Of a stretch of DNA of 64,000 bases, positions 1-64,000 are shown in pieces (within the stretch, counting starts at the first letter, position 1; each line of letters starts with the position of its first letter). The stretch spans positions 1,736,001 to 1,800,000 of the forward strand of contig NZ_JAVIZX010000001.1 in the NCBI RefSeq assembly GCF_031453675.1, given 5' to 3'. Made by a program: the position numbers and the translations under genes. Under the pieces are notes generated by a model, which was given only the letters and a program-made list of their open reading frames with translations, was not told where the DNA came from and made no database searches. Origin of the DNA: Paracidovorax wautersii (lineage in GTDB: Bacteria > Pseudomonadota > Gammaproteobacteria > Burkholderiales > Burkholderiaceae_C).

Positions 1-58
1 GCACCGGCGAAGCGGCGCCCCGCCCGGGCCGTGTCGCACGGCGGTGGGCGGTTCGCAT
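1..58 (-). CDS. 5' end of an unidentified gene (partial)
   Basis: A reading frame begins with ATG at 58 on the minus strand and runs off the left edge. An AGGAGA ribosome-binding site (65-70) lies six bases upstream, which is why I accept it. The visible start reads MRTAHRRATRPGRGAASPV, Arg-rich as before a signal peptide. It lies just downstream of the SCPU pilin gene on the same strand, so another Csu-type subunit or a fimbrial chaperone is a reasonable guess, but 19 residues cannot identify it. Confidence 0.5.
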   Translation of the reverse strand, partial: MRTAHRRATRPGRGAASPV

Positions 59-110
59 GGCGGGTCTCCTGCCGGGGCGCCGGCGTGCGGCCTGCCCCGG
101 GCGGTGGCAA

Positions 111-725
111 TCAGAAGGTGAGCGTGACCTGGAGCTGGTCCGTGTACGCGCCGGCCGGCAGCGCCACGGCGCTGGTCTTGTTCACCAGCCCATAGATCGG
201 CAGCGCGAAGGGATTGCCCGCCGAAGGCACCGCAATGCCCGTGATTGCCGTGGAAGCGACGTAGGGAATGGTGTGGCCCGGATCGCGGTAGACGTCGTAG
301 GGCAGGAAGGCCCCGCCATTGGACATGGCACGGCTTCCGGTGCCGATGCCGGCGCCCTGGCCGGCATGCGCCCCGCCGTCGATGGAAATGCTGAAGGCCG
401 TGATCTCCGGCGAGCAGACGATCTGCGTGACGCCGGCGCCGCCCTCGCCACCGCTCGCCGTCACGCTGACGGGGCCGACGAAGGTGGCCGGTCGGGTGCC
501 GAAGTCCAGCGTGCCGAAGTCGGCGCCGGCCACGGTGCCCGGGCCGCCGTTGATCACGCAGCCGGAGGTGAGCATCATGCGGGCCGCCAGTACGCCCGAC
601 AGCGTGGCGGCGCCCAGCGGAGCGGCCGCTGAAACTGTCAGCAGCGCGGCAAGGGCCAGTGCTGCGGGGCGGCCGCGCCGGAGCCTCTGGAGCCCGGGCG
701 GTGCGACGTGGTGTCTCTCTTCCAT
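111..725 (-). CDS. Spore coat U (SCPU) domain protein, Csu-type pilin subunit
   Basis: This secreted protein of 204 residues has an Arg-rich N-terminus, a hydrophobic segment ending near an Ala-Ala-Ala cleavage region, and then a body typical of the SCPU/CsuA-B family: a Cys early in the mature part (SGCVINGG), a second Cys (QIVCSPE), a GxGTGSRAMSNG block and a C-terminal beta strand (TDQLQVTLTF). Family members are chaperone-usher fimbrial subunits exported to the cell surface. I start at 725 because GAGGAG precedes that ATG; a frame open to 764 has no ribosome-binding site. The chaperone and usher are not visible and would lie left of the window. Confidence 0.8.
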   Translation of the reverse strand: MEERHHVAPPGLQRLRRGRPAALALAALLTVSAAAPLGAATLSGVLAARMMLTSGCVINGGPGTVAGADFGTLDFGTRPATFVGPVSVTASGGEGGAGVTQIVCSPEITAFSISIDGGAHAGQGAGIGTGSRAMSNGGAFLPYDVYRDPGHTIPYVASTAITGIAVPSAGNPFALPIYGLVNKTSAVALPAGAYTDQLQVTLTF

Positions 726-895
726 CGTTTTCTCCTCTGGACGAAAAATCGATGCCGGATACACGCCGCGGGATGACCACCCCCCAGGCGCCCATCACGG
801 GCTGGCGGATGCGCCCCTGTACGAAGGGCGCTGCCCCAGGAGTTGTCCTGGGCTTGCGGTCTGCGCCGCTTGGAAACCTGTCTGAGAGGATGTTA

Positions 896-922
896 CCTAT
901 TTTTGGAAAGTCGAAAAATAGG
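896..922. repeat. Perfect inverted repeat in the 726-1033 intergenic region
   Basis: CCTATTTTT (896-904) and AAAAATAGG (914-922) form a perfect 9-bp inverted repeat around a 9-base spacer. It stands in an otherwise GC-rich gene-free stretch (726-1033) between the SCPU gene and the 3' end of the hydrolase gene. It lies about 170 bp upstream of the pilin start and could be a regulator site or a weak hairpin. The rest of the stretch shows no gene. Confidence 0.5.
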
Positions 923-1033
923 CGGAAAGCCCTGGTCCGTTGCCGGGAATGTCCTGCGTCCCTGCGCGTCCCGGGCCTACAAAGGGTCGTAGCGTCCTGT
1001 GCTGCGGAGGGGCGGAGTGGCCCCGCGTCAGCG

Positions 1034-1906
1034 TCAGCGCCGACGCAGCAACAGGGCCTGGCGCAGCATGCGCGCAGCGCGGTCGCGGATCTGGAAGGGG
1101 CTGTGGCCCGGCAGCGGGCGGAGCTTGGACATGGAGCACGCCGCCAGGAAGTCGTGCAGGATGGGCGTGTCGTCCAGCGTGGACGCGTCGGGCGTGCGGA
1201 ATTCCGGGTGCCACTGGGTCGCCGCGATGTAGCCGCGGCCGCGCGCGGGCCGGCGGCGGATGGCCTCGGGCACGCCGTCCGGGTGGCTCCAGGCCTCGAT
1301 CTCGAAGCCCGGCGCCAGGTTCTTGATGCCCTGGTGGTGGATGCTGTTGACCACCACCCGTTGCTGGTTCGGGTACATGCGCGCCAGCCGGGAGCCCGGC
1401 ACCAGATCGATCTCGTGCACGTGCTGGTCGTAGGTGGCGGCATTGCGGTGCTGCATGGCGCCCGGGTGCTGCGTCTCGATGTCCTGGTAGAGCGTGCCGC
1501 CGAAGGCCACGTTGATCAGCTGGAGGCCCCGGCAGACACCGAAGATGGGTTTGCCGGCCTGCTCGAAAGCCTCCACCACCGCCAGGTCGTACAGGTCGCG
1601 CACGCGGTCGCCCAGCCATGCGTCCTTGAGCGGCACCTCGCCATAGCTGCCGGGCCACACGTCGGCGCCGCCGTGCATGACCACGCCGTCCAGCCACTCC
1701 GCGTAGTGGGCCAGTGTCACGTCGCCGCGCGCCGTCTCACCGGTGGGGCACGGCACCATCACCACCATGGCTCCGGCCGACATGATCCAGTGCGCAATCG
1801 ACTGCTCCACGTACTGCAGCGTCTTGTTGGTGAACAGCGAGCGTGCCGGATCAGCGTGGGAGAAGCACGCGGACAGTCCGATCTTGAGTCGTTTGGAGGC
1901 GCTCAT
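1034..1906 (-). CDS. Gamma-glutamyl-gamma-aminobutyrate hydrolase family protein (peptidase C26)
   Basis: This 290-residue class I glutamine amidotransferase-like hydrolase resembles PuuD, which cleaves gamma-glutamyl-GABA in putrescine breakdown. The nucleophile Cys sits in IFGVCRGLQLINVAFGG, and the His-Glu pair in QWHPEF; HGGADVWPGSYGE near residue 100 is the usual oxyanion region. The start at 1906 gives MSASKRLKIGLSAC, matching where the family domain begins; the upstream extension to 2044 is low complexity and was left out. No putrescine genes lie beside it, so the substrate is uncertain. The cytoplasmic location is inferred from the lack of a signal peptide. Confidence 0.8.
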   Translation of the reverse strand: MSASKRLKIGLSACFSHADPARSLFTNKTLQYVEQSIAHWIMSAGAMVVMVPCPTGETARGDVTLAHYAEWLDGVVMHGGADVWPGSYGEVPLKDAWLGDRVRDLYDLAVVEAFEQAGKPIFGVCRGLQLINVAFGGTLYQDIETQHPGAMQHRNAATYDQHVHEIDLVPGSRLARMYPNQQRVVVNSIHHQGIKNLAPGFEIEAWSHPDGVPEAIRRRPARGRGYIAATQWHPEFRTPDASTLDDTPILHDFLAACSMSKLRPLPGHSPFQIRDRAARMLRQALLLRRR

Positions 1907-2153
1907 GGGGCAGGCTTCCGCAAGGCAGCTGCACCGGGGCCGGCAAGGGCGTGACGAGGGGGGATGCGCATCCCAAATTTGTAGCACCGGTGACCGGTGA
2001 GCAGGTGTAGGAGCCGGCCGCAGCCCGGTGGCAGGCGCATTCACCCGCCCGGTTGCCGCGTATCAAGCAGTGACGGCGCAGTCTGGGCATGATGGGATGG
2101 CCGATCCCGCTAGGTCATCCTGGCGGGCCGATCATCCACCACAGGAGAACACG

Positions 2154-2501
2154 ATGCAGATTCAAGTGAACACCGACGACCACATCCAGGGCGGCGAATC
2201 GCTCAGCCGCTGGGTCCAGGAAGAGGCCGGCAACCGTCTGGCGCGCTTTCGCGAGCATGTGACGCGGGTGGAGGTCTTCCTGTCGGATGTGGATGCCGGC
2301 AAGTCCGGCGCAGCGGACAAGCGCTGCGTGATCGAGACGCGCGTCGCCGGCCGACAGCCCCTGGCCGTGAACGCCGAAGCCGACAAGGTGGCCGATGCCT
2401 TCCTGAGTGCGGTCGACAAGCTGGCCCGCGCGCTGGACACCGACCTGGGCCGCCTCAAGGACCGTCACGGCCGCGAAACCATCCGCACCGCCGAGGGCTG
2501 A
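2154..2501 (+). CDS. S30AE/HPF-family ribosome-associated protein
   Basis: This 115-residue protein has the layout of a short HPF/RaiA (sigma-54 modulation) domain: an opening beta strand (MQIQVNTDDHI), a first helix (LSRWVQEEAGNRLARF), strands ending RVEVFLSDV and RCVIETRV, and a second helix (VADAFLSAVDKLARALDTDLGRLKDR). Such proteins bind the ribosome decoding region in stationary phase. The start at 2154 follows AGGAGAA with normal spacing. It diverges from the classical short HPF at 58560, so the genome has at least two S30AE paralogues. A specific ribosome role for this copy is not shown by sequence. Confidence 0.72.
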   Translation: MQIQVNTDDHIQGGESLSRWVQEEAGNRLARFREHVTRVEVFLSDVDAGKSGAADKRCVIETRVAGRQPLAVNAEADKVADAFLSAVDKLARALDTDLGRLKDRHGRETIRTAEG

Positions 2502-2537
2502 GTCCGTAGCAGCGGAGGTGGACGCCCTCCGCCGCTG

Positions 2538-3407
2538 CTACCGCCGTGGCGGTATGCGCCGCTGCGGCGTGCTGGCCTGCGCCGCCACCATGTGCGCGCT
2601 GCGCTCGTGGGCGCCGCGCGCCAGGCCGTCGATGAGTGGGGCTTCCGGCAGGTTCTTCCAGTAGCGCGTGGGCATCTCGCGCCGCATCATGGCGAGCTTG
2701 AGGCGCGCCGGGTTGAAGGTGTGGGCGTAGTAGGTGAGCCACAGCGATTCGCCCGCGTCCGCCGCGGGCGCATCGGCCCGCGTGCCGCCCGGGCCTATTT
2801 CCAGCGCCTGGCCGTCCCAGCGCAGGCTGCAGTCGGGCGTAAGGATGGCCCAGCGCATCTGCGTGAACCGCTGCACGAAGAAGCGGGCGTTGGCCTCGGT
2901 GATGAAGTGGTCGGGCTCGAACCAGGCCAGGTGCCAGGGCTCAGCGCCGAGGTCGCCAGTCACGGGCCGGAAGCGCACGAAGGCGCGCATCTTGTGGATG
3001 TCGCGGCGCACGGCGGCGGCCATGCGCGCCAGCCGCACGCGGTCCGGGTCCAGCGCGTCGTGGCGCAGGCCGGGCTTGCGCTGCAGGCGCCACAGCAGCC
3101 GGTAGACCAGCGCGAACCGCTCCGGATGGCGGTGCAGGATGCAGGACTCGCACAGGGCCAGCAGTTCGCGTGGCACGTGCAGCGCCGTTGCCGTTTCCCC
3201 TTCGCTCTTTGGTAGCGGCAGGGCAGGGAGGCGCTCCTCTGCGCCGGCATTCGCGGCGGCAAACAGGCTGTCTTCCGCGTCCCCTTGCACGCGCCATTCC
3301 ACTGCCTCGGGCGCCAGGCCGGCCTGCAGGCAGGCGCGGGCCGACTGGCGAAAGCCTGCCCAGTCGGCTGGGTGGGCGAGCGTGATGCCGTGCAGCGGGG
3401 CGCTCAT
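2538..3407 (-). CDS. DUF4130 / TIGR03915-type DNA metabolism protein (partner of the radical SAM repair enzyme)
   Basis: This 289-residue protein carries the conserved features of the DUF4130 family: HRHPERFALVYRLLWRL, the Arg/Lys-rich VRRDIHKMRAFVRFRP, an FEPDHFITEANARFFVQRF block, and a C-terminal MPTRYWKNLPEAPLI motif. Family members are encoded next to the radical SAM protein found here, or fused to a C-terminal UdgX-type uracil-DNA-binding domain. This copy ends soon after the RYWKNLPEA motif, so the UdgX domain is absent. The ATG overlaps the radical SAM stop codon (ATGA, 3404-3407), so the two are translationally coupled. The biochemical activity is not established as far as I know. 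Confidence 0.85.
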   Translation of the reverse strand: MSAPLHGITLAHPADWAGFRQSARACLQAGLAPEAVEWRVQGDAEDSLFAAANAGAEERLPALPLPKSEGETATALHVPRELLALCESCILHRHPERFALVYRLLWRLQRKPGLRHDALDPDRVRLARMAAAVRRDIHKMRAFVRFRPVTGDLGAEPWHLAWFEPDHFITEANARFFVQRFTQMRWAILTPDCSLRWDGQALEIGPGGTRADAPAADAGESLWLTYYAHTFNPARLKLAMMRREMPTRYWKNLPEAPLIDGLARGAHERSAHMVAAQASTPQRRIPPRR

Positions 3408-4681
3408 GCGAACAACGCACCCTGCGCCGGCGGCGGAGCCAGCAGGGCGGTGAGGCGGGTGGGGTCGCGCAGGCGTTCTGCGGGCCGGTGGTCTGCCACG
3501 GTGACGAAGGGCAGCACCTTGGCCAGCGGCACATGCAGGCGCGCCAGGTCGGCGTGGCGCAGCGCGCGGGCGCGGCGGGCGGCCAGCAGCCGGTCCACCG
3601 TGCGCACGCCCAGGCCGGGCACGCGCAGCAGGCGTTCGCGCACGGCGGTGTTCAGGTCCACGGGGAAGTGCTCGGGGTGGCCGATCGCCCAGGCGAGCTT
3701 GGGGTCCATGTCCAGCGACAGCATGCCGCTCTGGCGTGGCGGCACGATCTCGTCGTGCCGGAAGCCGTAGAAGCGCATCAGCCAGTCGGCTTGGTAGAGG
3801 CGGTGTTCCCGCACCAGCGGCGGGGCCTGCAGCGGCAGCGCGCGCGATGCGTCGGGAATGGGGCTGAAGGCCGAGTAGTACACGCGCCGCAGCTGCAGGC
3901 CGGTGTACAGCTGCGCGCTGGCGGTGAGGATGGTGCGGTCGTCCGCGCCGTCCGCGCCCACGATCATCTGCGTGCTCTGCCCGCCGGGGGCGAAGACGGG
4001 CGCCGCCGCCCGCCGCGTGCGCCCTGGCAGCGAGACGACCTGGCCCGTGCGCTGCTGCTCGGCCCGCGCCTGGCGCGCGTCGGCGATGTGCGTGGCCACG
4101 CGCGCCATCGACCGGCGGATGGCGGGGCCGTTCTTCTCGGGCGCCAGCGCCTCCAGCCCCTGCGCCGTGGGCAGCTCGATGTTGATGCTCAGCCGGTCGG
4201 CATAGCGGCCGGCGCGCTGCAGCAGCTCGGGCGAGGCGTCGGGAATGGTCTTGAGGTGGATGTAGCCGCGGAAGTCGTGCTCCTCGCGCAGCACGCGGGC
4301 CACTTCCACCACGCGCTCCATGGTGTAGTCGGGGCTCTGGATGATGCCGCTGGAGAGGAACAGCCCCTCGATGCAGTTGCGGCGGTAGAAGTCGAGCGTG
4401 AGGTCCACCACTTCCTGCACCGCGAAGCGGGCCCGGGGCACGTTGCTGCTCACGCGGTTCACGCAGTACAGGCAGTCGTACTGGCAATAGTTGGTGAACA
4501 GGATCTTGAGCAGCGAGATGCAGCGCCCATCCGGCGCATAGCTGTGGCAGATGCCCATGCCTTCGGTGGAGCCGATGCCGCGCCCGCCCTGCGAGTGGCG
4601 CGCCGTCGTGCCGCTGGAGGCGCAGGACGCGTCGTACTTGGCTGCGTCGGCCAGGATGGCGAGCTTGGATTCGGTGTTCAC
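3404..4681 (-). CDS. Putative DNA modification/repair radical SAM protein (TIGR03916 family)
   Basis: This 425-residue protein has the 4Fe-4S motif C66-x3-C70-x2-C73 (NYCQYDCLYC) of radical SAM enzymes, plus further Cys at 20, 45 and 54 that may bind a second cluster. A helix-hairpin-helix DNA-binding segment (RERLLRVPGLGVRTVDRLLAA) lies near the C-terminus. The family is predicted to act on damaged or modified DNA, in the manner of spore photoproduct lyase. The start is a GTG at 4679-4681; a stop codon lies 21 bases upstream in frame. A LexA box covers the start region, so SOS induction is expected. It is coupled to the DUF4130 gene downstream. The exact reaction is unknown. Confidence 0.88.
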   Translation of the reverse strand: MNTESKLAILADAAKYDASCASSGTTARHSQGGRGIGSTEGMGICHSYAPDGRCISLLKILFTNYCQYDCLYCVNRVSSNVPRARFAVQEVVDLTLDFYRRNCIEGLFLSSGIIQSPDYTMERVVEVARVLREEHDFRGYIHLKTIPDASPELLQRAGRYADRLSINIELPTAQGLEALAPEKNGPAIRRSMARVATHIADARQARAEQQRTGQVVSLPGRTRRAAAPVFAPGGQSTQMIVGADGADDRTILTASAQLYTGLQLRRVYYSAFSPIPDASRALPLQAPPLVREHRLYQADWLMRFYGFRHDEIVPPRQSGMLSLDMDPKLAWAIGHPEHFPVDLNTAVRERLLRVPGLGVRTVDRLLAARRARALRHADLARLHVPLAKVLPFVTVADHRPAERLRDPTRLTALLAPPPAQGALFA

Positions 4682-4696
4682 TGTATGAATTTACAG
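4681..4696 (-). promoter_or_regulatory. LexA (SOS) box at the start of the radical SAM operon
   Basis: The 16 bases fit CTGT-N8-ACAG exactly, with the AT-rich centre typical of gamma/beta-proteobacterial LexA sites, and the symmetry extends one base each side (ACTGT/ACAGT). The box abuts and overlaps by one base the GTG start of the repair gene. Bound LexA would block transcription or initiation until DNA damage. Recognition by eye only; no weight matrix was run. Confidence 0.8.
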
Positions 4697-4764
4697 TGAT
4701 TTGCCGTCCATGGAAAGCCTGGGGCTTTCCAGCCACCACAGGCATCCCGCCGCCGTCAGCGTCG

Positions 4765-4831
4765 CTTTGCTATCTTATGAATAGCTGCTTGCGCTTGATC
4801 CATAAGCGCCGGAGGCCGATTTGACTCAAAA
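4765..4831. repeat. Dispersed palindromic repeat, copy A
   Basis: This AT-richer unit contains TAGCTGCTTGCGCTTG followed by ATCCATAAGCGC and GGAGGCC. The CGCTT/AAGCG arms can form a small hairpin. The same layout recurs at seven other places in the window. Here it lies between the divergent ends of the radical SAM upstream region and the DUF924 gene. Confidence 0.75.
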
Positions 4832-4845
4832 GTTGCAGCCACAGA

Positions 4846-5385
4846 TCAGAACGAGCTGCCCGGCTGTTCCAGGAACGCACGTTCCTCCGCCGTCGAGGTG
4901 CGCCCCAGCACCGCGTTGCGGTGGGGAAAGCGGCCGAAGCGCTCCACGATCACGTGGTGGCGGTGAGCGAAGTCGAGGTTGTTGGCATTGCCTAACGCGG
5001 TGAAGAGCGCCACCGAAGCCTCCTGCACCCGCAGCGATTCGCTGTGCATGTACGGCATGTAGACGAAGGCGCGTTGCTGCGGCGCCAGGGCGGCGTCGTC
5101 CTGGCGCGCCACGCACTCCTGCGCCAGCACCAGGGCCATGCCGTCCTGCGCGAAGGCGCGGACGTCGTCGCGGAACAGGTTGCGGGAGAACTGGTCGAGC
5201 ACCAGGATCTCGGCCAGCCGGCCGGCGGCGGTGCTGCGCCATGCCCACAGCTCGCCCCGGGCGGCGCTGGCATGCAACGCCGTGAAGCGATCGCGGATGG
5301 CCGCGTCGAACGCCGCGTCCTTTTGGAACCATTGCTGGGGCGTGCTCTGTTCGAACCAGAAGTGCAGAACGTCTTGTGGAGTCAT
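4846..5385 (-). CDS. DUF924 family protein
   Basis: This 179-residue protein belongs to the DUF924 family by its ordered motifs: DVLHFWFEQSTPQQWF at the N-terminus, ILVLDQFSRNLFRDDVRAFAQD in the middle, FVYMPYMHSESLRVQE, and HRHHVIVERFGRFPHRNAVLGR near the end. The fold is an all-alpha TPR-like bundle. The function is unknown; it is cytoplasmic by absence of a signal peptide. It is a single gene flanked upstream by the divergent M20 hydrolase gene. Confidence 0.85.
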   Translation of the reverse strand: MTPQDVLHFWFEQSTPQQWFQKDAAFDAAIRDRFTALHASAARGELWAWRSTAAGRLAEILVLDQFSRNLFRDDVRAFAQDGMALVLAQECVARQDDAALAPQQRAFVYMPYMHSESLRVQEASVALFTALGNANNLDFAHRHHVIVERFGRFPHRNAVLGRTSTAEERAFLEQPGSSF

Positions 5386-5600
5386 GGCGACAGTATCGCG
5401 GCCCTGCGGCAGGGCATGGCAGGGCAGGGCGGGCCTGGCCCGGGCGCATCGCCTGCTCGCCCAAGGCCTATGGCCGGAAAACGAGATTGGTTATGCGTTT
5501 TTTATCGTTCTCTTAAGGGGGCGCGCTCCGCAGAATCCGCCGCTTCCCCTGGCGCATGCGGCGCGTTCGACACCGCCCCGCCGGGGACAGCGGAGCCCCC

Positions 5601-6806
5601 TTGCCACGATTGACCGAGAGCTTTGCCGACATGGCCCCCTTCGTGGCCCTGCGGCGCGACCTGCACGCCCACCCCGAACTGGGCTTTGAAGAACACCGCA
5701 CCAGCGCCCTGGTGGCCGAGCGCCTGCGGGCGTGGGGCATCGCGGTGCACACGGGCATCGCCGGCACCGGGCTGGTGGGGGTGCTGCACGGCCGCCACGC
5801 AGGCCCCCGCACCATCGGCCTGCGCGCCGACATGGATGCGCTGCCGCTGGAGGAAGAGAACCACTTCGCCCACCGTTCGCAGCACGCGGGCCGCATGCAC
5901 GCCTGCGGGCACGACGGCCACACCACCATGCTGCTGGCTGCGGCGTGGCACCTGGCGCGCACGCGGGACTTCGCCGGCACCGTGCATTTCATCTTCCAAC
6001 CGGCCGAGGAGATGGGCAAGGCGGGCGCGCGCAAGATGATCGACGAGGGCCTGTTCGATCGCTTTCCGTGCGACGCCGTCTTCGGCCTGCACAACTTCGC
6101 GCTCGAGCACGTGGGCGCGTTCGCGCTCAACCACGGGGCGCTCATGGCGTCCAGCAACACCTTCCGCATCACGCTCACCGGGCGCGGCACGCATGCTTCG
6201 CTGCCGCACACGGGCATCGACCCGGTGGCGGCCACCATCGACCTGGCGCAGCAGCTGCAGACCATCGTGGCGCGGCATGTGGATTCGCGCGAGCGGGCGC
6301 TGCTGGCCGTCACGCAGATCCAGGGCTCCGACGCGCCCAACGTGATCCCCGACACCGCCTGGGTGGGCGGCACGGTGCGCACCTTTTCCGTCACCGCGCT
6401 CGACGCCATCGAAGCCGCCCTGCGCACGATGGCCGAGCACACGGCGCGGGCCCATGGCTGCACGGCCGACATCCAGTTCCGCCGCGCCTCGCCGCCCGTG
6501 GTCAACCACCCGGCCGAGGCCCGCTTCGCCGCCGAGGTGATGCGCGAGATCGCGGGCGACGACCGCGTGGACGAGCAGTTCCCGGCCGTGCTCAGCGCCG
6601 AGGACTTCGCCCACATGCTGCAGGTGCGGCCCGGCTGCTATGCCTTCATCGGCAACGGCCCGGGCGACCACCGCCTGCCCGGCCACGGCAGCGGCCCCTG
6701 CCTGATCCACAACCGGTCGTACGACTTCAACGACGACATCCTCGCCACCGGCGCCAGCTACTTCGTGCGGCTGGCCGAGCGGTGGCTCCACCCCGACAGG
6801 ACCTGA
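5601..6806 (+). CDS. M20 family amidohydrolase (hippurate hydrolase-like)
   Basis: This metal-dependent hydrolase of about 401 residues removes an acyl or amino-acid group from an amide. The signature residues are visible: RRDLHAHPELGFEE, the metal-binding MHACGHDGHTTML, the catalytic Glu pair in FQPAEEMGKAG, GLHN, and the late metal ligand His in CLIHNRSYDFND. I start at the TTG at 5601, with GGAG about eight bases upstream; ATG codons at 5556 and 5631 are alternatives. Four bases separate it from the Bug receptor gene, so the two probably share a transcript, which suggests hydrolysis of a small carboxylate or amide taken up through the periplasm. Confidence 0.85.
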   Translation: MPRLTESFADMAPFVALRRDLHAHPELGFEEHRTSALVAERLRAWGIAVHTGIAGTGLVGVLHGRHAGPRTIGLRADMDALPLEEENHFAHRSQHAGRMHACGHDGHTTMLLAAAWHLARTRDFAGTVHFIFQPAEEMGKAGARKMIDEGLFDRFPCDAVFGLHNFALEHVGAFALNHGALMASSNTFRITLTGRGTHASLPHTGIDPVAATIDLAQQLQTIVARHVDSRERALLAVTQIQGSDAPNVIPDTAWVGGTVRTFSVTALDAIEAALRTMAEHTARAHGCTADIQFRRASPPVVNHPAEARFAAEVMREIAGDDRVDEQFPAVLSAEDFAHMLQVRPGCYAFIGNGPGDHRLPGHGSGPCLIHNRSYDFNDDILATGASYFVRLAERWLHPDRT

Positions 6807-6810
6807 CCCC

Positions 6811-7788
6811 ATGGCTTTCTCCGCATCCTCCTTCGCCCCGTCCCGCCGCGCCGTGCTGGCCGCCACCCTGCTGCTGGGCCTGGCCGGCGCCGCGCAGGCC
6901 GAGCGCGTGATCCGCATCGTCGTGCCCTTCGGCCCGGGCGCCACGCAGGACACCGTCGCCCGCACCTTCAGCAACGAACTGGGCCAGGCCCTGGGCGCCA
7001 CCGTGGTGGTGGACAACCGCGCGGGCGCCGGCGGCACGCTGGGCACGGCGCAGGTCGCCAAGTCCGCGCCGGACGGCAACACGCTGGTGCTGGCCGCCGC
7101 CAGCCACCACCTGGCCAGCCACCTGTACGCCAAGCTGCCGTACGACCCGGTGAAGGACTTCGTCGGCGTCTCGTTCCTGGGCCGCTCGGGCTACGTGGTG
7201 GGCGTGCCCGCCGCGTCCGGCATCACCTCGGTGGCGGACCTGATCGCCAAGGCCAAGGCGCAGCCCGGCGCGTTCAACTACGCCTCGGCGGGCAATGGCA
7301 GCGCATCGCACCTGGCCACTGCGTCGCTGGCCGCACAGGCCGGCATCCAGCTGCAGCACATTCCGTTCAAGTCGACCGGCGACGCCACCACCGAGCTGCT
7401 GGCCGGCCGCGTGCAGGTGGTGACGGGCGCCACCATCGGCATGATCCCGTTCCGCAGCGACCCGCGCGTGAAGCTGCTGGCGTACTCCGGCACGGCGCGC
7501 TCGCGCTTCCTGCCCGAGCTGCCCACGGTGGCCGAGTCCGGTCTGCCCGGCTATGCCTTCGACACCTGGCTGGGCCTGCTCGCCCCAGCCGCCACGCCGC
7601 CGGCCGAGGTGGAGCGCATCAACGCCGCCGTGCGCAAGGTGCTGGCCGACCCGGTGGTGCAGGAGCGCCTGGCACGCGTGGGCGTCGAGGCCGGCACGCT
7701 GCCCGCGGCCGAGTTCCAGGCGCTGCTGCGCGCCGACGATGTGGCGGCCGGCCAGCTGGTGAAAGCGGCCGGGGTGCGTATCGATTGA
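6811..7788 (+). CDS. Bug-family tripartite tricarboxylate transporter receptor
   Basis: This 325-residue periplasmic binding protein has a Sec signal (AVLAATLLLGLAGAAQA) and family marks: IRIVVPFGPGATQDTVAR, VVVDNRAGAGGTLGTAQVAKSAPDG, FNYASAGNGSASHLATASLA and GYAFDTWLGLLAPAATPPAEV. Bug proteins are greatly expanded in Burkholderiales, often without the TctAB membrane partners, which are also absent here. Its ligand, probably a carboxylate or amide, cannot be read from sequence. It directly follows the M20 hydrolase gene. Confidence 0.9.
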   Translation: MAFSASSFAPSRRAVLAATLLLGLAGAAQAERVIRIVVPFGPGATQDTVARTFSNELGQALGATVVVDNRAGAGGTLGTAQVAKSAPDGNTLVLAAASHHLASHLYAKLPYDPVKDFVGVSFLGRSGYVVGVPAASGITSVADLIAKAKAQPGAFNYASAGNGSASHLATASLAAQAGIQLQHIPFKSTGDATTELLAGRVQVVTGATIGMIPFRSDPRVKLLAYSGTARSRFLPELPTVAESGLPGYAFDTWLGLLAPAATPPAEVERINAAVRKVLADPVVQERLARVGVEAGTLPAAEFQALLRADDVAAGQLVKAAGVRID

Positions 7789-7790
7789 TC

Positions 7791-7858
7791 GAAAGCTATT
7801 GTTTTTGTAGCTATGTGCGCTTAATGGATAAGCGCTAGAGGCCGAAAAGGCTTTAAAT
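7791..7858. repeat. Dispersed palindromic repeat, copy B
   Basis: The unit holds GCTATTGTTTTTGTAGCTA, then GCGCTTAATGGATAAGCGCTAGAGGCC, with GCGCTT/AAGCGC arms that pair. It fills the 71 bp between the converging ends of the Bug receptor gene and the histidine kinase gene and may double as a transcript-end hairpin. Confidence 0.8.
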
Positions 7859-7859
7859 C

Positions 7860-9335
7860 TCAGGTGCTTGCCTGCGGCGGCGCTGGCAGCACGGCGGGCA
7901 GCCGCACGGTGGCGCAGAGCCCGCCGCCGGCCCGGTTGTGCAGCGCCAGGGTGCCGCCCTGCGTCTGCGCGCACTCCAGGGCGATCGATAGGCCCAGGCC
8001 GACCCCGCCGCGGCCCGGGCCGCGCGCGCCGTCCAGCTGGTGGAAGGGCTCCAGCACCTGCTCCAGCTGCGCCGGCTCGATGCCCGGACCTGTGTCGAGC
8101 ACGCGGATCTCCAGCGCGTGCGGCGCGGCGCCGGTGCCGGCGTCGCCGTACGCCTGCGCTTCCAGCACCACGGCCGTGCCGGCGTGGCGCAGGGCGTTCT
8201 CCACCAGATTGGCCATCGCGCGCCGCAGGGCCAGCGGCCGGCAGCGCCACACCAGCGGGGACGGGCAGGCGCCCACCGACACGGCCTGCCCGCGCTGCTG
8301 GTAGCGCTGCGCCAGCGTGTGCAGCAGGGCCGCGATGTCGGTGGCGGCGGCCGGCTCGGCCTGCGCATCGGCGCGGGTGAAGTCCAGCGTGGTGGCTACC
8401 AGCGCCTCCAGCTCGGCCACGCTCTCCAGCAGGCCGGTGCGCAGGGCGGGGTCGTCCACCAGTTGGGCCTGCAGGCGCAGCTCGGTGACGGGCGTGCGCA
8501 GGTCGTGGCTGACGGCGGCCAGCAGGCGCGTGCGGGCGTCGCGGTGCCGGGCGATGCGCTGCTGCATGGCGTTGAACTGGCGCGTGAGTTCGCGTGCCTC
8601 GCGCGGGCCGCGCAAGGGCAGCGCGGGCTGGGGCCGGCCATAGTCCACGCGCGCGGCCGCGGCGATCAAGTCGCGCAGCGGGCGCACCAGCCGCCAGGCC
8701 AGCCACAGCGCGGCCACCAGCACCGGCAGGATGCTGGCCGGCAGCATGTAGCGCAGGGTGGGCGACCAGTCGTAGCGCCCCTGCAGCCGCAGATCGGCAT
8801 TGACCCAGCGGCCGGTACCGGCCGCACCGCTGGCGCCGGACAGCGCCACGCTGGCGCGCAGGTGCAGCGGCTCCCAGGCGGCCAGGCTCAGCAGCCCGGC
8901 GCGGGCGTCCTCGCCGGACGCTCGTTCCAGCTGCATCCACACGCCGGCCCCGTCCGGCAGCGCCAGGCGGGTGCGCAGGTCGGCGGCCAGGCGGCGTTCC
9001 TCGGGCTGCATGGCGAAGGGCGCGACGGCGGGCGTGGCTGCCAGCCACAGGTGGGCGGCCTGCGACGCCTGGCGGGCCAGCAGGCCCGTGCGGCGGTCGG
9101 CGTCCGCACCGCCGTCGCCCGCCAGCGCGTGGGCCGTGGCCAGCGTGGCCAGGGCCTGTTCGCGCGAGATGGGGTGGATCAGCGCGCCGGTGCGCTGCAG
9201 CAGCGCCATCGCGATGCCGTGCGACGCGATGAGGGCCACCACCAGCAGCAGCCCGTACTGCCAGGCGAGGCCCAGGCCTCGGCCGGCCGGGGCAGATGTA
9301 TGGGACGTGGCGACAGCGCCGGGCGCGGGCGGCAT
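7860..9335 (-). CDS. Sensor histidine kinase (PfeS-like by context)
   Basis: This inner-membrane kinase of 491 residues has a first membrane helix (QYGLLLVVALIASHGIAMALL), a periplasmic sensor segment of about 170 residues, a second helix (ASILPVLVAALWLAWRLV), HAMP, the phospho-accepting His in AAVSHDLRTPVTELRL, and ATP-binding boxes NLVENALRHAG, DTGPGIE and GGVGLGLSIA. The ATG at 9335 lies just after the response regulator stop, so the two form an operon. Because the pair is divergent from a FepA-like receptor, as pfeRS is next to pfeA in Pseudomonas, sensing of a siderophore is likely but inferred. Confidence 0.88.
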   Translation of the reverse strand: MPPAPGAVATSHTSAPAGRGLGLAWQYGLLLVVALIASHGIAMALLQRTGALIHPISREQALATLATAHALAGDGGADADRRTGLLARQASQAAHLWLAATPAVAPFAMQPEERRLAADLRTRLALPDGAGVWMQLERASGEDARAGLLSLAAWEPLHLRASVALSGASGAAGTGRWVNADLRLQGRYDWSPTLRYMLPASILPVLVAALWLAWRLVRPLRDLIAAAARVDYGRPQPALPLRGPREARELTRQFNAMQQRIARHRDARTRLLAAVSHDLRTPVTELRLQAQLVDDPALRTGLLESVAELEALVATTLDFTRADAQAEPAAATDIAALLHTLAQRYQQRGQAVSVGACPSPLVWRCRPLALRRAMANLVENALRHAGTAVVLEAQAYGDAGTGAAPHALEIRVLDTGPGIEPAQLEQVLEPFHQLDGARGPGRGGVGLGLSIALECAQTQGGTLALHNRAGGGLCATVRLPAVLPAPPQAST

Positions 9336-9339
9336 CGGC

Positions 9340-10131
9340 TCAGGTCTCCGCGGCGTCCGCGGGCACCACGCGGGCCACCAGCGAATAGCCACCCCCGCGC
9401 ACGGTGCGCAGCAGCGGCGCCTCGGCCGCGGCATCGTGCAGCTGGGCACGCAGCCGGCTGATCTGCCGGTCGATGGTGCGGTCATAGGCGGCGTCGCCCT
9501 CGCGGCCCTGGGTGCGCGTCAGGTCGAGCAACTGATCGCGGCTCAGCACGCTGTTGGCGTGGTGCAGCAGCACTTCGAGCAGGCGGGCCTGCGCATCGCC
9601 CAGCCGCTGCACGGGGCCGGCCGGCGGGCGCAGGCAGGCCCGCGCGGCATCGAAGTGCCAGCCGGCGAAGGCGAAGCAGCGCGTGGGTGCGGGCGGGGCC
9701 GGCGCGGTGCGCGCGGCGGGCGCCGGGCTCCGCCGGCGCACCACGGCGCGGATGCGGGCCAGCAGCTCACGCGGATCGAACGGCTTGACGATGTAGTCGT
9801 CCGCGCCCCGCTCCAGGCCGTGCACGCGGTCCTCCACGCCCGAGCGCGCCGTCAGCAGCAGCACCGGAACGCCCTGCGCGGCCTGGATGCGGTGGCAGAG
9901 CTGGCTGCCGTCGCCGTCGGGCAGCATCACGTCCAGCACCACGGCGTCGTAGCGGTGCAGGTCCAGCAGGCTGAGCAGCGTGCGCGCGTCCCCGGCCGTG
10001 TCCACCGCCAGCCCCTCGCGGCGCAGGAAGGCGGCCAGCGGCTCACGGATGCGGGGGTGGTCGTCCACCACCAGCACGCGCAGGCGGGCGGGCGTGGCTG
10101 CAGGGTGGGGCGGTGGGGCGGCGGCTGTCAC
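9340..10131 (-). CDS. OmpR-family response regulator (PfeR-like by context)
   Basis: This 263-residue regulator has a receiver domain (VLVVDDHP, phospho-Asp in DAVVLDVMLPDGDG, switch Thr in LLLTARSG, Lys in DDYIVKPFDPRELLARI) and a C-terminal winged helix ending RTVRGGGYSLVARV. The start is a GTG at 10129-10131. It is transcribed away from the TonB receptor across a 68-bp gap that holds a Fur box, so iron status should affect both directions. It is followed by its kinase. Confidence 0.9.
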   Translation of the reverse strand: MTAAAPPPHPAATPARLRVLVVDDHPRIREPLAAFLRREGLAVDTAGDARTLLSLLDLHRYDAVVLDVMLPDGDGSQLCHRIQAAQGVPVLLLTARSGVEDRVHGLERGADDYIVKPFDPRELLARIRAVVRRRSPAPAARTAPAPPAPTRCFAFAGWHFDAARACLRPPAGPVQRLGDAQARLLEVLLHHANSVLSRDQLLDLTRTQGREGDAAYDRTIDRQISRLRAQLHDAAAEAPLLRTVRGGGYSLVARVVPADAAET

Positions 10132-10159
10132 AAGCGGTCCAAAAACGCGGGTTGTTGAT

Positions 10160-10178
10160 GATGATGATTCTCATTTTC
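10160..10178 (+). promoter_or_regulatory. Fur box between the two-component system and the TonB receptor
   Basis: By hand alignment the 19 bases match GATAATGATAATCATTATC at 15 positions. The site lies 22 bp upstream of the receptor ATG and 29 bp from the response regulator start, so one Fur dimer could repress both. A GAGAGAGGG ribosome-binding site follows at 10186-10194. Confidence 0.8.
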
Positions 10179-10199
10179 CAACAATGAGAGAGGGATTCC

Positions 10200-12179
10200 A
10201 TGCGCAAGGTTTCAACCAGGCGTCCGGTGGCGTGGGCGGTGTCGATGGCGCTGGCGGGCTGGGCCCAGGCCCAGACGGCGCCGGCACCCGCGGCCGATGA
10301 GCGCGGCATGGCCACGCTGGGCGGTGTGGTGGTGACGGCCACCGGCTTCGAGCAGCAGATCGAGCAGGCGCCGGCTTCCATCAGCGTCATCCAGGGCGAG
10401 GCGCTGCGCCAGCGCTCCTTCCGCGACCTGACCGATGCCCTGCGCGATGTGGAAGGCGTGGTGGTCAACGGCAACAGCAACGAGACCGACATCTCCATCC
10501 GCGGCATGCCGGCCGACTACACGCTGATCCTGGTGGACGGCAAGCGCCAGGGCCTGCGCGATGCCCGCGTCAACGGCAACCGCGGCTACGAGCAGAGCTT
10601 CGTTCCGCCGGCCGAGGCCATCGAGCGCATCGAAGTCGTGCGCGGGCCGATGTCGTCGCTGTACGGTTCGGACGCGATTGGCGGCGTGATCAACATCATC
10701 ACGCGCAAGGTGCCCCCGACCTGGGGCGGCTCGGTGGGGCTGGACTACACGGCCCAGCAGCACGGCCGCTACGGCAACGCCACGCAGGGCCAGTTCTACC
10801 TGGCCGGACCGGTGAAGAGCGAGGTGCTGGGTCTGCAGCTGTGGGGCCGCCAGCTGAACCGGCAGGCGGACGACGACGTGCAGACCACGGAAGGGTTCAC
10901 CCGCGCGCGCCACCGCGACCTGACGGCGCGCCTGGCGATCACGCCGTCGGCGCAGCAGGACATCCTGCTGGAGGGGGGCGTGACGCGCCTGGACAACGGC
11001 GACGGCCCCAGCGCCAACTGGGCCACGCGCGAGCAGGAGAACGACCGCGACCACGCCTCCGTCACCCACAAGGGCCGCTGGGGCTGGGCCTCGTCCGAGG
11101 TGTCGCTGGCGTGGGAGCGGGGCTCCCGGTGGGGCCTGAGCGACGGCAGCTCGGCCACCCAGGACGCGTTCGCCCAGCGCAAGCCCGAGGTGCGCAACAC
11201 CGTGTTCGACGCCAAGCTGGTGGCGCCGGTGGGGGCGGCCCACATCGTCACGGGCGGCGTGCAGTGGAACGACAGCGAGATCGAGGACTGGAACGAGGGC
11301 CTGGGCGACCGCGTGCGGCGCACCTTCGGCGTGGTGCAGAAGGCGGTCTTCGTGGAAGACGAGTGGTCGCTGACCGACGCGCTGCGCCTGACGGGCGGCC
11401 TGCGCGTGGACCACCATGCGCAGTACGGCACGCACACCAGCCCGCGCCTGTATGCCAACTGGCAGGCCACCGACCAGTGGACGCTGAAGGGCGGCGTGTC
11501 GCGCGGCTTCAAGGCGCCCGAGATCCGCGCCGTGGTGCCGGGCTATGCCTATCTGCGCCGCAACCGCTTCGTGATGCTGGGCAACCCCGATCTGCAGCCC
11601 GAGACCAGCACCAACTACGAGTTCGGCGCGCTGTGGTCCAACCGCAGCGATCTGTCGGCGGGCGCCACGGTGTTCTACAACGACTTCAAGAACAAGCTCT
11701 CCACCGTCACCACCGACCAGCGCTGGAACGGCTTCATCCGCATGGACCGCGTGAACATCGACACCGCGCGCATCGCCGGCCTGGAGCTGCACGGCACCTG
11801 GCAGGCCACGCGGGCGCTGGCGCTCAAGGCCAACTACACCTACCTCGACTCCGAGCAAAAGAGCGGCGCCAACCGCGGCGCGCCGCTGAGCCTGACACCC
11901 GAGCACACCGCCAATTTGCGCGCCGACTGGAAGGCCACGCCGCGCCTGAGCTTCTGGGGCGCGGCCAACTACTACGGCAAGGAGTACAGCGCCACCCTCG
12001 GCACCGGTGCCGTGCCGGCCCACACCATGGTGGACCTGGGCGCGAGCTACCAGTGGAGCCCGGCCGTCACGGTCAACGCCGCGCTCTACAACCTGGGGGA
12101 CAAGCAGCTGGACGCGGCCACCTATGACAAGACCAGCTACGGCCGGCGCGCGTGGGTGGGGGTGCGGGCATCGTTCTGA
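10200..12179 (+). CDS. TonB-dependent siderophore receptor (FepA/PfeA-like)
   Basis: This outer-membrane receptor of 659 residues has a signal peptide ending AQAQ, then a plug domain (SISVIQGEALRQRSF, SIRGMPADYTLILVDGKRQG, IERIEVVRGPMSSLYGSDAIGGVINIIT) and a 22-strand barrel ending in the aromatic terminal strand GRRAWVGVRASF. The plug sequence resembles catecholate receptors of the FepA/CirA group. Uptake would need ExbB/ExbD, present at 62583-63728, and a TonB protein not clearly in the window. A Fur box and divergent two-component genes support iron-siderophore uptake. Enterobactin as ligand is inference. Confidence 0.88.
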   Translation: MRKVSTRRPVAWAVSMALAGWAQAQTAPAPAADERGMATLGGVVVTATGFEQQIEQAPASISVIQGEALRQRSFRDLTDALRDVEGVVVNGNSNETDISIRGMPADYTLILVDGKRQGLRDARVNGNRGYEQSFVPPAEAIERIEVVRGPMSSLYGSDAIGGVINIITRKVPPTWGGSVGLDYTAQQHGRYGNATQGQFYLAGPVKSEVLGLQLWGRQLNRQADDDVQTTEGFTRARHRDLTARLAITPSAQQDILLEGGVTRLDNGDGPSANWATREQENDRDHASVTHKGRWGWASSEVSLAWERGSRWGLSDGSSATQDAFAQRKPEVRNTVFDAKLVAPVGAAHIVTGGVQWNDSEIEDWNEGLGDRVRRTFGVVQKAVFVEDEWSLTDALRLTGGLRVDHHAQYGTHTSPRLYANWQATDQWTLKGGVSRGFKAPEIRAVVPGYAYLRRNRFVMLGNPDLQPETSTNYEFGALWSNRSDLSAGATVFYNDFKNKLSTVTTDQRWNGFIRMDRVNIDTARIAGLELHGTWQATRALALKANYTYLDSEQKSGANRGAPLSLTPEHTANLRADWKATPRLSFWGAANYYGKEYSATLGTGAVPAHTMVDLGASYQWSPAVTVNAALYNLGDKQLDAATYDKTSYGRRAWVGVRASF

Positions 12180-12230
12180 CGCCTTCCCAAAGGCCGGTCA
12201 CCGCGGACGGGCCGCAGCGGTGGAGCCGGA

Positions 12231-13580
12231 TCAGGGATGCCGGCCGTCCTCCAGCACGAATCGCACGGGAATGCGGACGGCCTTGATGATGGGCTGACCG
12301 TCCTGCCCCACCGGCGCCGGAAAGCGCTTCTTGTTCACGAAGTCCAGCGCGGCTTGGTCCAGAATCCCGTGCCCCGAACTCTGCGCCACGCTGGCGGACA
12401 TGGCGTTGCCGTCGGGGCCGATGAGGGCATACACGGTCACCGATCCCTGCAGCCCTTCGGCACGGGCCTGCGCCGGATACTGCAGCACGGCGGGCGGGGC
12501 GGGGGTCTCGAAAGGCTCACGCAGCAGGCCCGCCGCATCGCTGCTCCGCGGCTGCTGCGCCGCGGGCTGTGGCGGGCGGTCGCCTGTCCCGGAGACTCGG
12601 GCCGTCAGAATGGCGATGGCCGTCAGGGCACTCAGCAGACCGGCCAAGGGGACGGCGCGGGTGCGCAGGAAGCTGACATCCAGCGTCCACTGGCCCTGCT
12701 GCGGGGCCTGCGGCAGGGCGGTCGAACGGGGGCCGATGAGCTTTCGCCAGCGTGGAATCTGCTGGTGCAGCTGCTGCCAGCGCCCGATGTGGGAGGTGCA
12801 GGTGATCACCCCGAGCAAATGCGGGTACAGGCGTTCCAGGCGCTCCAGCAGGTCGGAGAACTGCAGAAGCTGGCGGGTGTCCGGCGCACCGGGTTGCCGC
12901 AGCAGGCGAATGAGTTCCTGCTGCGCCGCCCGGGCCTTCCAGGGCTGCGCCTCCAGTGTCTCCAGTTCCTCGATGGCCTGGTCGATCACGGCGGCTGCAT
13001 GGCCCAGCCCGTCCAAGGCCGCGCGCTGGTCTCTCCACCCGAACACATCGATCGCCGCCTTGAAAAGATGTTCATGGCCGGGCTGCCAGCCGTTGGCGAG
13101 CACCGCCGTCACGCCGCTTTCGAAGAGCAGCCGCGCCTCCAGGTTCCGCAGTGCTTCATGCGCCAGTGCGGTGCGAAGCCGCTCGCGGGCCTCCGCCTCG
13201 CTGGTGAACCCGGCAGCTCCGGCCAGGACATCGTCCAAGACGGCCTGGGCGAGTGCTGTGGACCGCTGCATGGCATCGGTCGCGGCGCTTTCGGGCGACA
13301 GGGCTTGTGGCGGGGCGGTGCGCCAGGCCGCGTCGGCATGCGTCCCCAGCTCCGGCGCCGGGGGCACGAGCCCGTTCGCGTCGGTGGCGGAAACCGTGGA
13401 TGCCTGTGCCCGCTGCAGCGCCCATTCGTAGGCCTGGCGCAGTTCCTGGAATTTCTCCGGTTCCCGCGCCGGGTCCAGCGCCTTCAGTTTCCGGGCGTAG
13501 GCGCGGCGCAGTGTCCTTTCATCGGCGTCCGGTTCCACCTCCAGGGTGGCATACGCCTGCACGCCTGCGTTTTCAAGCAT
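12231..13580 (-). CDS. Membrane protein fusing a degenerate J-domain to a TonB C-terminal domain
   Basis: The 449-residue protein has three parts. Residues 7-55 read as a J-domain (ATLEVEPDADERTLRRAYAR, then PEKFQELRQAYEWAL), but the HPD tripeptide is replaced by Asp-Pro-Ala at 36-38. A long helical middle follows, then one membrane helix (about 310-327) and a TonB/energy-transducer C-terminal domain (365-449: YPAQARAEGLQGSVTVYALIGP, ending IPVRFVLEDGRHP). The C-terminus should be periplasmic. It starts 48 bp after the HscC-like Hsp70 gene, recalling E. coli hscC with its degenerate J-proteins DjlB/DjlC. The TonB-like tail is unusual. Confidence 0.82.
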   Translation of the reverse strand: MLENAGVQAYATLEVEPDADERTLRRAYARKLKALDPAREPEKFQELRQAYEWALQRAQASTVSATDANGLVPPAPELGTHADAAWRTAPPQALSPESAATDAMQRSTALAQAVLDDVLAGAAGFTSEAEARERLRTALAHEALRNLEARLLFESGVTAVLANGWQPGHEHLFKAAIDVFGWRDQRAALDGLGHAAAVIDQAIEELETLEAQPWKARAAQQELIRLLRQPGAPDTRQLLQFSDLLERLERLYPHLLGVITCTSHIGRWQQLHQQIPRWRKLIGPRSTALPQAPQQGQWTLDVSFLRTRAVPLAGLLSALTAIAILTARVSGTGDRPPQPAAQQPRSSDAAGLLREPFETPAPPAVLQYPAQARAEGLQGSVTVYALIGPDGNAMSASVAQSSGHGILDQAALDFVNKKRFPAPVGQDGQPIIKAVRIPVRFVLEDGRHP

Positions 13581-13628
13581 GGTGGCGCGCCCTTCGCATC
13601 CACTGGCGGCGGGCTGATGCGAACGGTG

Positions 13629-15344
13629 TCATCGCTCGCCGTCCAGCACAGGAGGGTGGTCCAGTGTGTCGATCTGCCGGCCCAAAAGGCTTCGCGCCTT
13701 GGCGATCTGCCGCTCGTCCTGGCTGGCCAGCACGCGCTCGAACTCCGCGATCTGCAGGTCGAGCCACTCCCGCTCGGGGCCCTTGAGCAACTGGTAGATC
13801 CGTTCCGCCCGTGCCAGCAGGGTGCGGTTGGGTGTCGATTCCCGGGGGTGGATCTTCAGCGGCTCGAGCGCCTTCAGCCGCTCGGCGATCTCTGCCTCGG
13901 ACAGCAGGCCGGGGTTGCCTGCGACCACCAGGCTGGCCGTCTGGCCCGTGTGCAGGAGGGTGGCCTCCACCTGCAGCAGGCCATTCACGTCGTAGGTGAA
14001 CCGCACGTCGGTGGAGCACGCTTCAATGCTTGCGCCGGGCGGCAAGGCGACCTCGAGCGAGCCCAGGCGGATGTTGTCCCACACCATGCGTGATTCCCCC
14101 TGGTAGATCTCCAGGAGGATTGACTTCTGCCCCGGCTGGACGGGAACATAGTTCTTCAAGCGGCTGACGGGCACCACGCTGTTGCGTTCGATCACCGGGT
14201 CGAGGTGCCCGTGCGAGAGCGATCCATCCGACAGCCGTTTGGTCACTTCGACGCCCAGCGAGTAGGGCGCCACGTCGGTCATGACCACATCGTCGAGCGC
14301 CTGGTCCTTGGCCACCAGGCCGGCCTGCACGGCGGCGCCGAGGGCAACGACCTGGTCCGGGTCGAGGGTCGACGAGGGAAAGCGGCCGAACAGGGTGGTG
14401 GCCAGCCTGCGCACCATGGGCATGCGTGTGGCCCCGCCGGCCAGCACCACGTCGTCCAGTTCGCTGCTGCGCAGGCGGGTGTCCCGCAGCGCGCGCTCCA
14501 CGGGGGTGCGCAGGCGTTGCAGCAGCGCCGCGCAGCCGCTTTCAAAGGCGGGTTCGTGCAGATCCGCTGTGTAGTCGTTATGGCCATCGCTCACTTGCAT
14601 CGGTGCCTGCGGCGCACGGCTGAGCGACTTCTTCGCGCGCTCGGCCGCTTCCACGCACCGCTGCATGAACAGCGCATCCCCGCGCAGCGTGTCCGGCACC
14701 CCGGCCTGTGCGAAGAACTGGTCGACCAGCACGTCCCGGAAATCCTCCCCGCCCAGAAAGTTGTCGCCCGCCGAGGCGCGGACTTCCATGACGCCCTCGA
14801 ACATCTCCAGGATGGACACGTCGAACGTGCCGCCCCCCAGATCGAAGACCAGAAAGCGGGTGTCGGCACCCCGCTGATGCAGGCCGTAAGCCAGGGCCGC
14901 CGCCGTGGGCTCGTTGAGCAGCCGCTCCACCTTCAACCCCGCGATGCGCCCTGCGGCGCGGGTGGCATGCCGCTGTGCTTCGGAGAAGTAGGCCGGCACG
15001 GTGACGATGGCCTCCGTGACCGGGGCGCCGAGAAAAGCCTCTGCATCCAGCTTGAGGGCCTTGAGCACCAGCGCGGAGAGTTCTTCGGGGCGGTAGTCGC
15101 GGCCCTCCAGGCGGTAGGCCTTGGCGCTGCCCATGTGGCGCTTGAACACCGAGGCGCTGCGGTCCGGGTGCGTCTGCAGGCGCTCCGTGGCGGCCTGGCC
15201 CACCAGGATGCCGCCGTCATCGTCGATGCTGACGCAGGAGGGCGTCAGGACCTGCCCCAGCGGATTGGGGATCAGGACGGGGCCGCCTTCCCGCCAGACG
15301 GCTGCCAGGCTGTGCGTGGTACCCAAATCAATGCCGATGATCAT
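13629..15344 (-). CDS. hscC: HscC-type Hsp70 chaperone
   Basis: This 571-residue Hsp70 opens with the phosphate loop MIIGIDLGTTHSLAAVW and has LLNEPTAAALAYG, FLVFDLGGGTFDVSILEMFEG and VVLAGGATRMPMVRRL, all nucleotide-binding motifs. The substrate-binding part is shorter than in DnaK, and overall length fits HscC (about 560). HscC works with degenerate J-proteins rather than DnaJ/GrpE in E. coli, and here the next gene encodes a degenerate J-domain. The start at 15344 is placed at the Hsp70 N-terminus; the upstream extension is spurious. The client is unknown. Confidence 0.87.
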   Translation of the reverse strand: MIIGIDLGTTHSLAAVWREGGPVLIPNPLGQVLTPSCVSIDDDGGILVGQAATERLQTHPDRSASVFKRHMGSAKAYRLEGRDYRPEELSALVLKALKLDAEAFLGAPVTEAIVTVPAYFSEAQRHATRAAGRIAGLKVERLLNEPTAAALAYGLHQRGADTRFLVFDLGGGTFDVSILEMFEGVMEVRASAGDNFLGGEDFRDVLVDQFFAQAGVPDTLRGDALFMQRCVEAAERAKKSLSRAPQAPMQVSDGHNDYTADLHEPAFESGCAALLQRLRTPVERALRDTRLRSSELDDVVLAGGATRMPMVRRLATTLFGRFPSSTLDPDQVVALGAAVQAGLVAKDQALDDVVMTDVAPYSLGVEVTKRLSDGSLSHGHLDPVIERNSVVPVSRLKNYVPVQPGQKSILLEIYQGESRMVWDNIRLGSLEVALPPGASIEACSTDVRFTYDVNGLLQVEATLLHTGQTASLVVAGNPGLLSEAEIAERLKALEPLKIHPRESTPNRTLLARAERIYQLLKGPEREWLDLQIAEFERVLASQDERQIAKARSLLGRQIDTLDHPPVLDGER

Positions 15345-15465
15345 GGAACGCTTTCTCGTGTGCGTGGCCCGGCCCCAGCCGCACCCGCCGGAAACGGGGC
15401 GCCACGGGGGGCCTGGAGATTCACCGGAACGATAACCGAGCGGCCTGGTGGTAAAGCCGCCGCGC

Positions 15466-15493
15466 ATAAAAAACGCGCCCGAAGGCGCGTTTT
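15466..15493 (-). terminator. Rho-independent terminator after gap
   Basis: AAAACGCGCC (15470-15479) and GGCGCGTTTT (15484-15493) pair perfectly around a four-base loop that reads TTCG on the minus strand. A T-tract follows on that strand, 25 bp after the gap stop codon. It should end the tkt-gap transcript and shields hscC. Confidence 0.9.
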
Positions 15494-15517
15494 GGGGGGT
15501 GGCGATGGCCCGGGGGC

Positions 15518-18696
<3,179 letters not shown>

Positions 18697-18943
18697 CAGG
18701 GGGCTGCTCCGAGGGGCGATTGGGGGAAACCTGGCATTTTACCGGCCCCGTTCCCCGCCGCCTTTCGCGGGCCGGGGTACCCCTGCCGCGGGTTCGCGAT
18801 CCGGCCGTGGCGCCTGCCGCCTGGCAAGGCGCACCGCCGCCCCCAGGCCCGGCGGCGGGCAGCCAGGCGTGGCTGCGGACCTGCGCTGCCGGCCGCTGGC
18901 ACGACCGACGGCGCGCTCCTGCGATGCACTACAGTCCTGCCCC

Positions 18944-19336
18944 ATGCAAGGCCTGCACCTCACCGCCGATCTCCATGGCTGCCGCTGCGCGCCGCACTGG
19001 CTGCTGGATGCCGACGCCCTGGGCCAGGCCTGTAACGACGCCGTCCAGGCCGCCGGCCTGCTGGCCGTGGGGCAGCTCTTCCACACCTTTCCCGCCACCG
19101 GACACGGTCCGGGCGGCGTCACCGCCACCGTGCTGCTGGCCGAGTCGCACCTCTGCGTGCACACCTGGCCCGAGCGCAGCGCCGTGACGCTGGACGTCTA
19201 CGTGTGCAACTTCGGCGCGGACCATTCCCCCAAGGCCGAGGCGCTGATGGCGGCCTTGCTCGCGCTGTTCCAGCCCGCCCAGGTGCAACGCCATGCGCTG
19301 CAGCGTGGCGCCCTGCCGCAAGCGGTGGCCGCATGA
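18944..19336 (+). CDS. speD: Pyruvoyl-dependent AdoMet decarboxylase family protein (SpeD)
   Basis: This 130-residue class 1b AdoMetDC homologue has the self-cleavage site in LLAESHLCVHTWPE (Glu-Ser junction, Ser becoming the pyruvoyl group), the His five residues on, and the Cys in LDVYVCNFG. It would supply decarboxylated AdoMet for spermidine synthesis. No spermidine synthase is adjacent. Some bacterial SpeD homologues have become ornithine or arginine decarboxylases, so the substrate is not certain. Its stop overlaps the start of murU (ATGA). The start at 18944 fits family length. Confidence 0.82.
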   Translation: MQGLHLTADLHGCRCAPHWLLDADALGQACNDAVQAAGLLAVGQLFHTFPATGHGPGGVTATVLLAESHLCVHTWPERSAVTLDVYVCNFGADHSPKAEALMAALLALFQPAQVQRHALQRGALPQAVAA

Positions 19337-20088
19337 GCGGGCCCCTGCCGCTGCCCGCCATGCTGTTGGCTGCCGGCCGGGGCGAACGCATGCGCCCCCT
19401 GACCGACGCCACGCCCAAGCCGCTGCTGGCCGTGCAGGGCCGCCCCCTGCTGGAATGGCACCTGGCCGCGCTGGCGGCCGCGGGCGTGGAACGCGCCGTG
19501 GTCAACACCGCCTGGCTGGGCGAGCAGATTCCGCAGCGGTTTGGCAGTGTTTTTGCCTCGCAGCCCTTGCTGGATAAGCGCAAGGCGCTATCAATTTCAT
19601 ACTCGCATGAAGGGCGCGACTTCGGCCATGCGCTGGAGACGGCCGGCGGCATCGCCCGCGCGCTGCCGCAGCTGGGCCCGGTGTTCTGGCTGGCGGCGGG
19701 GGACGTGTTCGCACCCGACTTCGTCTTCGACCCGGACGCGGCGCAGCGCTTCACCCACGCCGACGCGCTCGCGCACCTGTGGCTGGTGCCCAACCCGGCG
19801 CACAACGCGCGCGGCGATTTCGGCCTGGCGGAGGACGGCCGTGCGCTGAACCTGCCGGCCGACCATCCCGGCCCGCGCTACACCTACAGCACCATCGCCC
19901 TGCTGCGCGCGGCGCTGTTCACCGCGCCGTGGTGCAACATCCCGGCGGGCAACCCGGGCGGCGCGCAGGCCGCTTTGGGCCCGCTGCTGCGCCGCGCCAT
20001 GGACGCCGGGCGCGTCACCGCGTCGCTCTACACCGGCCGCTGGACCGACGTGGGCACGCCGGAGCGGCTGGCCGACCTGAACCGCTGA
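19333..20088 (+). CDS. murU: N-acetylmuramate-1-phosphate uridylyltransferase (MurU-like nucleotidyltransferase)
   Basis: This 251-residue nucleotidyltransferase has the signature AMLLAAGRGERMRPLTDATPKPLL, the GG motif in LETAGGIARALP, an Asp in WLAAGDVFAPD, and a C-terminal RWTDVGTPERLADLN. It matches MurU, which makes UDP-MurNAc in cell-wall recycling; other sugar nucleotidyltransferases are possible. Between the helix ending QRFG and the strand SISYSHEGRD lies an extra segment encoded by a dispersed repeat (19544-19611), keeping the frame open. It is coupled to speD by an ATGA overlap. Confidence 0.85.
   Translation: MSGPLPLPAMLLAAGRGERMRPLTDATPKPLLAVQGRPLLEWHLAALAAAGVERAVVNTAWLGEQIPQRFGSVFASQPLLDKRKALSISYSHEGRDFGHALETAGGIARALPQLGPVFWLAAGDVFAPDFVFDPDAAQRFTHADALAHLWLVPNPAHNARGDFGLAEDGRALNLPADHPGPRYTYSTIALLRAALFTAPWCNIPAGNPGGAQAALGPLLRRAMDAGRVTASLYTGRWTDVGTPERLADLNR
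19544..19611. repeat. Dispersed palindromic repeat, copy C, inside murU
   Basis: On the minus strand the segment reads GATAGCGCCTTGCGCTTATC followed by CAGCAAGGGCTGCGAGGC, the order and spacing of copies A and B. It is AT-richer than the flanking gene and translates in frame to SVFASQPLLDKRKALSIS, in a surface loop position between conserved motifs. Confidence 0.75.
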
Positions 20089-20109
20089 GCCGGCCGCCGC
20101 GGTGCGCCG

Positions 20110-20871
20110 CTAGCGGGCGGGCGCCACCGCCACCGCCGGCGCCGCAGGCTCCACCGCGATGGCCGGGCCCGGCTCGCAGCCGCGCAGCAGCCACTGGCTG
20201 GGTCGGAAGCGCGCGGCAGGGCCGTCCGGCGGCGGCTGTCCGATCTCGGCCTGCACGTCGTAGGCGATGTGCGGCACCTCGAACACCGCGATCTGCCCGC
20301 GCTTGCAGGCCAGGGCCGGCACCGCCCGGTGGACCACCCAGGCGCGGGTGGCGGCGTCGTAGCGGTAGAGCGGGCCCAGGCGCTGGTCCTGCGCCAGTTC
20401 CACGCGCGCCGGCGTCACCTGCAGGGCACTGGCGCGCACACCGGCCACCTCCACCGGCTGCGCGAAACGTACGGCTTCCAGGCCGTGCAGGGCCAGGGGC
20501 CGGTGCGGCTCGCCACGGTCGAACGGATCGGTGCGGTTGACGAGGCTGCCGGCGGGAATGACCAGCTCGCCATACGCAAAGTCCTGCGGCAGCACGAACC
20601 GCTGGCGGCTGGCGCGCAGCGCGGCGCCGTCCTGCCAGGCCTGCTGTGCGCTGTGCGCCAGGTACAGGCGCGCGGCCAGCACGGCGTCGCAGGCCAGCGC
20701 CACGCCCCACAGCACCTGCAGCGCCCGCCGGGTGAGCACCCATTTTTGCGTCAGCGGCGCCCAGCGGGCGTAGACGGCGTAGACCAGCAGCGCCCCGGTC
20801 AGCAGCAGCCCGGTGAGCGGCAGGAGCGTGGCGACGATGAAGCGCAGCAGCGAAGAGGCAAGGCCGGACAT
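20110..20871 (-). CDS. Unknown two-helix membrane protein
   Basis: I do not recognise this 253-residue protein. Two hydrophobic helices lie near the N-terminus (LLRFIVATLLPLTGLLLTGALLVYAV and ALQVLWGVALACDAVLAARLYLA), followed by a soluble domain of about 180 residues with VIPAGSLVNRTDPFDRGEP and two Cys (ALACKRGQ and LLRGCEPG) that may pair in the periplasm. The tail is Pro/Ala-rich. The start at 20871 is chosen because it precedes the hydrophobic region; a tandem octamer repeat lies immediately upstream. It is divergent from pepP. Confidence 0.65.
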   Translation of the reverse strand: MSGLASSLLRFIVATLLPLTGLLLTGALLVYAVYARWAPLTQKWVLTRRALQVLWGVALACDAVLAARLYLAHSAQQAWQDGAALRASRQRFVLPQDFAYGELVIPAGSLVNRTDPFDRGEPHRPLALHGLEAVRFAQPVEVAGVRASALQVTPARVELAQDQRLGPLYRYDAATRAWVVHRAVPALACKRGQIAVFEVPHIAYDVQAEIGQPPPDGPAARFRPSQWLLRGCEPGPAIAVEPAAPAVAVAPAR

Positions 20872-20876
20872 GGAAC

Positions 20877-20908
20877 GGGGCGGAGGGGCGGAGGGGCGGA
20901 GGGGCGGA
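20877..20908. repeat. Four perfect tandem copies of GGGGCGGA
   Basis: An 8-bp unit repeats four times without error in the 74-bp gap between the divergent start codons of the membrane protein (20871) and pepP (20946). It begins six bases before the membrane protein ATG, where the ribosome-binding site should be. Slipped-strand changes in copy number would alter spacing in this leader. Confidence 0.85.
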
Positions 20909-20945
20909 GTCTGCCATGCGCCGGGGCTTTGCAGATGCAAGCACA

Positions 20946-22346
20946 ATGGCGCGCATGACCGCCTCGACCGCCCTCTACGCCCAGCGCCGCGCCCGCCTTG
21001 CCTCGATGCTCGGCGAGGGCGGCATCGCCATCATTCCCACGGCCCCGGAGCGGCTGCGCAACCGCGACACCGACTACCTGTACCGGCACGACAGCTACTT
21101 CTACTACCTGACCGGCTTCACCGAGCCGGGCGCCTGCCTGGTGCTGGCGGCCGACGGCACGAGCACGCTGTTCTGCCAGCCCAAGGACCTCGAGCGCGAG
21201 ATCTGGGACGGCTACCGCCTGGGACCGGACGCCGCCGTGGCCGCGCTGGGCGTGGATGCGGCGCAATCGTCCGCCCAACTGGAGTCGCAGTTGCCGCGCC
21301 TGCTGGAGAACCGCAGCCGCGTCTGGTACCCGTTCGCCATCCATGCCGGGCTGGCCGCGCGCGTGGAGGGCTGGCTCAACCAGGTGCGGGCCCGCGTGCG
21401 CTACGGCGCGCTGTGCCCGGCGCAGCAGGACGATCTGTGCACCCTGCTTGACGAGATGCGCCTGGTGAAGGACGCGCACGAGCAGGACATCATGCGCGCC
21501 GCCTCGGTCATCAGCGCGGGTGCGCACATCCGCGCGATGCAGTGCAGCGCGCGCATGCTGCGCGATGGCCAGGACGTGCGGGAGTACCACCTCGATGCCG
21601 AGCTGCAGCATGAATTCCGCCGCCACGGCTCGCAGGCCGTGGCGTACAACTCCATCGTGGCCGCAGGCGCCAACGCCTGCGTGCTGCACTACCGCGCCGA
21701 CGCCGCTCCAGTGCGCGCCGGCGAGCTGGTGCTGATCGACGCCGGCTGCGAGCTGGACGGCTATGCCAGCGACATCACGCGCACCTTCCCGGCCAACGGC
21801 CAGTTCACCGGGCCGCAGCGCGCGCTGTACGACCTGGTGCTGGCCAGCCAGGAGGCCGCCGTGGCCGCCACCCGCGCCGGCGCACGCTTCAATGACCCGC
21901 ACGACGCCACCGTGGCCGTGCTGGCGCAGGGCATGCTCGACCTCGGCCTGCTCGACAAGAACAAGGTGGGCTCCGCCCAGGACGTGATCGACAGCCGGGC
22001 CTACTTCCAGTTCTACATGCACCGCACCGGCCACTGGCTGGGCATGGACGTGCACGACTGCGGCAGCTACGTGGAGCCCAGCGAGCTGGGCCAGGTGAGC
22101 GAGCGGCGCGATCCGCTCTCCGGCGAGGCCATCAAGAACCGCCCGAGCCGCATCCTGCGGCCCGGCATGGTGCTGACCATCGAGCCCGGCATCTACGTGC
22201 GCCCGGCCGAGGGTGTGCCCGAGGCGTACTGGAACACCGGCATCCGCATCGAGGACGACGCCATCGTGACCGACAGCGGCTGCGAGCTCATCACGCGGGG
22301 CGTGCCCGTGAAGGCCGACGAGATCGAAGCGCTGATGCGCGCCTAA
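20946..22346 (+). CDS. pepP: Xaa-Pro aminopeptidase
   Basis: This 466-residue M24B metallopeptidase removes N-terminal residues preceding proline. The five metal ligands are visible: Asp in LIDAGCELDGY and SDITRTFP, His in HRTGHWLGMDVHD, Glu in LTIEPGIYV and GIRIEDDAIV. The N-terminal creatinase-like domain begins YAQRRARLASML and includes NRDTDYLYRHDSYFYYLTGF. ATG 20946 or 20955 could start it; neither has a strong ribosome-binding site. Its stop overlaps the convergent gene at 22343. Confidence 0.95.
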   Translation: MARMTASTALYAQRRARLASMLGEGGIAIIPTAPERLRNRDTDYLYRHDSYFYYLTGFTEPGACLVLAADGTSTLFCQPKDLEREIWDGYRLGPDAAVAALGVDAAQSSAQLESQLPRLLENRSRVWYPFAIHAGLAARVEGWLNQVRARVRYGALCPAQQDDLCTLLDEMRLVKDAHEQDIMRAASVISAGAHIRAMQCSARMLRDGQDVREYHLDAELQHEFRRHGSQAVAYNSIVAAGANACVLHYRADAAPVRAGELVLIDAGCELDGYASDITRTFPANGQFTGPQRALYDLVLASQEAAVAATRAGARFNDPHDATVAVLAQGMLDLGLLDKNKVGSAQDVIDSRAYFQFYMHRTGHWLGMDVHDCGSYVEPSELGQVSERRDPLSGEAIKNRPSRILRPGMVLTIEPGIYVRPAEGVPEAYWNTGIRIEDDAIVTDSGCELITRGVPVKADEIEALMRA

Positions 22347-23008
22347 GCGCTCGTTTGCTGCCCTTCGCAAGATCGCAAGCAGGCTCTCACGCGCCACTGG
22401 GCACAGAACAGCGCGGCATACGCGCACAGTTCCGCCAGTTCCTCCAGGTTCTGCAGCGCCCATTCTTCGGTCCAGGGAATGGACAGGCCCATGTGCCCCT
22501 CTGCGGCGGTGGACAGCAGCAGGGCCGCCGCGAACAGTCCGATTTCCGCCAGCGGCAAGGCGCGCCGAAGCCACAGGGACTGCAGGGTGCGGTATTGCCG
22601 CGTGCGCACGAACACGGCCAGGCTGAAGGCCGCCAGCATGCCGACCACGGGGGCCACGGCGGGCTTGTAGTCAAGCTGCTGGGTGGAGGAGAACGTGGGC
22701 CCCGTCTGTGCAGAGAAGTCGAGCGGCGTCAGCAGGGCCGCACCCCAGCTCAGTTCCCGGCCGACCATGATGAACCAGATCGGTGCCACCATCCACCAGA
22801 AGGCGCGCAGGCGCCCGGCTTCGGACTGGGCGGCGCAGTGCAATGCGGAGACGCCGCCCCAGAACAGCAGCGCGGCCTGTGCGTTCTCGACGGGCCCGTT
22901 TTCCCAGCCGGTCCAGTGCGGCAGCAGGGGCGCCAGCAGATAGCTGGCGATCAAACCGAAGGCGATGGCGGCGAGGGCGATGGGATTCCGGGGTGATGTG
23001 GTGGGCAT
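22343..23008 (-). CDS. Unknown polytopic membrane protein
   Basis: I do not recognise a named family in this protein of about 221 residues. It has roughly six hydrophobic helices (IALAAIAFGLIASYLLAPLL, AALLFWGGVSALHCAA, FWWMVAPIWFIMVGREL, PVVGMLAAFSLAVFV, ALPLAEIGLFAAALLLS and LCAYAALFCAQW). An acidic run, ENGPVENAQA near the start and QNLEELAEL before the last helix, stands out. I take ATG 23008; an in-frame TTG at 23038 is an alternative. It follows the azurin gene closely, so a shared transcript is possible. Confidence 0.65.
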   Translation of the reverse strand: MPTTSPRNPIALAAIAFGLIASYLLAPLLPHWTGWENGPVENAQAALLFWGGVSALHCAAQSEAGRLRAFWWMVAPIWFIMVGRELSWGAALLTPLDFSAQTGPTFSSTQQLDYKPAVAPVVGMLAAFSLAVFVRTRQYRTLQSLWLRRALPLAEIGLFAAALLLSTAAEGHMGLSIPWTEEWALQNLEELAELCAYAALFCAQWRVRACLRSCEGQQTSA

Positions 23009-23053
23009 CGGCGACAGGCAGGGATCGGGCGTTGGCAAGGGGGCGACGGTGGA

Positions 23054-23554
23054 TCAGTCCACCAGCACCAGCTGGCCGCGCATGGGCTCGGCGTGCGTGG
23101 GGAACGAGCAGTAGTAGGTGTAGCGCTCGCCCGCCTTCAGCCGCGACACGGGGAAGGTGACGGATGCGTGCTCGCCGCCCGACAGCATCTGCGTGGCGGC
23201 GATCACGCGTGCATCGCCCTGGGCGACCCAGGCGCGGTCCGGGCCAGCGCTCAGCCCTGCGGCGATCACGGCATCGATGTCGGCCGAGCGCGCCAGCACC
23301 CAGTTGTGGCCGGCTTCCTGCCAGGGCTTCTTGCCGGTGTGCACCAGGTGCACGGTGAAGGTGGCGCACTGGCGGCTCACGCGGATTTCCTGCGCACTGA
23401 AGCGCTTGCCGGGCTGGCCCTCGATCGAGGCTTCGCAGGCGCTGGCGGTCGGCGTGTGGCCGGCAGGGTGGGCAGGCTGGGCCTGCGCCAGGGTGGCAAG
23501 GGCGCTCAGCGCGAGGCCGCTCAGCACGGATCGGGACCAGGACAGATGGGACAT
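23054..23554 (-). CDS. azu: Azurin
   Basis: This 166-residue periplasmic type 1 copper protein carries electrons to respiratory or peroxidase partners. A signal peptide ends LATLAQAQ. Copper ligands are His in AGHNWVLA, and Cys, His and Met in YYCSFPTHAEPMRG with the correct spacing (Cys+5 His, His+4 Met). The azurin opening CEASIEGQPGKRFSAQEIRV and a disulphide Cys in SRQCATFTV are present. GAGGAG lies upstream of the ATG at 23554. Confidence 0.95.
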   Translation of the reverse strand: MSHLSWSRSVLSGLALSALATLAQAQPAHPAGHTPTASACEASIEGQPGKRFSAQEIRVSRQCATFTVHLVHTGKKPWQEAGHNWVLARSADIDAVIAAGLSAGPDRAWVAQGDARVIAATQMLSGGEHASVTFPVSRLKAGERYTYYCSFPTHAEPMRGQLVLVD

Positions 23555-23608
23555 GGATAACTCCTCAGGAGGTGAAAGAAAGGGGGAGAGGGGGCGGGCC
23601 GGGCGGCG

Positions 23609-24409
23609 TCAAGCGGCACGGAGTCCGTCCACGATGACCTGCGGCACCCCGCGCGAGCACGGCTCCACGCGCGCCTGCACGCCATACACGCGCGCCAGCA
23701 GCGCGGGGTCGATGGCCCGGGCGGGCGGGCCGTCGGCCTGCAACCGGCCGTCGCGCAGCACCAGCACGCGGTCGGCGTGGCGCAGGGCGACGCCCAGGTC
23801 GTGCAGCACCACCAGCGTGACCATCCGGTGGCGCTCGGTTTCCTCGCGCACCAGCGACATCACGTGGAACTGGTGGTTCAGGTCGAGCGCGGACAGCGGC
23901 TCGTCCAGCAGCAGCACGCGCGGCTGGCGGATCAGTGCCTGCGCCAGGCCGGCCAGCTGCGCCTGCCCGCCCGAGAGCTCGTCCAGGTGCCGCATGGCCA
24001 GGTGGGCGATGCCCAGGCGCTCCAGCAGCGTTGCGCCCTCCTGCACGGCGTCGTGCGCGCGCAGGCCGTCGCCGGTGCGGGCGTCGTGGGGCGAGGCATT
24101 GCGCGCCGCCAGCAGCGACTCGACCACGCGCAGGTGCACGGCCGCGGGCAGCGCCTGCGGCAGGTAGACGATGCGGCGCGCGCGCTCGGCCAGGCTGGCG
24201 CGCTCCAGCGCCTGGCCTTCCAGCGTCACGCGGCCCTCGGCGCGCACCAGTCCCGCCAGGGCCCGCAGCAGCGTGGACTTGCCACTGCCGTTGGGCCCCA
24301 GCACGGCGGTCACGGTGCCCGGCTGCAGCGCAGCGACGCTGAGGCCGTCGATCACGCGGCGGCGCCCGTAGGCCACGCCCAAGCGTTCGATGTGCAGGCC
24401 GGCGCTCAT
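23609..24409 (-). CDS. Iron-type ABC transporter ATP-binding protein (FecE/FhuC-like)
   Basis: This 266-residue ATPase energises import across the inner membrane. Walker A is GPNGSGKST, the signature LDELSGGQAQLAGLAQAL, Walker B RVLLLDEPLSALD, and the switch His lies in TLVVLHDLG. It resembles the FecE/FhuC/BtuD group for iron chelates, heme or B12. Its ATG overlaps the permease stop (ATGA), so the three transporter genes form one operon. Confidence 0.92.
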   Translation of the reverse strand: MSAGLHIERLGVAYGRRRVIDGLSVAALQPGTVTAVLGPNGSGKSTLLRALAGLVRAEGRVTLEGQALERASLAERARRIVYLPQALPAAVHLRVVESLLAARNASPHDARTGDGLRAHDAVQEGATLLERLGIAHLAMRHLDELSGGQAQLAGLAQALIRQPRVLLLDEPLSALDLNHQFHVMSLVREETERHRMVTLVVLHDLGVALRHADRVLVLRDGRLQADGPPARAIDPALLARVYGVQARVEPCSRGVPQVIVDGLRAA

Positions 24410-25491
24410 GCGCGCCCCCGCGTGCGCAGCACGATGGCCAGGAAGAACGGAATGCCCACCAGCGAGGTGACGATGCCCACGGGAATGACCACGCCGTTGA
24501 TCAGCGTCTTGGACGCGATGGAGGCCAGCGACAGCACCAGCGCGCCCGTGAGCGCTGCGGCCGGCAGGTAGAAGCGGTGGTCGTCGCCCACCAGCCGGCG
24601 CGCGATGTGCGGCGCCACCAGGCCGATGAAGCCGATGCTGCCCACGAAGGCCACCGACAGCGCGGCCAGCAGGCTGATGCGCAGCAGCGCGCCCAGGCGC
24701 AGCCGGCGCACGTCCACGCCGAAGCTGGCAGCGCGGTCTTCGCCCAGGCGCAGGGCGGTGAGGCGCCAGGCGTTGGCGAGCGAGAACGGCACCACCACCG
24801 CGAGCGCCGCCGCCAGGGCCGCCAGCTTGGGCCAGGTGGCGCGCGACAGGCTGCCCATGGTCCAGAACACCAGGCCCTGCAGCGCCTCGGCCGTGGCCAC
24901 GAACTGCAGCAGCGACACCAGCGCGTTGAAGCTGAACACCAGCGCGATGCCGAACAGCACCACGCCCGTGGCGCTCATGCCGCCCCAGCGCGCCACCAGG
25001 TCCAGCAGCAGGGCCGAGGCCATGGCGAAGAGGAAGGCATTGGCCGGCACGGCCCATGCGGCGGGCACGCCGGGCACGCTCCAGCCGAGCACGATGGCCA
25101 GCGCCGCGCCGAAGGCTGCGGCGGACGACAGGCCCAGCGTGAACGGGCTGGCCAGCGGGTTGGCGAGCACGGTCTGCATCTCCGCACCCGCCAGGCCCAG
25201 CGCCAGGCCCACGGCCACGGCCATCAGCGCGTAAGGCATGCGGATGTCCCAGACGATCACGCGCAGTGCGGGCGGTGCGTGGGCGGCATCCAGCAGCGTG
25301 TCGCGCAACTGCGCGAGGGTCAGGCCCGAGGGGCCGGTCGTGAAGTCCAGCAGCAGCGCCACGGCGATGCCGGTGGCGAGCGCTGCCAGCACCAGCAGGC
25401 GCAGCCCGGCCAGGCGGCGGTAGGCCTGTTGCAACGGTGTCTGCGGGGCGGTGGCGGACAGCGGGAGGGCGGGCGTGGTGGCCGCGTTCAA
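24406..25491 (-). CDS. Iron-type ABC transporter permease (FecCD family)
   Basis: This permease of 361 residues has about nine to ten membrane helices and the FecCD features RMPYALMAVAVGLALGLAGAEMQ, NPLASPFTLGLSSAAAFGAALAI, DRAASFGVDVRRL, and GSIGFIGLVAPHIARRLVGDDHR, which contacts the ATPase. The start is a TTG (25489-25491) overlapping the stop of the binding-protein gene (TTGA), chosen because coupling and family length agree. One permease gene is present, so it should act as a homodimer. Confidence 0.92.
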   Translation of the reverse strand: MNAATTPALPLSATAPQTPLQQAYRRLAGLRLLVLAALATGIAVALLLDFTTGPSGLTLAQLRDTLLDAAHAPPALRVIVWDIRMPYALMAVAVGLALGLAGAEMQTVLANPLASPFTLGLSSAAAFGAALAIVLGWSVPGVPAAWAVPANAFLFAMASALLLDLVARWGGMSATGVVLFGIALVFSFNALVSLLQFVATAEALQGLVFWTMGSLSRATWPKLAALAAALAVVVPFSLANAWRLTALRLGEDRAASFGVDVRRLRLGALLRISLLAALSVAFVGSIGFIGLVAPHIARRLVGDDHRFYLPAAALTGALVLSLASIASKTLINGVVIPVGIVTSLVGIPFFLAIVLRTRGRA

Positions 25492-26654
25492 CGCGCCGCT
25501 CCGCCGGGGGCGGGGCGCAGGTCGCCCCAGTACGCGCCCTGCAGCGGCAGGGCCTTCAGGAAGCGGCGGTTGATCTCGTCCTGCGTGGCTTGCGGATCGA
25601 GGTCGGTGAAACGCTCGGGATAGAACCACTTGGCCATGGCCTCGATGGCGAGGATGTTGGTCGGCGCGTCGTAGAAGTTGTGCCACAGGCCATGGGCGCG
25701 GCCCTGGCGCACGGCGGGCAGCACCTCGAAACCCGGGCGTGCGGTCAGCGCCTGCAGGCTGGCCGACAGGTCCGCAGGCGCCACGCCGGCACCGGCCTTG
25801 AGCATCAGCCGGTTGCCCTGCGGGCGGCTGCCGGTGGCGATGTAGACCGCCGGGTCCTGCGCGATCAGCGCCTCCAGGTGCAGGTCGCCGATGGCGCCCG
25901 GCACCTTGCCTTCGGCCACGTTCACGCCGCCCGCTGCGGTGATGAATTCGCCCATGTTGCCCTGGCCCACGGTGTGGCAGCAGCCGTCCCACACGCCGGC
26001 CAGCAGCTCGGCGAAGACGCGCGGGCGCTGGGCATCGGGGATGGACTGCACGCGCGAGCGCACGCGCTGCAGGTGCTCTTCATAGAAGCGCGCATAGGCC
26101 TCGGCGGCCGCTTCGCGGTGGATGGCCTGGCCCAGGATGCGCATGCTGGCCAGCGTGTGCTGCACGGGCTGGGCGCGGAAGTCGATGAACACCACGGGCA
26201 CGCCGGCCTTCTCCAGCTCCTTCACCAGCCCGCTCTGGCGTCCCGGGCCGTGGCCGCCCAGGCCGAAGATGGCGATGTCGGGGCGGGTGGAGACGCTCTG
26301 CTCCGAACTCACACTGTCCTCCGACGTGCGCCCGATCACGGGAATGCGGTCGATGGCCGGAAAGCGCTTGCGGACGTCGGCATAGCCATTGGGGTCGGCG
26401 AACGGCAGCTCGCCCTGCCAGCCGGCGATGCGCGCCAGGGGCTGGCCGCCTTCGATGAGCGCCAGCGCATACAGGAACCGGCCTTCGCCGAGCAGGATGC
26501 GATCGACCTGGGCAGGGATCTCGACCGTGCGGCCGACGATGTCGACCACGGTGCGCGGCGGTGCCGCCAGCGAGGGCAGGGCGAAGGAGGCGCAGAGCGC
26601 GCCGGCGGTGCACACGCGCAGCAGGGCGCGGCGGAGAAGAGAGCGAGAGGTCAT
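25488..26654 (-). CDS. Iron-type ABC transporter periplasmic binding protein
   Basis: This protein of 388 residues has a Sec signal (RVCTAGALCASFALPSLAA) and a class III binding fold starting RTVVDIVGRTVEIPAQVDRILL. The lobes include PDIAIFGLGGHG, VPVVFIDFRAQP and FITAAGGVNVAEGKVPG, as in iron-chelate or heme receptors. An insert with paired Cys (WDGCCHTVGQ) is unusual and could touch ligand. I use ATG 26654; ATG 26684 is possible but would sit almost on the Fur-like box. First gene of the transporter operon. Confidence 0.85.
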   Translation of the reverse strand: MTSRSLLRRALLRVCTAGALCASFALPSLAAPPRTVVDIVGRTVEIPAQVDRILLGEGRFLYALALIEGGQPLARIAGWQGELPFADPNGYADVRKRFPAIDRIPVIGRTSEDSVSSEQSVSTRPDIAIFGLGGHGPGRQSGLVKELEKAGVPVVFIDFRAQPVQHTLASMRILGQAIHREAAAEAYARFYEEHLQRVRSRVQSIPDAQRPRVFAELLAGVWDGCCHTVGQGNMGEFITAAGGVNVAEGKVPGAIGDLHLEALIAQDPAVYIATGSRPQGNRLMLKAGAGVAPADLSASLQALTARPGFEVLPAVRQGRAHGLWHNFYDAPTNILAIEAMAKWFYPERFTDLDPQATQDEINRRFLKALPLQGAYWGDLRPAPGGAAR

Positions 26655-26687
26655 GGCACGGGCCGCGATGCGCGCGGAGGGCATCCT

Positions 26688-26706
26688 TAGAATGCAAATC
26701 GTTCTT
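26688..26706 (-). promoter_or_regulatory. Fur-like box upstream of the ABC transporter operon
   Basis: By hand the 19 bases match the Fur consensus at 12 positions, centred on GCAAATCGTTCTT. The site lies just upstream of the binding-protein start region, where iron-replete Fur would repress. It is weaker than the box at 10160. Confidence 0.55.
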
Positions 26707-26836
26707 GTTGAAAACGGTGCACTCTAGTGAGGCGATCGATCGAACGGGCGGTGTCCCGGGGCCCGAATGCAATGCCATGTTGCAGTGCTGGCGGCCAACA
26801 TATTCCATTACAAATCCACGCCCGGAGGGGGCCGGC

Positions 26837-27583
26837 ATGAGTGCGCCGACGGGTGCCGAGGGCGCACGCATCCTCATCGTGGACGACGACCCCGAGATCC
26901 GCGAGCTGCTGTGCGACTACCTGCGCGCGGCGGGCCTGCGCCCCACGGCCGTGGCCGACGGGGATGCGATGTGGCAATGGCTGGCGCGGCACACGGCCGA
27001 TCTGGTGGTGCTCGACCTGATGCTGCCCGGCACCGACGGCCTGGCGCTGTGCCGCGCGCTGCGCGAGCGCACGCACATTCCGGTGGTCATGCTCACGGCA
27101 CGGGGTGCGCTGCTCGACCGCATCCTGGGGCTGGAGATGGGCGCGGACGACTACCTGCCCAAGCCCTTCGATCCGCGCGAGCTGCTGGCCCGCATCAACG
27201 TGGTGCTGCGCCGCGCGCGGCAGTTGCCGGCGCACCTGCACGAGCCCGAGATGGCGGCCGCGCTGCAGTTTGCGGGCTGGTGCCTGGATGCACGGGCGCG
27301 CCAGCTCGTCTCGCCCGCCGGCGTGGTGGTGGCGCTGGCGCAGTCGGACTTCCGCGTGATGCAGGCGCTGGCGCAGAACCCGCACCGCACGCTCAGCCGC
27401 GACTACCTGGCCGAGCACGCCTTCGGCAAGGAACGTTCGGCGCTCGACCGCGCCGTGGACGTGTGCGTGAGCCGCCTGCGCCAGCACCTGGAGGACGACC
27501 CGCGCCAGGCGCGCCTGATCCGCACCGTGCGCAACGCGGGCTACCAGCTGGCCTGCGACGTGGTGGCGCAGCCGCAGCCATGA
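26837..27583 (+). CDS. OmpR-family response regulator
   Basis: This 248-residue regulator has the receiver domain (ILIVDDDPEIRELL, phospho-Asp in DLVVLDLMLPGTDG, VVMLTARG, DDYLPKPFDPRELLARI) and a winged helix ending LIRTVRNAGYQLACDV. GGAGGGGG precedes the ATG at 26837. It overlaps its kinase (ATGA, 27580-27583) and is divergent from the ABC importer, so control of iron/heme uptake is plausible, but the target is not shown. Confidence 0.92.
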   Translation: MSAPTGAEGARILIVDDDPEIRELLCDYLRAAGLRPTAVADGDAMWQWLARHTADLVVLDLMLPGTDGLALCRALRERTHIPVVMLTARGALLDRILGLEMGADDYLPKPFDPRELLARINVVLRRARQLPAHLHEPEMAAALQFAGWCLDARARQLVSPAGVVVALAQSDFRVMQALAQNPHRTLSRDYLAEHAFGKERSALDRAVDVCVSRLRQHLEDDPRQARLIRTVRNAGYQLACDVVAQPQP

Positions 27584-29076
27584 GCGGCGCTGCCGAATCC
27601 GCGCTGGAGCCACCGGCCGGCGGCCTGCTGCGGCGCCTGGGCCGTGCGCTGTGGCCGCAGACGCTCACCGGCCGCATCGTCGCCATCCTGGTGGCGGGCA
27701 TGCTGGCCGCGCAGGCGCTCACCGGCACGATTTGGTGGGACATGCGGCGCGGCCAGTTGCTGGAGGTGCCGCTGCGCGTGGTGGCCGCGCGGGCGGCCGA
27801 TTCGCTGCTGCTGCTCTCGTCCTTGCCGCCCGAGGCACGCGCCGCTGCGGCGCGCACGCTGGCCTCGGCCGACCACGGGCTGGCGCTGATCGATGACGGC
27901 ACCGCCGATGCGCTGGCTGCGGCGCCGGTGGCGCCGGATGCCGTTCCCGACGCGGCCGCGCGCCAGATCGTGGCCGATGTGCTGGCGCGGCGCGCCGGGG
28001 CGCCCGTGCCGCTGCGCCTGCTGTCGGTGCAACTGCGTGGGGATGGCGGGGACAGCGCCGGCACCGGCGCGCTGCTGACGGCGCGCGAGCCCGAGGCCCA
28101 GGTGCACCTGCTGCTGGGCCTGGGCGGCGGCCAGTGGCTGCAGGTGCAGGCGCGCGAGGACGAATCGGGCTACGCCGTGCGGCCGTATTCGGCGCTGGCG
28201 GACTATGTGCTGCGCATCTACCTGCTGCGCATCGCCGTGGTGGTCGCCGTGGCGCTGCTGGCCGTGCGCATCGCCATGCGGCCGCTGGCGCGCATGGCAC
28301 GCGCGGCCGACGCGCTGGGGCAGGATCTGCACAGCCCGCCGCTCGATACCACCGGCCCGCGCGAGGTGCGCCAGGCAGCGCAGGCGTTCAACGCCATGCA
28401 GCGGCGCATTGCCGACAGCGTGGCGGAACGCACGCGCTTTCTGGCCGCGGTCTCGCACGACCTGCGCTCGCCCATCACGCGGCTGCGCCTGCGCACCGAG
28501 ATGCTGGAGCCCGAGGCGCTGCGCGCCAGGTTCCGCGCCGATCTGCAGGAGATGGAAAGCATGGTGGCCGCCACGCTCGACGTGCTGCGCGGCACGGAGG
28601 CGCCAGGCCCGCGCCAGAGCGTGGACATGAACGCGCTGGTGGGCGGCCTGGTGCAGGACCTGCACGAATCCACGGGCCAGACCATCGCCGTGCACGGCGC
28701 GGCGCAGGCACCTCTGGCGGGCTACGCGCAAAGCCTGCGCCGCGGCCTGCAGAACCTGCTGGAGAACGCGCTGCGCTACGCCGGCAGCGCGCAGGTGTGG
28801 ATCGAGGACACGCCGCAGGCGCTGCGCATCACGGTGCGCGACGACGGCCCGGGCATCGACGCGGCGCACCTGCCACACGTGCTGGAGCCGTTCTACCGCG
28901 TGGAGGGCTCGCGCAATGCGGCCTCGGGCGGGTTCGGTCTGGGGCTGTCGATTGCAGACACCGTGGCGCGCGCCCATGGCGGGCGGCTGGAGCTGGTCAA
29001 CCGCGTCGAAGGCGGGCTCGATGCACGGGTGGAACTGCCGCGGGTGCCGGCCCGGATGCCAGTATCAAAAAGATAG
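27580..29076 (+). CDS. Sensor histidine kinase
   Basis: This kinase of 498 residues has a first membrane helix (IVAILVAGMLAAQALTGTIWW), a periplasmic domain of about 150 residues, a second helix (YLLRIAVVVAVALLAVRIA), HAMP, the H-box AAVSHDLRSPITRLRL, the N-box LLENALRYAG and G-boxes DDGPGIDA and GGFGLGLSIAD. The last codons (PVSKR) and the TAG stop fall within the dispersed repeat at 29069, so the native C-terminus may have been changed by the insertion. It pairs with the regulator directly upstream. Confidence 0.92.
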   Translation: MSGAAESALEPPAGGLLRRLGRALWPQTLTGRIVAILVAGMLAAQALTGTIWWDMRRGQLLEVPLRVVAARAADSLLLLSSLPPEARAAAARTLASADHGLALIDDGTADALAAAPVAPDAVPDAAARQIVADVLARRAGAPVPLRLLSVQLRGDGGDSAGTGALLTAREPEAQVHLLLGLGGGQWLQVQAREDESGYAVRPYSALADYVLRIYLLRIAVVVAVALLAVRIAMRPLARMARAADALGQDLHSPPLDTTGPREVRQAAQAFNAMQRRIADSVAERTRFLAAVSHDLRSPITRLRLRTEMLEPEALRARFRADLQEMESMVAATLDVLRGTEAPGPRQSVDMNALVGGLVQDLHESTGQTIAVHGAAQAPLAGYAQSLRRGLQNLLENALRYAGSAQVWIEDTPQALRITVRDDGPGIDAAHLPHVLEPFYRVEGSRNAASGGFGLGLSIADTVARAHGGRLELVNRVEGGLDARVELPRVPARMPVSKR

Positions 29077-29156
29077 CTGCTTGCGCTTGCTATGTAAGGA
29101 GTTCAAATAGAAAACTATCTGAATCCCTTTGAATACGAGCGCTGACAGCTATCTTT
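29069..29156. repeat. Dispersed repeat copy D: two head-to-head units (REPIN-like)
   Basis: AAAGATAGCTG (29069-29079) and CAGCTATCTTT (29146-29156) are perfect 11-bp inverted ends. Each half is about 42 bases, and the right half reversed matches the left at about 30 of 42 positions, including AGCTGnnnGCGCT and TTCAnATAG. The left half shares a 16-base core with copy A. The TAG of the kinase gene lies in the left end. Confidence 0.8.
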
Positions 29157-29171
29157 ATTGAAGTTCCCCGA

Positions 29172-29993
29172 TCAGGGCGCCAGCACCCGGAAGGTGAGCG
29201 TGTAGTTGTGGCCGTACATCGGCGCCGCCGCCCCGACCGGTGCCGTCGCACGGTGGCGGATGAGCGCCAGGTACACGCCGGGCTGCTGCATCGCGTAGCG
29301 GATGCGGCCCTGCGCGTCGGTCTTCAGGCTCTCGGCGCTGTGCTGGCTGGCCAGGTCCATGGCCGAGCGGTAGATGTCCACCTTCTGCCCGGCCAGCGGC
29401 TGGCCGTTGAACTGCACGGTGAACTCGAAGGTCTCGCCCGCGAACAGGTCGCTCGGGTGCGTGACGGGCACGATCTCCAGGCCCTGGCCCGAAGGCGCCA
29501 GCGCAGCCTTGGTGGGCGCGCCGGCGGTCACATAGGCCTCGGAAATGGACAGCGACTGGTAGTGGCTCAGCAGCTTGGCGCCGGCCGGCACGGGCGTGGC
29601 CGGGTCGCGCGCCACCTCCACCTTGCCGTTCAGGTCCCAGCTGCGAAAGATCGCGCCCAGGCGCGGGCCCGTGCTCAGGCGGTAGGTGCCCTTGGCGCCG
29701 GGCAGCTGCTGCTCGGCCACGGTGCGCGTCTTGAACTGGCGCACATCGCCGAAGGGCAGCACGCTGCCGTCGGGTGTGGTGAGGGCAAAGCGCGTGTCGC
29801 CGAAGGCCACGTCGGGCAGGAAGAACTTCTCGGTGAAGCCCGCGTCCACGCTGATCGTCCCGGTGGGCTCGACCTCGAAGCTGGCGGGCAGCAGGTAGGG
29901 CGTGTGGGCGTGTGCCGCACCGCCGCCGAGTGCCAGCGCCAGCAAGGTTGCCAGGGCCGCCGCGGCGCGCGCAGGGAACGCAGCCCCGCTCAT
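29172..29993 (-). CDS. DUF4198 domain periplasmic protein
   Basis: This 273-residue secreted protein has a signal peptide ending GGGAAHAHTPYLLP, immediately followed by the His-containing start typical of DUF4198 (AHTPYLLPASFEV). Later parts are beta-rich: VEPTGTISVDAGFTEKFFLPD, a carboxypeptidase-regulatory-like domain (GETFEFTVQFNGQPLAGQKVDIYRS...QGRIRYAMQQPGVYLALIRH), and MYGHNYTLTFRVL at the end. The family is linked to metal (often Ni or Fe) uptake loci. Its ATG overlaps the EF-hand gene stop, and it is the last gene of a TonB-receptor operon. Confidence 0.85.
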   Translation of the reverse strand: MSGAAFPARAAAALATLLALALGGGAAHAHTPYLLPASFEVEPTGTISVDAGFTEKFFLPDVAFGDTRFALTTPDGSVLPFGDVRQFKTRTVAEQQLPGAKGTYRLSTGPRLGAIFRSWDLNGKVEVARDPATPVPAGAKLLSHYQSLSISEAYVTAGAPTKAALAPSGQGLEIVPVTHPSDLFAGETFEFTVQFNGQPLAGQKVDIYRSAMDLASQHSAESLKTDAQGRIRYAMQQPGVYLALIRHRATAPVGAAAPMYGHNYTLTFRVLAP

Positions 29994-30499
29994 GGCTTCT
30001 TCTTCGCGTCGGCCGCGTCCACCACGCCGTCGCCGTTGGTGTCCGCGTTCTGGAAGGTGCGGTCGGCCATGGCCTGCTCTTCGTCGGCGGACAGGCGGCC
30101 GTCCTTGTTCTTGTCCAGCACGCCGAAGCGCACATGCGCCTGCTTCAGCGAGCCGGCATAGGCGTCGTCCGGCAGGCGCTTCTGGTCGGCGTATTGCTGC
30201 TGCAGGCGGCCTTGGAACTCGGCCACGTACTCGGCCTCGCTCAGCCAGCCGTCGCCATTGGTGTCGGCCGCCGTGTAGCGCTGCTTGCGCACGGCGTCGT
30301 ACTCGGCGCGGGTGACGCGGCCGTCGTGGTTGGCGTCGTAGCCGCCGATGAAGGCCGCGTTGCCGTGGCCGCCGGCGGGGCGGGCAGGGCCGGCGGCGCC
30401 GGACGGTGCAGGTGCGGACGGTGCGGCGGAGCAGGCCGCCAGCAGGGCCGCTGCGGCCAGGCAGCCCAGGCGGGCGGACAGGGGTCGGGGATGCGTCAT
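29990..30499 (-). CDS. EF-hand lipoprotein
   Basis: This 169-residue protein has a lipoprotein signal (LAAAALLAAC-S lipobox) and four EF-hand loops: DANHDGRVTRAE, DTNGDGWLSEAE, DKNKDGRLSADE and DTNGDGVVDAAD, so it should bind calcium or similar metal ions at the membrane surface. I start at MTHPRPLS (30499); an upstream ATG at 30520 is possible. It lies 60 bp after the TonB receptor and is coupled by ATGA to the DUF4198 gene, suggesting a common role in metal or heme uptake. Confidence 0.88.
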   Translation of the reverse strand: MTHPRPLSARLGCLAAAALLAACSAAPSAPAPSGAAGPARPAGGHGNAAFIGGYDANHDGRVTRAEYDAVRKQRYTAADTNGDGWLSEAEYVAEFQGRLQQQYADQKRLPDDAYAGSLKQAHVRFGVLDKNKDGRLSADEEQAMADRTFQNADTNGDGVVDAADAKKKP

Positions 30500-30559
30500 G
30501 GAAGGGTTCCTTGGGGTCATGGGGGTGGACGGGGAATCAACGGAGAGTTGCCAGCCTGT

Positions 30560-32930
30560 TCAGAACGCGACCGACATCGACACCGCGACGGTGCGGCCGG
30601 CAGAGGTCAGCAGTTCGATGTCGCGCTGGTCGCGTGCCAGCGCCGGCTGCAGGTTGCGGGCGCTGGCGTAGTCCCAGTAGCGCTTGTCGCCCAGGTTGTA
30701 GATGCCGGCCTGCAGCCGCACGCTGGGGTTGAGCTGCCAGTAGCCGCTCAGGTCGAAGGTGGCGTAGCCGGGCACGCGGAACAGTTCGGTGCTGGCGTCG
30801 CCCAGGGATGCGCCCGGGTTGTTGGTGAAGCTGTCGCGGTTGGTGGCCTCGGCCCGCTTGCCGGCCACGAAGGTGCCGGTGAGGTTCAGGCCCCAGCGGC
30901 GCATGGGCGCGTCGTAGCCCACGCCGATGATGGCCTTGCGCGGCAGCACGGAGTCGAGGTCCACCTTGCGGTCGCCGGCGTAGTTCGACCGCGACGTGCC
31001 GCGGCTCAGGCCCAGCGCCCAGGTCGTGTACAGGCCCTGGGCGGCGGGGCTCCACTGCCCGTGCTCCAGCCGGGCGCTGAGTTCGAAGCCGTAGATCGTG
31101 GCCTCGTCGCGGTTCTCTGCCTGGTAGATGGTGCCGATGTGTGCCGGCACGTTGGTGAACAGGCCCGGCGCGCTGGCGCGCGTGTAGCGCGTGTAGGCGA
31201 TGAAGTCGCTGTAGCGCGTGTAGAACAGCGCGCTGTGGAGCTGCACACCGGCGGTGGGGTGGCCGGTCAGGCCCAGCTCGAAGGCGTCGCTGGTCTCTTC
31301 CTTCAGGTCGCGGTTGCCCACCAGCGCGTACTGGTTGCCGGTGGCGTAGTTGCTGGCCATGTTCCACGAGCCGAAGATCTCGCCAGGCGACGGGGCCCGC
31401 CCGGCGCGCTTGTACTGCGCGTAGCTGCGCAGGCGCGGCGCCAGGTCGTAGGTGACGGCCAGGCTGGGGCTGACGATGGTGGTCGCCGGCGGGCTGCCGT
31501 AGAGCCGCTGCACATCCTGCTCGGTGAGCACGCCGCCGACGAAGTTGGACAGGTCGCGCGTCTGGATCTTCACGCGGTCCACGCGCAGGGCGGGAATCAC
31601 GGCCAGGCGCTGGCCCCCGGCGTCGAAGATGATCTCGTCCTGCACGAAGGCCCCCAGGCGGTCGGTCGTGGTGTCGGGCTGGGGCTTCATGAAGCCCTCC
31701 ACCTCCCACGGGCGGTCCACGTCCTGCGTGGAGGCGTTGGCGCCGAAGCTCAGCAGATGGCGGCCGATGCGCTTGTCCGCGGTGGTGGACAGACCCCAGG
31801 TGCGCGTCCGGTTCTCGGAGCGGTTGCGCACCGCGGCGCCGGTGGCCAGCGTGGTGGTGTCGGTCAGGTCCCGGGTGGCCGTGTCCTGGTAGAACAGGCG
31901 CGTGTCCGCATGGTCCACCCAGGCGTTGCGCGGCGTCCACTGGTGCGTGAGCTGCAGGGTGTTGCGCTCGGTGTCGCTGGCCTGGCGGGAGGCTTCGGTA
32001 AGGGCCGTGCCGGCATTGTTCCAGCCGTGGAAGAAGGTGTCGTTCTGGCGCCGGTACAGGTCGGCCGACAGTTCCAGCCGGTTGCTGCCGTCCACGCGCA
32101 GGCCGCCCTTGAGCAGCAGCGCGTTCGAATGCCAGTCGTTGGGATAGCTGTCCACGCTGGGGCTGTGGTTGCGGCTGGCGTGGCCGTCGCGGCGCGAGTA
32201 GGCGATGAGGCCGTCGGCGTCGCCGCTGCGCAGCGCGCCGGTGAAGCTTTCGTTCCACGACCGGTCGGCCGAGTCGTAGCCGATCTTGGCCCCCAGGTAC
32301 GAGGGCTTGTCGTCCCGCAGGTAGTCGCTGGCGGCTTTGGTGCGGAAGCTCACCGCGCCCCCGATGCCGCCTGCCGTGCGCCGTGCCGGGGTGGTGCCGG
32401 ACTGGATCTGGGCCGACGAGAACATCTCGGGGTCGATGAAGTCGCGCCCCGCGCCGAAGGTGTTGACCCCCACGCGGCTCACGTAGGGGCGGGGTGGTGG
32501 CATCGGGCATCTCCACGCCGTCCACGTCCAGGCCCACGCGGTTGCCCTCGATGCCGCGGATGTTGTAGCCCGTGGTGCCCGAGCGGTCGAAGCTGCTGCG
32601 GTTGCGGCTGGTACCAGCCACCGTGCCGGGCGCAGCCACCAGCGGCTGATGGCGTACGACGTCCTTCATGCTATTGGCCCGCTCCAGCGCATCGCCGCTG
32701 ACCGTGGTGAGGGTGCCGGGCTGGCGCTCTGTCTCTTCCACCACGTCCACCTGCGGCAGCTGCGCGACCTGCACCGGGAGTGCGGCCTGGGGCGCGGGCG
32801 CCTGGGCCCATGCCGGAGCGGCCAGCACGGCAAGGCAGGCGGCCCAGGCGGCGGGGCGCACGGCGTGGGAACGGGGGAAGAGGACGGAGGCCGGGAGAGC
32901 GGCGGGCCGCGGGTGCAGACGGTGAACCAT
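30560..32930 (-). pseudogene. TonB-dependent hemoglobin/heme-type receptor with a single-base frameshift
   Basis: The first 145 or so codons encode a signal peptide (ending APAWAQA), the TonB-box region (VDVVEETERQPGTLTTVSGD) and half the plug (GTTGYNIRGIEGNRVGLDVDGVEMPDATT). The rest continues in another frame from PRPYVSRVGVNTFGAGRDFIDPEMF through a complete barrel ending TVAVSMSVAF. The break lies at 32486-32494, a region with two GGGG runs; removing one G restores a continuous receptor of about 790 residues. All domains look otherwise intact, so the lesion is recent, phase-variable, or a sequence error. A Fur-like box lies upstream; EF-hand and DUF4198 genes follow. Confidence 0.85.
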
Positions 32931-33044
32931 GGAAGTGTCGGAAGGGGTTGTCTGCTGGATACCCCGTGCGTGGCGATCACGCGTGGCCCCGGGCGGCGCC
33001 GCCGTGCCGGGTGGTTCTCTGGCTCACCGGCCGATTGTGTCACA

Positions 33045-33063
33045 AATGAGAATGTATCTCATT
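33045..33063 (-). promoter_or_regulatory. Fur-like box upstream of the heme-type receptor
   Basis: AATGAGA and TCTCATT form a perfect 7-bp inverted repeat with five bases between; against TGATAAT-N-ATTATCA the inner part matches 10 of 14. It lies 115 bp before the receptor ATG (32930). The 32931-33231 gap also holds the pyk leader; no gene is seen there. Confidence 0.65.
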
Positions 33064-33231
33064 AAGATTTTGAGGCGGGTCAAGACGGCAGCCGGGCGGA
33101 TGTGCAGCCGCGGCGGCCCGCCTGCGCGGCAGCCGAACACCGCGCTGGCCCGGGGTCTCCACCAAGACGGTGTAACCGCTTTTCATGCAGAATTGAAACC
33201 CGATTACAGCCAGATGAGAGACCACACCGCC

Positions 33232-34668
33232 ATGCAAATTCGCCGCGCCACCAAGATCGTCGCCACCCTGGGCCCCGCCTCCAGCGACCCGCAGCTGCTT
33301 GAGCAGATGATCCGCGCCGGGGTGAACGTGGTGCGGCTGAACTTCAGCCATGGCAAGGCGCAGGACCATATCGACCGTGCCACCGCCGTGCGCGAGGCCG
33401 CGCAGCGCGCGGGCCGCGAGGTGGCCATCATGGCCGACCTGCAGGGGCCGAAGATCCGCGTCGGCAAATTCGCCGACGGCAAGGTGATGCTGGTGTCCGG
33501 CTCGCCCTTCATCCTCGACGCGTCGCGCACCGAGCTGGGCGACATCAACGGCGTGGGCCTGGACTACAAGGAACTGCCGCGCGATGTGAAGGCCGGCGAT
33601 GTGCTGCTGCTGAACGACGGGCTGATCGTGCTCACGGTGGACGCGGTGCGCGGCGAGGCCGTGCACACCACCGTCAAGATCGGCGGCGAGCTGTCCAACA
33701 ACAAGGGCATCAACAAGCAGGGCGGCGGGCTGACGGCCCCGGCGCTGACGGCCAAGGACATGGAGGACATCAAGACCGCGATGAGCTTCCAGGCCGACTA
33801 TGTGGCCGTGAGCTTCCCCAAGAACGCCACCGACATGGAAATGGCGCGCCAGCTGTGCAACGTGGCTGCGGCCGAATTCCGCCACAAGCCCGGCCTGATC
33901 GCCAAGATCGAGCGGGCCGAGGCCGTGCCGCTGCTGGAGGAGATCCTGCGCGTCTCCGACGGCATCATGGTCGCGCGCGGCGACCTGGCCGTGGAAGTGG
34001 GCAATGCCGCCGTGCCGGCGCTGCAGAAGAAGATGATCCGCATGGCGCGCGACATGGACAAGGTGGTCATCACCGCCACGCAGATGATGGAGTCGATGAT
34101 CACCAACCCGGTGCCCACGCGCGCCGAGGTGAGCGACGTGGCCAATGCCGTGCTGGACGGCACCGACGCCGTGATGCTGAGCGCCGAGACGGCGGCCGGC
34201 CGCTATCCCCTGGAGACGGTGGAAGAGATGGCCAAGATCTGCGCTGCCGCCGAGGCCGCGGAAGACCCCGAGCGCGATTCCGATTTCATCGGCCAGACGC
34301 TGGGCCGCATCGACCAGTCCATCGCGATGGGTGCGCTGTTCACGGCCCACCACCTGGGCGCCAAGGCCCTGGTGGCCCTGACCGACAGCGGATCCACGGC
34401 CCTGTGGATGAGCCGCCACCGCATCCACATTCCCATCTATGCCCTGACGCCCAAGGTGGCCACCCAGCGCAAGATGGCCATGTACCGCAACGTGCGCCCG
34501 CTGCTGATGGACACCAGCGTGGACCGCGACACGGCGCTGGAGCAGGCCGAGGGCCACCTCAAGACCCGCAACATCGTGCAGCAGGGCGACCTGTACGTGA
34601 TCACCTGCGGCGAGCCGATGGGCGCGCCGGGCGGCACGAACATGCTCAAGATCTGCCGGGCGAACTGA
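33232..34668 (+). CDS. pyk: Pyruvate kinase
   Basis: This 478-residue enzyme makes pyruvate and ATP from phosphoenolpyruvate and ADP. Motifs are RRATKIVATLGPASS, VNVVRLNFSHG, the active-site IAKIERAEAV and MVARGDLAVEVG, and TATQMMESMITNPVPTRAEVSDVANAVLDGTD (signature split by domains), with the allosteric C domain to the end. The start at 33232 fits the family N-terminus; an ATG at 33214 would add six residues. Confidence 0.96.
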   Translation: MQIRRATKIVATLGPASSDPQLLEQMIRAGVNVVRLNFSHGKAQDHIDRATAVREAAQRAGREVAIMADLQGPKIRVGKFADGKVMLVSGSPFILDASRTELGDINGVGLDYKELPRDVKAGDVLLLNDGLIVLTVDAVRGEAVHTTVKIGGELSNNKGINKQGGGLTAPALTAKDMEDIKTAMSFQADYVAVSFPKNATDMEMARQLCNVAAAEFRHKPGLIAKIERAEAVPLLEEILRVSDGIMVARGDLAVEVGNAAVPALQKKMIRMARDMDKVVITATQMMESMITNPVPTRAEVSDVANAVLDGTDAVMLSAETAAGRYPLETVEEMAKICAAAEAAEDPERDSDFIGQTLGRIDQSIAMGALFTAHHLGAKALVALTDSGSTALWMSRHRIHIPIYALTPKVATQRKMAMYRNVRPLLMDTSVDRDTALEQAEGHLKTRNIVQQGDLYVITCGEPMGAPGGTNMLKICRAN

Positions 34669-34721
34669 GCGCCCACTGAGCGCCCCGGCGGCAGGCCGAT
34701 GCAGCCCGCCCGCCTGCGCCG

Positions 34722-35510
34722 TCAGTCGAAGCGGAACGACACGCCCGTCACCAGGGCGGCGTCCGTGCGCTTGAGGCCCGTGCCGGGGTCGTTGTTGTAG
34801 CGGTAGTTCACGCCGGTTGTCAGGTTCATGGTGGGCGTCATCGCCACGCTCAGGCCGACGTCGAACTGCGCTCTGTACGACGACGAATCCCGCAGGTTGG
34901 GATAGAACGTGAACTTCTGGCGCAGGCTCGTGTTGGAGGTGAGCCGGTGGTTGGATTCTTCGGCCAGCACGCCCTCGAGCCGCCCGTAGGTGGAGCGCAC
35001 GGCGTCCGCCACTTCGGAAGGCTCCACGTAGCGGTCATCGCTGTAGCCCACGCCCACGGACAGGTCCAGGCTGTGGTCCTCCTCGCGGATCACATGCCGG
35101 CCCACGCCGGTCGCCACCGAGAACCGGCTGGCGATGTTGGATGGGCGGTCCCGCAGGTAGTCCGCGCTGCCGAAGCCGAAGTTCAGGGGCGAGAAGTCCC
35201 GGTTGTACTGTCCACCGGCGTTCATGCGCTGCGTGGTCTTGGCGCCATCGGAGTTGGCGTAGGCGACCTTGCCGGTCAGGCTCAGCTTGTCGTAGTCGGT
35301 GAGGCGTACGGCATCTCCCTGGGCATTCAGGTTGGCCGTGTCGCTGTTGCCCGTGGTGGCGTTGGCGCTGGCCGTGAAGAGATAGCGCCATTGGCCGTCC
35401 GGTTTCAGCGTGATCTGGCTGTGGGCCAGGCCGGGGAGGCCCAGGGCAGCGGCAAGGCCGAGCGATGCGATGAGTGGCGGGGTGCGGTGCAGCGCGGAAT
35501 TCCGGGGCAC
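34722..35510 (-). CDS. DUF481 outer-membrane protein
   Basis: This 262-residue protein has a signal peptide (LIASLGLAAALGLPGLAHSQ) and repeating amphipathic strands with the DUF481 pattern: ASANATTGNSDTANLNAQGDAV, KTTQRMNAGGQYNRDFSPLNFGFGSADYLRD, and a terminal aromatic strand (DAALVTGVSFRFD), so it should be a beta-barrel. The family (YdiY-like) has no settled role. The start is GTG (35508-35510) with AAAGGA upstream. Confidence 0.85.
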   Translation of the reverse strand: MPRNSALHRTPPLIASLGLAAALGLPGLAHSQITLKPDGQWRYLFTASANATTGNSDTANLNAQGDAVRLTDYDKLSLTGKVAYANSDGAKTTQRMNAGGQYNRDFSPLNFGFGSADYLRDRPSNIASRFSVATGVGRHVIREEDHSLDLSVGVGYSDDRYVEPSEVADAVRSTYGRLEGVLAEESNHRLTSNTSLRQKFTFYPNLRDSSSYRAQFDVGLSVAMTPTMNLTTGVNYRYNNDPGTGLKRTDAALVTGVSFRFD

Positions 35511-35843
35511 AAGGGTCCTTTCGATGGGTCAAGCCTGAGCAAGATGGTGCCTGCACCCGCAGCAGAGTTCCGTGCAGCAAGCCCGTGGGTTGTAACGAGC
35601 CATTTCCCCATCGTGGTGTGGGTCCTGTCCTACAGGGCAAGGCTCCACGGGCGCAGCTTCGGGGCGCCCCACCGGCGGCATACTGCCTGCTTCACCGACT
35701 GGCGCGGGGCACCCTTTGGCCCGCGCTGCGATCGGCGCGGGGTGTCCGGATAAAATCCGCGAGTTACCAAGCGGTTACCACCGCGCCGCTTGCCGCATTT
35801 GCCGGGCCCCCGGGCCTTCACCCACCTGAAACGGATCCATCCC
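35511..35843. other. Divergent promoter region between the DUF481 gene and fba
   Basis: No gene is seen in these 333 bases. GATAAAAT at 35749-35756 could be a -10 element for fba, about 90 bp before its ATG. An AAAGGA site serves the GTG of the DUF481 gene at the left edge. Confidence 0.45.
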
Positions 35844-36908
35844 ATGCCTCTCGTCTCGATGCGCGAAATGCTCGACCATGCCGCTGAAAACCGCTATGGC
35901 ATTCCTGCCTTCAACGTCAACAACCTGGAGCAGGTGCAGGCGGTGATGGCGGCGGCCGACGAGGTCGGCGCGCCCGTGATCCTGCAGGCCAGCGCCGGCG
36001 CCCGCAAGTACGCTGGCGAGCCCTTCATCAAGCACCTCATCCTGGCCGCGGCCGAGATGTACCCCCACATTCCCCTGGTGATGCACCAGGACCACGGCAC
36101 TAGCCCCGAGGTGTGCCAGGGCGCGCTGAACCTGGGTTTCGGCTCGGTGATGATGGACGGCTCCCTCATGTCCGACGGCAAGACCCCGTCCTCGTTCGAC
36201 TACAACGTCGACGTCACGCAGAAGGTCGTGGCCATGGCCCACAAGGTCGGTGCCACGGTGGAAGGCGAACTGGGCTGCCTGGGCAACCTGGAAACCGGTG
36301 ACGCCGGCGAGGAAGACGGCATCGGCGCCGTCGGCAAGCTGGACCACAGCCAAATGCTGACCGACCCCGAAGAGGCTGCGCAGTTCGTGCAGGCCACGCA
36401 ACTCGATGCGCTGGCCATCGCCATCGGCACCAGCCACGGCGCCTACAAGTTCAGCCGCCCGCCCACGGGTGACATCCTGGCCATCAGCCGCGTCAAGGAA
36501 ATCCACGCCCGCATCCCCAATACCCACCTGGTGATGCACGGTTCGTCGTCCGTCCCGCAGGACCTGCTGGCCGTCATCAACCAGTACGGCGGCAAGATGA
36601 AGGAGACCTACGGCGTGCCCGTGAAGGAAATCCAGGAAGCCATCAAGTACGGCGTGCGCAAGATCAACATCGACACCGACATCCGCCTGGCGATGACCGG
36701 CGCGGTGCGCAAGTTCCTGGCCGAGAACCCCGACAAGTTCGACGCGCGCGAATGGCTCAAGCCTGCCCGCGAAGCCGCCAAGCAGATCTGCAAGCAGCGC
36801 TACGTCGAGTTCGGCTGCGAAGGCCAGGGCGCCAAGATCAAGGGCCGCGGCCTGCAGGAAATGGCCGGCCTGTACGCCTCGGGCGCGCTGGCCCAGGTGG
36901 TGAACTGA
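35844..36908 (+). CDS. fba: Class II fructose-bisphosphate aldolase
   Basis: This 354-residue zinc enzyme splits fructose 1,6-bisphosphate in glycolysis or forms it in gluconeogenesis. Motifs include [16 protein letters not shown], the metal His pair in [48 protein letters not shown] and [10 protein letters not shown]. The subfamily (CbbA-like, about 350 residues) is common in Burkholderiales. A strong terminator follows at 36954. Confidence 0.96.
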
Positions 36909-36953
36909 CACCGCACTGATCTGTGGGCCGCTCGGCCCGCAGGCTCACGAACC

Positions 36954-36990
36954 AAGGCCCGGTGGCATGCAGATGCCGCCGGGCCTTTTG
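36954..36990 (+). terminator. Rho-independent terminator after fba
   Basis: AAGGCCCGGTGGCAT pairs with ATGCCGCCGGGCCTT around a short GCAG loop (one T/G mismatch), followed by TTTTG. It lies 46 bp after the fba stop codon. Confidence 0.85.
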
Positions 36991-37080
36991 CATGGATCTT
37001 CGCCTCCGCCGGGGCATGGAGTAAGCTCCCTCGCCAAACGCCGGCTCCCGTCCGGCGTTCCAGCCCTGGGGGAGACATCA

Positions 37081-38222
37081 TGCAGATCGGTGTTCCGGCG
37101 GAGACCTTGGAGGGAGAGACCCGTGTAGCGGTGACACCGGAGACGGTGAAGAAGCTGCGCGCGCAGGGCCATGAGGTCTGCATCCAGTCCGGCGCCGGCG
37201 TGCGCGCCAGCGTCACCGACGCAGCCTACGAAGCCGTGGGCGCGCAGCTCGTCGATGCCGCCACCGCCTGGGGCTGCACCCTGGTGCTCAAGGTGCGGTC
37301 GCCGCAGACCGCGGAGTGTGCCGCCCTGCAGCCCGGTGCCACGCTCGTCGGCATGCTGGACCCCTTCGACGCCCCCGGCCTGGAGCGGCTGGCCCAGGCC
37401 GGCGTGACGGCCTTTGCCCTGGAGGCCGCCCCCCGCACCACCCGCGCCCAGAGCATGGACGTGCTCTCCAGCCAGGCCAATATCGCTGGCTACAAGGCCG
37501 TGATGGTCGCCGCCGACCGCTACCAGCGCTTCTTTCCCATGCTGATGACCGCCGCAGGCACCGTGAAGGCGGCGCGCGTGGTGGTGCTGGGCGTCGGCGT
37601 GGCGGGGCTGCAGGCCATTGCCACCGCCAAGCGCCTGGGGGCTGTGATCGAGGCCTCGGACGTGCGCCCATCGGTCAAGGACCAGGTCGAATCCCTGGGC
37701 GCGCGCTTCATCGACGTGCCGTTCGAGACCGACGAGGAGCGCGAGGCCGCCCAGGGTGTGGGGGGCTATGCCCGCCCCATGCCGGCCGGCTGGCTGGCGC
37801 GCCAGCGCGCGGAAGTGGCGCTGCGCGTGGCACAGGCCGACGTGGTGATCTGCACCGCGCTGATCCCCGGGCGCGAGGCGCCTCTGTTGATGACGGCGGA
37901 GATGGTGCAGTCCATGAAGCCGGGCTCCGTCGTCGTCGATCTCGCCGCTGGCCGCGGCGCGGCCGGGCCGCACGGTGCACCCGGCGGCAACTGCGCGCTC
38001 ACGGAAGCGGGTCGCACGGTGGTGCGCCATGGTGTGACGCTGGTGGGCGAAACCAATCTGCCGGCGCTGGTCGCGGCCGATGCCTCGGCGTTGTACGCAC
38101 GCAATGTGCTGGATTTCCTCAAGCTCATCCTCAATGCCGAGGGAGCCCTCCATGTGGACCTGCAGGACGATATCGTCGCCGCCTGCTTGGTCGCCCGCGA
38201 CGGGGCCGTGCAGCGTGCGTGA
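37081..38222 (+). CDS. pntAA: NAD(P) transhydrogenase subunit alpha, soluble part
   Basis: This 380-residue domain I binds NAD(H) and exchanges hydride with the PntB NADP domain, driven by proton entry. Marks are IGVPAETLEGETRVAVTPETVKKL, SQANIAGYKAVMVAA, the Rossmann loop VVVLGVGVAGLQAIATAKRLGA, EASDVRPSVKDQVESLGA and VVDLAAGRGAAGPHGAPGGNC. The membrane part is encoded separately (pntAB at 38921). GGGGAGA precedes the ATG. It opens an operon of five genes. Confidence 0.95.
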
Positions 38223-38352
38223 CGCTGTGTTGCCGTACCGAGCGGGCTATGCTGCCGCACCCGTGCATGCCAGCGCGCAACCCGGCGGGCTGCGCTGCAC
38301 GGTTCAGCGGCTTGGCCGCCAACCGATTCAAACCAAGAGAGAGGGAAGGTCC

Positions 38353-38898
38353 ATGGGCGTCGTTCTGCAGATTCTGGGGCTGGTCATCACGTTCACGATG
38401 GCCATGGAAGCGTTGCGGCGCTTCGGCATCGATGTGGGGTGGCTCAACCCGCTGACCTTCTTTCGTCGGCGCGCGTGGAAGAAGAAGGTGACGACCCCGC
38501 CGCTCTACACGCTGGAGCATCCGGTGGACGTCGTCGCCGTGCTGGCTCTGGCAACGGTTCAGGCGACCGGCTCCGTGAGCGCGCAGCAGAAGGCGGGCGT
38601 GCAGGCGCTGCTGGCGGAGCACCTGGGCCTGGCCGAATCCGATGCGTCGGCCCTGTGCATTGCCAGCGGGCACATGCTGCGCAACCGGCCGCTGGCGGTG
38701 TCCGAGCTGCCGGCCGTGCTCGGGCCGAGCGCGGACAAGTTCACCGATTACCACCTGCAGACCCTGCAGACCATCATGCGCGCCGCCGCGCAGATCGAGC
38801 CGCCGCAAAACGCCGCGCAGCGCGAGCTGTTGGGGGCGGTGGACAGCTACTTCGCCAAGAGGAAGGCGGCCCAGGGTCCCTGGTCCTCCAGCACCTGA
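38353..38898 (+). CDS. Unknown membrane-anchored TerB-like protein inside the pnt operon
   Basis: This 181-residue protein is not part of known transhydrogenases. It has one N-terminal membrane helix (VVLQILGLVITFTMAMEALRRF), a basic linker (FFRRRAWKKK) and a helical cytoplasmic domain with the TerB/DjlA-N pattern (DVVAVLALATVQATGSVSAQQKAGVQALLAEHLGLAESDA). GAGGGAAGG precedes its ATG. It lies between pntAA and pntAB in the same direction, so it is likely co-expressed. Function unknown; the TerB assignment is by pattern only. Confidence 0.7.
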   Translation: MGVVLQILGLVITFTMAMEALRRFGIDVGWLNPLTFFRRRAWKKKVTTPPLYTLEHPVDVVAVLALATVQATGSVSAQQKAGVQALLAEHLGLAESDASALCIASGHMLRNRPLAVSELPAVLGPSADKFTDYHLQTLQTIMRAAAQIEPPQNAAQRELLGAVDSYFAKRKAAQGPWSSST

Positions 38899-38920
38899 TT
38901 GCCACCTTAGGAGGTTCGCC

Positions 38921-39244
38921 ATGGAAGCCGTCTCTCCCACCATCATCCACCTCATCATCTTCGTGCTGGCCATCTATGTGGGCTACCACGTCGTCTGGAC
39001 GGTGACGCCCGCGCTGCACACGCCGCTGATGGCGGTGACCAATGCGATCTCGGCCATCGTCATCGTGGGAGCCATGCTGGCGGCAGCGCTCACCGAGACG
39101 GCGCTGGGCAAGACCATGGGCGTGCTGGCCGTGGCGCTGGCGGCCGTCAATGTGTTCGGCGGCTTTCTGGTCACCCGGCGCATGCTGGAGATGTTCAGGA
39201 AGAAGGACCGCAAGAAGGCCCCGTCCGCGAAGGAGCCGTCATGA
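38921..39244 (+). CDS. pntAB: NAD(P) transhydrogenase subunit alpha, membrane part
   Basis: This 107-residue subunit has three membrane helices (IHLIIFVLAIYVGYHVVW, AVTNAISAIVIVGAMLAAAL, MGVLAVALAAVNVFGGFLV) and the conserved VTPALHTPLMAVTNAIS and GGFLVTRRMLEMFRKK. With PntB it forms the proton channel. AGGAGG precedes the ATG. Its stop overlaps the next small gene (ATGA). Confidence 0.95.
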   Translation: MEAVSPTIIHLIIFVLAIYVGYHVVWTVTPALHTPLMAVTNAISAIVIVGAMLAAALTETALGKTMGVLAVALAAVNVFGGFLVTRRMLEMFRKKDRKKAPSAKEPS

Positions 39245-39480
39245 CCGCGGGGCGCTGGGGCGCTTGGTTTGACAACGCCTGGGATTACGGGCGCTTCGCT
39301 CTGCTGGCGGGTGCGGCGGGCGCACTGTTCGGCTCCAGCTACGGAATAGGGGTGGGCGTGGGAGTGGGCACGGCCTTCTTGGCGGCCTGCGCAGGAGTGC
39401 ATGGGCTGGCGTGGAGCGCCCTTCGTGCCTCCCGGAGGTCTGGCGTACCACAGCGGCGGGTGCCGGGGAGCAACGCATGA
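39241..39480 (+). CDS. Small unknown membrane protein in the pnt operon
   Basis: This 79-residue protein has two short hydrophobic stretches (RFALLAGAAGALFGSSYGIGVGVGVG and TAFLAACAGVHGLAW) and a basic tail. It overlaps pntAB at its start (39241-39244) and pntB at its end (39477-39480), so it is translated in the same chain. I know no family for it. It could be an assembly factor or a remnant; the double overlap supports a real gene. Confidence 0.65.
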   Translation: MTAGRWGAWFDNAWDYGRFALLAGAAGALFGSSYGIGVGVGVGTAFLAACAGVHGLAWSALRASRRSGVPQRRVPGSNA

Positions 39481-40910
39481 TGCTCAACATGAACACGGTG
39501 ACGCTGCTGTACCTGGTGGCCAGCGTCTGCTTCATCCAGGCGCTCAAGGGCCTGTCGCATCCCACCACGTCGATCCGCGGCAACGTCTTCGGCATGGCCG
39601 GCATGGCGATCGCGGTGCTGACGACGGCGGCGCTGATCGCGCAGCTGGCCGGCGGCGTGGGCCCGGGCATGGGCTACGTGCTGGCCGGGCTGGTGGTGGG
39701 CGGCACCGCGGGCGCGGTGATGGCGCAGCGGGTGGAGATGACCAAGATGCCCGAGCTGGTGGCTTTCATGCACAGCATGATCGGGCTGGCGGCCGTGTTC
39801 ATCGCGGTGGCGGCGGCCGTGGAGCCGTGGGCCTTCGGCATCACGGCCAAGGGGGCGGCGCTGCCGCACGGCAACCGGCTGGAGCTGGCACTGGGCGCGG
39901 CCATCGGTGCCATCACCTTCAGCGGGTCGGTGATCGCGTTCGGCAAGCTGTCGGGCAAATACCGGTTCCGGCTGTTCCAGGGCGCGCCCGTGACATTCCG
40001 GGGCCAGCATGGCCTGAACCTGCTGCTGGGGCTGGCGGCACTGGCGCTCATCGTCGGCTACACGGCCACCGAGGCGCGGCCGCTGCTGTGGCTGCTGCTG
40101 GCGCTGGCCTTCGTGCTGGGCGTGCTCATCATCATTCCCATCGGCGGGGCCGACATGCCGGTGGTGGTCTCCATGCTCAACAGCTACTCGGGCTGGGCGG
40201 CGGCGGGCATCGGCTTCAGCCTGAACAACAGCATGCTGATCATCGCCGGCTCGCTGGTGGGCAGCTCGGGGGCGATCCTGAGCTACATCATGTGCAAGGC
40301 CATGAACCGCTCGTTCTTCAACGTGATTCTGGGCGGCTTCGGCGGCGATGCCTCGGCCGCTGCGGCCGGCGGCGCGGCCGAGCAGCGCACGGTCCGCAGC
40401 GGCAGCGCCGACGACGCTGCCTTCATCATCGGCCAGGCGGAGTCGGTGGTGATCGTGCCGGGCTATGGCCTGGCGGTTGCGCGCGCCCAGCATGCCGTGA
40501 AGGAACTCGCGCAGAAGCTGATCGACAAGGGCATCAGCGTCAAGTACGCCATCCATCCGGTGGCGGGCCGCATGCCGGGGCACATGAACGTGCTGCTCGC
40601 CGAGGCGGAGGTGCCCTACGACCAGGTGTTCGAGATGGAGGACATCAACGGCGAATTCGGCCAGGTGGACGTGGCTATCATCCTGGGCGCCAACGATGTG
40701 GTGAACCCCGCCGCACTCACCAAGGGCAGTCCCATCTACGGCATGCCCATCCTGGAGGCCTACAAGGCCAAGACTGTGATCGTCAACAAGCGTTCCATGG
40801 CGGCCGGCTATGCAGGCCTGGACAACGAGCTGTTCTACATGGACAAGACCATGATGGTCTTCGGCGATGCCAAGAAGGTCGTCGAGGACATCGGCAAGGC
40901 TGTGGAGTGA
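39477..40910 (+). CDS. pntB: NAD(P) transhydrogenase subunit beta
   Basis: This 477-residue subunit carries about nine membrane helices and the NADP-binding domain III. Motifs are RVEMTKMPELVAFMHSMIGLAAV, GGADMPVVVSMLNSYSGWAAA, the NADP loop IVPGYGLAVARAQHAVKEL, HPVAGRMPGHMNVLLAEA and NGEFGQVDVAIILGANDVVNPAA. Two ATG codons in a row (39477, 39480) can start it. Last gene of the pnt operon. Confidence 0.96.
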   Translation: MMLNMNTVTLLYLVASVCFIQALKGLSHPTTSIRGNVFGMAGMAIAVLTTAALIAQLAGGVGPGMGYVLAGLVVGGTAGAVMAQRVEMTKMPELVAFMHSMIGLAAVFIAVAAAVEPWAFGITAKGAALPHGNRLELALGAAIGAITFSGSVIAFGKLSGKYRFRLFQGAPVTFRGQHGLNLLLGLAALALIVGYTATEARPLLWLLLALAFVLGVLIIIPIGGADMPVVVSMLNSYSGWAAAGIGFSLNNSMLIIAGSLVGSSGAILSYIMCKAMNRSFFNVILGGFGGDASAAAAGGAAEQRTVRSGSADDAAFIIGQAESVVIVPGYGLAVARAQHAVKELAQKLIDKGISVKYAIHPVAGRMPGHMNVLLAEAEVPYDQVFEMEDINGEFGQVDVAIILGANDVVNPAALTKGSPIYGMPILEAYKAKTVIVNKRSMAAGYAGLDNELFYMDKTMMVFGDAKKVVEDIGKAVE

Positions 40911-41052
40911 GCGTGCCGGCTTCGACGGGCGCGCACGCACGAATGCGCATTCCCCGCAAGGGTCTAGGGAAAGTACAGACACGGCCTGCGGCACTGCGCG
41001 GACACAATGCGCAGGTTCCTTTGGTTACGAATAGAACTCTGGAGAGACAAGC

Positions 41053-42732
41053 ATGAACGAACGCCCGTGGCTGGGTGCCTATCCGCAAGGGGTGCCGGCC
41101 GACATCGATACGACGCAGTACCCCTCCCTGGTCGCGTTGATGGAAGAAGCCTTCCGCAAGTATGCGGACCGCGTCGCCTACAGCTTCATGGGCAAGGACG
41201 TGAGCTACGCCGAGACCGACGCGCAAAGCCGCGATCTGGCCGCCTACCTGCAGGGATTGGGTCTGGCCCGGGGCGACCGCGTGGCCATCATGATGCCCAA
41301 CGTGCCCCAGTACCCGGTGGCCGTGGCCGCCATCCTGCGGGCCGGCCTGGTCGTGGTGAACGTGAATCCGCTGTACACGCCGCGTGAACTGGAACACCAG
41401 CTCAAGGACTCCGGCGCCAAAGCCATCGTCATCATCGAGAACTTCGCGCATACGCTGCAGGCCTGCATCGCGCAGACGCAAGTGCAGCACGTGGTGCTGG
41501 CCACCATGGGCGATCGCCTGGGTTTCCTTAAGGGCCTGGTGGTCAACTACGTGGTGCGCAAGGTCAAGAAGCTGGTGCCCCCGTTCCAGCTGCCCGGCGC
41601 GGTGCGCTTCAACGAAGCGCTGTCGCGCGGTGCGGGCGCAACGCTCAAGGCGCCCGAGATCCACCCCGACGACGTGGCGCTGCTGCAGTACACCGGCGGC
41701 ACCACGGGTGTCTCCAAGGGCGCGGTGCTCCTGCACCGCAACGTGATTGCCAACGTACTGCAGTCCGAGGCCTGGAACCAGCCGGCCATGAACAAGGTGC
41801 CGGCCGGCGAGCAGCCCACCAGCGTGTGCGCGCTGCCGCTGTACCACATCTTCGCCTTTACGGTGAACATGATGCTGTCCATGCGCACGGGCGGCAAGAC
41901 CATCCTCATCCCCAACCCGCGCGATCTGGCCGGGGTGCTCAAGGAGCTTTCCAAGCACACCTTCCACAGCTTTCCGGCGGTCAACACGCTGTTCAACGGC
42001 CTGGCCAACCATCCCGATTTCAACACCGTGAACTGGAAGAACCTGGTGGTGTCGGTGGGGGGCGGCATGGCGGTGCAGGGCGCCGTGGCCAAGCTCTGGC
42101 TCGAAAAGACCGGCTGCCCCATCTGCGAGGGCTACGGCCTGTCGGAGACCAGCCCCTCGGCCAGCTGCAACCCCGTGGGATCGAAGGAGTTCACGGGCAC
42201 CATCGGCGTGCCGCTTCCAAGCACCTGGATGAAGCTCATCGACGACGAGGGCCGCGACGTGACCGCCGTTGGTCAGACCGGCGAGATCGTCATCAAGGGA
42301 CCGCAGGTGATGGCCGGCTACTGGCAGCGCCCGGACGAGACGGCCAAGGTCATGACGGACGACGGCTACTTCAAGTCCGGCGACATCGGCGTGATGGACG
42401 AGCGCGGCTACTTCAAGATCGTGGACCGCAAGAAGGACATGGTGCTGGTCAGCGGCTTCAACGTGTACCCGAACGAGGTCGAGGACGTCGTCGCCACGCT
42501 GCCCGGCGTGATGGAGTGCGCGGTGGTGGGCGTTCCGGACGAGAAGACCGGCGAAGCCGTCAAGCTCGTCATCGTCAAGAGGGACCCCAACCTGACCGAA
42601 GCCCAGGTGCGCGAGTTCTGCCACGACAATCTCACGGGCTACAAGCGCCCGCGCGTGATCGAGTTCCGCACCGACCTGCCCAAGACACCGGTAGGCAAGA
42701 TCCTGCGGCGCGAGCTGCGCGACAAGAAGTGA
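41053..42732 (+). CDS. fadD: Long-chain fatty acid-CoA ligase
   Basis: This 559-residue adenylate-forming enzyme activates fatty acids for beta-oxidation. Motifs are LLQYTGGTTGVSKGAVLLH (P-loop), CEGYGLSETSPSA, the hinge KSGDIGVMDERGYFKIVDRKKDM, and the C-terminal Lys in TPVGKILRRELR. GGAGAG precedes the ATG. The stop codon overlaps the GTG of the RCC1-repeat gene (GTGA). Confidence 0.95.
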   Translation: MNERPWLGAYPQGVPADIDTTQYPSLVALMEEAFRKYADRVAYSFMGKDVSYAETDAQSRDLAAYLQGLGLARGDRVAIMMPNVPQYPVAVAAILRAGLVVVNVNPLYTPRELEHQLKDSGAKAIVIIENFAHTLQACIAQTQVQHVVLATMGDRLGFLKGLVVNYVVRKVKKLVPPFQLPGAVRFNEALSRGAGATLKAPEIHPDDVALLQYTGGTTGVSKGAVLLHRNVIANVLQSEAWNQPAMNKVPAGEQPTSVCALPLYHIFAFTVNMMLSMRTGGKTILIPNPRDLAGVLKELSKHTFHSFPAVNTLFNGLANHPDFNTVNWKNLVVSVGGGMAVQGAVAKLWLEKTGCPICEGYGLSETSPSASCNPVGSKEFTGTIGVPLPSTWMKLIDDEGRDVTAVGQTGEIVIKGPQVMAGYWQRPDETAKVMTDDGYFKSGDIGVMDERGYFKIVDRKKDMVLVSGFNVYPNEVEDVVATLPGVMECAVVGVPDEKTGEAVKLVIVKRDPNLTEAQVREFCHDNLTGYKRPRVIEFRTDLPKTPVGKILRRELRDKK

Positions 42733-44054
42733 CCGAGGGCGCAGCCCCGGCGCAGCGCGGGCGGCTGTGGGCCTGGGGGGCCAACCACCTCGGGCAGGTG
42801 GGGGCTGGCCCCGGTGACGACCAACTCGTACCCGTGCCGGTGCCCGGTATGCCGCTGGTGCGGGCCGTGTGCGCCAATGCATCCGCGGTGCTGGCACTGG
42901 ATGGCGACGGGCGTGTCTGGAGCTGGGGTTGGAACACCTGCGACATGCTCGGGCGGGGCCGCCCTGCGGACGAAAAGGCCTATTGGCTGCCTACCGTGCT
43001 GCGTGACCAGGGACATCGCAACCTGGACCCGGCGGGCAATCCCCCCGAGCCAGGCATGGTGCCCGCAGGCAATCCCGATGACGACGCAGACGCCGACGCT
43101 GCGTTCGACGCCGAACTCAAGGCGCTGCTGGCCAGCATGCCGGTGAACGTCTCGCCTGCTCCCGTGATGGAGGGCGTGTGCCCGCCGGGGCTGGTGCCGG
43201 GACTTCCGGCGGTGAGGCAGATCGCGATGGGCGCCGAAAACGGCTTCGCCCTGGACGAACAGGGCGCCGTCTGGGCCTGGGGCGCGGGCGGATGCATGGG
43301 CATTCCCCTGTCCAGGAGCCTGGCGCGGCCGCCTCCGGCGCTTACGCCCGTGCGGGTGGCCGGCCTGCCGCCGGTGGCGGCCATTGCCGCCCATCCTGCA
43401 GGGGGCACCGTCTACGCCCTCGATGCCGATGGCGTCGTGTGGTCCTGGGGCCATGGCTACGAGGGTGAACTGGGGCAGGGCAAGCGGCGCACGGACCCGG
43501 TGCCAGCGCCCATCGCCGGGCTGGCGCCGGTACGCTCCGTCCATGCCCTGGACTTCTCCGCGCTGGCCGTGCTTGCCGACGGCCGGGTGCTGGGCTGGGG
43601 GTCGGCCGAAAACGGGGTCGGCTTCGAGGCTGCGCGCAATAACACATGGCGCGTGCCTGCGCCCGTCCCTGTCCAAGGTCTCGCGGGCCCTGTGCGCGCC
43701 CTTTGGACGGGTTACGGTTTGGCGGTCTATCGGCTGGAGGATGGCTCGACCTGGGTGTGTGGCGCCGGCTTGCGTGGCATGTACCGAGGGGATTGGAACG
43801 ACCCGCCCCGGGTGCCGCGCCGGCAACCGGAGCTGGACCCGTTCGTGGATTTCTTTCTTTGCGACAGCCATGGTTTTGCTCTGGACGCTGCAGGCGCGCT
43901 GCACGGTTTCGGCCGCGTCGAATCCGGCGCGCTGGGGCAGGGTGAGTGCGAGGTGGATGTGCTGCGCGACTGGGGGCCGATCACCATGCCGCAGCCAGTG
44001 CGCACCATGGCAGCCGCAGGTCACCACAGTCTTGCGGTCTGTGCGGCGGGATAA
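42729..44054 (+). CDS. RCC1-repeat (beta-propeller) protein coupled to fadD
   Basis: This protein of 441 residues starts at a GTG overlapping the fadD stop. It contains several RCC1-type blades marked by [A/S]WGxN/G: RLWAWGANHLGQVG, RVWSWGWNTCDMLG, AVWAWGAGGCMG, VVWSWGHGYEGELGQG and RVLGWGSAENG, with weaker blades towards the end. No signal peptide is seen, so it is probably cytoplasmic. Acidic loop DDDADADAAFDAE near residue 120 interrupts the propeller. Bacterial RCC1 proteins have no common function; the translational coupling to a fatty-acid ligase is the only clue. Confidence 0.8.
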   Translation: MTEGAAPAQRGRLWAWGANHLGQVGAGPGDDQLVPVPVPGMPLVRAVCANASAVLALDGDGRVWSWGWNTCDMLGRGRPADEKAYWLPTVLRDQGHRNLDPAGNPPEPGMVPAGNPDDDADADAAFDAELKALLASMPVNVSPAPVMEGVCPPGLVPGLPAVRQIAMGAENGFALDEQGAVWAWGAGGCMGIPLSRSLARPPPALTPVRVAGLPPVAAIAAHPAGGTVYALDADGVVWSWGHGYEGELGQGKRRTDPVPAPIAGLAPVRSVHALDFSALAVLADGRVLGWGSAENGVGFEAARNNTWRVPAPVPVQGLAGPVRALWTGYGLAVYRLEDGSTWVCGAGLRGMYRGDWNDPPRVPRRQPELDPFVDFFLCDSHGFALDAAGALHGFGRVESGALGQGECEVDVLRDWGPITMPQPVRTMAAAGHHSLAVCAAG

Positions 44055-44156
44055 TCCCCGCCGCGCCGTCACCCCTGGCCGCGGGCGCTTGCTGCGCGGC
44101 GTGCGGTGTTCTCCCGCGCCCATCCTTCCCCACCCGTTGCTCGACTCCTTCACTCC

Positions 44157-44915
44157 ATGACCACCGCCATCCTCAGCGCCCTCCCAGAAGAACAGGCCGG
44201 GCTGGTCCACGCGCTCGCGCACCCGCAGCGCATCACCCACGCGGGCCGCGCGTTCTGGCGCGGCGAACTGCACGGCCGCTCCGTGGTGCTGGCCCTTTCG
44301 GGGATCGGCAAGGTGGCCGCAGCCACCACGGCTACGGCGCTGATCGAGCGCTTCGGCGTGGCGCGCATCGTCTTCACCGGCGTGGCCGGCGGCGTGGGCG
44401 ATGGCGTGCAGGTGGGCGACGTGGTGGTCGCGCACGACTACCTGCAGCACGACATGGATGCCTCCCCGTTGTTCCCGCGCTGGGAGCTGCCCGGCTACGG
44501 CCGCACGCGCCTGGCCTGCGATGCGCAGGTGACGGACCTGTTGTCGCGGGCCGTGGACAGCTGCCTGCTCGACCTGGGCACCGGCGCTCTGGCGGCGCTG
44601 GGTGGCGCGCCTGCGGGTGCGCCCCGGCGGCATACCGGGCTGGTCGCCAGCGGGGATTGGTTCGTATCCACGGCCACCGGCGCCCGCGCCCTGCGGGAAG
44701 CCCTGCGCGCCGCCGACCACGTCGTGCTGGCCGTGGAGATGGAGGGCGCCGCCGTCGCCCAGGTCTGCGCGGATTACGGCATTCCCTTCGGCGCCGTGCG
44801 CACGGTGTCGGACCGCGCAGACGATGCCGCCCACGTGGACTTCACCCGGTTCGTCGAGACCGTGGCCGCCCGCTATGCGGACCACATCGTGGACCGTTTC
44901 ATGCGAATGCTATGA
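44157..44915 (+). CDS. mtnN: 5'-methylthioadenosine/S-adenosylhomocysteine nucleosidase family protein
   Basis: This 252-residue nucleosidase removes adenine from MTA/SAH. Family marks are TTAILSALPEEQAGL, LALSGIGKVAAATTATALIERF, VFTGVAGGVGDGVQVGDVVVA, ASGDWFVS, and the catalytic AVEMEGAAVAQVCADYGIPFGAVRTVSDRAD. It is somewhat longer than E. coli Pfs, with an insert near residue 150. The final residues and TGA stop fall within a dispersed repeat (copy E), so the repeat supplied the stop. Confidence 0.87.
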   Translation: MTTAILSALPEEQAGLVHALAHPQRITHAGRAFWRGELHGRSVVLALSGIGKVAAATTATALIERFGVARIVFTGVAGGVGDGVQVGDVVVAHDYLQHDMDASPLFPRWELPGYGRTRLACDAQVTDLLSRAVDSCLLDLGTGALAALGGAPAGAPRRHTGLVASGDWFVSTATGARALREALRAADHVVLAVEMEGAAVAQVCADYGIPFGAVRTVSDRADDAAHVDFTRFVETVAARYADHIVDRFMRML

Positions 44916-44970
44916 TTTAAATAGCTTTAAGCGCTTGTGGAATAAGCGCTGCAGGCCTATTTGGCATGAA
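44908..44970. repeat. Dispersed palindromic repeat, copy E
   Basis: The unit reads GCTATGATTTAAATAGC, then AAGCGCTTGTGGAATAAGCGC and CAGGCC. The TGA stop of the nucleosidase gene lies in its first bases. The first 17 bases also form an imperfect hairpin. Confidence 0.8.
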
Positions 44971-45318
44971 ATCTCTGCCCGGGGCCGTTGCTGTGGCGCC
45001 TGCGGCTCCGCACGGGCCCCAGCCAGCCAGCAGACGCCACGGGCGCGGCTGGCCGGTTGGTCGGCGTCGCTTCCGTCCGGGCCAAGTGCCCATATGTCAG
45101 GGGCGATCGCTGAAAGCAGCGGTGGCCGCGTGCCGCTCCAATAGGCCGCTCGGACACCTGCCGGGGTGGTTGCAGCACCTCGGCCGTCGGGTGAGCGCGC
45201 TCCGCGTTTGCCGACACCACGCCCACCGCGGCCTGTGGTGTTGCGCCCCCTGGCGGGCAGGTGCCCGCTGCATCGTCTTGCCGGACCGGGCAGGCTGAGC
45301 GCGGCACCGCTTTCAGGG
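44971..45318. other. Gene-free stretch between converging mtnN and corA
   Basis: I see no convincing gene, promoter or terminator here. Open frames on both strands lack ribosome-binding sites and recognisable features, and the composition resembles eroded coding sequence more than a regulatory region. Confidence 0.5.
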
Positions 45319-46305
45319 TTACTTCAACCAGCCCCGCTTGCGGAAGTACCACATCGGTCCCAGGGCGCTGGCCACCATCAGGGCCAGCGCATACGGGTAG
45401 CCCAGGGACCAGTCCAGCTCGGGCATGAACTTGAAGTTCATGCCGTAGACGCTGGCGATCAGCGTGGGCGGCAGCAGCGCCACGCTGGCCACCGAGAAGA
45501 TCTTGATGATCTTGTTCTGGTTGATGTTGATGAAGCCGACCGTGGCGTCCATCAGGAAGTTGATCTTGTCGAAGAGAAACGCCGTGTGGTTGTCCAGCGA
45601 TTCGATGTCGCGCAGGATCTGGCGTGCCTCCTCGAACTGCTCTGCATTCAGCATCTTGCTGCGCATCATGAAGCTCACCGCGCGGCGCGTGTCCATGACG
45701 TTGCGGCGGATGCGCCCGTTCAAGTCTTCCTGGCGCGCGATGGCGCTCAGCACCTCGCCGGCGCGCGCATCGGTCACGTCGCCCGACAGCACCTGCGTGC
45801 TGACCTTCTCCAGCTCGTCGTAGATGTTCTCGAGCGTGTCGGCCGAGTATTCGGCATCGGCGTCGAACAGCTTGAGCAGCACTTCCTTGGCGTCCTCGAT
45901 CAGGCCGGGCGCGCGGCGCGCACGCAGGCGCAGCAGGCGGAAGACGGGCACGTCCTCGTCGTGGATGGAGAACAGCACGCCCTTGCTCTTGAGCGTGTCG
46001 TTCACCAGGTTCAGGATGAAGGCCACGCGCACGGAGCGCGGCTGCTCGTCGTCGTCGATCAGAAAGTCGCTGCGGATGTGCAGCTCGCCGTTGTCTTCTT
46101 CGTAGAAGCGGGCGGATTCCTCGATGTCCTCGTCCATCGCATCCTCGGGGATGGACAGGCCGTAGTGCTGCTTGATCCAGCGCTTTTCTTCGAGCGAGGG
46201 GGATTCGAGGTCCACCCAGATGGGCTGGAACCGCGCGAGTTCTTCCAGGGAATCGATTTCTTCCTGGACCAGCCGGCCATTGGCCAGCGTAAAGATGTTG
46301 AGCAT
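45319..46305 (-). CDS. corA: CorA magnesium/cobalt transporter
   Basis: This 328-residue channel has the long acidic cytoplasmic domain (DEDIEESARFYEEDNGELHIRSDF), the stalk helix, and two C-terminal membrane helices with the YGMNFKFMPEL selectivity loop (GMN) between them, ending in basic WYFRKRGWLK. It forms a pentamer for Mg2+ entry. It stands alone, convergent with mtnN. Confidence 0.96.
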   Translation of the reverse strand: MLNIFTLANGRLVQEEIDSLEELARFQPIWVDLESPSLEEKRWIKQHYGLSIPEDAMDEDIEESARFYEEDNGELHIRSDFLIDDDEQPRSVRVAFILNLVNDTLKSKGVLFSIHDEDVPVFRLLRLRARRAPGLIEDAKEVLLKLFDADAEYSADTLENIYDELEKVSTQVLSGDVTDARAGEVLSAIARQEDLNGRIRRNVMDTRRAVSFMMRSKMLNAEQFEEARQILRDIESLDNHTAFLFDKINFLMDATVGFININQNKIIKIFSVASVALLPPTLIASVYGMNFKFMPELDWSLGYPYALALMVASALGPMWYFRKRGWLK

Positions 46306-46491
46306 GGGCTCACTCCCGGTATGTGTGCGTCGTCTGCGAGGGGGCGGGGGGCGCTTTCAACCCGCGGCAGTCGGCGGCCGGGAGCTGAAAGCTACCAACT
46401 GGGGTAGGTTTCCACGGAGCTGTCTCCAAAAAATTGCAAGCGGCGGATTATGGCACCGCCCTGTGTCCGGCGCTGCCGGTCGCAGCCCGGC

Positions 46492-47328
46492 TCAGGCCGT
46501 GCCGGCGGCGCTGCGCACGAGCGCCAGCGCGCGGCACAGATCGGCCCAGGCGGCCGCCTTGGCATCGGGCGCGCGCAGCAGGTAGGCCGGGTCATAGCTC
46601 ACCACGGCGGGCACGGCCGTGCCGTCCGGCGCGGTGATCTGGTGCACACCGGCGCGCAGCCGGCCCAGGGGTTCGCGGCTGCCCAGCACGGCGCGCGCCG
46701 CGCCCAGCCCCAGCAGCAGCACCATCGCCGGCCGTGCCGTCGCCAGGGTGTGCGCCAGCGCAGCGGCGGGCTCGGCACCCGCGGCGGCGCTGCTGCCGGG
46801 CTGCGGGCGCTCCAGCGTGGCCACCAGCGTGCGCGGATGGCGGTGCAGGCGCATGGCGCGCAGCATGTTGTCCAGCAGCTTGCCGGCGTCCCCGGCCAGG
46901 GGCTCGGCGGGCGTGGCGCTTTCCAGCACCACCAGCCAGCCCGCGCCCAGTTCGGCGGGCGTGCCGGCCGGGTCTGCGGACGGGTAGACCGCCACGGAGG
47001 AATGGAGCACCAGGTGCAGAGGTGCCGCTGACGCGACGCCGGTGCCTGCCGGTGCCGCCGCGGGCGTGTGTGCGGCTGCCGGGACCTGTGCCGGCCGGGG
47101 CTTTGCGGCTGCCGGCATGGCGGCGGGTTTCGGCGCCCCTCCGGGAGCGGTGGGTGGTTCCGCCGCGCGGGCGGTGGTCGGTGCCCCAGGGGCTGCCATC
47201 GCCGCGGCTGCAGGTGACGCCGCTACGGGTGCAGAGGAGGGGGGCGTTTCGCGGGCCACAGGCGCCCAGACGGAGATGCCCATCTCCTGCAGCATGGCGC
47301 GCTGGCGCGGGTCGAGGTCCAGGCTCAT
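46492..47328 (-). CDS. Uracil-DNA glycosylase-like protein, catalytic motifs degenerate
   Basis: This protein of 278 residues has a Pro/Ala-rich linker (about residues 25-100) and a C-terminal family-4 UDG-like domain. The region aligned with GExPG...GPAGxLLD reads LVVLESATPAEPLAGDAGKLLDNML, so the GEAPG motif is missing, and the HPAYLLR motif reads YDPAYLLRAPDAKAAAW, with the His replaced by Asp. Glycosylase activity is therefore doubtful. The gene overlaps rimI (ATGA). In E. coli the gene beside rimI is holD (polymerase III psi), so a replisome or DNA-binding role is a speculative option. Confidence 0.75.
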   Translation of the reverse strand: MSLDLDPRQRAMLQEMGISVWAPVARETPPSSAPVAASPAAAAMAAPGAPTTARAAEPPTAPGGAPKPAAMPAAAKPRPAQVPAAAHTPAAAPAGTGVASAAPLHLVLHSSVAVYPSADPAGTPAELGAGWLVVLESATPAEPLAGDAGKLLDNMLRAMRLHRHPRTLVATLERPQPGSSAAAGAEPAAALAHTLATARPAMVLLLGLGAARAVLGSREPLGRLRAGVHQITAPDGTAVPAVVSYDPAYLLRAPDAKAAAWADLCRALALVRSAAGTA

Positions 47329-47801
47329 AGCTTCAGGCTCATCACGATGGCATCCTCGCGCTCGCCGTCCAGCGCCGGGTAGTAGCGCTTGCGCTCGCCG
47401 ACGACGCGATAGCCATGGGTTTCATAGATCTGGCGCGCGCGCTGGTTGCTCACGCGCACCTCCAGCCACAGCCACTCGGCCCGCTGGCCGCGCGCCCACA
47501 GCGCGAGGGCGTCCAGCATCAGGTGCGCCCAGCCCTGGCGCTGGTAGGCCAGCGCCACGGTGATGTTGAGCAGGTGCACTTCGTCCACGCCTTTCATGGC
47601 GACGAAATAGCCGATCAGTTCGTCCTGCGCCATCAGCAGCTGGGCTTCGTAGCCCGCGGCCAGGGCGTCGATGAAGTTGCCCCGCGTCCAGGGGTGGGTG
47701 TAGGCACTCTCCTCCACCTGCAGCAGCATGTCCAGGCGCGGCAGGGACAGCGGCTCGAAACGGGCCTCTGCAACGGCGGTGGACTGGGGCAAGGCGCTCA
47801 T
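47325..47801 (-). CDS. rimI: Ribosomal protein bS18 alanine N-acetyltransferase
   Basis: This 158-residue GNAT enzyme acetylates the N-terminus of ribosomal protein S18. Motifs are VEESAYTHPWTRGNFIDAL, the acetyl-CoA loop VALAYQRQGWAHLML, and LEVRVSNQRARQIYETHGYRVVGERKRYYP, all typical of RimI. It overlaps tsaB upstream and the UDG-like gene downstream by ATGA, giving a tight three-gene operon. Confidence 0.94.
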   Translation of the reverse strand: MSALPQSTAVAEARFEPLSLPRLDMLLQVEESAYTHPWTRGNFIDALAAGYEAQLLMAQDELIGYFVAMKGVDEVHLLNITVALAYQRQGWAHLMLDALALWARGQRAEWLWLEVRVSNQRARQIYETHGYRVVGERKRYYPALDGEREDAIVMSLKL

Positions 47802-48511
47802 GGCGTGGCGGGGAGGGCGGCCGCCCGGCGAGCGGCTTCGCGCTCGGCGGTGGTCTGCGCCACTTTATCGCGGATGTAGCGGGGCAGGGCGGCTGGGGCC
47901 GGCACGGCGGCGCCGGCGGCCAGCAGCGCCGGTGCCAGGCGCAGCAGCGCGGCGGCCGTGGGCAGGGCGTGCACGTGCGGGGCGTCCGGTGCCAGCCGCT
48001 CTCCGTACGCGGCCTGGGCGTTGCCGGCCACGGTCCAGCCGGCGGGCACGGCGACGGATTCGGGGCGGCCGAGTTCGAAGTCCGCCGGAACGGACCAGGA
48101 GCCGCTGTCCTGCCACTCGAACGGGGCCCAGTAGACCTCGTCCATGCGCGCGTCCAGCGTGGCCACCACGCGCGTGCAGCCGTGGGCGGCGCGGGCCTGC
48201 TCGGCCACGGCCAGCAGGGTGTCGACCGGCAGCACGGGTACGCCGCGGCCGGCGCGGGCGCCGAAGGCCAGGCCCTGCGCCACGGCGCAGGCCGTGCGCA
48301 GCCCCGTGAACGAGCCCGGCCCCCGGCCGAAGACGATCGCGTCCAGCCCGTCGAAACCCAGGACCGCCTGGGCCATCAGCCCGCGGATGGCGGGGATCAG
48401 CCCGGTCGAGGCCTGCGCGCCGCCGGGCGCGCTGTGCTCCCACACCGCCTCGTCCCGCTGGACGGCGATGGAGAGGGTGTCGGTGCTGGTGTCGAAGGCA
48501 AGCAGGTGCAT
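47798..48511 (-). CDS. tsaB: tRNA t6A biosynthesis protein TsaB
   Basis: This 237-residue protein of the ASKHA fold supports TsaD in making N6-threonylcarbamoyladenosine in tRNA. It shows LLAFDTSTDTLSIAVQ, IVFGRGPGSFTGLRTACAVAQGLAFG and ATLDARMDEVYWA, the TsaB core. tsaC/sua5 lies at 53393. First gene of the tsaB-rimI-UDG-like operon, divergent from dacB. Confidence 0.94.
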   Translation of the reverse strand: MHLLAFDTSTDTLSIAVQRDEAVWEHSAPGGAQASTGLIPAIRGLMAQAVLGFDGLDAIVFGRGPGSFTGLRTACAVAQGLAFGARAGRGVPVLPVDTLLAVAEQARAAHGCTRVVATLDARMDEVYWAPFEWQDSGSWSVPADFELGRPESVAVPAGWTVAGNAQAAYGERLAPDAPHVHALPTAAALLRLAPALLAAGAAVPAPAALPRYIRDKVAQTTAEREAARRAAALPATP

Positions 48512-48628
48512 GGAAGAGAGGAAGGCGGGGCGCCGTGGACAGGGCGGCTGGCCGGCCGGCGGAAGGCGAAGCAGGGATTATCGGCGCAGGCCCCGGGCGC
48601 GCGCGGGATGGGGCGATAGACTCGCCGG

Positions 48629-50114
48629 ATGAGTCCGCTTTCCCTGAAGAGCCGGGCGCGCGCCGGCCGCCGTGCCGTCCTGGCGGCCCTGGCGCTGGCC
48701 ATGGCCGCGCCCCTGGCCGCGCAGCCTGCAGCGGCTCCCGCCGCCCGCGTTGCTGCCGCCCCGTCGTCACCCCTGCCCCCTGCCGTGGAAGCTGCCCTGG
48801 CCCGCGCCCAGGTGCCGCGCGAGGCGCTGTCGGTGCTGGTGGCCGATGCCGAGGGCCGGCTGCCGCCGCGCCTGGCCTACCGCGCCGAGGTGGCGTCCAA
48901 CCCCGCGTCGGTGATGAAGCTGGTCACCACCTATGCCGCGCTGGACCTGCTGGGCCCCGCTTTCGTCTGGGAAACGCCGGTCTACCTGGACGCCAAGCCC
49001 CAGGGCGGCAGCCTGCAGGGCAACGTGTACATCAAGGGCCAGGGCGATCCGAAGCTGGTGGTCGAGCGCCTGTGGCTGCTGATGAAGCGGCTGCGGGCGC
49101 AGGGCGTGCAGGTGATCGTGGGCGACATCGTGCTCGACCGCACCGCCTTCCAGCTGCCCGAGCACGATGCCGCGCTGTTCGACGGCGAGCCGCTGCGGCC
49201 CTACAACGCCGCGCCCGATGCGCTGCTGCTCAACTTCAAGTCGGTCGCCATGACCTTCCTGCCCGAGCCGCAAAGCGGCGTGGCGCGCGTGGCCTACGAG
49301 CCGCCGCTGGCGCCCATGCAGCTGCAGGCGACGGTGCCGCTGGCGGCGCCGGGCACCGAGTGTGGCGATTGGCGTGGCGCCCTGAAAGCCGAACTGGGCG
49401 ACCCGGCCCGCATCGGCTTCCAGGGCGTGTACCCGGCGGCCTGCGGCGAGCGGCAATGGTCCGTGGCGCCGGCCGATCCGCGCGGCTATGCGGGCCCGTG
49501 CGGTGGAGGGCATGTGGCGCGAACTGGGCGGCAAGCTCACCGGCAGCGTGCGCGACGGCAAGGTGCCCGCGGGGCTGGCTCCGGCTTTCAGCACCACCTC
49601 GCCGTCGCTGGCGGAGGTGGTGCGCGACATCAACAAGTACAGCAACAACGTGATGACCCAGCAGGTCTTCCTCACGTTGGCGCTGCAGAAGACCGGCGTG
49701 GGCAGTTTCGAGGGCGCGCGCGACGTGCTCGGCCAGTGGTGGCGCCAGCGCTTCGGCCCGGCCGAGCCGCCGGTGGCCGACAACGGCGCGGGCCTGAGCC
49801 GCGGGGCGCGCATCAGCGCCCAGTCGCTCGCGCGCATGCTGCAGGTGGCGTGGGTGTCGCCGCTGATGCCCGAACTGGCAGCCTCGCTGCCCATCGCGGG
49901 CGTGGACGGCACGCTGCGGCGCACGCAAGGCCGCGCCACGGGCAGTGCCCACCTCAAGACCGGCACGCTGCGCGACGTGTCCGCCATGGCCGGCTATGTG
50001 CATGCGGCCAGCGGCCGGCGCTATGTCTTCGTGGCCATCGCCAACCATCCCAATGCACCGGCTGCCCGGCCGGCCATTGAGGCGCTGGTCGAATGGACCG
50101 CGCGAGATCAGTAA
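48629..50114 (+). pseudogene. dacB: D-alanyl-D-alanine carboxypeptidase/endopeptidase (PBP4, DacB) with a frameshift
   Basis: The first part (signal peptide ending APLAAQPAA, SxxK motif in NPASVMKLVTTYAALDLL, the inserted domains) runs in one frame to about ADPRGYA. The second part, from RAVEGMWRELGGKLTGSV with SxN in KYSNNVMTQQ and KTG in HLKTGTLRDVSAMAGYV, is in another frame. The shift lies at 49490-49498 (GCGGGCCCG); removing one base gives a continuous PBP4 of about 494 residues with all three penicillin-binding motifs. PBP4 trims periplasmic peptidoglycan. Recent mutation or sequence error are both possible. Confidence 0.87.
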
Positions 50115-50116
50115 CC

Positions 50117-50235
50117 AATAGCACGCTTCAAAAATGAGAGCGCCATGCGCTCGCTGTATCTGGCATCTGAAGTCTTTACATTTGTAAGTCGTCTCCGCGC
50201 CTGCGCTGATTGCTCCTTAAATGAGAGCTAACCTC
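50117..50235. repeat. Diverged dispersed repeat, copy F
   Basis: AAAAATGAGAGCGCCATGCGCTCGC is colinear with copy D (gatagctgcttgcgcttgc). AAATGAGAGC occurs at 50132-50141 and again as a direct repeat at 50219-50228. It fills most of the gap between dacB and the GDSL gene. Confidence 0.55.
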
Positions 50236-50361
50236 CCGCGCCGGCTGTCGCGCGGTCCGCGTTGCCGTGGCGGGGGCGGGCCCGGCGGGACACCGCAGCG
50301 TCGGTGTTTACCCGCACTCCCGGGGCGTTTCAGAGCCCCTACCATGGGCACTCCAAAAAAA

Positions 50362-50373
50362 GAACGGTCGTTC
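50362..50373. promoter_or_regulatory. GAACG-GT-CGTTC inverted repeat, candidate operator
   Basis: Five-base arms around GT lie 24 bases before the start of the GDSL lipoprotein gene, close to where a promoter should be. The pattern is like TetR-family operators, but no such regulator is in the window. Confidence 0.45.
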
Positions 50374-50396
50374 TAATTCATAACAGGAGAATGCCT

Positions 50397-51542
50397 ATGC
50401 AACGATGCTCATCTTGGGCGCTGGCGGTCGTGGCCGCTGCAGCGCTGTCCGCCTGCGGCGGCGGCGGCGCCGACACCACCCCGGCCGTTCAGGTCACGTC
50501 CGTCAAGGTCGCAGGCGACAGCCTGGCCGACAGCGGCACCTTCGGCTTCAAGTTCACCGTGCAGGGCACGGCACCCACCGGCGCCGGCTCCACGCCCATC
50601 TGGCCCGAGCGCGCAGCCGCCAGCTATGGCCTGTCGCTGTGCCCCCGCTACGTGGCCACCAGCACCACCACGTTCACCGCCAATCCCAGCCCAGGCTGTA
50701 CCAACTACGCCATCGGCGGCGGCCGCATCAACAACCCGACGGCGCCGACCTCGCCCGTTTCCATCCAGAAGCAGCTGCAGGACATGGGCGCGGCCGGCTT
50801 CGGCGCCGGTGATCTGGTGCTGGTCGACGGCGGCGGCAACGACGCGGCGGATCTGATCGGCGCCTACCTGCGTGTGCGCACCGATGGCGGCGCCACTTAC
50901 CTGACGCTGCTGGGCACCCAGCTGGACGCCGCCACGGTCAACGCCGCGGCCGCCGCGGGTGCCAACGGCCTGGCCGCTGCGGGCGCCACGTACATGAAGG
51001 CGCTCGCCACGCAGTTCGCGACCAGCATCCGCGCCCAGACCGTGGCCCGGGGCGCGCCCCGCGTGGCCGTGCTGAACATGCCCGGCATCACGCTCACGCC
51101 CCGCTTCCGCACGGTGCTGGCTTCGATCGCCGCCAGCAGCGGCACGGCCGCCGCAGCGTCTGCCGAGGCGCTGTTCGACGGCTGGATCCAGGCCTTCAAT
51201 GCCCAGCTGGCGACCAGCCTGGCCGGTGATGCGCGCATCGTCGTGGTGGACTTCTACACCTCGTTCAAGGACCAGTCCACCAACCCGGCGCAGTACCAGT
51301 ACACCAACGTCACCACGCCCGCCTGCCCCGCCACCGGCGTCGGCAGCGACGGCCTGCCGACCTACACCTTCCCGACCTGCACGGCCGCCGCCCTGTCGGC
51401 GGCACCGCCCGCGGGCGCCACCGGCGGCGCGGACTGGTGGAAGTCGTACGCCTTCGCCGACAGCTTCCACCCCACGCCCTACGCGCACCAGCAGATCGGA
51501 CAGCTGCTGTCCCGTTCCCTGGCCACCGCCGGCTGGCTCTGA
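50397..51542 (+). CDS. SGNH/GDSL-family hydrolase lipoprotein (catalytic residues intact)
   Basis: This 381-residue lipoprotein has the lipobox LSAC (Cys20) and the GDSL fold: block I VAGDSLADSG with nucleophile Ser42, block III-like GGGNDAADL, and block V FADSFHPTPYAH with Asp355 and His358. It should be an esterase or lipase at the outer membrane or in the periplasm. ATG 50397 is chosen because AGGAGA lies six bases upstream; ATG 50391 touches it. It precedes ompW by 33 bp and faces a degenerate paralogue at 52351. Confidence 0.88.
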   Translation: MQRCSSWALAVVAAAALSACGGGGADTTPAVQVTSVKVAGDSLADSGTFGFKFTVQGTAPTGAGSTPIWPERAAASYGLSLCPRYVATSTTTFTANPSPGCTNYAIGGGRINNPTAPTSPVSIQKQLQDMGAAGFGAGDLVLVDGGGNDAADLIGAYLRVRTDGGATYLTLLGTQLDAATVNAAAAAGANGLAAAGATYMKALATQFATSIRAQTVARGAPRVAVLNMPGITLTPRFRTVLASIAASSGTAAAASAEALFDGWIQAFNAQLATSLAGDARIVVVDFYTSFKDQSTNPAQYQYTNVTTPACPATGVGSDGLPTYTFPTCTAAALSAAPPAGATGGADWWKSYAFADSFHPTPYAHQQIGQLLSRSLATAGWL

Positions 51543-51575
51543 GCGGCCCGCAACCCCATCACAGGAACAATTTCC

Positions 51576-52250
51576 ATGGTATTCCTCAAGCAGACCGGCG
51601 CCGCGGCGCTGGTCCTGGTGGCCTGCGCCACCACCGCCCACGCCCAGGTCGCGGGTTCGTTCTCGGTGCGCGCCGGCGCCACCCACATCGCGCCCCAGAT
51701 GCGCAGCGGCCACCTGTCGGCGCCCAGCTTTCCGGATACGCGCATCGACGTGAAATCGGACACGGCGCTCACCGGTGGCCTCACCTACATGGTGACCGAC
51801 CACTGGGCGCTGGACCTGCCCGTGGGCCTGCCGTTCAAGCACAACTTCGTGGGCGACGGTGCCATCGCCCGCACCGGCAAGCTCGGCGAGACCAAGGTGC
51901 TGCCCCTGACGCTGTTCGCGCAGTACCGCTTCGGCGAGGCGAACGCCTCCTTCCGCCCCTACGTGGGGCTGGGCGTGACCTATGCCAAGTTCTTCAAGGA
52001 GCGCACCACCGCGGCGCTGACGGGCCTGACGGGCGGCACGCTGGCCAACCCCACGACCGCCTCCATCGACGACAAATGGGGCGTCACCCCGCAGGTCGGG
52101 TTCGTGTGGGCCTTCAACGAGCGCTGGTTCCTCGACGCCGCCCTCTACAAGAGCTATCTCAAGACCACCGCGCACCTGTCGAGCGGCCAGAGCATCGACA
52201 TGCGGCTCAACCCGTACGTGGTGGCCGTGGGCGTGGGCTACCGGTTCTGA
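51576..52250 (+). CDS. ompW: OmpW-family outer-membrane protein
   Basis: This 224-residue protein has a signal peptide (AALVLVACATTAHAQ) and the eight-stranded OmpW barrel marks: GSFSVRAGATHIAPQ, DTALTGGLTYMVTDHWALDLPVGLPFKH, LFAQYRFGEANASFRPYVGLGVTYAKFF and the terminal strand YVVAVGVGYRF. OmpW forms a narrow hydrophobic channel. Placed 33 bp after a lipase gene, it could carry lipolysis products, which is inference. Confidence 0.92.
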   Translation: MVFLKQTGAAALVLVACATTAHAQVAGSFSVRAGATHIAPQMRSGHLSAPSFPDTRIDVKSDTALTGGLTYMVTDHWALDLPVGLPFKHNFVGDGAIARTGKLGETKVLPLTLFAQYRFGEANASFRPYVGLGVTYAKFFKERTTAALTGLTGGTLANPTTASIDDKWGVTPQVGFVWAFNERWFLDAALYKSYLKTTAHLSSGQSIDMRLNPYVVAVGVGYRF

Positions 52251-52282
52251 GCGCTGGGGCCGCGCGGCCCCGCCCGGCCATG

Positions 52283-52310
52283 AAAAAAGCCGACCTGCGG
52301 GTCGGCTTTT
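52283..52310. terminator. Bidirectional terminator between ompW and the GDSL paralogue
   Basis: AAAAGCCGACC pairs with GGTCGGCTTTT around a short loop, with A and T tracts on the two sides. It separates two converging genes and can end both transcripts. Confidence 0.9.
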
Positions 52311-52350
52311 GCTTGGGGCGGTGGGCGGCCTGGCCGCCCGGTCTGCCGGC

Positions 52351-53304
52351 TTACCAGCGGTTGCGCAGGCGGTCGTAGGCCCAGTCGCCGAACTGGCGGT
52401 GCGCAGAGGGCGCCGGGTACACGTTGTCCGCGAACACGAACCGGTTGGAGTCGGCAGCGGGCAGCAGCGTGGAAGGCGTGCAGCGGGCCGAGTTGACCTG
52501 GCCGGCGCCGGTGCCGATGCCGTTGCCGGGGTCGACCGAGGTGCAGACGGCCGCGGTGCTGTTGTCCATGCTGAAGTTGCCCGGGCTGAACGTCATGTCG
52601 TTGAAGTAGGACTCGGCGTCCACGATCAGCACGTTCTTGCCCAGGGATTCGATACGGATCTTCAAGGCATCATTGAACGCGCGGGTGGCTGCATTCAGCG
52701 TATTGGTCTGGCCGATGGTGATGGCCCAGGGCGTACGGCCCAGATTGTAGGTGTTGGTTACCAGCACGTACTGCGCGCCGGCGGCCACCAGGCGCTCCAC
52801 CTGCGCGCCCAGTTCGCGGCCCGCGGTGGTGGCGGCGGCGTTGAACTGGTCCACCGTCGAGGTGCCGGCCGTCACGGCCGTCATGCCGACGATCAGGTCG
52901 CTGATGCCGCCGTTGACGATCACCAGGTCCTCGGCGCTGAAGCGGCCGGTATTCAGGAAGCTGGTGATCTGGGCCTCGATGGACGGCGCGGTGCCGCCCG
53001 CGGCGTCGGTCGTGGCGGTCACGCGGGCATTGCCTTGCGCAAAGCCCGCACCGCCGCTGACCTGCGGCGTGATCGTGCGCCCGTAGCGGGAGGCCAGCTG
53101 GTTGGCCCAGTTGTCCACCGCGCCGGTGCCGTTGACCGTATAGCGCGAGCCGGTCTGCCCCATGTCCGTGAAACCGTCCCCGAACGTGACGAACCGCGAG
53201 GGCGAGATGGCCGATTCGGTCGTGCTCGATCCGCAGGCCGCCAGCAGGGTGGCCGATGCGCATGCGGCGACCACCAAGGTGCGGCGCATCCAATTTGCTG
53301 CCAT
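52351..53304 (-). CDS. GDSL-like lipoprotein lacking catalytic Ser and His
   Basis: This 317-residue lipoprotein has the lipobox LLAAC (Cys24) and a full GDSL-like body (VIVNGGISDLIVG, YVLVTNTYNLGRTPWA). Block I reads FGDGFTDMGQ, with Gly44 where the nucleophile Ser belongs, and block V reads FADNVYPAPSAH, with Tyr296 where the catalytic His belongs; Asp293 remains. It is probably not a hydrolase. The frame and conserved motifs are intact, so it looks selected rather than decayed. GGAGA precedes ATG 53304. Convergent with the active paralogue and ompW. Confidence 0.85.
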   Translation of the reverse strand: MAANWMRRTLVVAACASATLLAACGSSTTESAISPSRFVTFGDGFTDMGQTGSRYTVNGTGAVDNWANQLASRYGRTITPQVSGGAGFAQGNARVTATTDAAGGTAPSIEAQITSFLNTGRFSAEDLVIVNGGISDLIVGMTAVTAGTSTVDQFNAAATTAGRELGAQVERLVAAGAQYVLVTNTYNLGRTPWAITIGQTNTLNAATRAFNDALKIRIESLGKNVLIVDAESYFNDMTFSPGNFSMDNSTAAVCTSVDPGNGIGTGAGQVNSARCTPSTLLPAADSNRFVFADNVYPAPSAHRQFGDWAYDRLRNRW

Positions 53305-53392
53305 GTGTTTCTCCAGAAAAAGTGGATGGGAGTTTAACGACTGTGCCGCCGGCGGGTGCAACAGGGCGGATACACGCGGCGGCGCAGCCGGC

Positions 53393-54403
53393 TCAGGCCG
53401 CGGCGGCCCGCTGCAGACGGTCGCGCACGCCTTCCCAGTCGGGCGTGGCGGGCGGGGTTTCGATCCAGATCAGCTTCACGCCCTCGTCGTCGAAGCTGCG
53501 CAGTGCCGCGAACAGTTGCTGGGCCGCGGCAGCGGCGTCGTCGGGCATGCGGCGCAGCACGATCTTGCTGGAGCGCATGCGCAGCGCCGTACGGGCATAG
53601 ACGGCCAGGTGGGCCGCGTCGGCGCCCAGCACGTCCAGCCCGGCCTGCAGCGCCTGCGCGTCCATCAGGCGCACCTTGGCAGTGGGCGCATAGTGCGCCT
53701 CCAGCGTGCCCGAGGCGCGCGGTGTCTGCGCGGGCAGCTCCTCTTTCGAGAGCGGCGCGATGCCGCAGGCGGCAGCGATCTGGTCGCGGCCGATGGCGCC
53801 GGGGCGCAGCAGCACGGGCACGCCGCGGGTGCAGTCCACGATGGTGCTTTCGATGCCCACCTCGCAGGCGCCCCCGTCCAGGGTGAGCAGCGCGTCGCCG
53901 AACTCGTCCTGCACGTGCTGCGCCGTGGTCGGGCTCACGCGGCCGAAGCGGTTGGCGCTGGGCGCGGCCAGGCCGTGCACGGGCGCGCCACCCAGGTCCG
54001 GATCATCGGCGGCGCAGGCACGCAGCACGGCCTGGGCGACCGGGTGCGCGGGGCAGCGCAGGCCCACGCTGTCCTGTCCGCCCGTGGCCGCCGTGGCGCG
54101 GCCGGGGAGGCGCGGCAGGATGAGCGTGAGCGGGCCGGGCCAGAAGGCGTCGGCCAGCGCTTGGGCGAAGGCCGGCACCTCGCCGGCGAAGTGGGCCAGG
54201 CCGGCCGCATCCGCCACGTGGACGATCAGCGGGTGGTCGCTGGGCCGGCCCTTGGCGGTGAAGATCTGCGCCACGGCCGCGTCGCTGGCGGCATCGGCGG
54301 CCAGGCCGTACACCGTCTCGGTGGGCAGGCCCAGCAGGCCGCTAGTGCGCAGCACGCGTGCGGCGGCGTCGATGGAGGTGGCCAGGCGGCCGTCGAGGAT
54401 CAT
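53393..54403 (-). CDS. tsaC: L-threonylcarbamoyladenylate synthase (Sua5 type)
   Basis: This 336-residue enzyme makes threonylcarbamoyl-AMP, the donor for tRNA t6A. The YrdC domain shows GLPTETVYGLAADA, IFTAKGRPSDHPLIVHV, FWPGPLTLIL, APSANRFGRVSPTTAQHV and ESTIVDCTRGVPVLLRPG; a C-terminal Sua5 domain of about 110 residues follows, making it the longer Sua5 form. It starts 16 bp after purK, so it is probably in the purEK operon. Confidence 0.94.
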   Translation of the reverse strand: MILDGRLATSIDAAARVLRTSGLLGLPTETVYGLAADAASDAAVAQIFTAKGRPSDHPLIVHVADAAGLAHFAGEVPAFAQALADAFWPGPLTLILPRLPGRATAATGGQDSVGLRCPAHPVAQAVLRACAADDPDLGGAPVHGLAAPSANRFGRVSPTTAQHVQDEFGDALLTLDGGACEVGIESTIVDCTRGVPVLLRPGAIGRDQIAAACGIAPLSKEELPAQTPRASGTLEAHYAPTAKVRLMDAQALQAGLDVLGADAAHLAVYARTALRMRSSKIVLRRMPDDAAAAAQQLFAALRSFDDEGVKLIWIETPPATPDWEGVRDRLQRAAAA

Positions 54404-54419
54404 GGCGTGCCTTGCGCGC

Positions 54420-55652
54420 TCAGAAGGGCGCGATGCCCAGCAGCGCCGCAGCCTGCAGCGCGGTGGCGCGTGCGGCTTCGGCCGTGGGGGCGGTGATGTT
54501 CAGGTGCCCCATCTTGCGTCCGGGCTTGGCCTGGGCCTTGCCGTACAGGTGCAGGTGGGTGCCGGGCAGGGCCAGGACGGCGTCCCAGGGCGGCGTCTGG
54601 GGCTGCGTGCCGCCGCGAGCGAACCACAGGTCGCCCAGCAGGTTGAGCATGACGGCCGGGCTGTGCAGGCGCGGCTGCGTGAGCGGCAGGCCGGCCAGGG
54701 TGCGCACCTGCAGCTCGAACTGCGACACGTCGCAGGCGTTCTGGCTGTAGTGGCCGCTGTTGTGGGGGCGCGGAGCGATCTCATTGACCACCAGCGTGCC
54801 GCCCTCCAGTACGAAGAACTCTACGCACAGCACGCCCACGTACTGCAGGCCTTCTGCTACCGATTTCGCAGCGGCTACCGCTTGCTGCGCAAGCGCTGCG
54901 GGCACATTTCCTTCATAAACCTCGGTCACGGCGAGGATGCCCTCGCGGTGCAGGTTGCGCTGCACCGGCAGGTGCACGCAGGCACCGTCGGCGCCGCGCG
55001 CCACGATCACCGAGCATTCCAGCGCTAGCGGCAGCCTCTTTTCGAGCACGCAGGGCACCTGGCCCATGGATTGCCAGGCAGCGGCCAGCTCCTCTGGCGT
55101 CTTCACGCGGGCCTGGCCCTTGCCGTCGTAGCCCAGGCGGGCCGTCTTGAGGATGCCCGGCAGCAGGGCGGCGGCATCCACCGCGGCCAGCTGGGCGGCC
55201 GTTTCGATCACCGCGTAGGGCGCGCAGGGCACGCCGCAGCGCACGAAGTGGGCCTTTTCCTGCGCACGGTCCTGCGCGATGGCGACGGCGCTGGCAGCGG
55301 GCGCCACGGGGCGCTCGGCGCCCAGGGTGCGCAGCGCCTGCGCGGGCACGTTCTCGAACTCGGTGGTGATGGCGTCGCTCAGGCCGGCCAAACGGGCCAG
55401 GCCCTCGGGGTCTTCGTAGGCGGTCTGGACGTGGTGGTGGCTGACCAGCCCGGCGGGGCTGTCGGCGTCCGCATCGAGCACGGCGGTGAAGTAGCCCATG
55501 GCCTGCGCGGCGTGCACGAACATGCGGCCCAGCTGGCCACCACCCAGCACGCCCAGCGTGGCACCGGGGAGCAATGAGGTCCCCACGCTCCCCGAGGGGG
55601 CCTTCGCGCCCTGGGACGGCACGGCGGCGCTCATGTCGGGCTGCACGCTCAT
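54420..55652 (-). CDS. purK: N5-carboxyaminoimidazole ribonucleotide synthase
   Basis: This ATP-grasp enzyme of 410 residues carboxylates AIR using bicarbonate. Marks are [81 protein letters not shown] short N-terminal extension of about 30 residues precedes the domain. Its ATG overlaps the purE stop. The segment at 54853-54920 resembles a dispersed repeat (copy G) though the protein has family-normal length there. Confidence 0.95.
54853..54920. repeat. Possible eroded dispersed repeat, copy G, inside purK
   Basis: GCTACCGATTTCGCAGCGGC and then CGCTTGCTGCGCAAGCGCTGCGGGC keep the order of the family core (gctattgattt..agctgc..gcgctt..aagcgct..ggc). It encodes an Ala-rich helix in reverse. The match is weaker than for the other copies and could be chance. 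Confidence 0.4.
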
Positions 55653-56146
55653 GCGGCCACCGGGGGCAGGGTCATGGCGCGGGCGACCTCGGTCTGCTCG
55701 GCGCGGAAGGCTTCGAGCTTGGCGCGCAGCGCCGGGTCTTCGTTCGCCAGCAGGGCCACGGCGAACAGCGCGGCGTTGGCCGCCCCGGCCGCGCCGATGG
55801 CGAAGGTCGCCACTGGAATGCCCTTGGGCATCTGCACGATGCTGTGCAGCGAGTCCACGCCCTGCAGGTGGCGGCTGGCCACGGGCACGCCGAGCACCGG
55901 CACCGTCGTCTTGGCGGCGATCATGCCGGGCAGGTGGGCCGCGCCGCCCGCGCCGGCGATGATGGCCTTGATCCCCAGGCCGGCAGCGGCCTCGGCGTAG
56001 GCGAACATGTCGTCGGGCATGCGGTGGGCCGAGACCACGCGCGCCTCGTGGGCGATGCCGAATTGCTGGAGAATCTGCACTGCGTGCTGCATGGTGTCCC
56101 AGTCGCTGCTGGAGCCCATGACCACACCGATCTGGATGGGTTTCAT
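55649..56146 (-). CDS. purE: 5-(carboxyamino)imidazole ribonucleotide mutase
   Basis: This 165-residue class I PurE rearranges N5-CAIR to CAIR. It shows [49 protein letters not shown] and PVLGVPV followed by [23 protein letters not shown]. First gene of purE-purK-tsaC, divergent from the thioredoxin gene at 56251. Confidence 0.96.
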
Positions 56147-56250
56147 GTGGAGTGGGGCGCCGCAGGTGCTCCCTGCCCGCCGAAGTGGAACCCGCGATTT
56201 TACTTTTTGTGCACGCGCCCCGCGTGCGCACCCCCAACGGGCCTGAACCA

Positions 56251-57159
56251 ATGATCGATGTCACCGTAGAAAATTTTGAAGCCGAAGTCGTCGCCGCGTC
56301 GATGCAGATGCCCGTGCTGGTGGACTTCTGGGCGCCCTGGTGCGGCCCGTGCAAGACGCTCGGCCCCATCCTGGAGAAGCTGGAGACCGAGTACGCCGGC
56401 CGCTTCAGGCTGGTGAAGATCGACTCGGACCAGGAGCAGCAGATCGCCGGCATGTTCGGCATCCGCAGCATTCCCACCTGCGTGCTGATGGTGAACGGCC
56501 AGCCCGTGGACGGCTTCATGGGCGCGCAGCCCGAGGGCCAGGTGCGCGCCTTCCTCGACAAGCACGTGCCGCCGGCGGACGCGGTGGCTCCCGAAGAAGA
56601 CGACGTGCTGCCGGAAGCGGCGCCCGAGGAGGCCGATCCCGAGGCCGCGCTGGAGACGCTCCAGCACGCCGTTGCCACCGATCCTGCCAACGACGATGCC
56701 CGCTTCGACTACATCAAGCTCCTGCTGCAGCGGGGCCGCGACGACGATGCCAAGGTGGCCTTCGCACCCGTCATCGCCAAGGCCGGGCTGTCGCGCAAGC
56801 TCGGCGCTCTGAAGCTGTGGATGGATGCTATTGATTCGGTAGCTGGTAGCGCAGATGCAGCAAGCGCTGAGGCCGGTTTTGATGCCAAGATCGCCGCCAA
56901 CAAGCGCGACTTCGACGCCCGCTACGGCCGCGCGCTGGCCCTGATCGCCTCGCAGCGCTGGACGGATGCGATGGACGAGCTGCTGGAGATCCTCATGCGC
57001 GACAAGGCGTGGAACGACGAGGCCGCGCGCAAGGCCTACGTCGGCGTGCTGGAGCTGATCGAGCAGCCGAAGGTGAAGGTGGCCGATGGCCAGATTCCGC
57101 CCGAAGACCCGGTGGTGGCGACCTACCGCCGCCGGCTTTCCAGCGTGGTGCTGAGCTGA
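56251..57159 (+). CDS. cnoX: Thioredoxin-TPR co-chaperone (CnoX/YbbN-like)
   Basis: This 302-residue protein joins an N-terminal thioredoxin domain ([42 protein letters not shown]) to an acidic linker and TPR-like C-terminal helices, as in CnoX, a redox chaperone that works with GroEL and DnaK. The active site keeps WCGPC with two Cys, unlike E. coli CnoX, so it may reduce disulphides as well. A dispersed repeat (56826-56888) encodes [20 protein letters not shown] between two helices of the C-terminal domain. Confidence 0.88.
56826..56888. repeat. Dispersed palindromic repeat, copy H, inside cnoX
   Basis: TGCTATTGATTCGGTAGC, GTAGCGCAGATGCAGCAAGC and GCTGAGGCCGGTTTTGA follow copy B in order and spacing, with AT content above that of the gene. 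It keeps the frame. Confidence 0.75.
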
Positions 57160-57220
57160 GCGCGCCGCTGCAGGCTTGCATGCGGGTAGGCAGCCGCCCC
57201 TGAACGGGGGCGCTTCCATG

Positions 57221-57247
57221 AAAAACGGCCCCGAAGGGCCGTTTTTT
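57221..57247. terminator. Bidirectional terminator between cnoX and purC
   Basis: AAAAACGGCCC pairs with GGGCCGTTTTT around CGA, with a T-run on the plus strand and an A-run serving the minus strand. It lies 61 bp after the cnoX stop and 20 bp after the purC stop on the other strand. Confidence 0.88.
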
Positions 57248-57267
57248 GTTCCCGCGAGGCCGCCTGT

Positions 57268-58191
57268 TCAGGCCGCCGTCAGGCGCTCCAGCGCCTCGCG
57301 GTACTTGGCGGCCGTCTTCTCCACCACCTCGCGCGGCAGGCGCGGTGCGGGGGCGGTCTTGTTCCAGGGCTTGCCGTTCACCTGGGCCTGTTCCAGCCAG
57401 TCGCGCACGAACTGCTTGTCGTAGCTGGGCGGGTTCTGTCCGGCAGCCAGGGCGGCCTCGTAGCCTTCCACGGGCCAGTAGCGCGAGCTGTCGGGGGTGA
57501 GCACTTCGTCCATCAGCACCAGTTGGCCGTCGGGCGTGAGGCCGAACTCGAACTTGGTGTCGGCGATGATCATGCCCTTGGTCAGGGCGATTTCCGCAGC
57601 CGCTTCGTACAGGGCGATGCTGATGTCGCGGATGCGCGTGGCCAGATCGATGCCGATCATCTCCACCGTGCGCTCGAAGGTGATGTTCTCGTCGTGCTCG
57701 CCCATGGCCGCCTTGGCCGCGGGCGTGTAGATGGACTGGGGCAGCTTGGCCGCGTTGGTCAGCCCTTCGGGCAACTGCACGCCGCACACCGCGCGCGACT
57801 CCTGGTACTCCTTCCAGCCGCTGCCGGCCAGATACCCGCGCACCACGGCCTCGACCGGGATCGGCTGCAGGCGCTGGACCAGCATGGAGCGGCCCTGCAC
57901 CTGGGGCACCTCGGCCGGGGTGACCACGCTCTCGGGCGCATCGCCTGTCAAATGGTTGGGGACGATGTGGCCGAGCTTGTCGAACCAGAACAGCGCCATC
58001 TTGGTCAGCAGCTCGCCTTTCCCGGGGATGGGCTCGCCCATGATCACGTCGAAGGCCGAAAGCCGGTCGCTGGCCACCATCAGGATGCGGTCCTCGCCCA
58101 CGGCATAGTTGTCGCGCACCTTGCCGCGGGCCAGCAGGGGCAGCGACGTCAGGGTGGAAGTGTGCAGGGCGGCGGGGCTGGGCTGGGTCAT
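57268..58191 (-). CDS. purC: Phosphoribosylaminoimidazole-succinocarboxamide synthase
   Basis: This 307-residue SAICAR synthetase joins CAIR and aspartate. Motifs are [64 protein letters not shown] and [15 protein letters not shown]. It is the longer eukaryote-like form common in beta-proteobacteria. Near purE and purK but in its own transcript. Confidence 0.96.
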
Positions 58192-58559
58192 GGAAATAGG
58201 AGCTGGGAGCGGTATCGGAAGGCGGGCGGGGCAGCGCGCTGGAAGGCGGATTCTAGCGGGGAGGCCGCTGGGCGACCCCACGCCAACCCCGGGGTGGGCC
58301 GGGCCGGGAAACTGGCTGGGAGGTGGGCTGGAGGGCGGGGCGCCAGAACAGGGGCCCGCGGGGAACTCAGCCATTGTGATGGTTTTTTGACCGGATGGCA
58401 CCTCGCGCCCAGAACCCGCGCGCCCATGGCGGGTACGTTTGCTTTTCCACGGGGTGGCGCGCATAGTGAATCCAACGCGTGAATGCATTCAGGTTCGTCG
58501 GACGCTCCCACCCGGTACGGAGCGGCTTTTTTCAACTGTGACTCACAGGAGACCTGTCT
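58192..58559. other. Intergenic region upstream of hpf
   Basis: These 368 bases hold no gene I can support. I looked for a -24/-12 promoter (TGGCAC...TTGC) and found only TGGCAC near 58395 without its partner. CACAGGAGA just before 58560 is the hpf ribosome-binding site. Confidence 0.5.
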
Positions 58560-58910
58560 ATGAACTTGACGATCAGCGGTCATCATCTGGATGTGACCCC
58601 CGCCTTGCGCAGCTACGTGACCTCCAAGCTGGACCGGATCACGCGCCACTTCGACCAAGTGGTGGATGTCAAGGTGCTACTGACCGTGGAGAACCAGAAG
58701 GAGAAGGAGAAGCGGCAGCGCGCCGAATGCAATATCCATGTGAAGGGCAGCGACCTTTTCGCCGAATGCGCCCACTCCGACCTGTACGCTGCCGTCGATG
58801 AGCTGGTCGACAAGCTGGACCGCCAGGTGGTGCGGCACAAGGATCGGCTGCAGAGCCACCACCGCCCTGCCATGAAGCGCGCCCCCGAGGCCATGGGAGC
58901 CTCGGCCTGA
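58560..58910 (+). CDS. hpf: Short ribosome hibernation promoting factor
   Basis: This 116-residue S30AE protein shows [77 protein letters not shown] and a conserved basic KDRLQSHH tail. It stabilises 100S ribosome dimers in stationary phase. In many proteobacteria it sits between rpoN and ptsN; here ptsN follows but rpoN is not immediately upstream. A terminator separates it from ptsN. Confidence 0.95.
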
Positions 58911-58970
58911 TTGGCACGAGTACCGCGACGCAGCAGCCGCCACGGTCATTCTTAGATGTTACGGCTGACG

Positions 58971-58993
58971 GCCGCCCGAGAGGGCGGCTTTTT
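58971..58993 (+). terminator. Rho-independent terminator after hpf
   Basis: GCCGCCC and GGGCGGC pair around GAGA and are followed by TTTTTG. It lies 60 bp after the hpf stop. Confidence 0.88.
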
Positions 58994-59064
58994 GTTGCTT
59001 GTACTTACACTTCGAGGGTTTTGCCGGGCTTGATCGTTGCACGTGCATAATCGTTTTTCTCACT

Positions 59065-59535
59065 ATGAATCGTCTTGCCTCCATACTGCCGCCCGCTCAA
59101 GTGCTCGTGAGCGTCGACGCCACCAGCAAAAAGCGCGCTTTCGAAGAAGCTGGGCTGCTGTTCGAGAGCGAGCACGGACTCTCCCGCGCCCTGATCACGG
59201 ACAGCCTCTTTGCGCGCGAGCGCCTGGGCTCCACCGGGTTGGGCCACGGCGTGGCCATCCCCCATGGCCGCATCAAGGGGCTGAAGTCGCCCATGGCTGC
59301 GGTGTTTCAGCTGGCGCATCCGATCGGTTTCGATGCGCCCGATGAGCAACCCGTGGGCCTGCTGATTTTTCTGCTGGTGCCGGAAGCGGCCACGCAGAAA
59401 CACCTGGAGATCCTCTCCGAGATCGCCGAACTGCTCAGCGACAGCGCGCTGCGCGAGCGGATCAAGTCCAGCACCGATGCCGCCCAGCTGCACGGCCTGA
59501 TTGCCAACTGGCAGTCTGCGCAGACCGCCGCCTGA
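59065..59535 (+). CDS. ptsN: Nitrogen PTS EIIA component
   Basis: This 156-residue EIIA-Ntr carries the phospho-accepting His in HGVAIPHGRIKGL, plus the family pattern LLFESEHGLS, LFARERLGSTGLGHG and ATQKHLEILSEIAELLSD. It relays phosphate from PtsP/NPr to control K+ and nitrogen metabolism. It is followed after 45 bp by hprK. Confidence 0.95.
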   Translation: MNRLASILPPAQVLVSVDATSKKRAFEEAGLLFESEHGLSRALITDSLFARERLGSTGLGHGVAIPHGRIKGLKSPMAAVFQLAHPIGFDAPDEQPVGLLIFLLVPEAATQKHLEILSEIAELLSDSALRERIKSSTDAAQLHGLIANWQSAQTAA

Positions 59536-59580
59536 CGCGCCCTCTTTTTCGCTGCCCGAACGCACTCCAGCGCCGACCCC

Positions 59581-60534
59581 GTGAAGCCCAACGTCATCAG
59601 CGCCGATGTCCTGTTCGAGGAGTTCCGCGGTCCGTTGAAGTGGGAATGGGTGGCCGGCCTCGGCGCCTCCGAGCGGCGCTTCGACGAAGTGGCCGTGCGC
59701 TCGGCCCGCTCGGGCGCAGACCTGGTGGGCTATCTCAACTACATCCATCCCTACCGCCTGCAGATTCTGGGCGAGCGGGAAATCGCCTACCTCTCCAACG
59801 CCACGCCCGAGGACTGCAAGCGCCGCATCGCCCGCATCGTGACGCTCGAGCCGCCGATGCTGGTGCTGGCCGACGGCCAGGTGCCGCCCGATGCGCTGCT
59901 GTCCATGTGCGAGCGCGCGCAGATCCCGATGTTCGCCACCCGCGAATCGTCGGCCTTCGTCATCGACGTATTGCGCGCCTACCTCTCCAAGCACTTCGCC
60001 GACCGCACGACGATGCATGGCGTGTTCATGGACATCCTGGGCCTGGGCGTGCTCATCACCGGTGAATCCGGCCTGGGCAAGAGCGAACTAGGGCTGGAGC
60101 TGATCTCCCGCGGCAACGGCCTGGTGGCGGATGATGCGGTGGACCTGTTCCGCATCAACCAGACCACCATCGAGGGCAAGTGCCCCGAGCTGCTGCAGAA
60201 CCTGCTGGAGGTGCGCGGCATCGGCCTGCTGGACATCCGCGCGATCTTTGGCGAGACGGCCGTGCGCCGCAAGATGCGGCTCAAGCTCATCGTGCACCTG
60301 GTACGCAAGGAAACGCTGGAGCGGGAATACGAGCGCCTGCCTTATGAGCCTCTGACGCAGGACGTGCTGGGGGTGCCGGTGCTCAAGGTGGTGATCCAGG
60401 TGGTGGCCGGCCGCAACATCGCCGTGCTCGTCGAGGCGGCCGTGCGCAACACCATCCTCAACCTGCGCGGGATCGACACCTACCAGGAATTCGTGGAGCG
60501 CCACCGGCGCGCCATGGAGCGCGACAGCTCCTGA
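59581..60534 (+). CDS. hprK: HPr kinase/phosphorylase
   Basis: This 317-residue enzyme phosphorylates HPr on Ser. Walker A is [15 protein letters not shown]; the HprK signature [20 protein letters not shown] and the N-terminal MURE-like domain are present. The start is GTG at 59581. Its pairing with ptsN is typical of beta-proteobacteria. A short hairpin follows the stop. Confidence 0.95.
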
Positions 60535-60541
60535 AAGAAAA

Positions 60542-60562
60542 GAGGCTCCACGTCGGAGCCTC
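60542..60562 (+). terminator. Hairpin after hprK (weak terminator)
   Basis: GAGGCTCC and GGAGCCTC pair around ACGTC eight bases after the hprK stop. No T-run follows, so termination would be weak or Rho-assisted. Confidence 0.5.
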
Positions 60563-60609
60563 GTATTCCTGTGGGATCGCCGTTCAGGCCGCCGCCCGCG
60601 GCGGCAAGA

Positions 60610-61032
60610 TCAGCGGGCCGTTTTGGCGCAGGCTGCGCACTGGCCGTACAGCGCCATGGAATGGTCTTGCACCACCCAGCCCTTGGACTTGGCCACGATC
60701 TGCTGGCGCTTTTCGATCTCGGGGTCGTAGAACTCCTCGACCTTGCCGCAGATCGTGCAGATGAAGTGGTCGTGGTGCTGGCCTTCGTTGAGCTCGTACA
60801 CCGCCTTGCCGCTCTCGAAGTTGCTGCGGATCAGGATGCCGGCCTGCTCGAACTGCGTGAGCACGCGGTACACGGTCGCCAGTCCGATGTCGGAGCGCTC
60901 TTCCAGCAGCACGCGGAAAACGTCTTCGGCCGTCATGTGACGCAGGGCACCCTTCTGGAAGATCTCCAGGATCTTGAGCCGGGGCAGGGTGGCCTTCAGT
61001 CCGGTGCTTTTGAGTTCGTCGATATTCGTCAT
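60610..61032 (-). CDS. fur: Ferric uptake regulator
   Basis: This 140-residue repressor has the helix-turn-helix domain ([37 protein letters not shown]) and the metal sites ([19 protein letters not shown], plus CAAC near the end). It should act at the Fur-like boxes at 10160, 26688 and 33045. I start at MTNIDELKS (61032). It is divergent from bamE, a conserved beta-proteobacterial arrangement. Confidence 0.97.
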
Positions 61033-61086
61033 GACAAGGTCTTTCGTGTGCCGCAAGGCGCGTCAAGGCCCGGAGGAACCAGCCGC

Positions 61087-61092
61087 TACAAT
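61087..61092 (+). promoter_or_regulatory. Candidate -10 element for bamE
   Basis: TACAAT lies 23 bases before ATG 61110, in the 77-bp fur-bamE gap. No good -35 is seen at 17 bp. A start of transcription near 61099 would favour translation from ATG 61122. Confidence 0.45.
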
Positions 61093-61109
61093 GGGTCGAT
61101 CATATCCTT

Positions 61110-61673
61110 ATGGCTATATCCATGTCTGCTCCCGTCTCTTGCGGCGCCCGTTGGGGCGCCATCGTGTTGATCGGTGCCAGCCTGTCCGCCTGCGGCAGCT
61201 TTGACAGCGCCAGCAACCGGGTGGCCAGCATGGTGACTCCGTACAAGGTGGACGTGGTCCAGGGCAACTTCGTGTCGCGGGAGCAGGTCGAGGCGCTGAA
61301 GCCCGGCATGGGCCGGCAGCAGGTTCGGGAAGTCCTGGGCACGCCGCTCACGACCAGTCTGTTCCATGCCGACCGCTGGGAGTACGTCTTCACGCTCAAG
61401 CGCCCCGACGTGGAGATCCAGACCCGCAAGCTGACCGTGTTCTTCAAGGGCGATCAGCTCGACCGCTACGAAGGCGACGAGATGCCCACCGAGTCCGAGT
61501 TCGTGGCGACCCTGGGATCCAAAGCCACCAAGAACAAGGTGCCGCAGCTGGAAGCCACCGAGGCGCAGCTCGCCAAGTTTCCCAAGCCCGCGCCGGTGAA
61601 GGATTCCGAAGCCGACGCCCCCACGGCACCGCTGCCCTCCAGCTACCCTCCGCTGGAATCCTCCGCCCGTTGA
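61110..61673 (+). CDS. bamE: Outer-membrane assembly factor BamE
   Basis: This lipoprotein of about 187 residues has the lipobox LSAC-G and the BamE core [45 protein letters not shown] and [16 protein letters not shown]. It supports the BamABCDE barrel-insertion machine. Compared with E. coli (113) it has a Lys/Pro-rich C-terminal extension of about 60 residues. ATG 61122 is an alternative start. Confidence 0.94.
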
Positions 61674-61737
61674 TGCCCGCTGCCGGGCCGCCTGCGCCCG
61701 GTACGGCCCGCCCCACCTTGTCTGCCTTCCTGAATCC

Positions 61738-62565
61738 ATGACCGCTGCTGCTTCTTCCGCACCCTGCCGCGTGGCCGTCGCCGGCGCCTCCGGCCGCATG
61801 GGCCACATGCTGATCGAGGCGTTGCGCGCCACGGACGACTGCGTGCTGGCCGGCGCGCTGGACCAGCCTTCCAGCCCGGGCATCGGCCTCGATGCCTCCG
61901 CGTTCCTGGGGCACGCCAGCGGCGTGACCATCACCTCCGACCTGCGCGAGGGGCTGAAGAACGCCGAGGTGCTGATCGACTTCACCCGTCCCGAAGGCAC
62001 CCTGGCCCATCTGGCCGTCTGCGCGGAACTGGGCGTGAAAGTCGTCATCGGCACCACCGGCTTCTCCGATGCGCAGAAGGCCGAGATCGCCCGATACGCC
62101 GAGAAGACTGCGGTGGTCTTCGCGCCCAACATGAGCGTGGGGGTGAACGTCACCTTCAAGCTGCTGCAAATGGCCGCCAAGGCTTTGTCCACCGGCTACG
62201 ACATCGAGATCCTGGAGGCGCACCACCGGCACAAGGTGGATGCGCCGTCCGGCACGGCGCTCAAGATGGGCGAGGTGATTGCCGAGGCCCTGGGCCGCGA
62301 TCTGAAGGAATGCGCCGTGTACGCCCGCGAAGGCGTCACCGGCGAGCGCGATCCTTCTTCCATCGGCTTTGCCGCCATCCGTGGCGGCGACATCGTGGGC
62401 GACCACACGGTGCTGTTTGCGGGGACCGGCGAGCGCATCGAGATCTCGCACAAGGCGTCCAGCCGTGCGGGCTACGCGCAGGGCAGCCTGCGCGCGGTGC
62501 GCTTCCTGGCGGCGCAACGCACGGGCCTGTTCGACATGTTCGACGTGCTCGGCCTCAACGACTGA
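61738..62565 (+). CDS. dapB: 4-hydroxy-tetrahydrodipicolinate reductase
   Basis: This 275-residue enzyme acts in lysine and diaminopimelate synthesis. It shows [43 protein letters not shown], the catalytic [20 protein letters not shown] and [23 protein letters not shown]. It follows bamE and precedes the exbB-like gene by 17 bp. Confidence 0.96.
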
Positions 62566-62582
62566 CGGTACGTCAGCAGTCC

Positions 62583-63266
62583 ATGGACAGCCTCCACTGG
62601 TTGCGGCAAGGCGATGCCGTCACGCAGGGCACGGCCCTGGTGCTGCTGGGGATGTCGGTGGCCAGCTGGGTCGTGGTGTTCTGGAAACTGCGCTTCCTGC
62701 GCCAGGCCACCGTGGACTTGGCCCGCTGCACGGCGGCCTTTTGGCAGGCACCCTCGCTGCAGGAGGCACAGGACCGCCTAGCCGCCTTTGACCGCCAGGG
62801 CGTGGTGACGCCGCTAGTGGCCGCGGTGCGCCCCGTGGTGGATGCCGCCGGCGGCGGCACCCTCGCCACGCGGGGCGGACTGTCGCAGCAACTCACCCGG
62901 GCCTTGCGCGATGCGCTGCATCGCTCCGTCGGCAGATTGCATTTCGGCCAGGTGTTGCTGGCCACGGTGGGGTCCACGGCGCCTTTCGTCGGGCTGCTGG
63001 GCACCGTATGGGGCATTTACCATGCCCTCACCGCCATGGCCGGCGCCGGTCAGATCTCCATCGACCGCGTGGCCGGTCCGGTGGGCGAGGCCCTGATCAT
63101 GACCGCCGCGGGGCTGGCCGTGGCCTTGCCGGCCGTGCTGGCCTACAACGTGTTCGGCCGCTTCATCGGCCGGGTCGAGGCGGAGCTGGAAGGCTTCGCC
63201 CGGGATGTGCGCGACATGCTGCTCGACGATGCCGGCGTGGCGCCGGCCGCGCGTGCCGCCGACTGA
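62583..63266 (+). CDS. exbB: ExbB/TolQ-family proton channel protein
   Basis: This 227-residue inner-membrane protein has three helices (TALVLLGMSVASWVVVFWKL; LATVGSTAPFVGLLGTVWGIYHAL; MTAAGLAVALPAVLAYNVFGRFI) and the MotA/TolQ/ExbB signature APFVGLLGTVWGI. With ExbD it uses the proton gradient to drive TonB, and so the TonB receptors at 10200 and 30560. TolQ is the alternative; the neighbouring gene and lack of tolA/tolB favour ExbB. Confidence 0.88.
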   Translation: MDSLHWLRQGDAVTQGTALVLLGMSVASWVVVFWKLRFLRQATVDLARCTAAFWQAPSLQEAQDRLAAFDRQGVVTPLVAAVRPVVDAAGGGTLATRGGLSQQLTRALRDALHRSVGRLHFGQVLLATVGSTAPFVGLLGTVWGIYHALTAMAGAGQISIDRVAGPVGEALIMTAAGLAVALPAVLAYNVFGRFIGRVEAELEGFARDVRDMLLDDAGVAPAARAAD

Positions 63267-63296
63267 CGGCGCATCTTTTTCGCAGGCAGCCGTCCC

Positions 63297-63728
63297 ATGG
63301 CATTCGGCCGACTCGAACGTACCTCCGGGCCTCGGCCCTTCAGCGACATCAACGTGACGCCGTTGGTCGATGTAATGCTGGTGCTGGTGGTCATCTTCAT
63401 CCTCACGGCGCCCCTGCTGTCCAGTGCGATCCGGCTGGACCTGCCGCAGGCTGCGGGCACCGCGCCGGGTGCTCCGGTGCAGCCCGTCCGGCTGGCGCTG
63501 GACCGCGCGGGCCAAGCCTACCTCGACGACGAACCGCTGCCGGACGACGCGCTCGCCCGACGGCTGGCGCAGGCGGCGCAGCAGCGCCCCGATGCCGAGG
63601 TGCAGTTGCGCGCGGACGCGGCCGTGCCTTATGGCCGCGTGGTCGAAGTGATGGGCGCGGCGCAGGCTGCAGGGCTGCGCCGCATCGGCTTCGTGGCCGA
63701 GCCGTCGGATCGCGCGAACGCTCGTTGA
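63297..63728 (+). CDS. exbD: ExbD/TolR-family protein
   Basis: This 143-residue protein has one membrane helix with the proton-path Asp (FSDINVTPLVDVMLVLVVIFIL) and a periplasmic domain ending PYGRVVEVMGAAQAAGLRRIGFVAEPSD, all typical of ExbD. It lies 30 bp after exbB. TonB is not seen nearby, so it must be encoded elsewhere. Confidence 0.9.
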   Translation: MAFGRLERTSGPRPFSDINVTPLVDVMLVLVVIFILTAPLLSSAIRLDLPQAAGTAPGAPVQPVRLALDRAGQAYLDDEPLPDDALARRLAQAAQQRPDAEVQLRADAAVPYGRVVEVMGAAQAAGLRRIGFVAEPSDRANAR

Positions 63729-63783
63729 GGCCCGCAGCCCGTCCGCGGGCCTTGCACAACCCCGGCGTCGTCGCCGCCGCCGC

Positions 63784-64000
63784 TCAGGACGCCAGGCTTT
63801 CCGGAACAGCAAGACCCGCGCGCAGCCCCAGCAGGCCTTCGCGGATATCGTTGCCGGACGGGCTCTGGTATGCCCGCAGACCAAACTCCGGCAGGATCGC
63901 CAGCAGGTGGTCGAAGATGTCGCCCTGGATGGCCTCGTACTCCACCCACGCCGTCGTCGCGGTGAAGCAGTACAGCTCCACCGGGGCGCCCTCGGGCGTG
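63784..64000 (-). CDS. Mechanosensitive ion channel family protein, C-terminal end (partial)
   Basis: The last 71 codons are visible, read from the right edge. The sequence [20 protein letters not shown], then [28 protein letters not shown], matches the cytoplasmic C-terminus of YbdG/MscS-type channels. The start lies outside the window, and the full size is unknown. Confidence 0.75.

Follow-up and report, generated by a model that had tools for sequence, protein, structure and literature searches.

The closest described counterpart of the operon analyzed here is the COG1573-COG4277 gene pair, for which there is a prediction of SOS control in Bacteroidetes and a report of it from Verrucomicrobia and Alphaproteobacteria; according to the same source, the pair is a putative base excision repair system, tied to misincorporation by error-prone polymerases (PMC8565304). 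For Acidovorax citrulli, boxes are mentioned, although not shown, ahead of "radical SAM proteins" and "DNA modification/repair proteins" (PMC6595937). SOS control of the pair is therefore not a first, and an earlier sequence-only reading of this locus, which held that action on DNA had been predicted from association alone, was out of date on that point. The NCBIfam pair TIGR03916/TIGR03915 comprises the same families, and both proteins described below score well over its curated cutoffs; the family descriptions, as far as seen, mention neither the clamp-type tail found here nor the regulatory site. We take COG4277 to be TIGR03916 and COG1573 to be the UdgX/DUF4130 protein. If this equivalence holds, the two operons share their gene pair and LexA-type control upstream. 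Unlike the COG1573-COG4277 operon, the present one has a betaproteobacterial LexA box, fused to the start codon, and a DUF4130 protein without the UDG domain. SplB (TIGR04070) and the PA0069-family proteins have the radical SAM motif in common with the protein studied here, which adds a helix-hairpin-helix tail and a DUF4130 partner. What appears to be new is the fusion of box, −10 element, and start codon, the clamp-type tail, the optional UdgX, and a separate palindrome in Xanthomonadaceae.

The window, by which we mean the whole 64,000-nt stretch of DNA that was analyzed, contains the two genes in the arrangement given in Table 1. As had been proposed, the upstream gene encodes a radical SAM protein, scoring 546.5 bits to TIGR03916 (rSAM_link_UDG) against a curated cutoff of 343.5 and possessing the CxxxCxxC motif. 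The frame offers no start codon ahead of the GTG at positions 4681 to 4679 and no alternative between it and K6, where the residues invariant among aligned relatives begin, so that this GTG is the only possible start. C66, C70, and C73 are invariant across 31 aligned proteins, and three more invariant cysteines (C20, C45, and C54), N-terminal to the radical SAM motif, perhaps hold a second cluster. As for the predicted helix-hairpin-helix tail, 28 of the 31 aligned members match PF12836 at an E value of ≤0.1, whereas the match in the window protein is weak (E = 0.0036; 17.8 bits) and below the 27-bit cutoff. TIGR03916 was the sole model matched at an E value of ≤0.001, the SplB model being unmatched, and nothing within TIGR03916 points to any particular lesion. 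A search against solved structures returned two weak matches for each of the two proteins, none convincing, among them a short helix-hairpin-helix match to a ComEA-like protein. The downstream gene matches TIGR03915 (212.4 bits; cutoff, 112.25) and PF13566 (121.3 bits; cutoff, 27), and the translational coupling claimed for the pair is visible as an ATGA at positions 3404 to 3407, where the DUF4130 start overlaps the radical SAM stop codon. DUF4130 follows the radical SAM gene in 100/101 loci, with the sole exception at a contig end. Where the operon end meets a convergent plus-strand Ribosomal_S30AE gene lies a hairpin that 1/200 shuffles matched in folding; this gene and DUF924 were the only neighbors identified.

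Table 1. Positions of the features of the operon within the window
Feature	Positions	Strand	Basis or remark
LexA box CTGT-N8-ACAG	4681..4696	.	Coding strand CTGTAAATTCATACAG; kept in orthologues
Presumptive −10 hexamer TAAATT, inside the LexA box	4688..4693	-	Relatives' consensus and spacing; weak
Radical SAM gene, TIGR03916 (putative DNA modification/repair radical SAM protein), 425 aa	3404..4681	-	Profile score, CxxxCxxC
Radical SAM motif CQYDCLYC, C66-xxx-C70-xx-C73	4463..4486	-	CxxxCxxC present
Helix-hairpin-helix region, residues 340-371	3569..3664	-	PF12836
QGALF, residues 420-424, beta-clamp-binding-type motif QxxLF	3410..3424	-	C-terminal motif comparison
DUF4130 gene (TIGR03915), 289 aa, stand-alone	2538..3407	-	Profile scores
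GC-rich hairpin, candidate shared terminator without T run	2506..2541	.	-26.1 kcal/mol, z -2.4

The exact CTGT-N8-ACAG box reported at the operon start is present without a mismatch (CTGTATGAATTTACAG on the plus strand, CTGTAAATTCATACAG on the coding strand) and no second exact match occurs in the window. It had been described as abutting the GTG; the adjacency holds, but mere abutment does not, since the last G of the box is the first G of the start codon. The bare pattern is not significant because about 0.7 matches per window are expected by chance: shuffled windows gave an expectation of 0.73 exact boxes, and at least one box occurred in 52 of 100 shuffles. A GC-rich genome might thus have produced the box by chance, leaving the operon outside SOS control, and of the 25 exact boxes in this genome, 18 do have cores with no more than 5/8 A/T. 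However, the other seven, the operon's box among them, have an A/T-rich core (≥7/8 A/T), where base composition would predict about 0.03 such boxes.

Conservation also argues against chance. The sequence-only reading had proposed a search among orthologues of close relatives, with absence of the box as a refutation; the box was found at 21/22 one-per-genus family loci (21 loci in one scan, with L125 scanned separately) and at 30/34 named betaproteobacterial loci, compared with 7/5793 and 19/9877 background windows (about 0.1% for the family comparison). When carriers were drawn evenly from the phylum, a damage-type motif lay upstream in 70/71, namely, CTGT-N8-ACAG in 19, GTTC/GAAC-N7 in 49, and a Xanthomonad palindrome in 2, with other classes substituting their own lineage's motifs. 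Despite this, no activity for the pair was found in the literature. A recognizable box was absent from 4 of the 34 named betaproteobacterial loci, one of the 22 family loci (L126), one locus of the phylum draw (L225), one of 23 alphaproteobacterial loci (L075), and both Luteibacter loci. As a separate candidate, the Bradyrhizobium sequence GARTCAA-N3-GATTC was rejected as a repressor site, being a cluster of GANTC sequences, presumably CcrM-type sites, with a GTTC-N7-GTTC box further upstream. The three marks of LexA regulon membership (a promoter box, its retention in orthologues, and lexA in the genome) were all found, and lexA itself has two one-mismatch boxes. As far as comparative genomics reaches, conservation and core composition lead us to reject a chance box, which we consider extremely improbable; they support the earlier reading of SOS/LexA control, LexA control of the operon being nearly certain and its SOS control very highly probable.

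Of 53 loci scanned, 50 have a box, and in 31 of these its last G doubles as the start-codon G; across loci, the box usually appears fused with both the start codon and the presumptive −10 element. The −10 consensus among relatives is TATATT, and a sigma-70 promoter scan of the operon promoter gave no site at the threshold of the scan. This arrangement would place the transcript start at or adjoining the GTG, yielding a leaderless mRNA.

Elsewhere in the genome, A/T-core boxes are found in front of a PA0069-family radical SAM gene and of each of two imuA genes, and another is located about 310 nt before an SRAP gene. The operon resembles the ImuA-ImuB-DnaE2 mutasome in its LexA-type boxes and, from sequence alone, in its clamp motif, as ImuB acts via a beta-clamp-binding motif (PMC10421592). 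ImuB is a polymerase-like hub, whereas the window protein would work on the clamp as a radical enzyme. At three Bradyrhizobium/Rhodopseudomonas loci, an ImuA-like ORF and the operon point away from each other; the one such ORF scanned scored 41 bits to ImuA, below the 150-bit cutoff. Nucleic acids are frequently methylated or methylthiolated by radical SAM enzymes. This, together with the family name "DNA modification/repair," would suit an SOS-controlled modification of DNA (or RNA) in place of repair, in which bases would be alkylated or otherwise modified by the radical SAM protein, DUF4130 serving as a co-enzyme, for example, for defense or as a mark. That possibility seems quite improbable to us, given that the genes behind the other A/T-core boxes are of translesion or repair type where assigned.

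DUF4130 had been said to stand alone in this operon, and indeed no UDG domain was detected by profile in the 289-aa protein, which ends shortly past the DUF4130 domain; nor did any of the three PF03167 loci elsewhere in the genome read GEQPG in any frame. Extensions of the UdgX type, scored as GEQPG or as a tail of >150 aa, follow DUF4130 at 22/22 scored alphaproteobacterial and 19/22 scored Xanthomonadal loci. These figures favor the view that the pair is an accessory of uracil or abasic-site repair, in which uracil, ribonucleotides, or abasic sites left by SOS polymerases are captured by UdgX, after which the radical SAM and DUF4130 proteins complete base excision, a scheme near the published guess (PMC8565304). 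However, among 55 betaproteobacterial and family loci, DUF4130 is stand-alone in 26 and fused in 21 (1 was cut and 7 were not scored), and the absence of GEQPG from the PF03167 loci of this genome also tells against the scheme. Because many stand-alone loci retain the box, the core activity probably lies outside UdgX. We consider uracil or abasic-site repair an unlikely account of the pair; by this comparison, UdgX is an optional component of the operon, and the stand-alone DUF4130 protein separates the core function from it.

The radical SAM protein ends in a motif of the QxxLF beta-clamp-binding type (as defined in PMC12309361). Such a motif was found at the C terminus of 96/100 radical SAM proteins, compared with 3.0% of shuffled tails and 4/399 neighboring proteins, and relatives at about 49 to 62% identity keep it as QLSFF, QLSLGF, or QLSLF, although short linear motifs, even conserved ones, can mislead. 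Binding of this tail to the beta sliding clamp, DnaN, is likely. If the clamp tail is real, it indicates the enzyme's place of action and offers an easy assay, and the question of the lesion becomes testable in laboratory strains.

We favor, with moderate confidence, an SOS operon whose clamp-delivered radical SAM enzyme and DUF4130 protein process a template base lesion. In undamaged cells, LexA would block transcription by occupying the box and, with it, the start codon and the presumptive −10 hexamer. RecA filaments would trigger LexA cleavage and release a probably leaderless mRNA, from which the radical SAM enzyme would be translated and then, through the ATGA coupling, DUF4130. With its [4Fe-4S]/SAM motif, perhaps a second cluster, a DNA-binding helix-hairpin-helix tail, and a QxxLF hook, the radical SAM protein would reach stalled forks or gaps by way of the clamp and there, jointly with DUF4130, process the lesion beside ImuA-type translesion machinery, which is apparently under the same repressor. 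In relatives, UdgX fused to DUF4130 would add uracil or abasic-site capture. DNA is quite likely the substrate, and the pair would have a role in DNA repair; direct radical repair of the lesion at the fork is conceivable, if slightly short of probable.

The radical SAM gene is carried by just 23/120 one-per-genus family genomes, its own included, and its function is therefore dispensable. Two of three controls in the TIGR03916 search exceeded the cutoff, and Caulobacter vibrioides is probably among the carriers. A plasmid origin was rejected: relatives occur on 158 plasmid records, of which 142 are non-mobilizable by prediction. A phage origin was likewise rejected; relatives occur on 10 "phage" records, and the one with glyS/glyQ on it appears to be a bacterial contig.

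In Xanthomonadaceae, the palindrome GTCTCA-N5-TGAGAC lies upstream of the operon and also before uvrA, imuA, umuD, and mraZ. It enters a broader, more tentative reading, in which an SOS-induced radical SAM repair enzyme, hooked to DnaN by QxxLF, would join DUF4130 in acting on lesions in the template where forks have stalled, UdgX being an optional extra. As a core damage-response gene wherever present, it would have been acquired by the damage regulator of each lineage. In Xanthomonadaceae, this would be an undescribed regulator, reading the palindrome at the operon, uvrA, imuA, umuD, a DEAD-box helicase, a PA0069-type radical SAM gene, and the mraZ division cluster, in addition to the LexA already known to use TTAG-N6-TACTA. 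The lineage-specific upstream motifs may make the operon a tracer for damage regulators such as this one. The regulator was not found among nine Peptidase_S24 loci in four genomes and 18 WYL-gene loci, the latter without the palindrome within two mismatches. Four of the Peptidase_S24 loci, all lexA-like, carry TTAGTAGTAATACTA or TTAGTAGTATTACTA but lack the palindrome even when one mismatch is allowed, and another (L195) has neither kind of site. Palindromes with one mismatch turned up twice, once within the reading frame of an XRE/S24 repressor-like gene (L200) and once before umuD.

The operon consists of a radical SAM gene followed by a stand-alone DUF4130 gene, and at the level of sequence its parts and its regulatory site are established (see table). 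Both genes are matched by family profiles, and the stop of the radical SAM gene overlaps the start of the DUF4130 gene as ATGA, in line with the coupling proposed in a sequence-only reading. That reading also placed an exact CTGT-N8-ACAG box abutting the GTG; the box is exact but overlaps the GTG by one base. The GTG is the first start codon in the frame, and no other precedes K6, where invariance begins; therefore, operator and start codon have one base in common. No ribosome-binding sequence was evident by eye upstream of the GTG. The protein carries the radical SAM cluster motif C66-xxx-C70-xx-C73, and the helix-hairpin-helix tail noted previously is weak here (PF12836, E=0.0036, below cut-off), though 28 of 31 aligned relatives hit that model at E≤0.1.

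Features of the operon, with a further glycosylase-type match in the window
Feature	Position	Strand	Description
Radical SAM gene	3404-4681	minus	TIGR03916, 546 bits (cut-off 343.5); 425 residues
DUF4130 gene	2538-3407	minus	TIGR03915, 212 bits; PF13566, 121 bits
LexA box CTGTAAATTCATACAG (coding strand)	4681-4696		final G doubles as the first G of the GTG
UDG-superfamily match	46537-46905	minus	PF03167, 37 bits; lies in a frame of 309 codons; by motif no UdgX

The exact box by itself is no evidence, because bare CTGT-N8-ACAG is expected 0.73 times per window and is present in 52/100 shuffles. The whole genome holds 25 exact places, of which 7, including the operon's box, have a core with at least 7 of 8 A/T, compared with ∼0.03 expected from base composition. 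Such A/T-core boxes also lie upstream of two imuA genes (L008 and L101) and a PA0069-family radical SAM gene (L106), and ∼310 nt upstream of an SRAP gene with a 70-codon ORF in between (L107). Two more, at about 2532205 and 2923551 (L014 and L016), have no gene assigned; the 103-aa ORF adjoining the L016 box had no Pfam match. At lexA itself there are two boxes with one mismatch each, CTGGTAAAAAATACAG and CTGGATTAAAAAACAG.

CTGT-N8-ACAG is given in PMC6595937 as the LexA box of most Betaproteobacteria. Orthologues were scanned over the 150 nt upstream of a conserved codon, allowing at most one mismatch and a core of at least 5/8 A/T. Among the named orthologues (the best 80 of 585 confirmed, with classes assigned by record title), the box was found in 30/34 betaproteobacterial loci (17 exact), including a doubtful site 92 nt from the start in L091, versus 19/9877 background windows; L023, L024, L045, and L048 had none by this criterion. 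In a one-per-genus draw of the genome's own family, which partly overlaps the named set, the gene was present in 23/120 genomes, own genome included, and the box in 20/21 anchored loci (14 exact; only L126 lacked it) versus 7/5793 background windows. The sequence-only reading had proposed looking for the box in the orthologues of close relatives, and it is present there in 21/22 family loci once L125, unanchored in the first test, is added with an exact CTGTATAAATATACAG about 150 nt before its ATG. In one family genome (G055), the radical SAM coding sequence runs across two frames (L146/L147), either as a pseudogene or through a sequencing error, with a box still upstream.

Other lineages carry other motifs at the same place. 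Exact GTTC-N7-GTTC, the alphaproteobacterial LexA box, or GAAC-N7-GAAC preceded 22/23 alphaproteobacterial loci among the best 80 of 585 (background, ∼0.3%; L075 lacked it). The palindrome GTCTCA-N5-TGAGAC, with at most one mismatch, preceded 20/22 usable Xanthomonadal loci in the same set (13 exact; background, 0/6378), a count that is no independent test because the palindrome was derived from these loci; both Luteibacter loci lacked it, and L052 was unusable, its upstream DNA being too short. In an even draw across the phylum, 72/299 genomes exceeded the TIGR03916 family cut-off, and one of the three motif types lay within 200 nt upstream in 70/71 carriers (own genome excluded), 3 of which were already in the family draw; background rates were carried over from the 150-nt orthologue test. 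Outside the window's class, GTTC/GAAC-N7 was present in 49/49, one also matching CTGT-N8-ACAG; inside it (n=22), 19 had CTGT-N8-ACAG, 2 the palindrome, and 1 (L225) none. In Bradyrhizobium and relatives (L056, L068, L078, L082, L087, L090, L093-L095, and L098), the GTTC-N7-GTTC box is accompanied by 3 to 4 GANTC sequences within 110 nt upstream of the operon versus 0.15 expected; GANTC is presumably the CcrM-type methylation site, and the cluster is a hint of control by such methylation or by the cell cycle.

SOS control of the pair is already in the literature; to this known SOS pair the window operon adds a well-supported case from Betaproteobacteria. The predicted SOS networks of Bacteroidetes in PMC8565304 include a COG1573-COG4277 operon, and the same paper, citing two others, reports SOS regulation of this UDG-based system for Verrucomicrobia and Alphaproteobacteria. 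PMC6595937 mentions, with data not displayed, that in A. citrulli such boxes precede genes for DNA modification/repair proteins and for radical SAM proteins; PMC3765255 links DUF4130 to uracil glycosylases and to radical SAM proteins resembling SplB, and PMC7739468 and PMC9380542, on LexA regulons, mention a radical SAM protein of unspecified kind. The passages found for DUF4130 and for the TIGR family names described no activity, and no paper was found that pairs UdgX with radical SAM. The near-universal motif, clamp-type tail, fused operator/start, and Xanthomonad motif are absent from these passages.

The box was present in 50/53 loci scanned for promoter layout; in 31 of these 50 its final G also opens the start codon, and in 16 of the remaining 19 a start codon lies within 30 nt. 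The consensus, CACTGTATATTCATACAGTGAATA, has an asymmetrical core with 1.1 bits per position versus 0.16 in the flank, the arms being conserved by scan design and the core selected for A/T alone. Since a sigma-70 scan of the operon promoter returned no site at threshold, a −10 element is something we infer: TATATT in that role would put the transcription start at the GTG, yielding a leaderless mRNA.

The 31 aligned radical SAM proteins share six invariant cysteines, with C20, C45, and C54 in addition to those of the cluster motif, and all six are kept in two ∼50%-identity homologues (L222 and L223); as a guess, the additional three might form a second metal site. The window protein ends in QGALFA. 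Among 100 orthologues (80 named, the best 80 of 585, plus 20 from the partly overlapping family draw), 79 have Q..[LMIF][FL] in the last 18 residues and 17 more have Q[LI].[LMF].[LF], compared with 3.0% of shuffled tails and 4/399 neighbouring ORF products; L023, L033, L133, and L074 (ending QMQLPF) have neither. PMC12309361 defines the beta-clamp-binding motif as QL[S/D]LF, generally QxxLF, with QLSLPL in Hda; among the papers listed by a text search, none joined radical SAM with clamp binding. No recognisable solved-structure relative was found for either protein. L125 and L225, whose TIGR03916 scores (652 and 659 bits) are far over all others, have clamp-type C-termini, QLDLVF and QLALF. 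L222 (CAKLQH020000003.1), filed as Acinetobacter phage, carries glyS and glyQ with the operon and looks like a piece of bacterial chromosome. L223, a human faecal contig filed as phage (homologue ∼49% identity), has QLSFF close to the C-terminus and, upstream, CAAACAAATGTTCG, which differs at one position from the LexA box of Firmicutes.

From these features we infer repression, clamp binding, and chemistry. LexA would shut the promoter until DNA damage relieves the block, and the radical SAM enzyme and DUF4130 would be produced alongside ImuA-type translesion factors; the clamp-type tail and helix-hairpin-helix region suggest that the enzyme is brought to DNA at forks or gaps, and, judging from its radical SAM centre, it may act on a lesion by hydrogen abstraction. 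Three Bradyrhizobium/Rhodopseudomonas loci have the operon running divergently from an ORF that resembles ImuA; since the one scanned matched ImuA at only 41 bits, this name is provisional.

Exact copies of the palindrome GTCTCA-N5-TGAGAC numbered 1 to 4 per genome in six Xanthomonadaceae, 15 in total (reversed control, 0): at the radical SAM/DUF4130 operon (5), uvrA (2), a DEAD/DEAH helicase (4), a PA0069-type radical SAM match (1, a gene beginning, 83-codon ORF), and 3 places in one Lysobacter genome with no repair gene recognised. A seventh genome had three, upstream of uvrA, a PA0069 gene, and a helicase. Allowing up to one mismatch gave 54 places in six genomes (14 exact; reversed control, 3); the 27 inspected of 40 one-mismatch places included mraZ (5), imuA (2), umuD (1), a macrodomain gene (1), and the operon (2), with no repair gene recognised at the other 16. 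Family searches covered both imuA genes and a single representative of uvrA, the helicase (a fragment that scored below its model's cut-off), full-length PA0069, umuD, the macrodomain gene, and mraZ; the remaining genes were named by visual recognition of the same N-terminal sequence. On these sequence assignments, the palindrome-preceded genes are a small damage-type set: the operon, uvrA, imuA, umuD, DEAD-box helicase, PA0069 radical SAM, and mraZ. The mraZ palindromes lie at a distance of ∼140-200 nt from the gene, and at least 4 of the 5 are flanked on the opposite side by a divergent gene. The palindrome is distinct from the same genomes' LexA box, TTAG-N6-TACTA, and the umuD promoter has both. 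No regulator reading it was found for the Xanthomonadaceae loci (L111-L124, L159-L168, L175, L180, and L185). In 15/19 radical SAM loci measured, the end of the palindrome is 23 nt upstream of the start codon.

DUF4130 lies downstream of the radical SAM gene in 100/101 loci by motif or tblastn (L125 left out), L097 being at a contig end. Fusion to UdgX was scored, without domain search, by its marker GEQPG or a tail of >150 aa. Among the best 80 of 585, alphaproteobacterial DUF4130 was fused in 22 (1 not scored) and Xanthomonadales DUF4130 in 19 (3 stand-alone, 1 not scored); the betaproteobacterial and family loci had 26 stand-alone, 21 fused, 1 cut, and 7 not scored, with DUF4130 present in the 7. 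Because of this mix, and because GEQPG is absent from all three PF03167 proteins of the own genome, UdgX looks like an optional module. Beside an ung-like gene at about 894 kb in the same genome lies a simple tandem repeat (L219), translated CLPACLPA or AGRQAGRQ.
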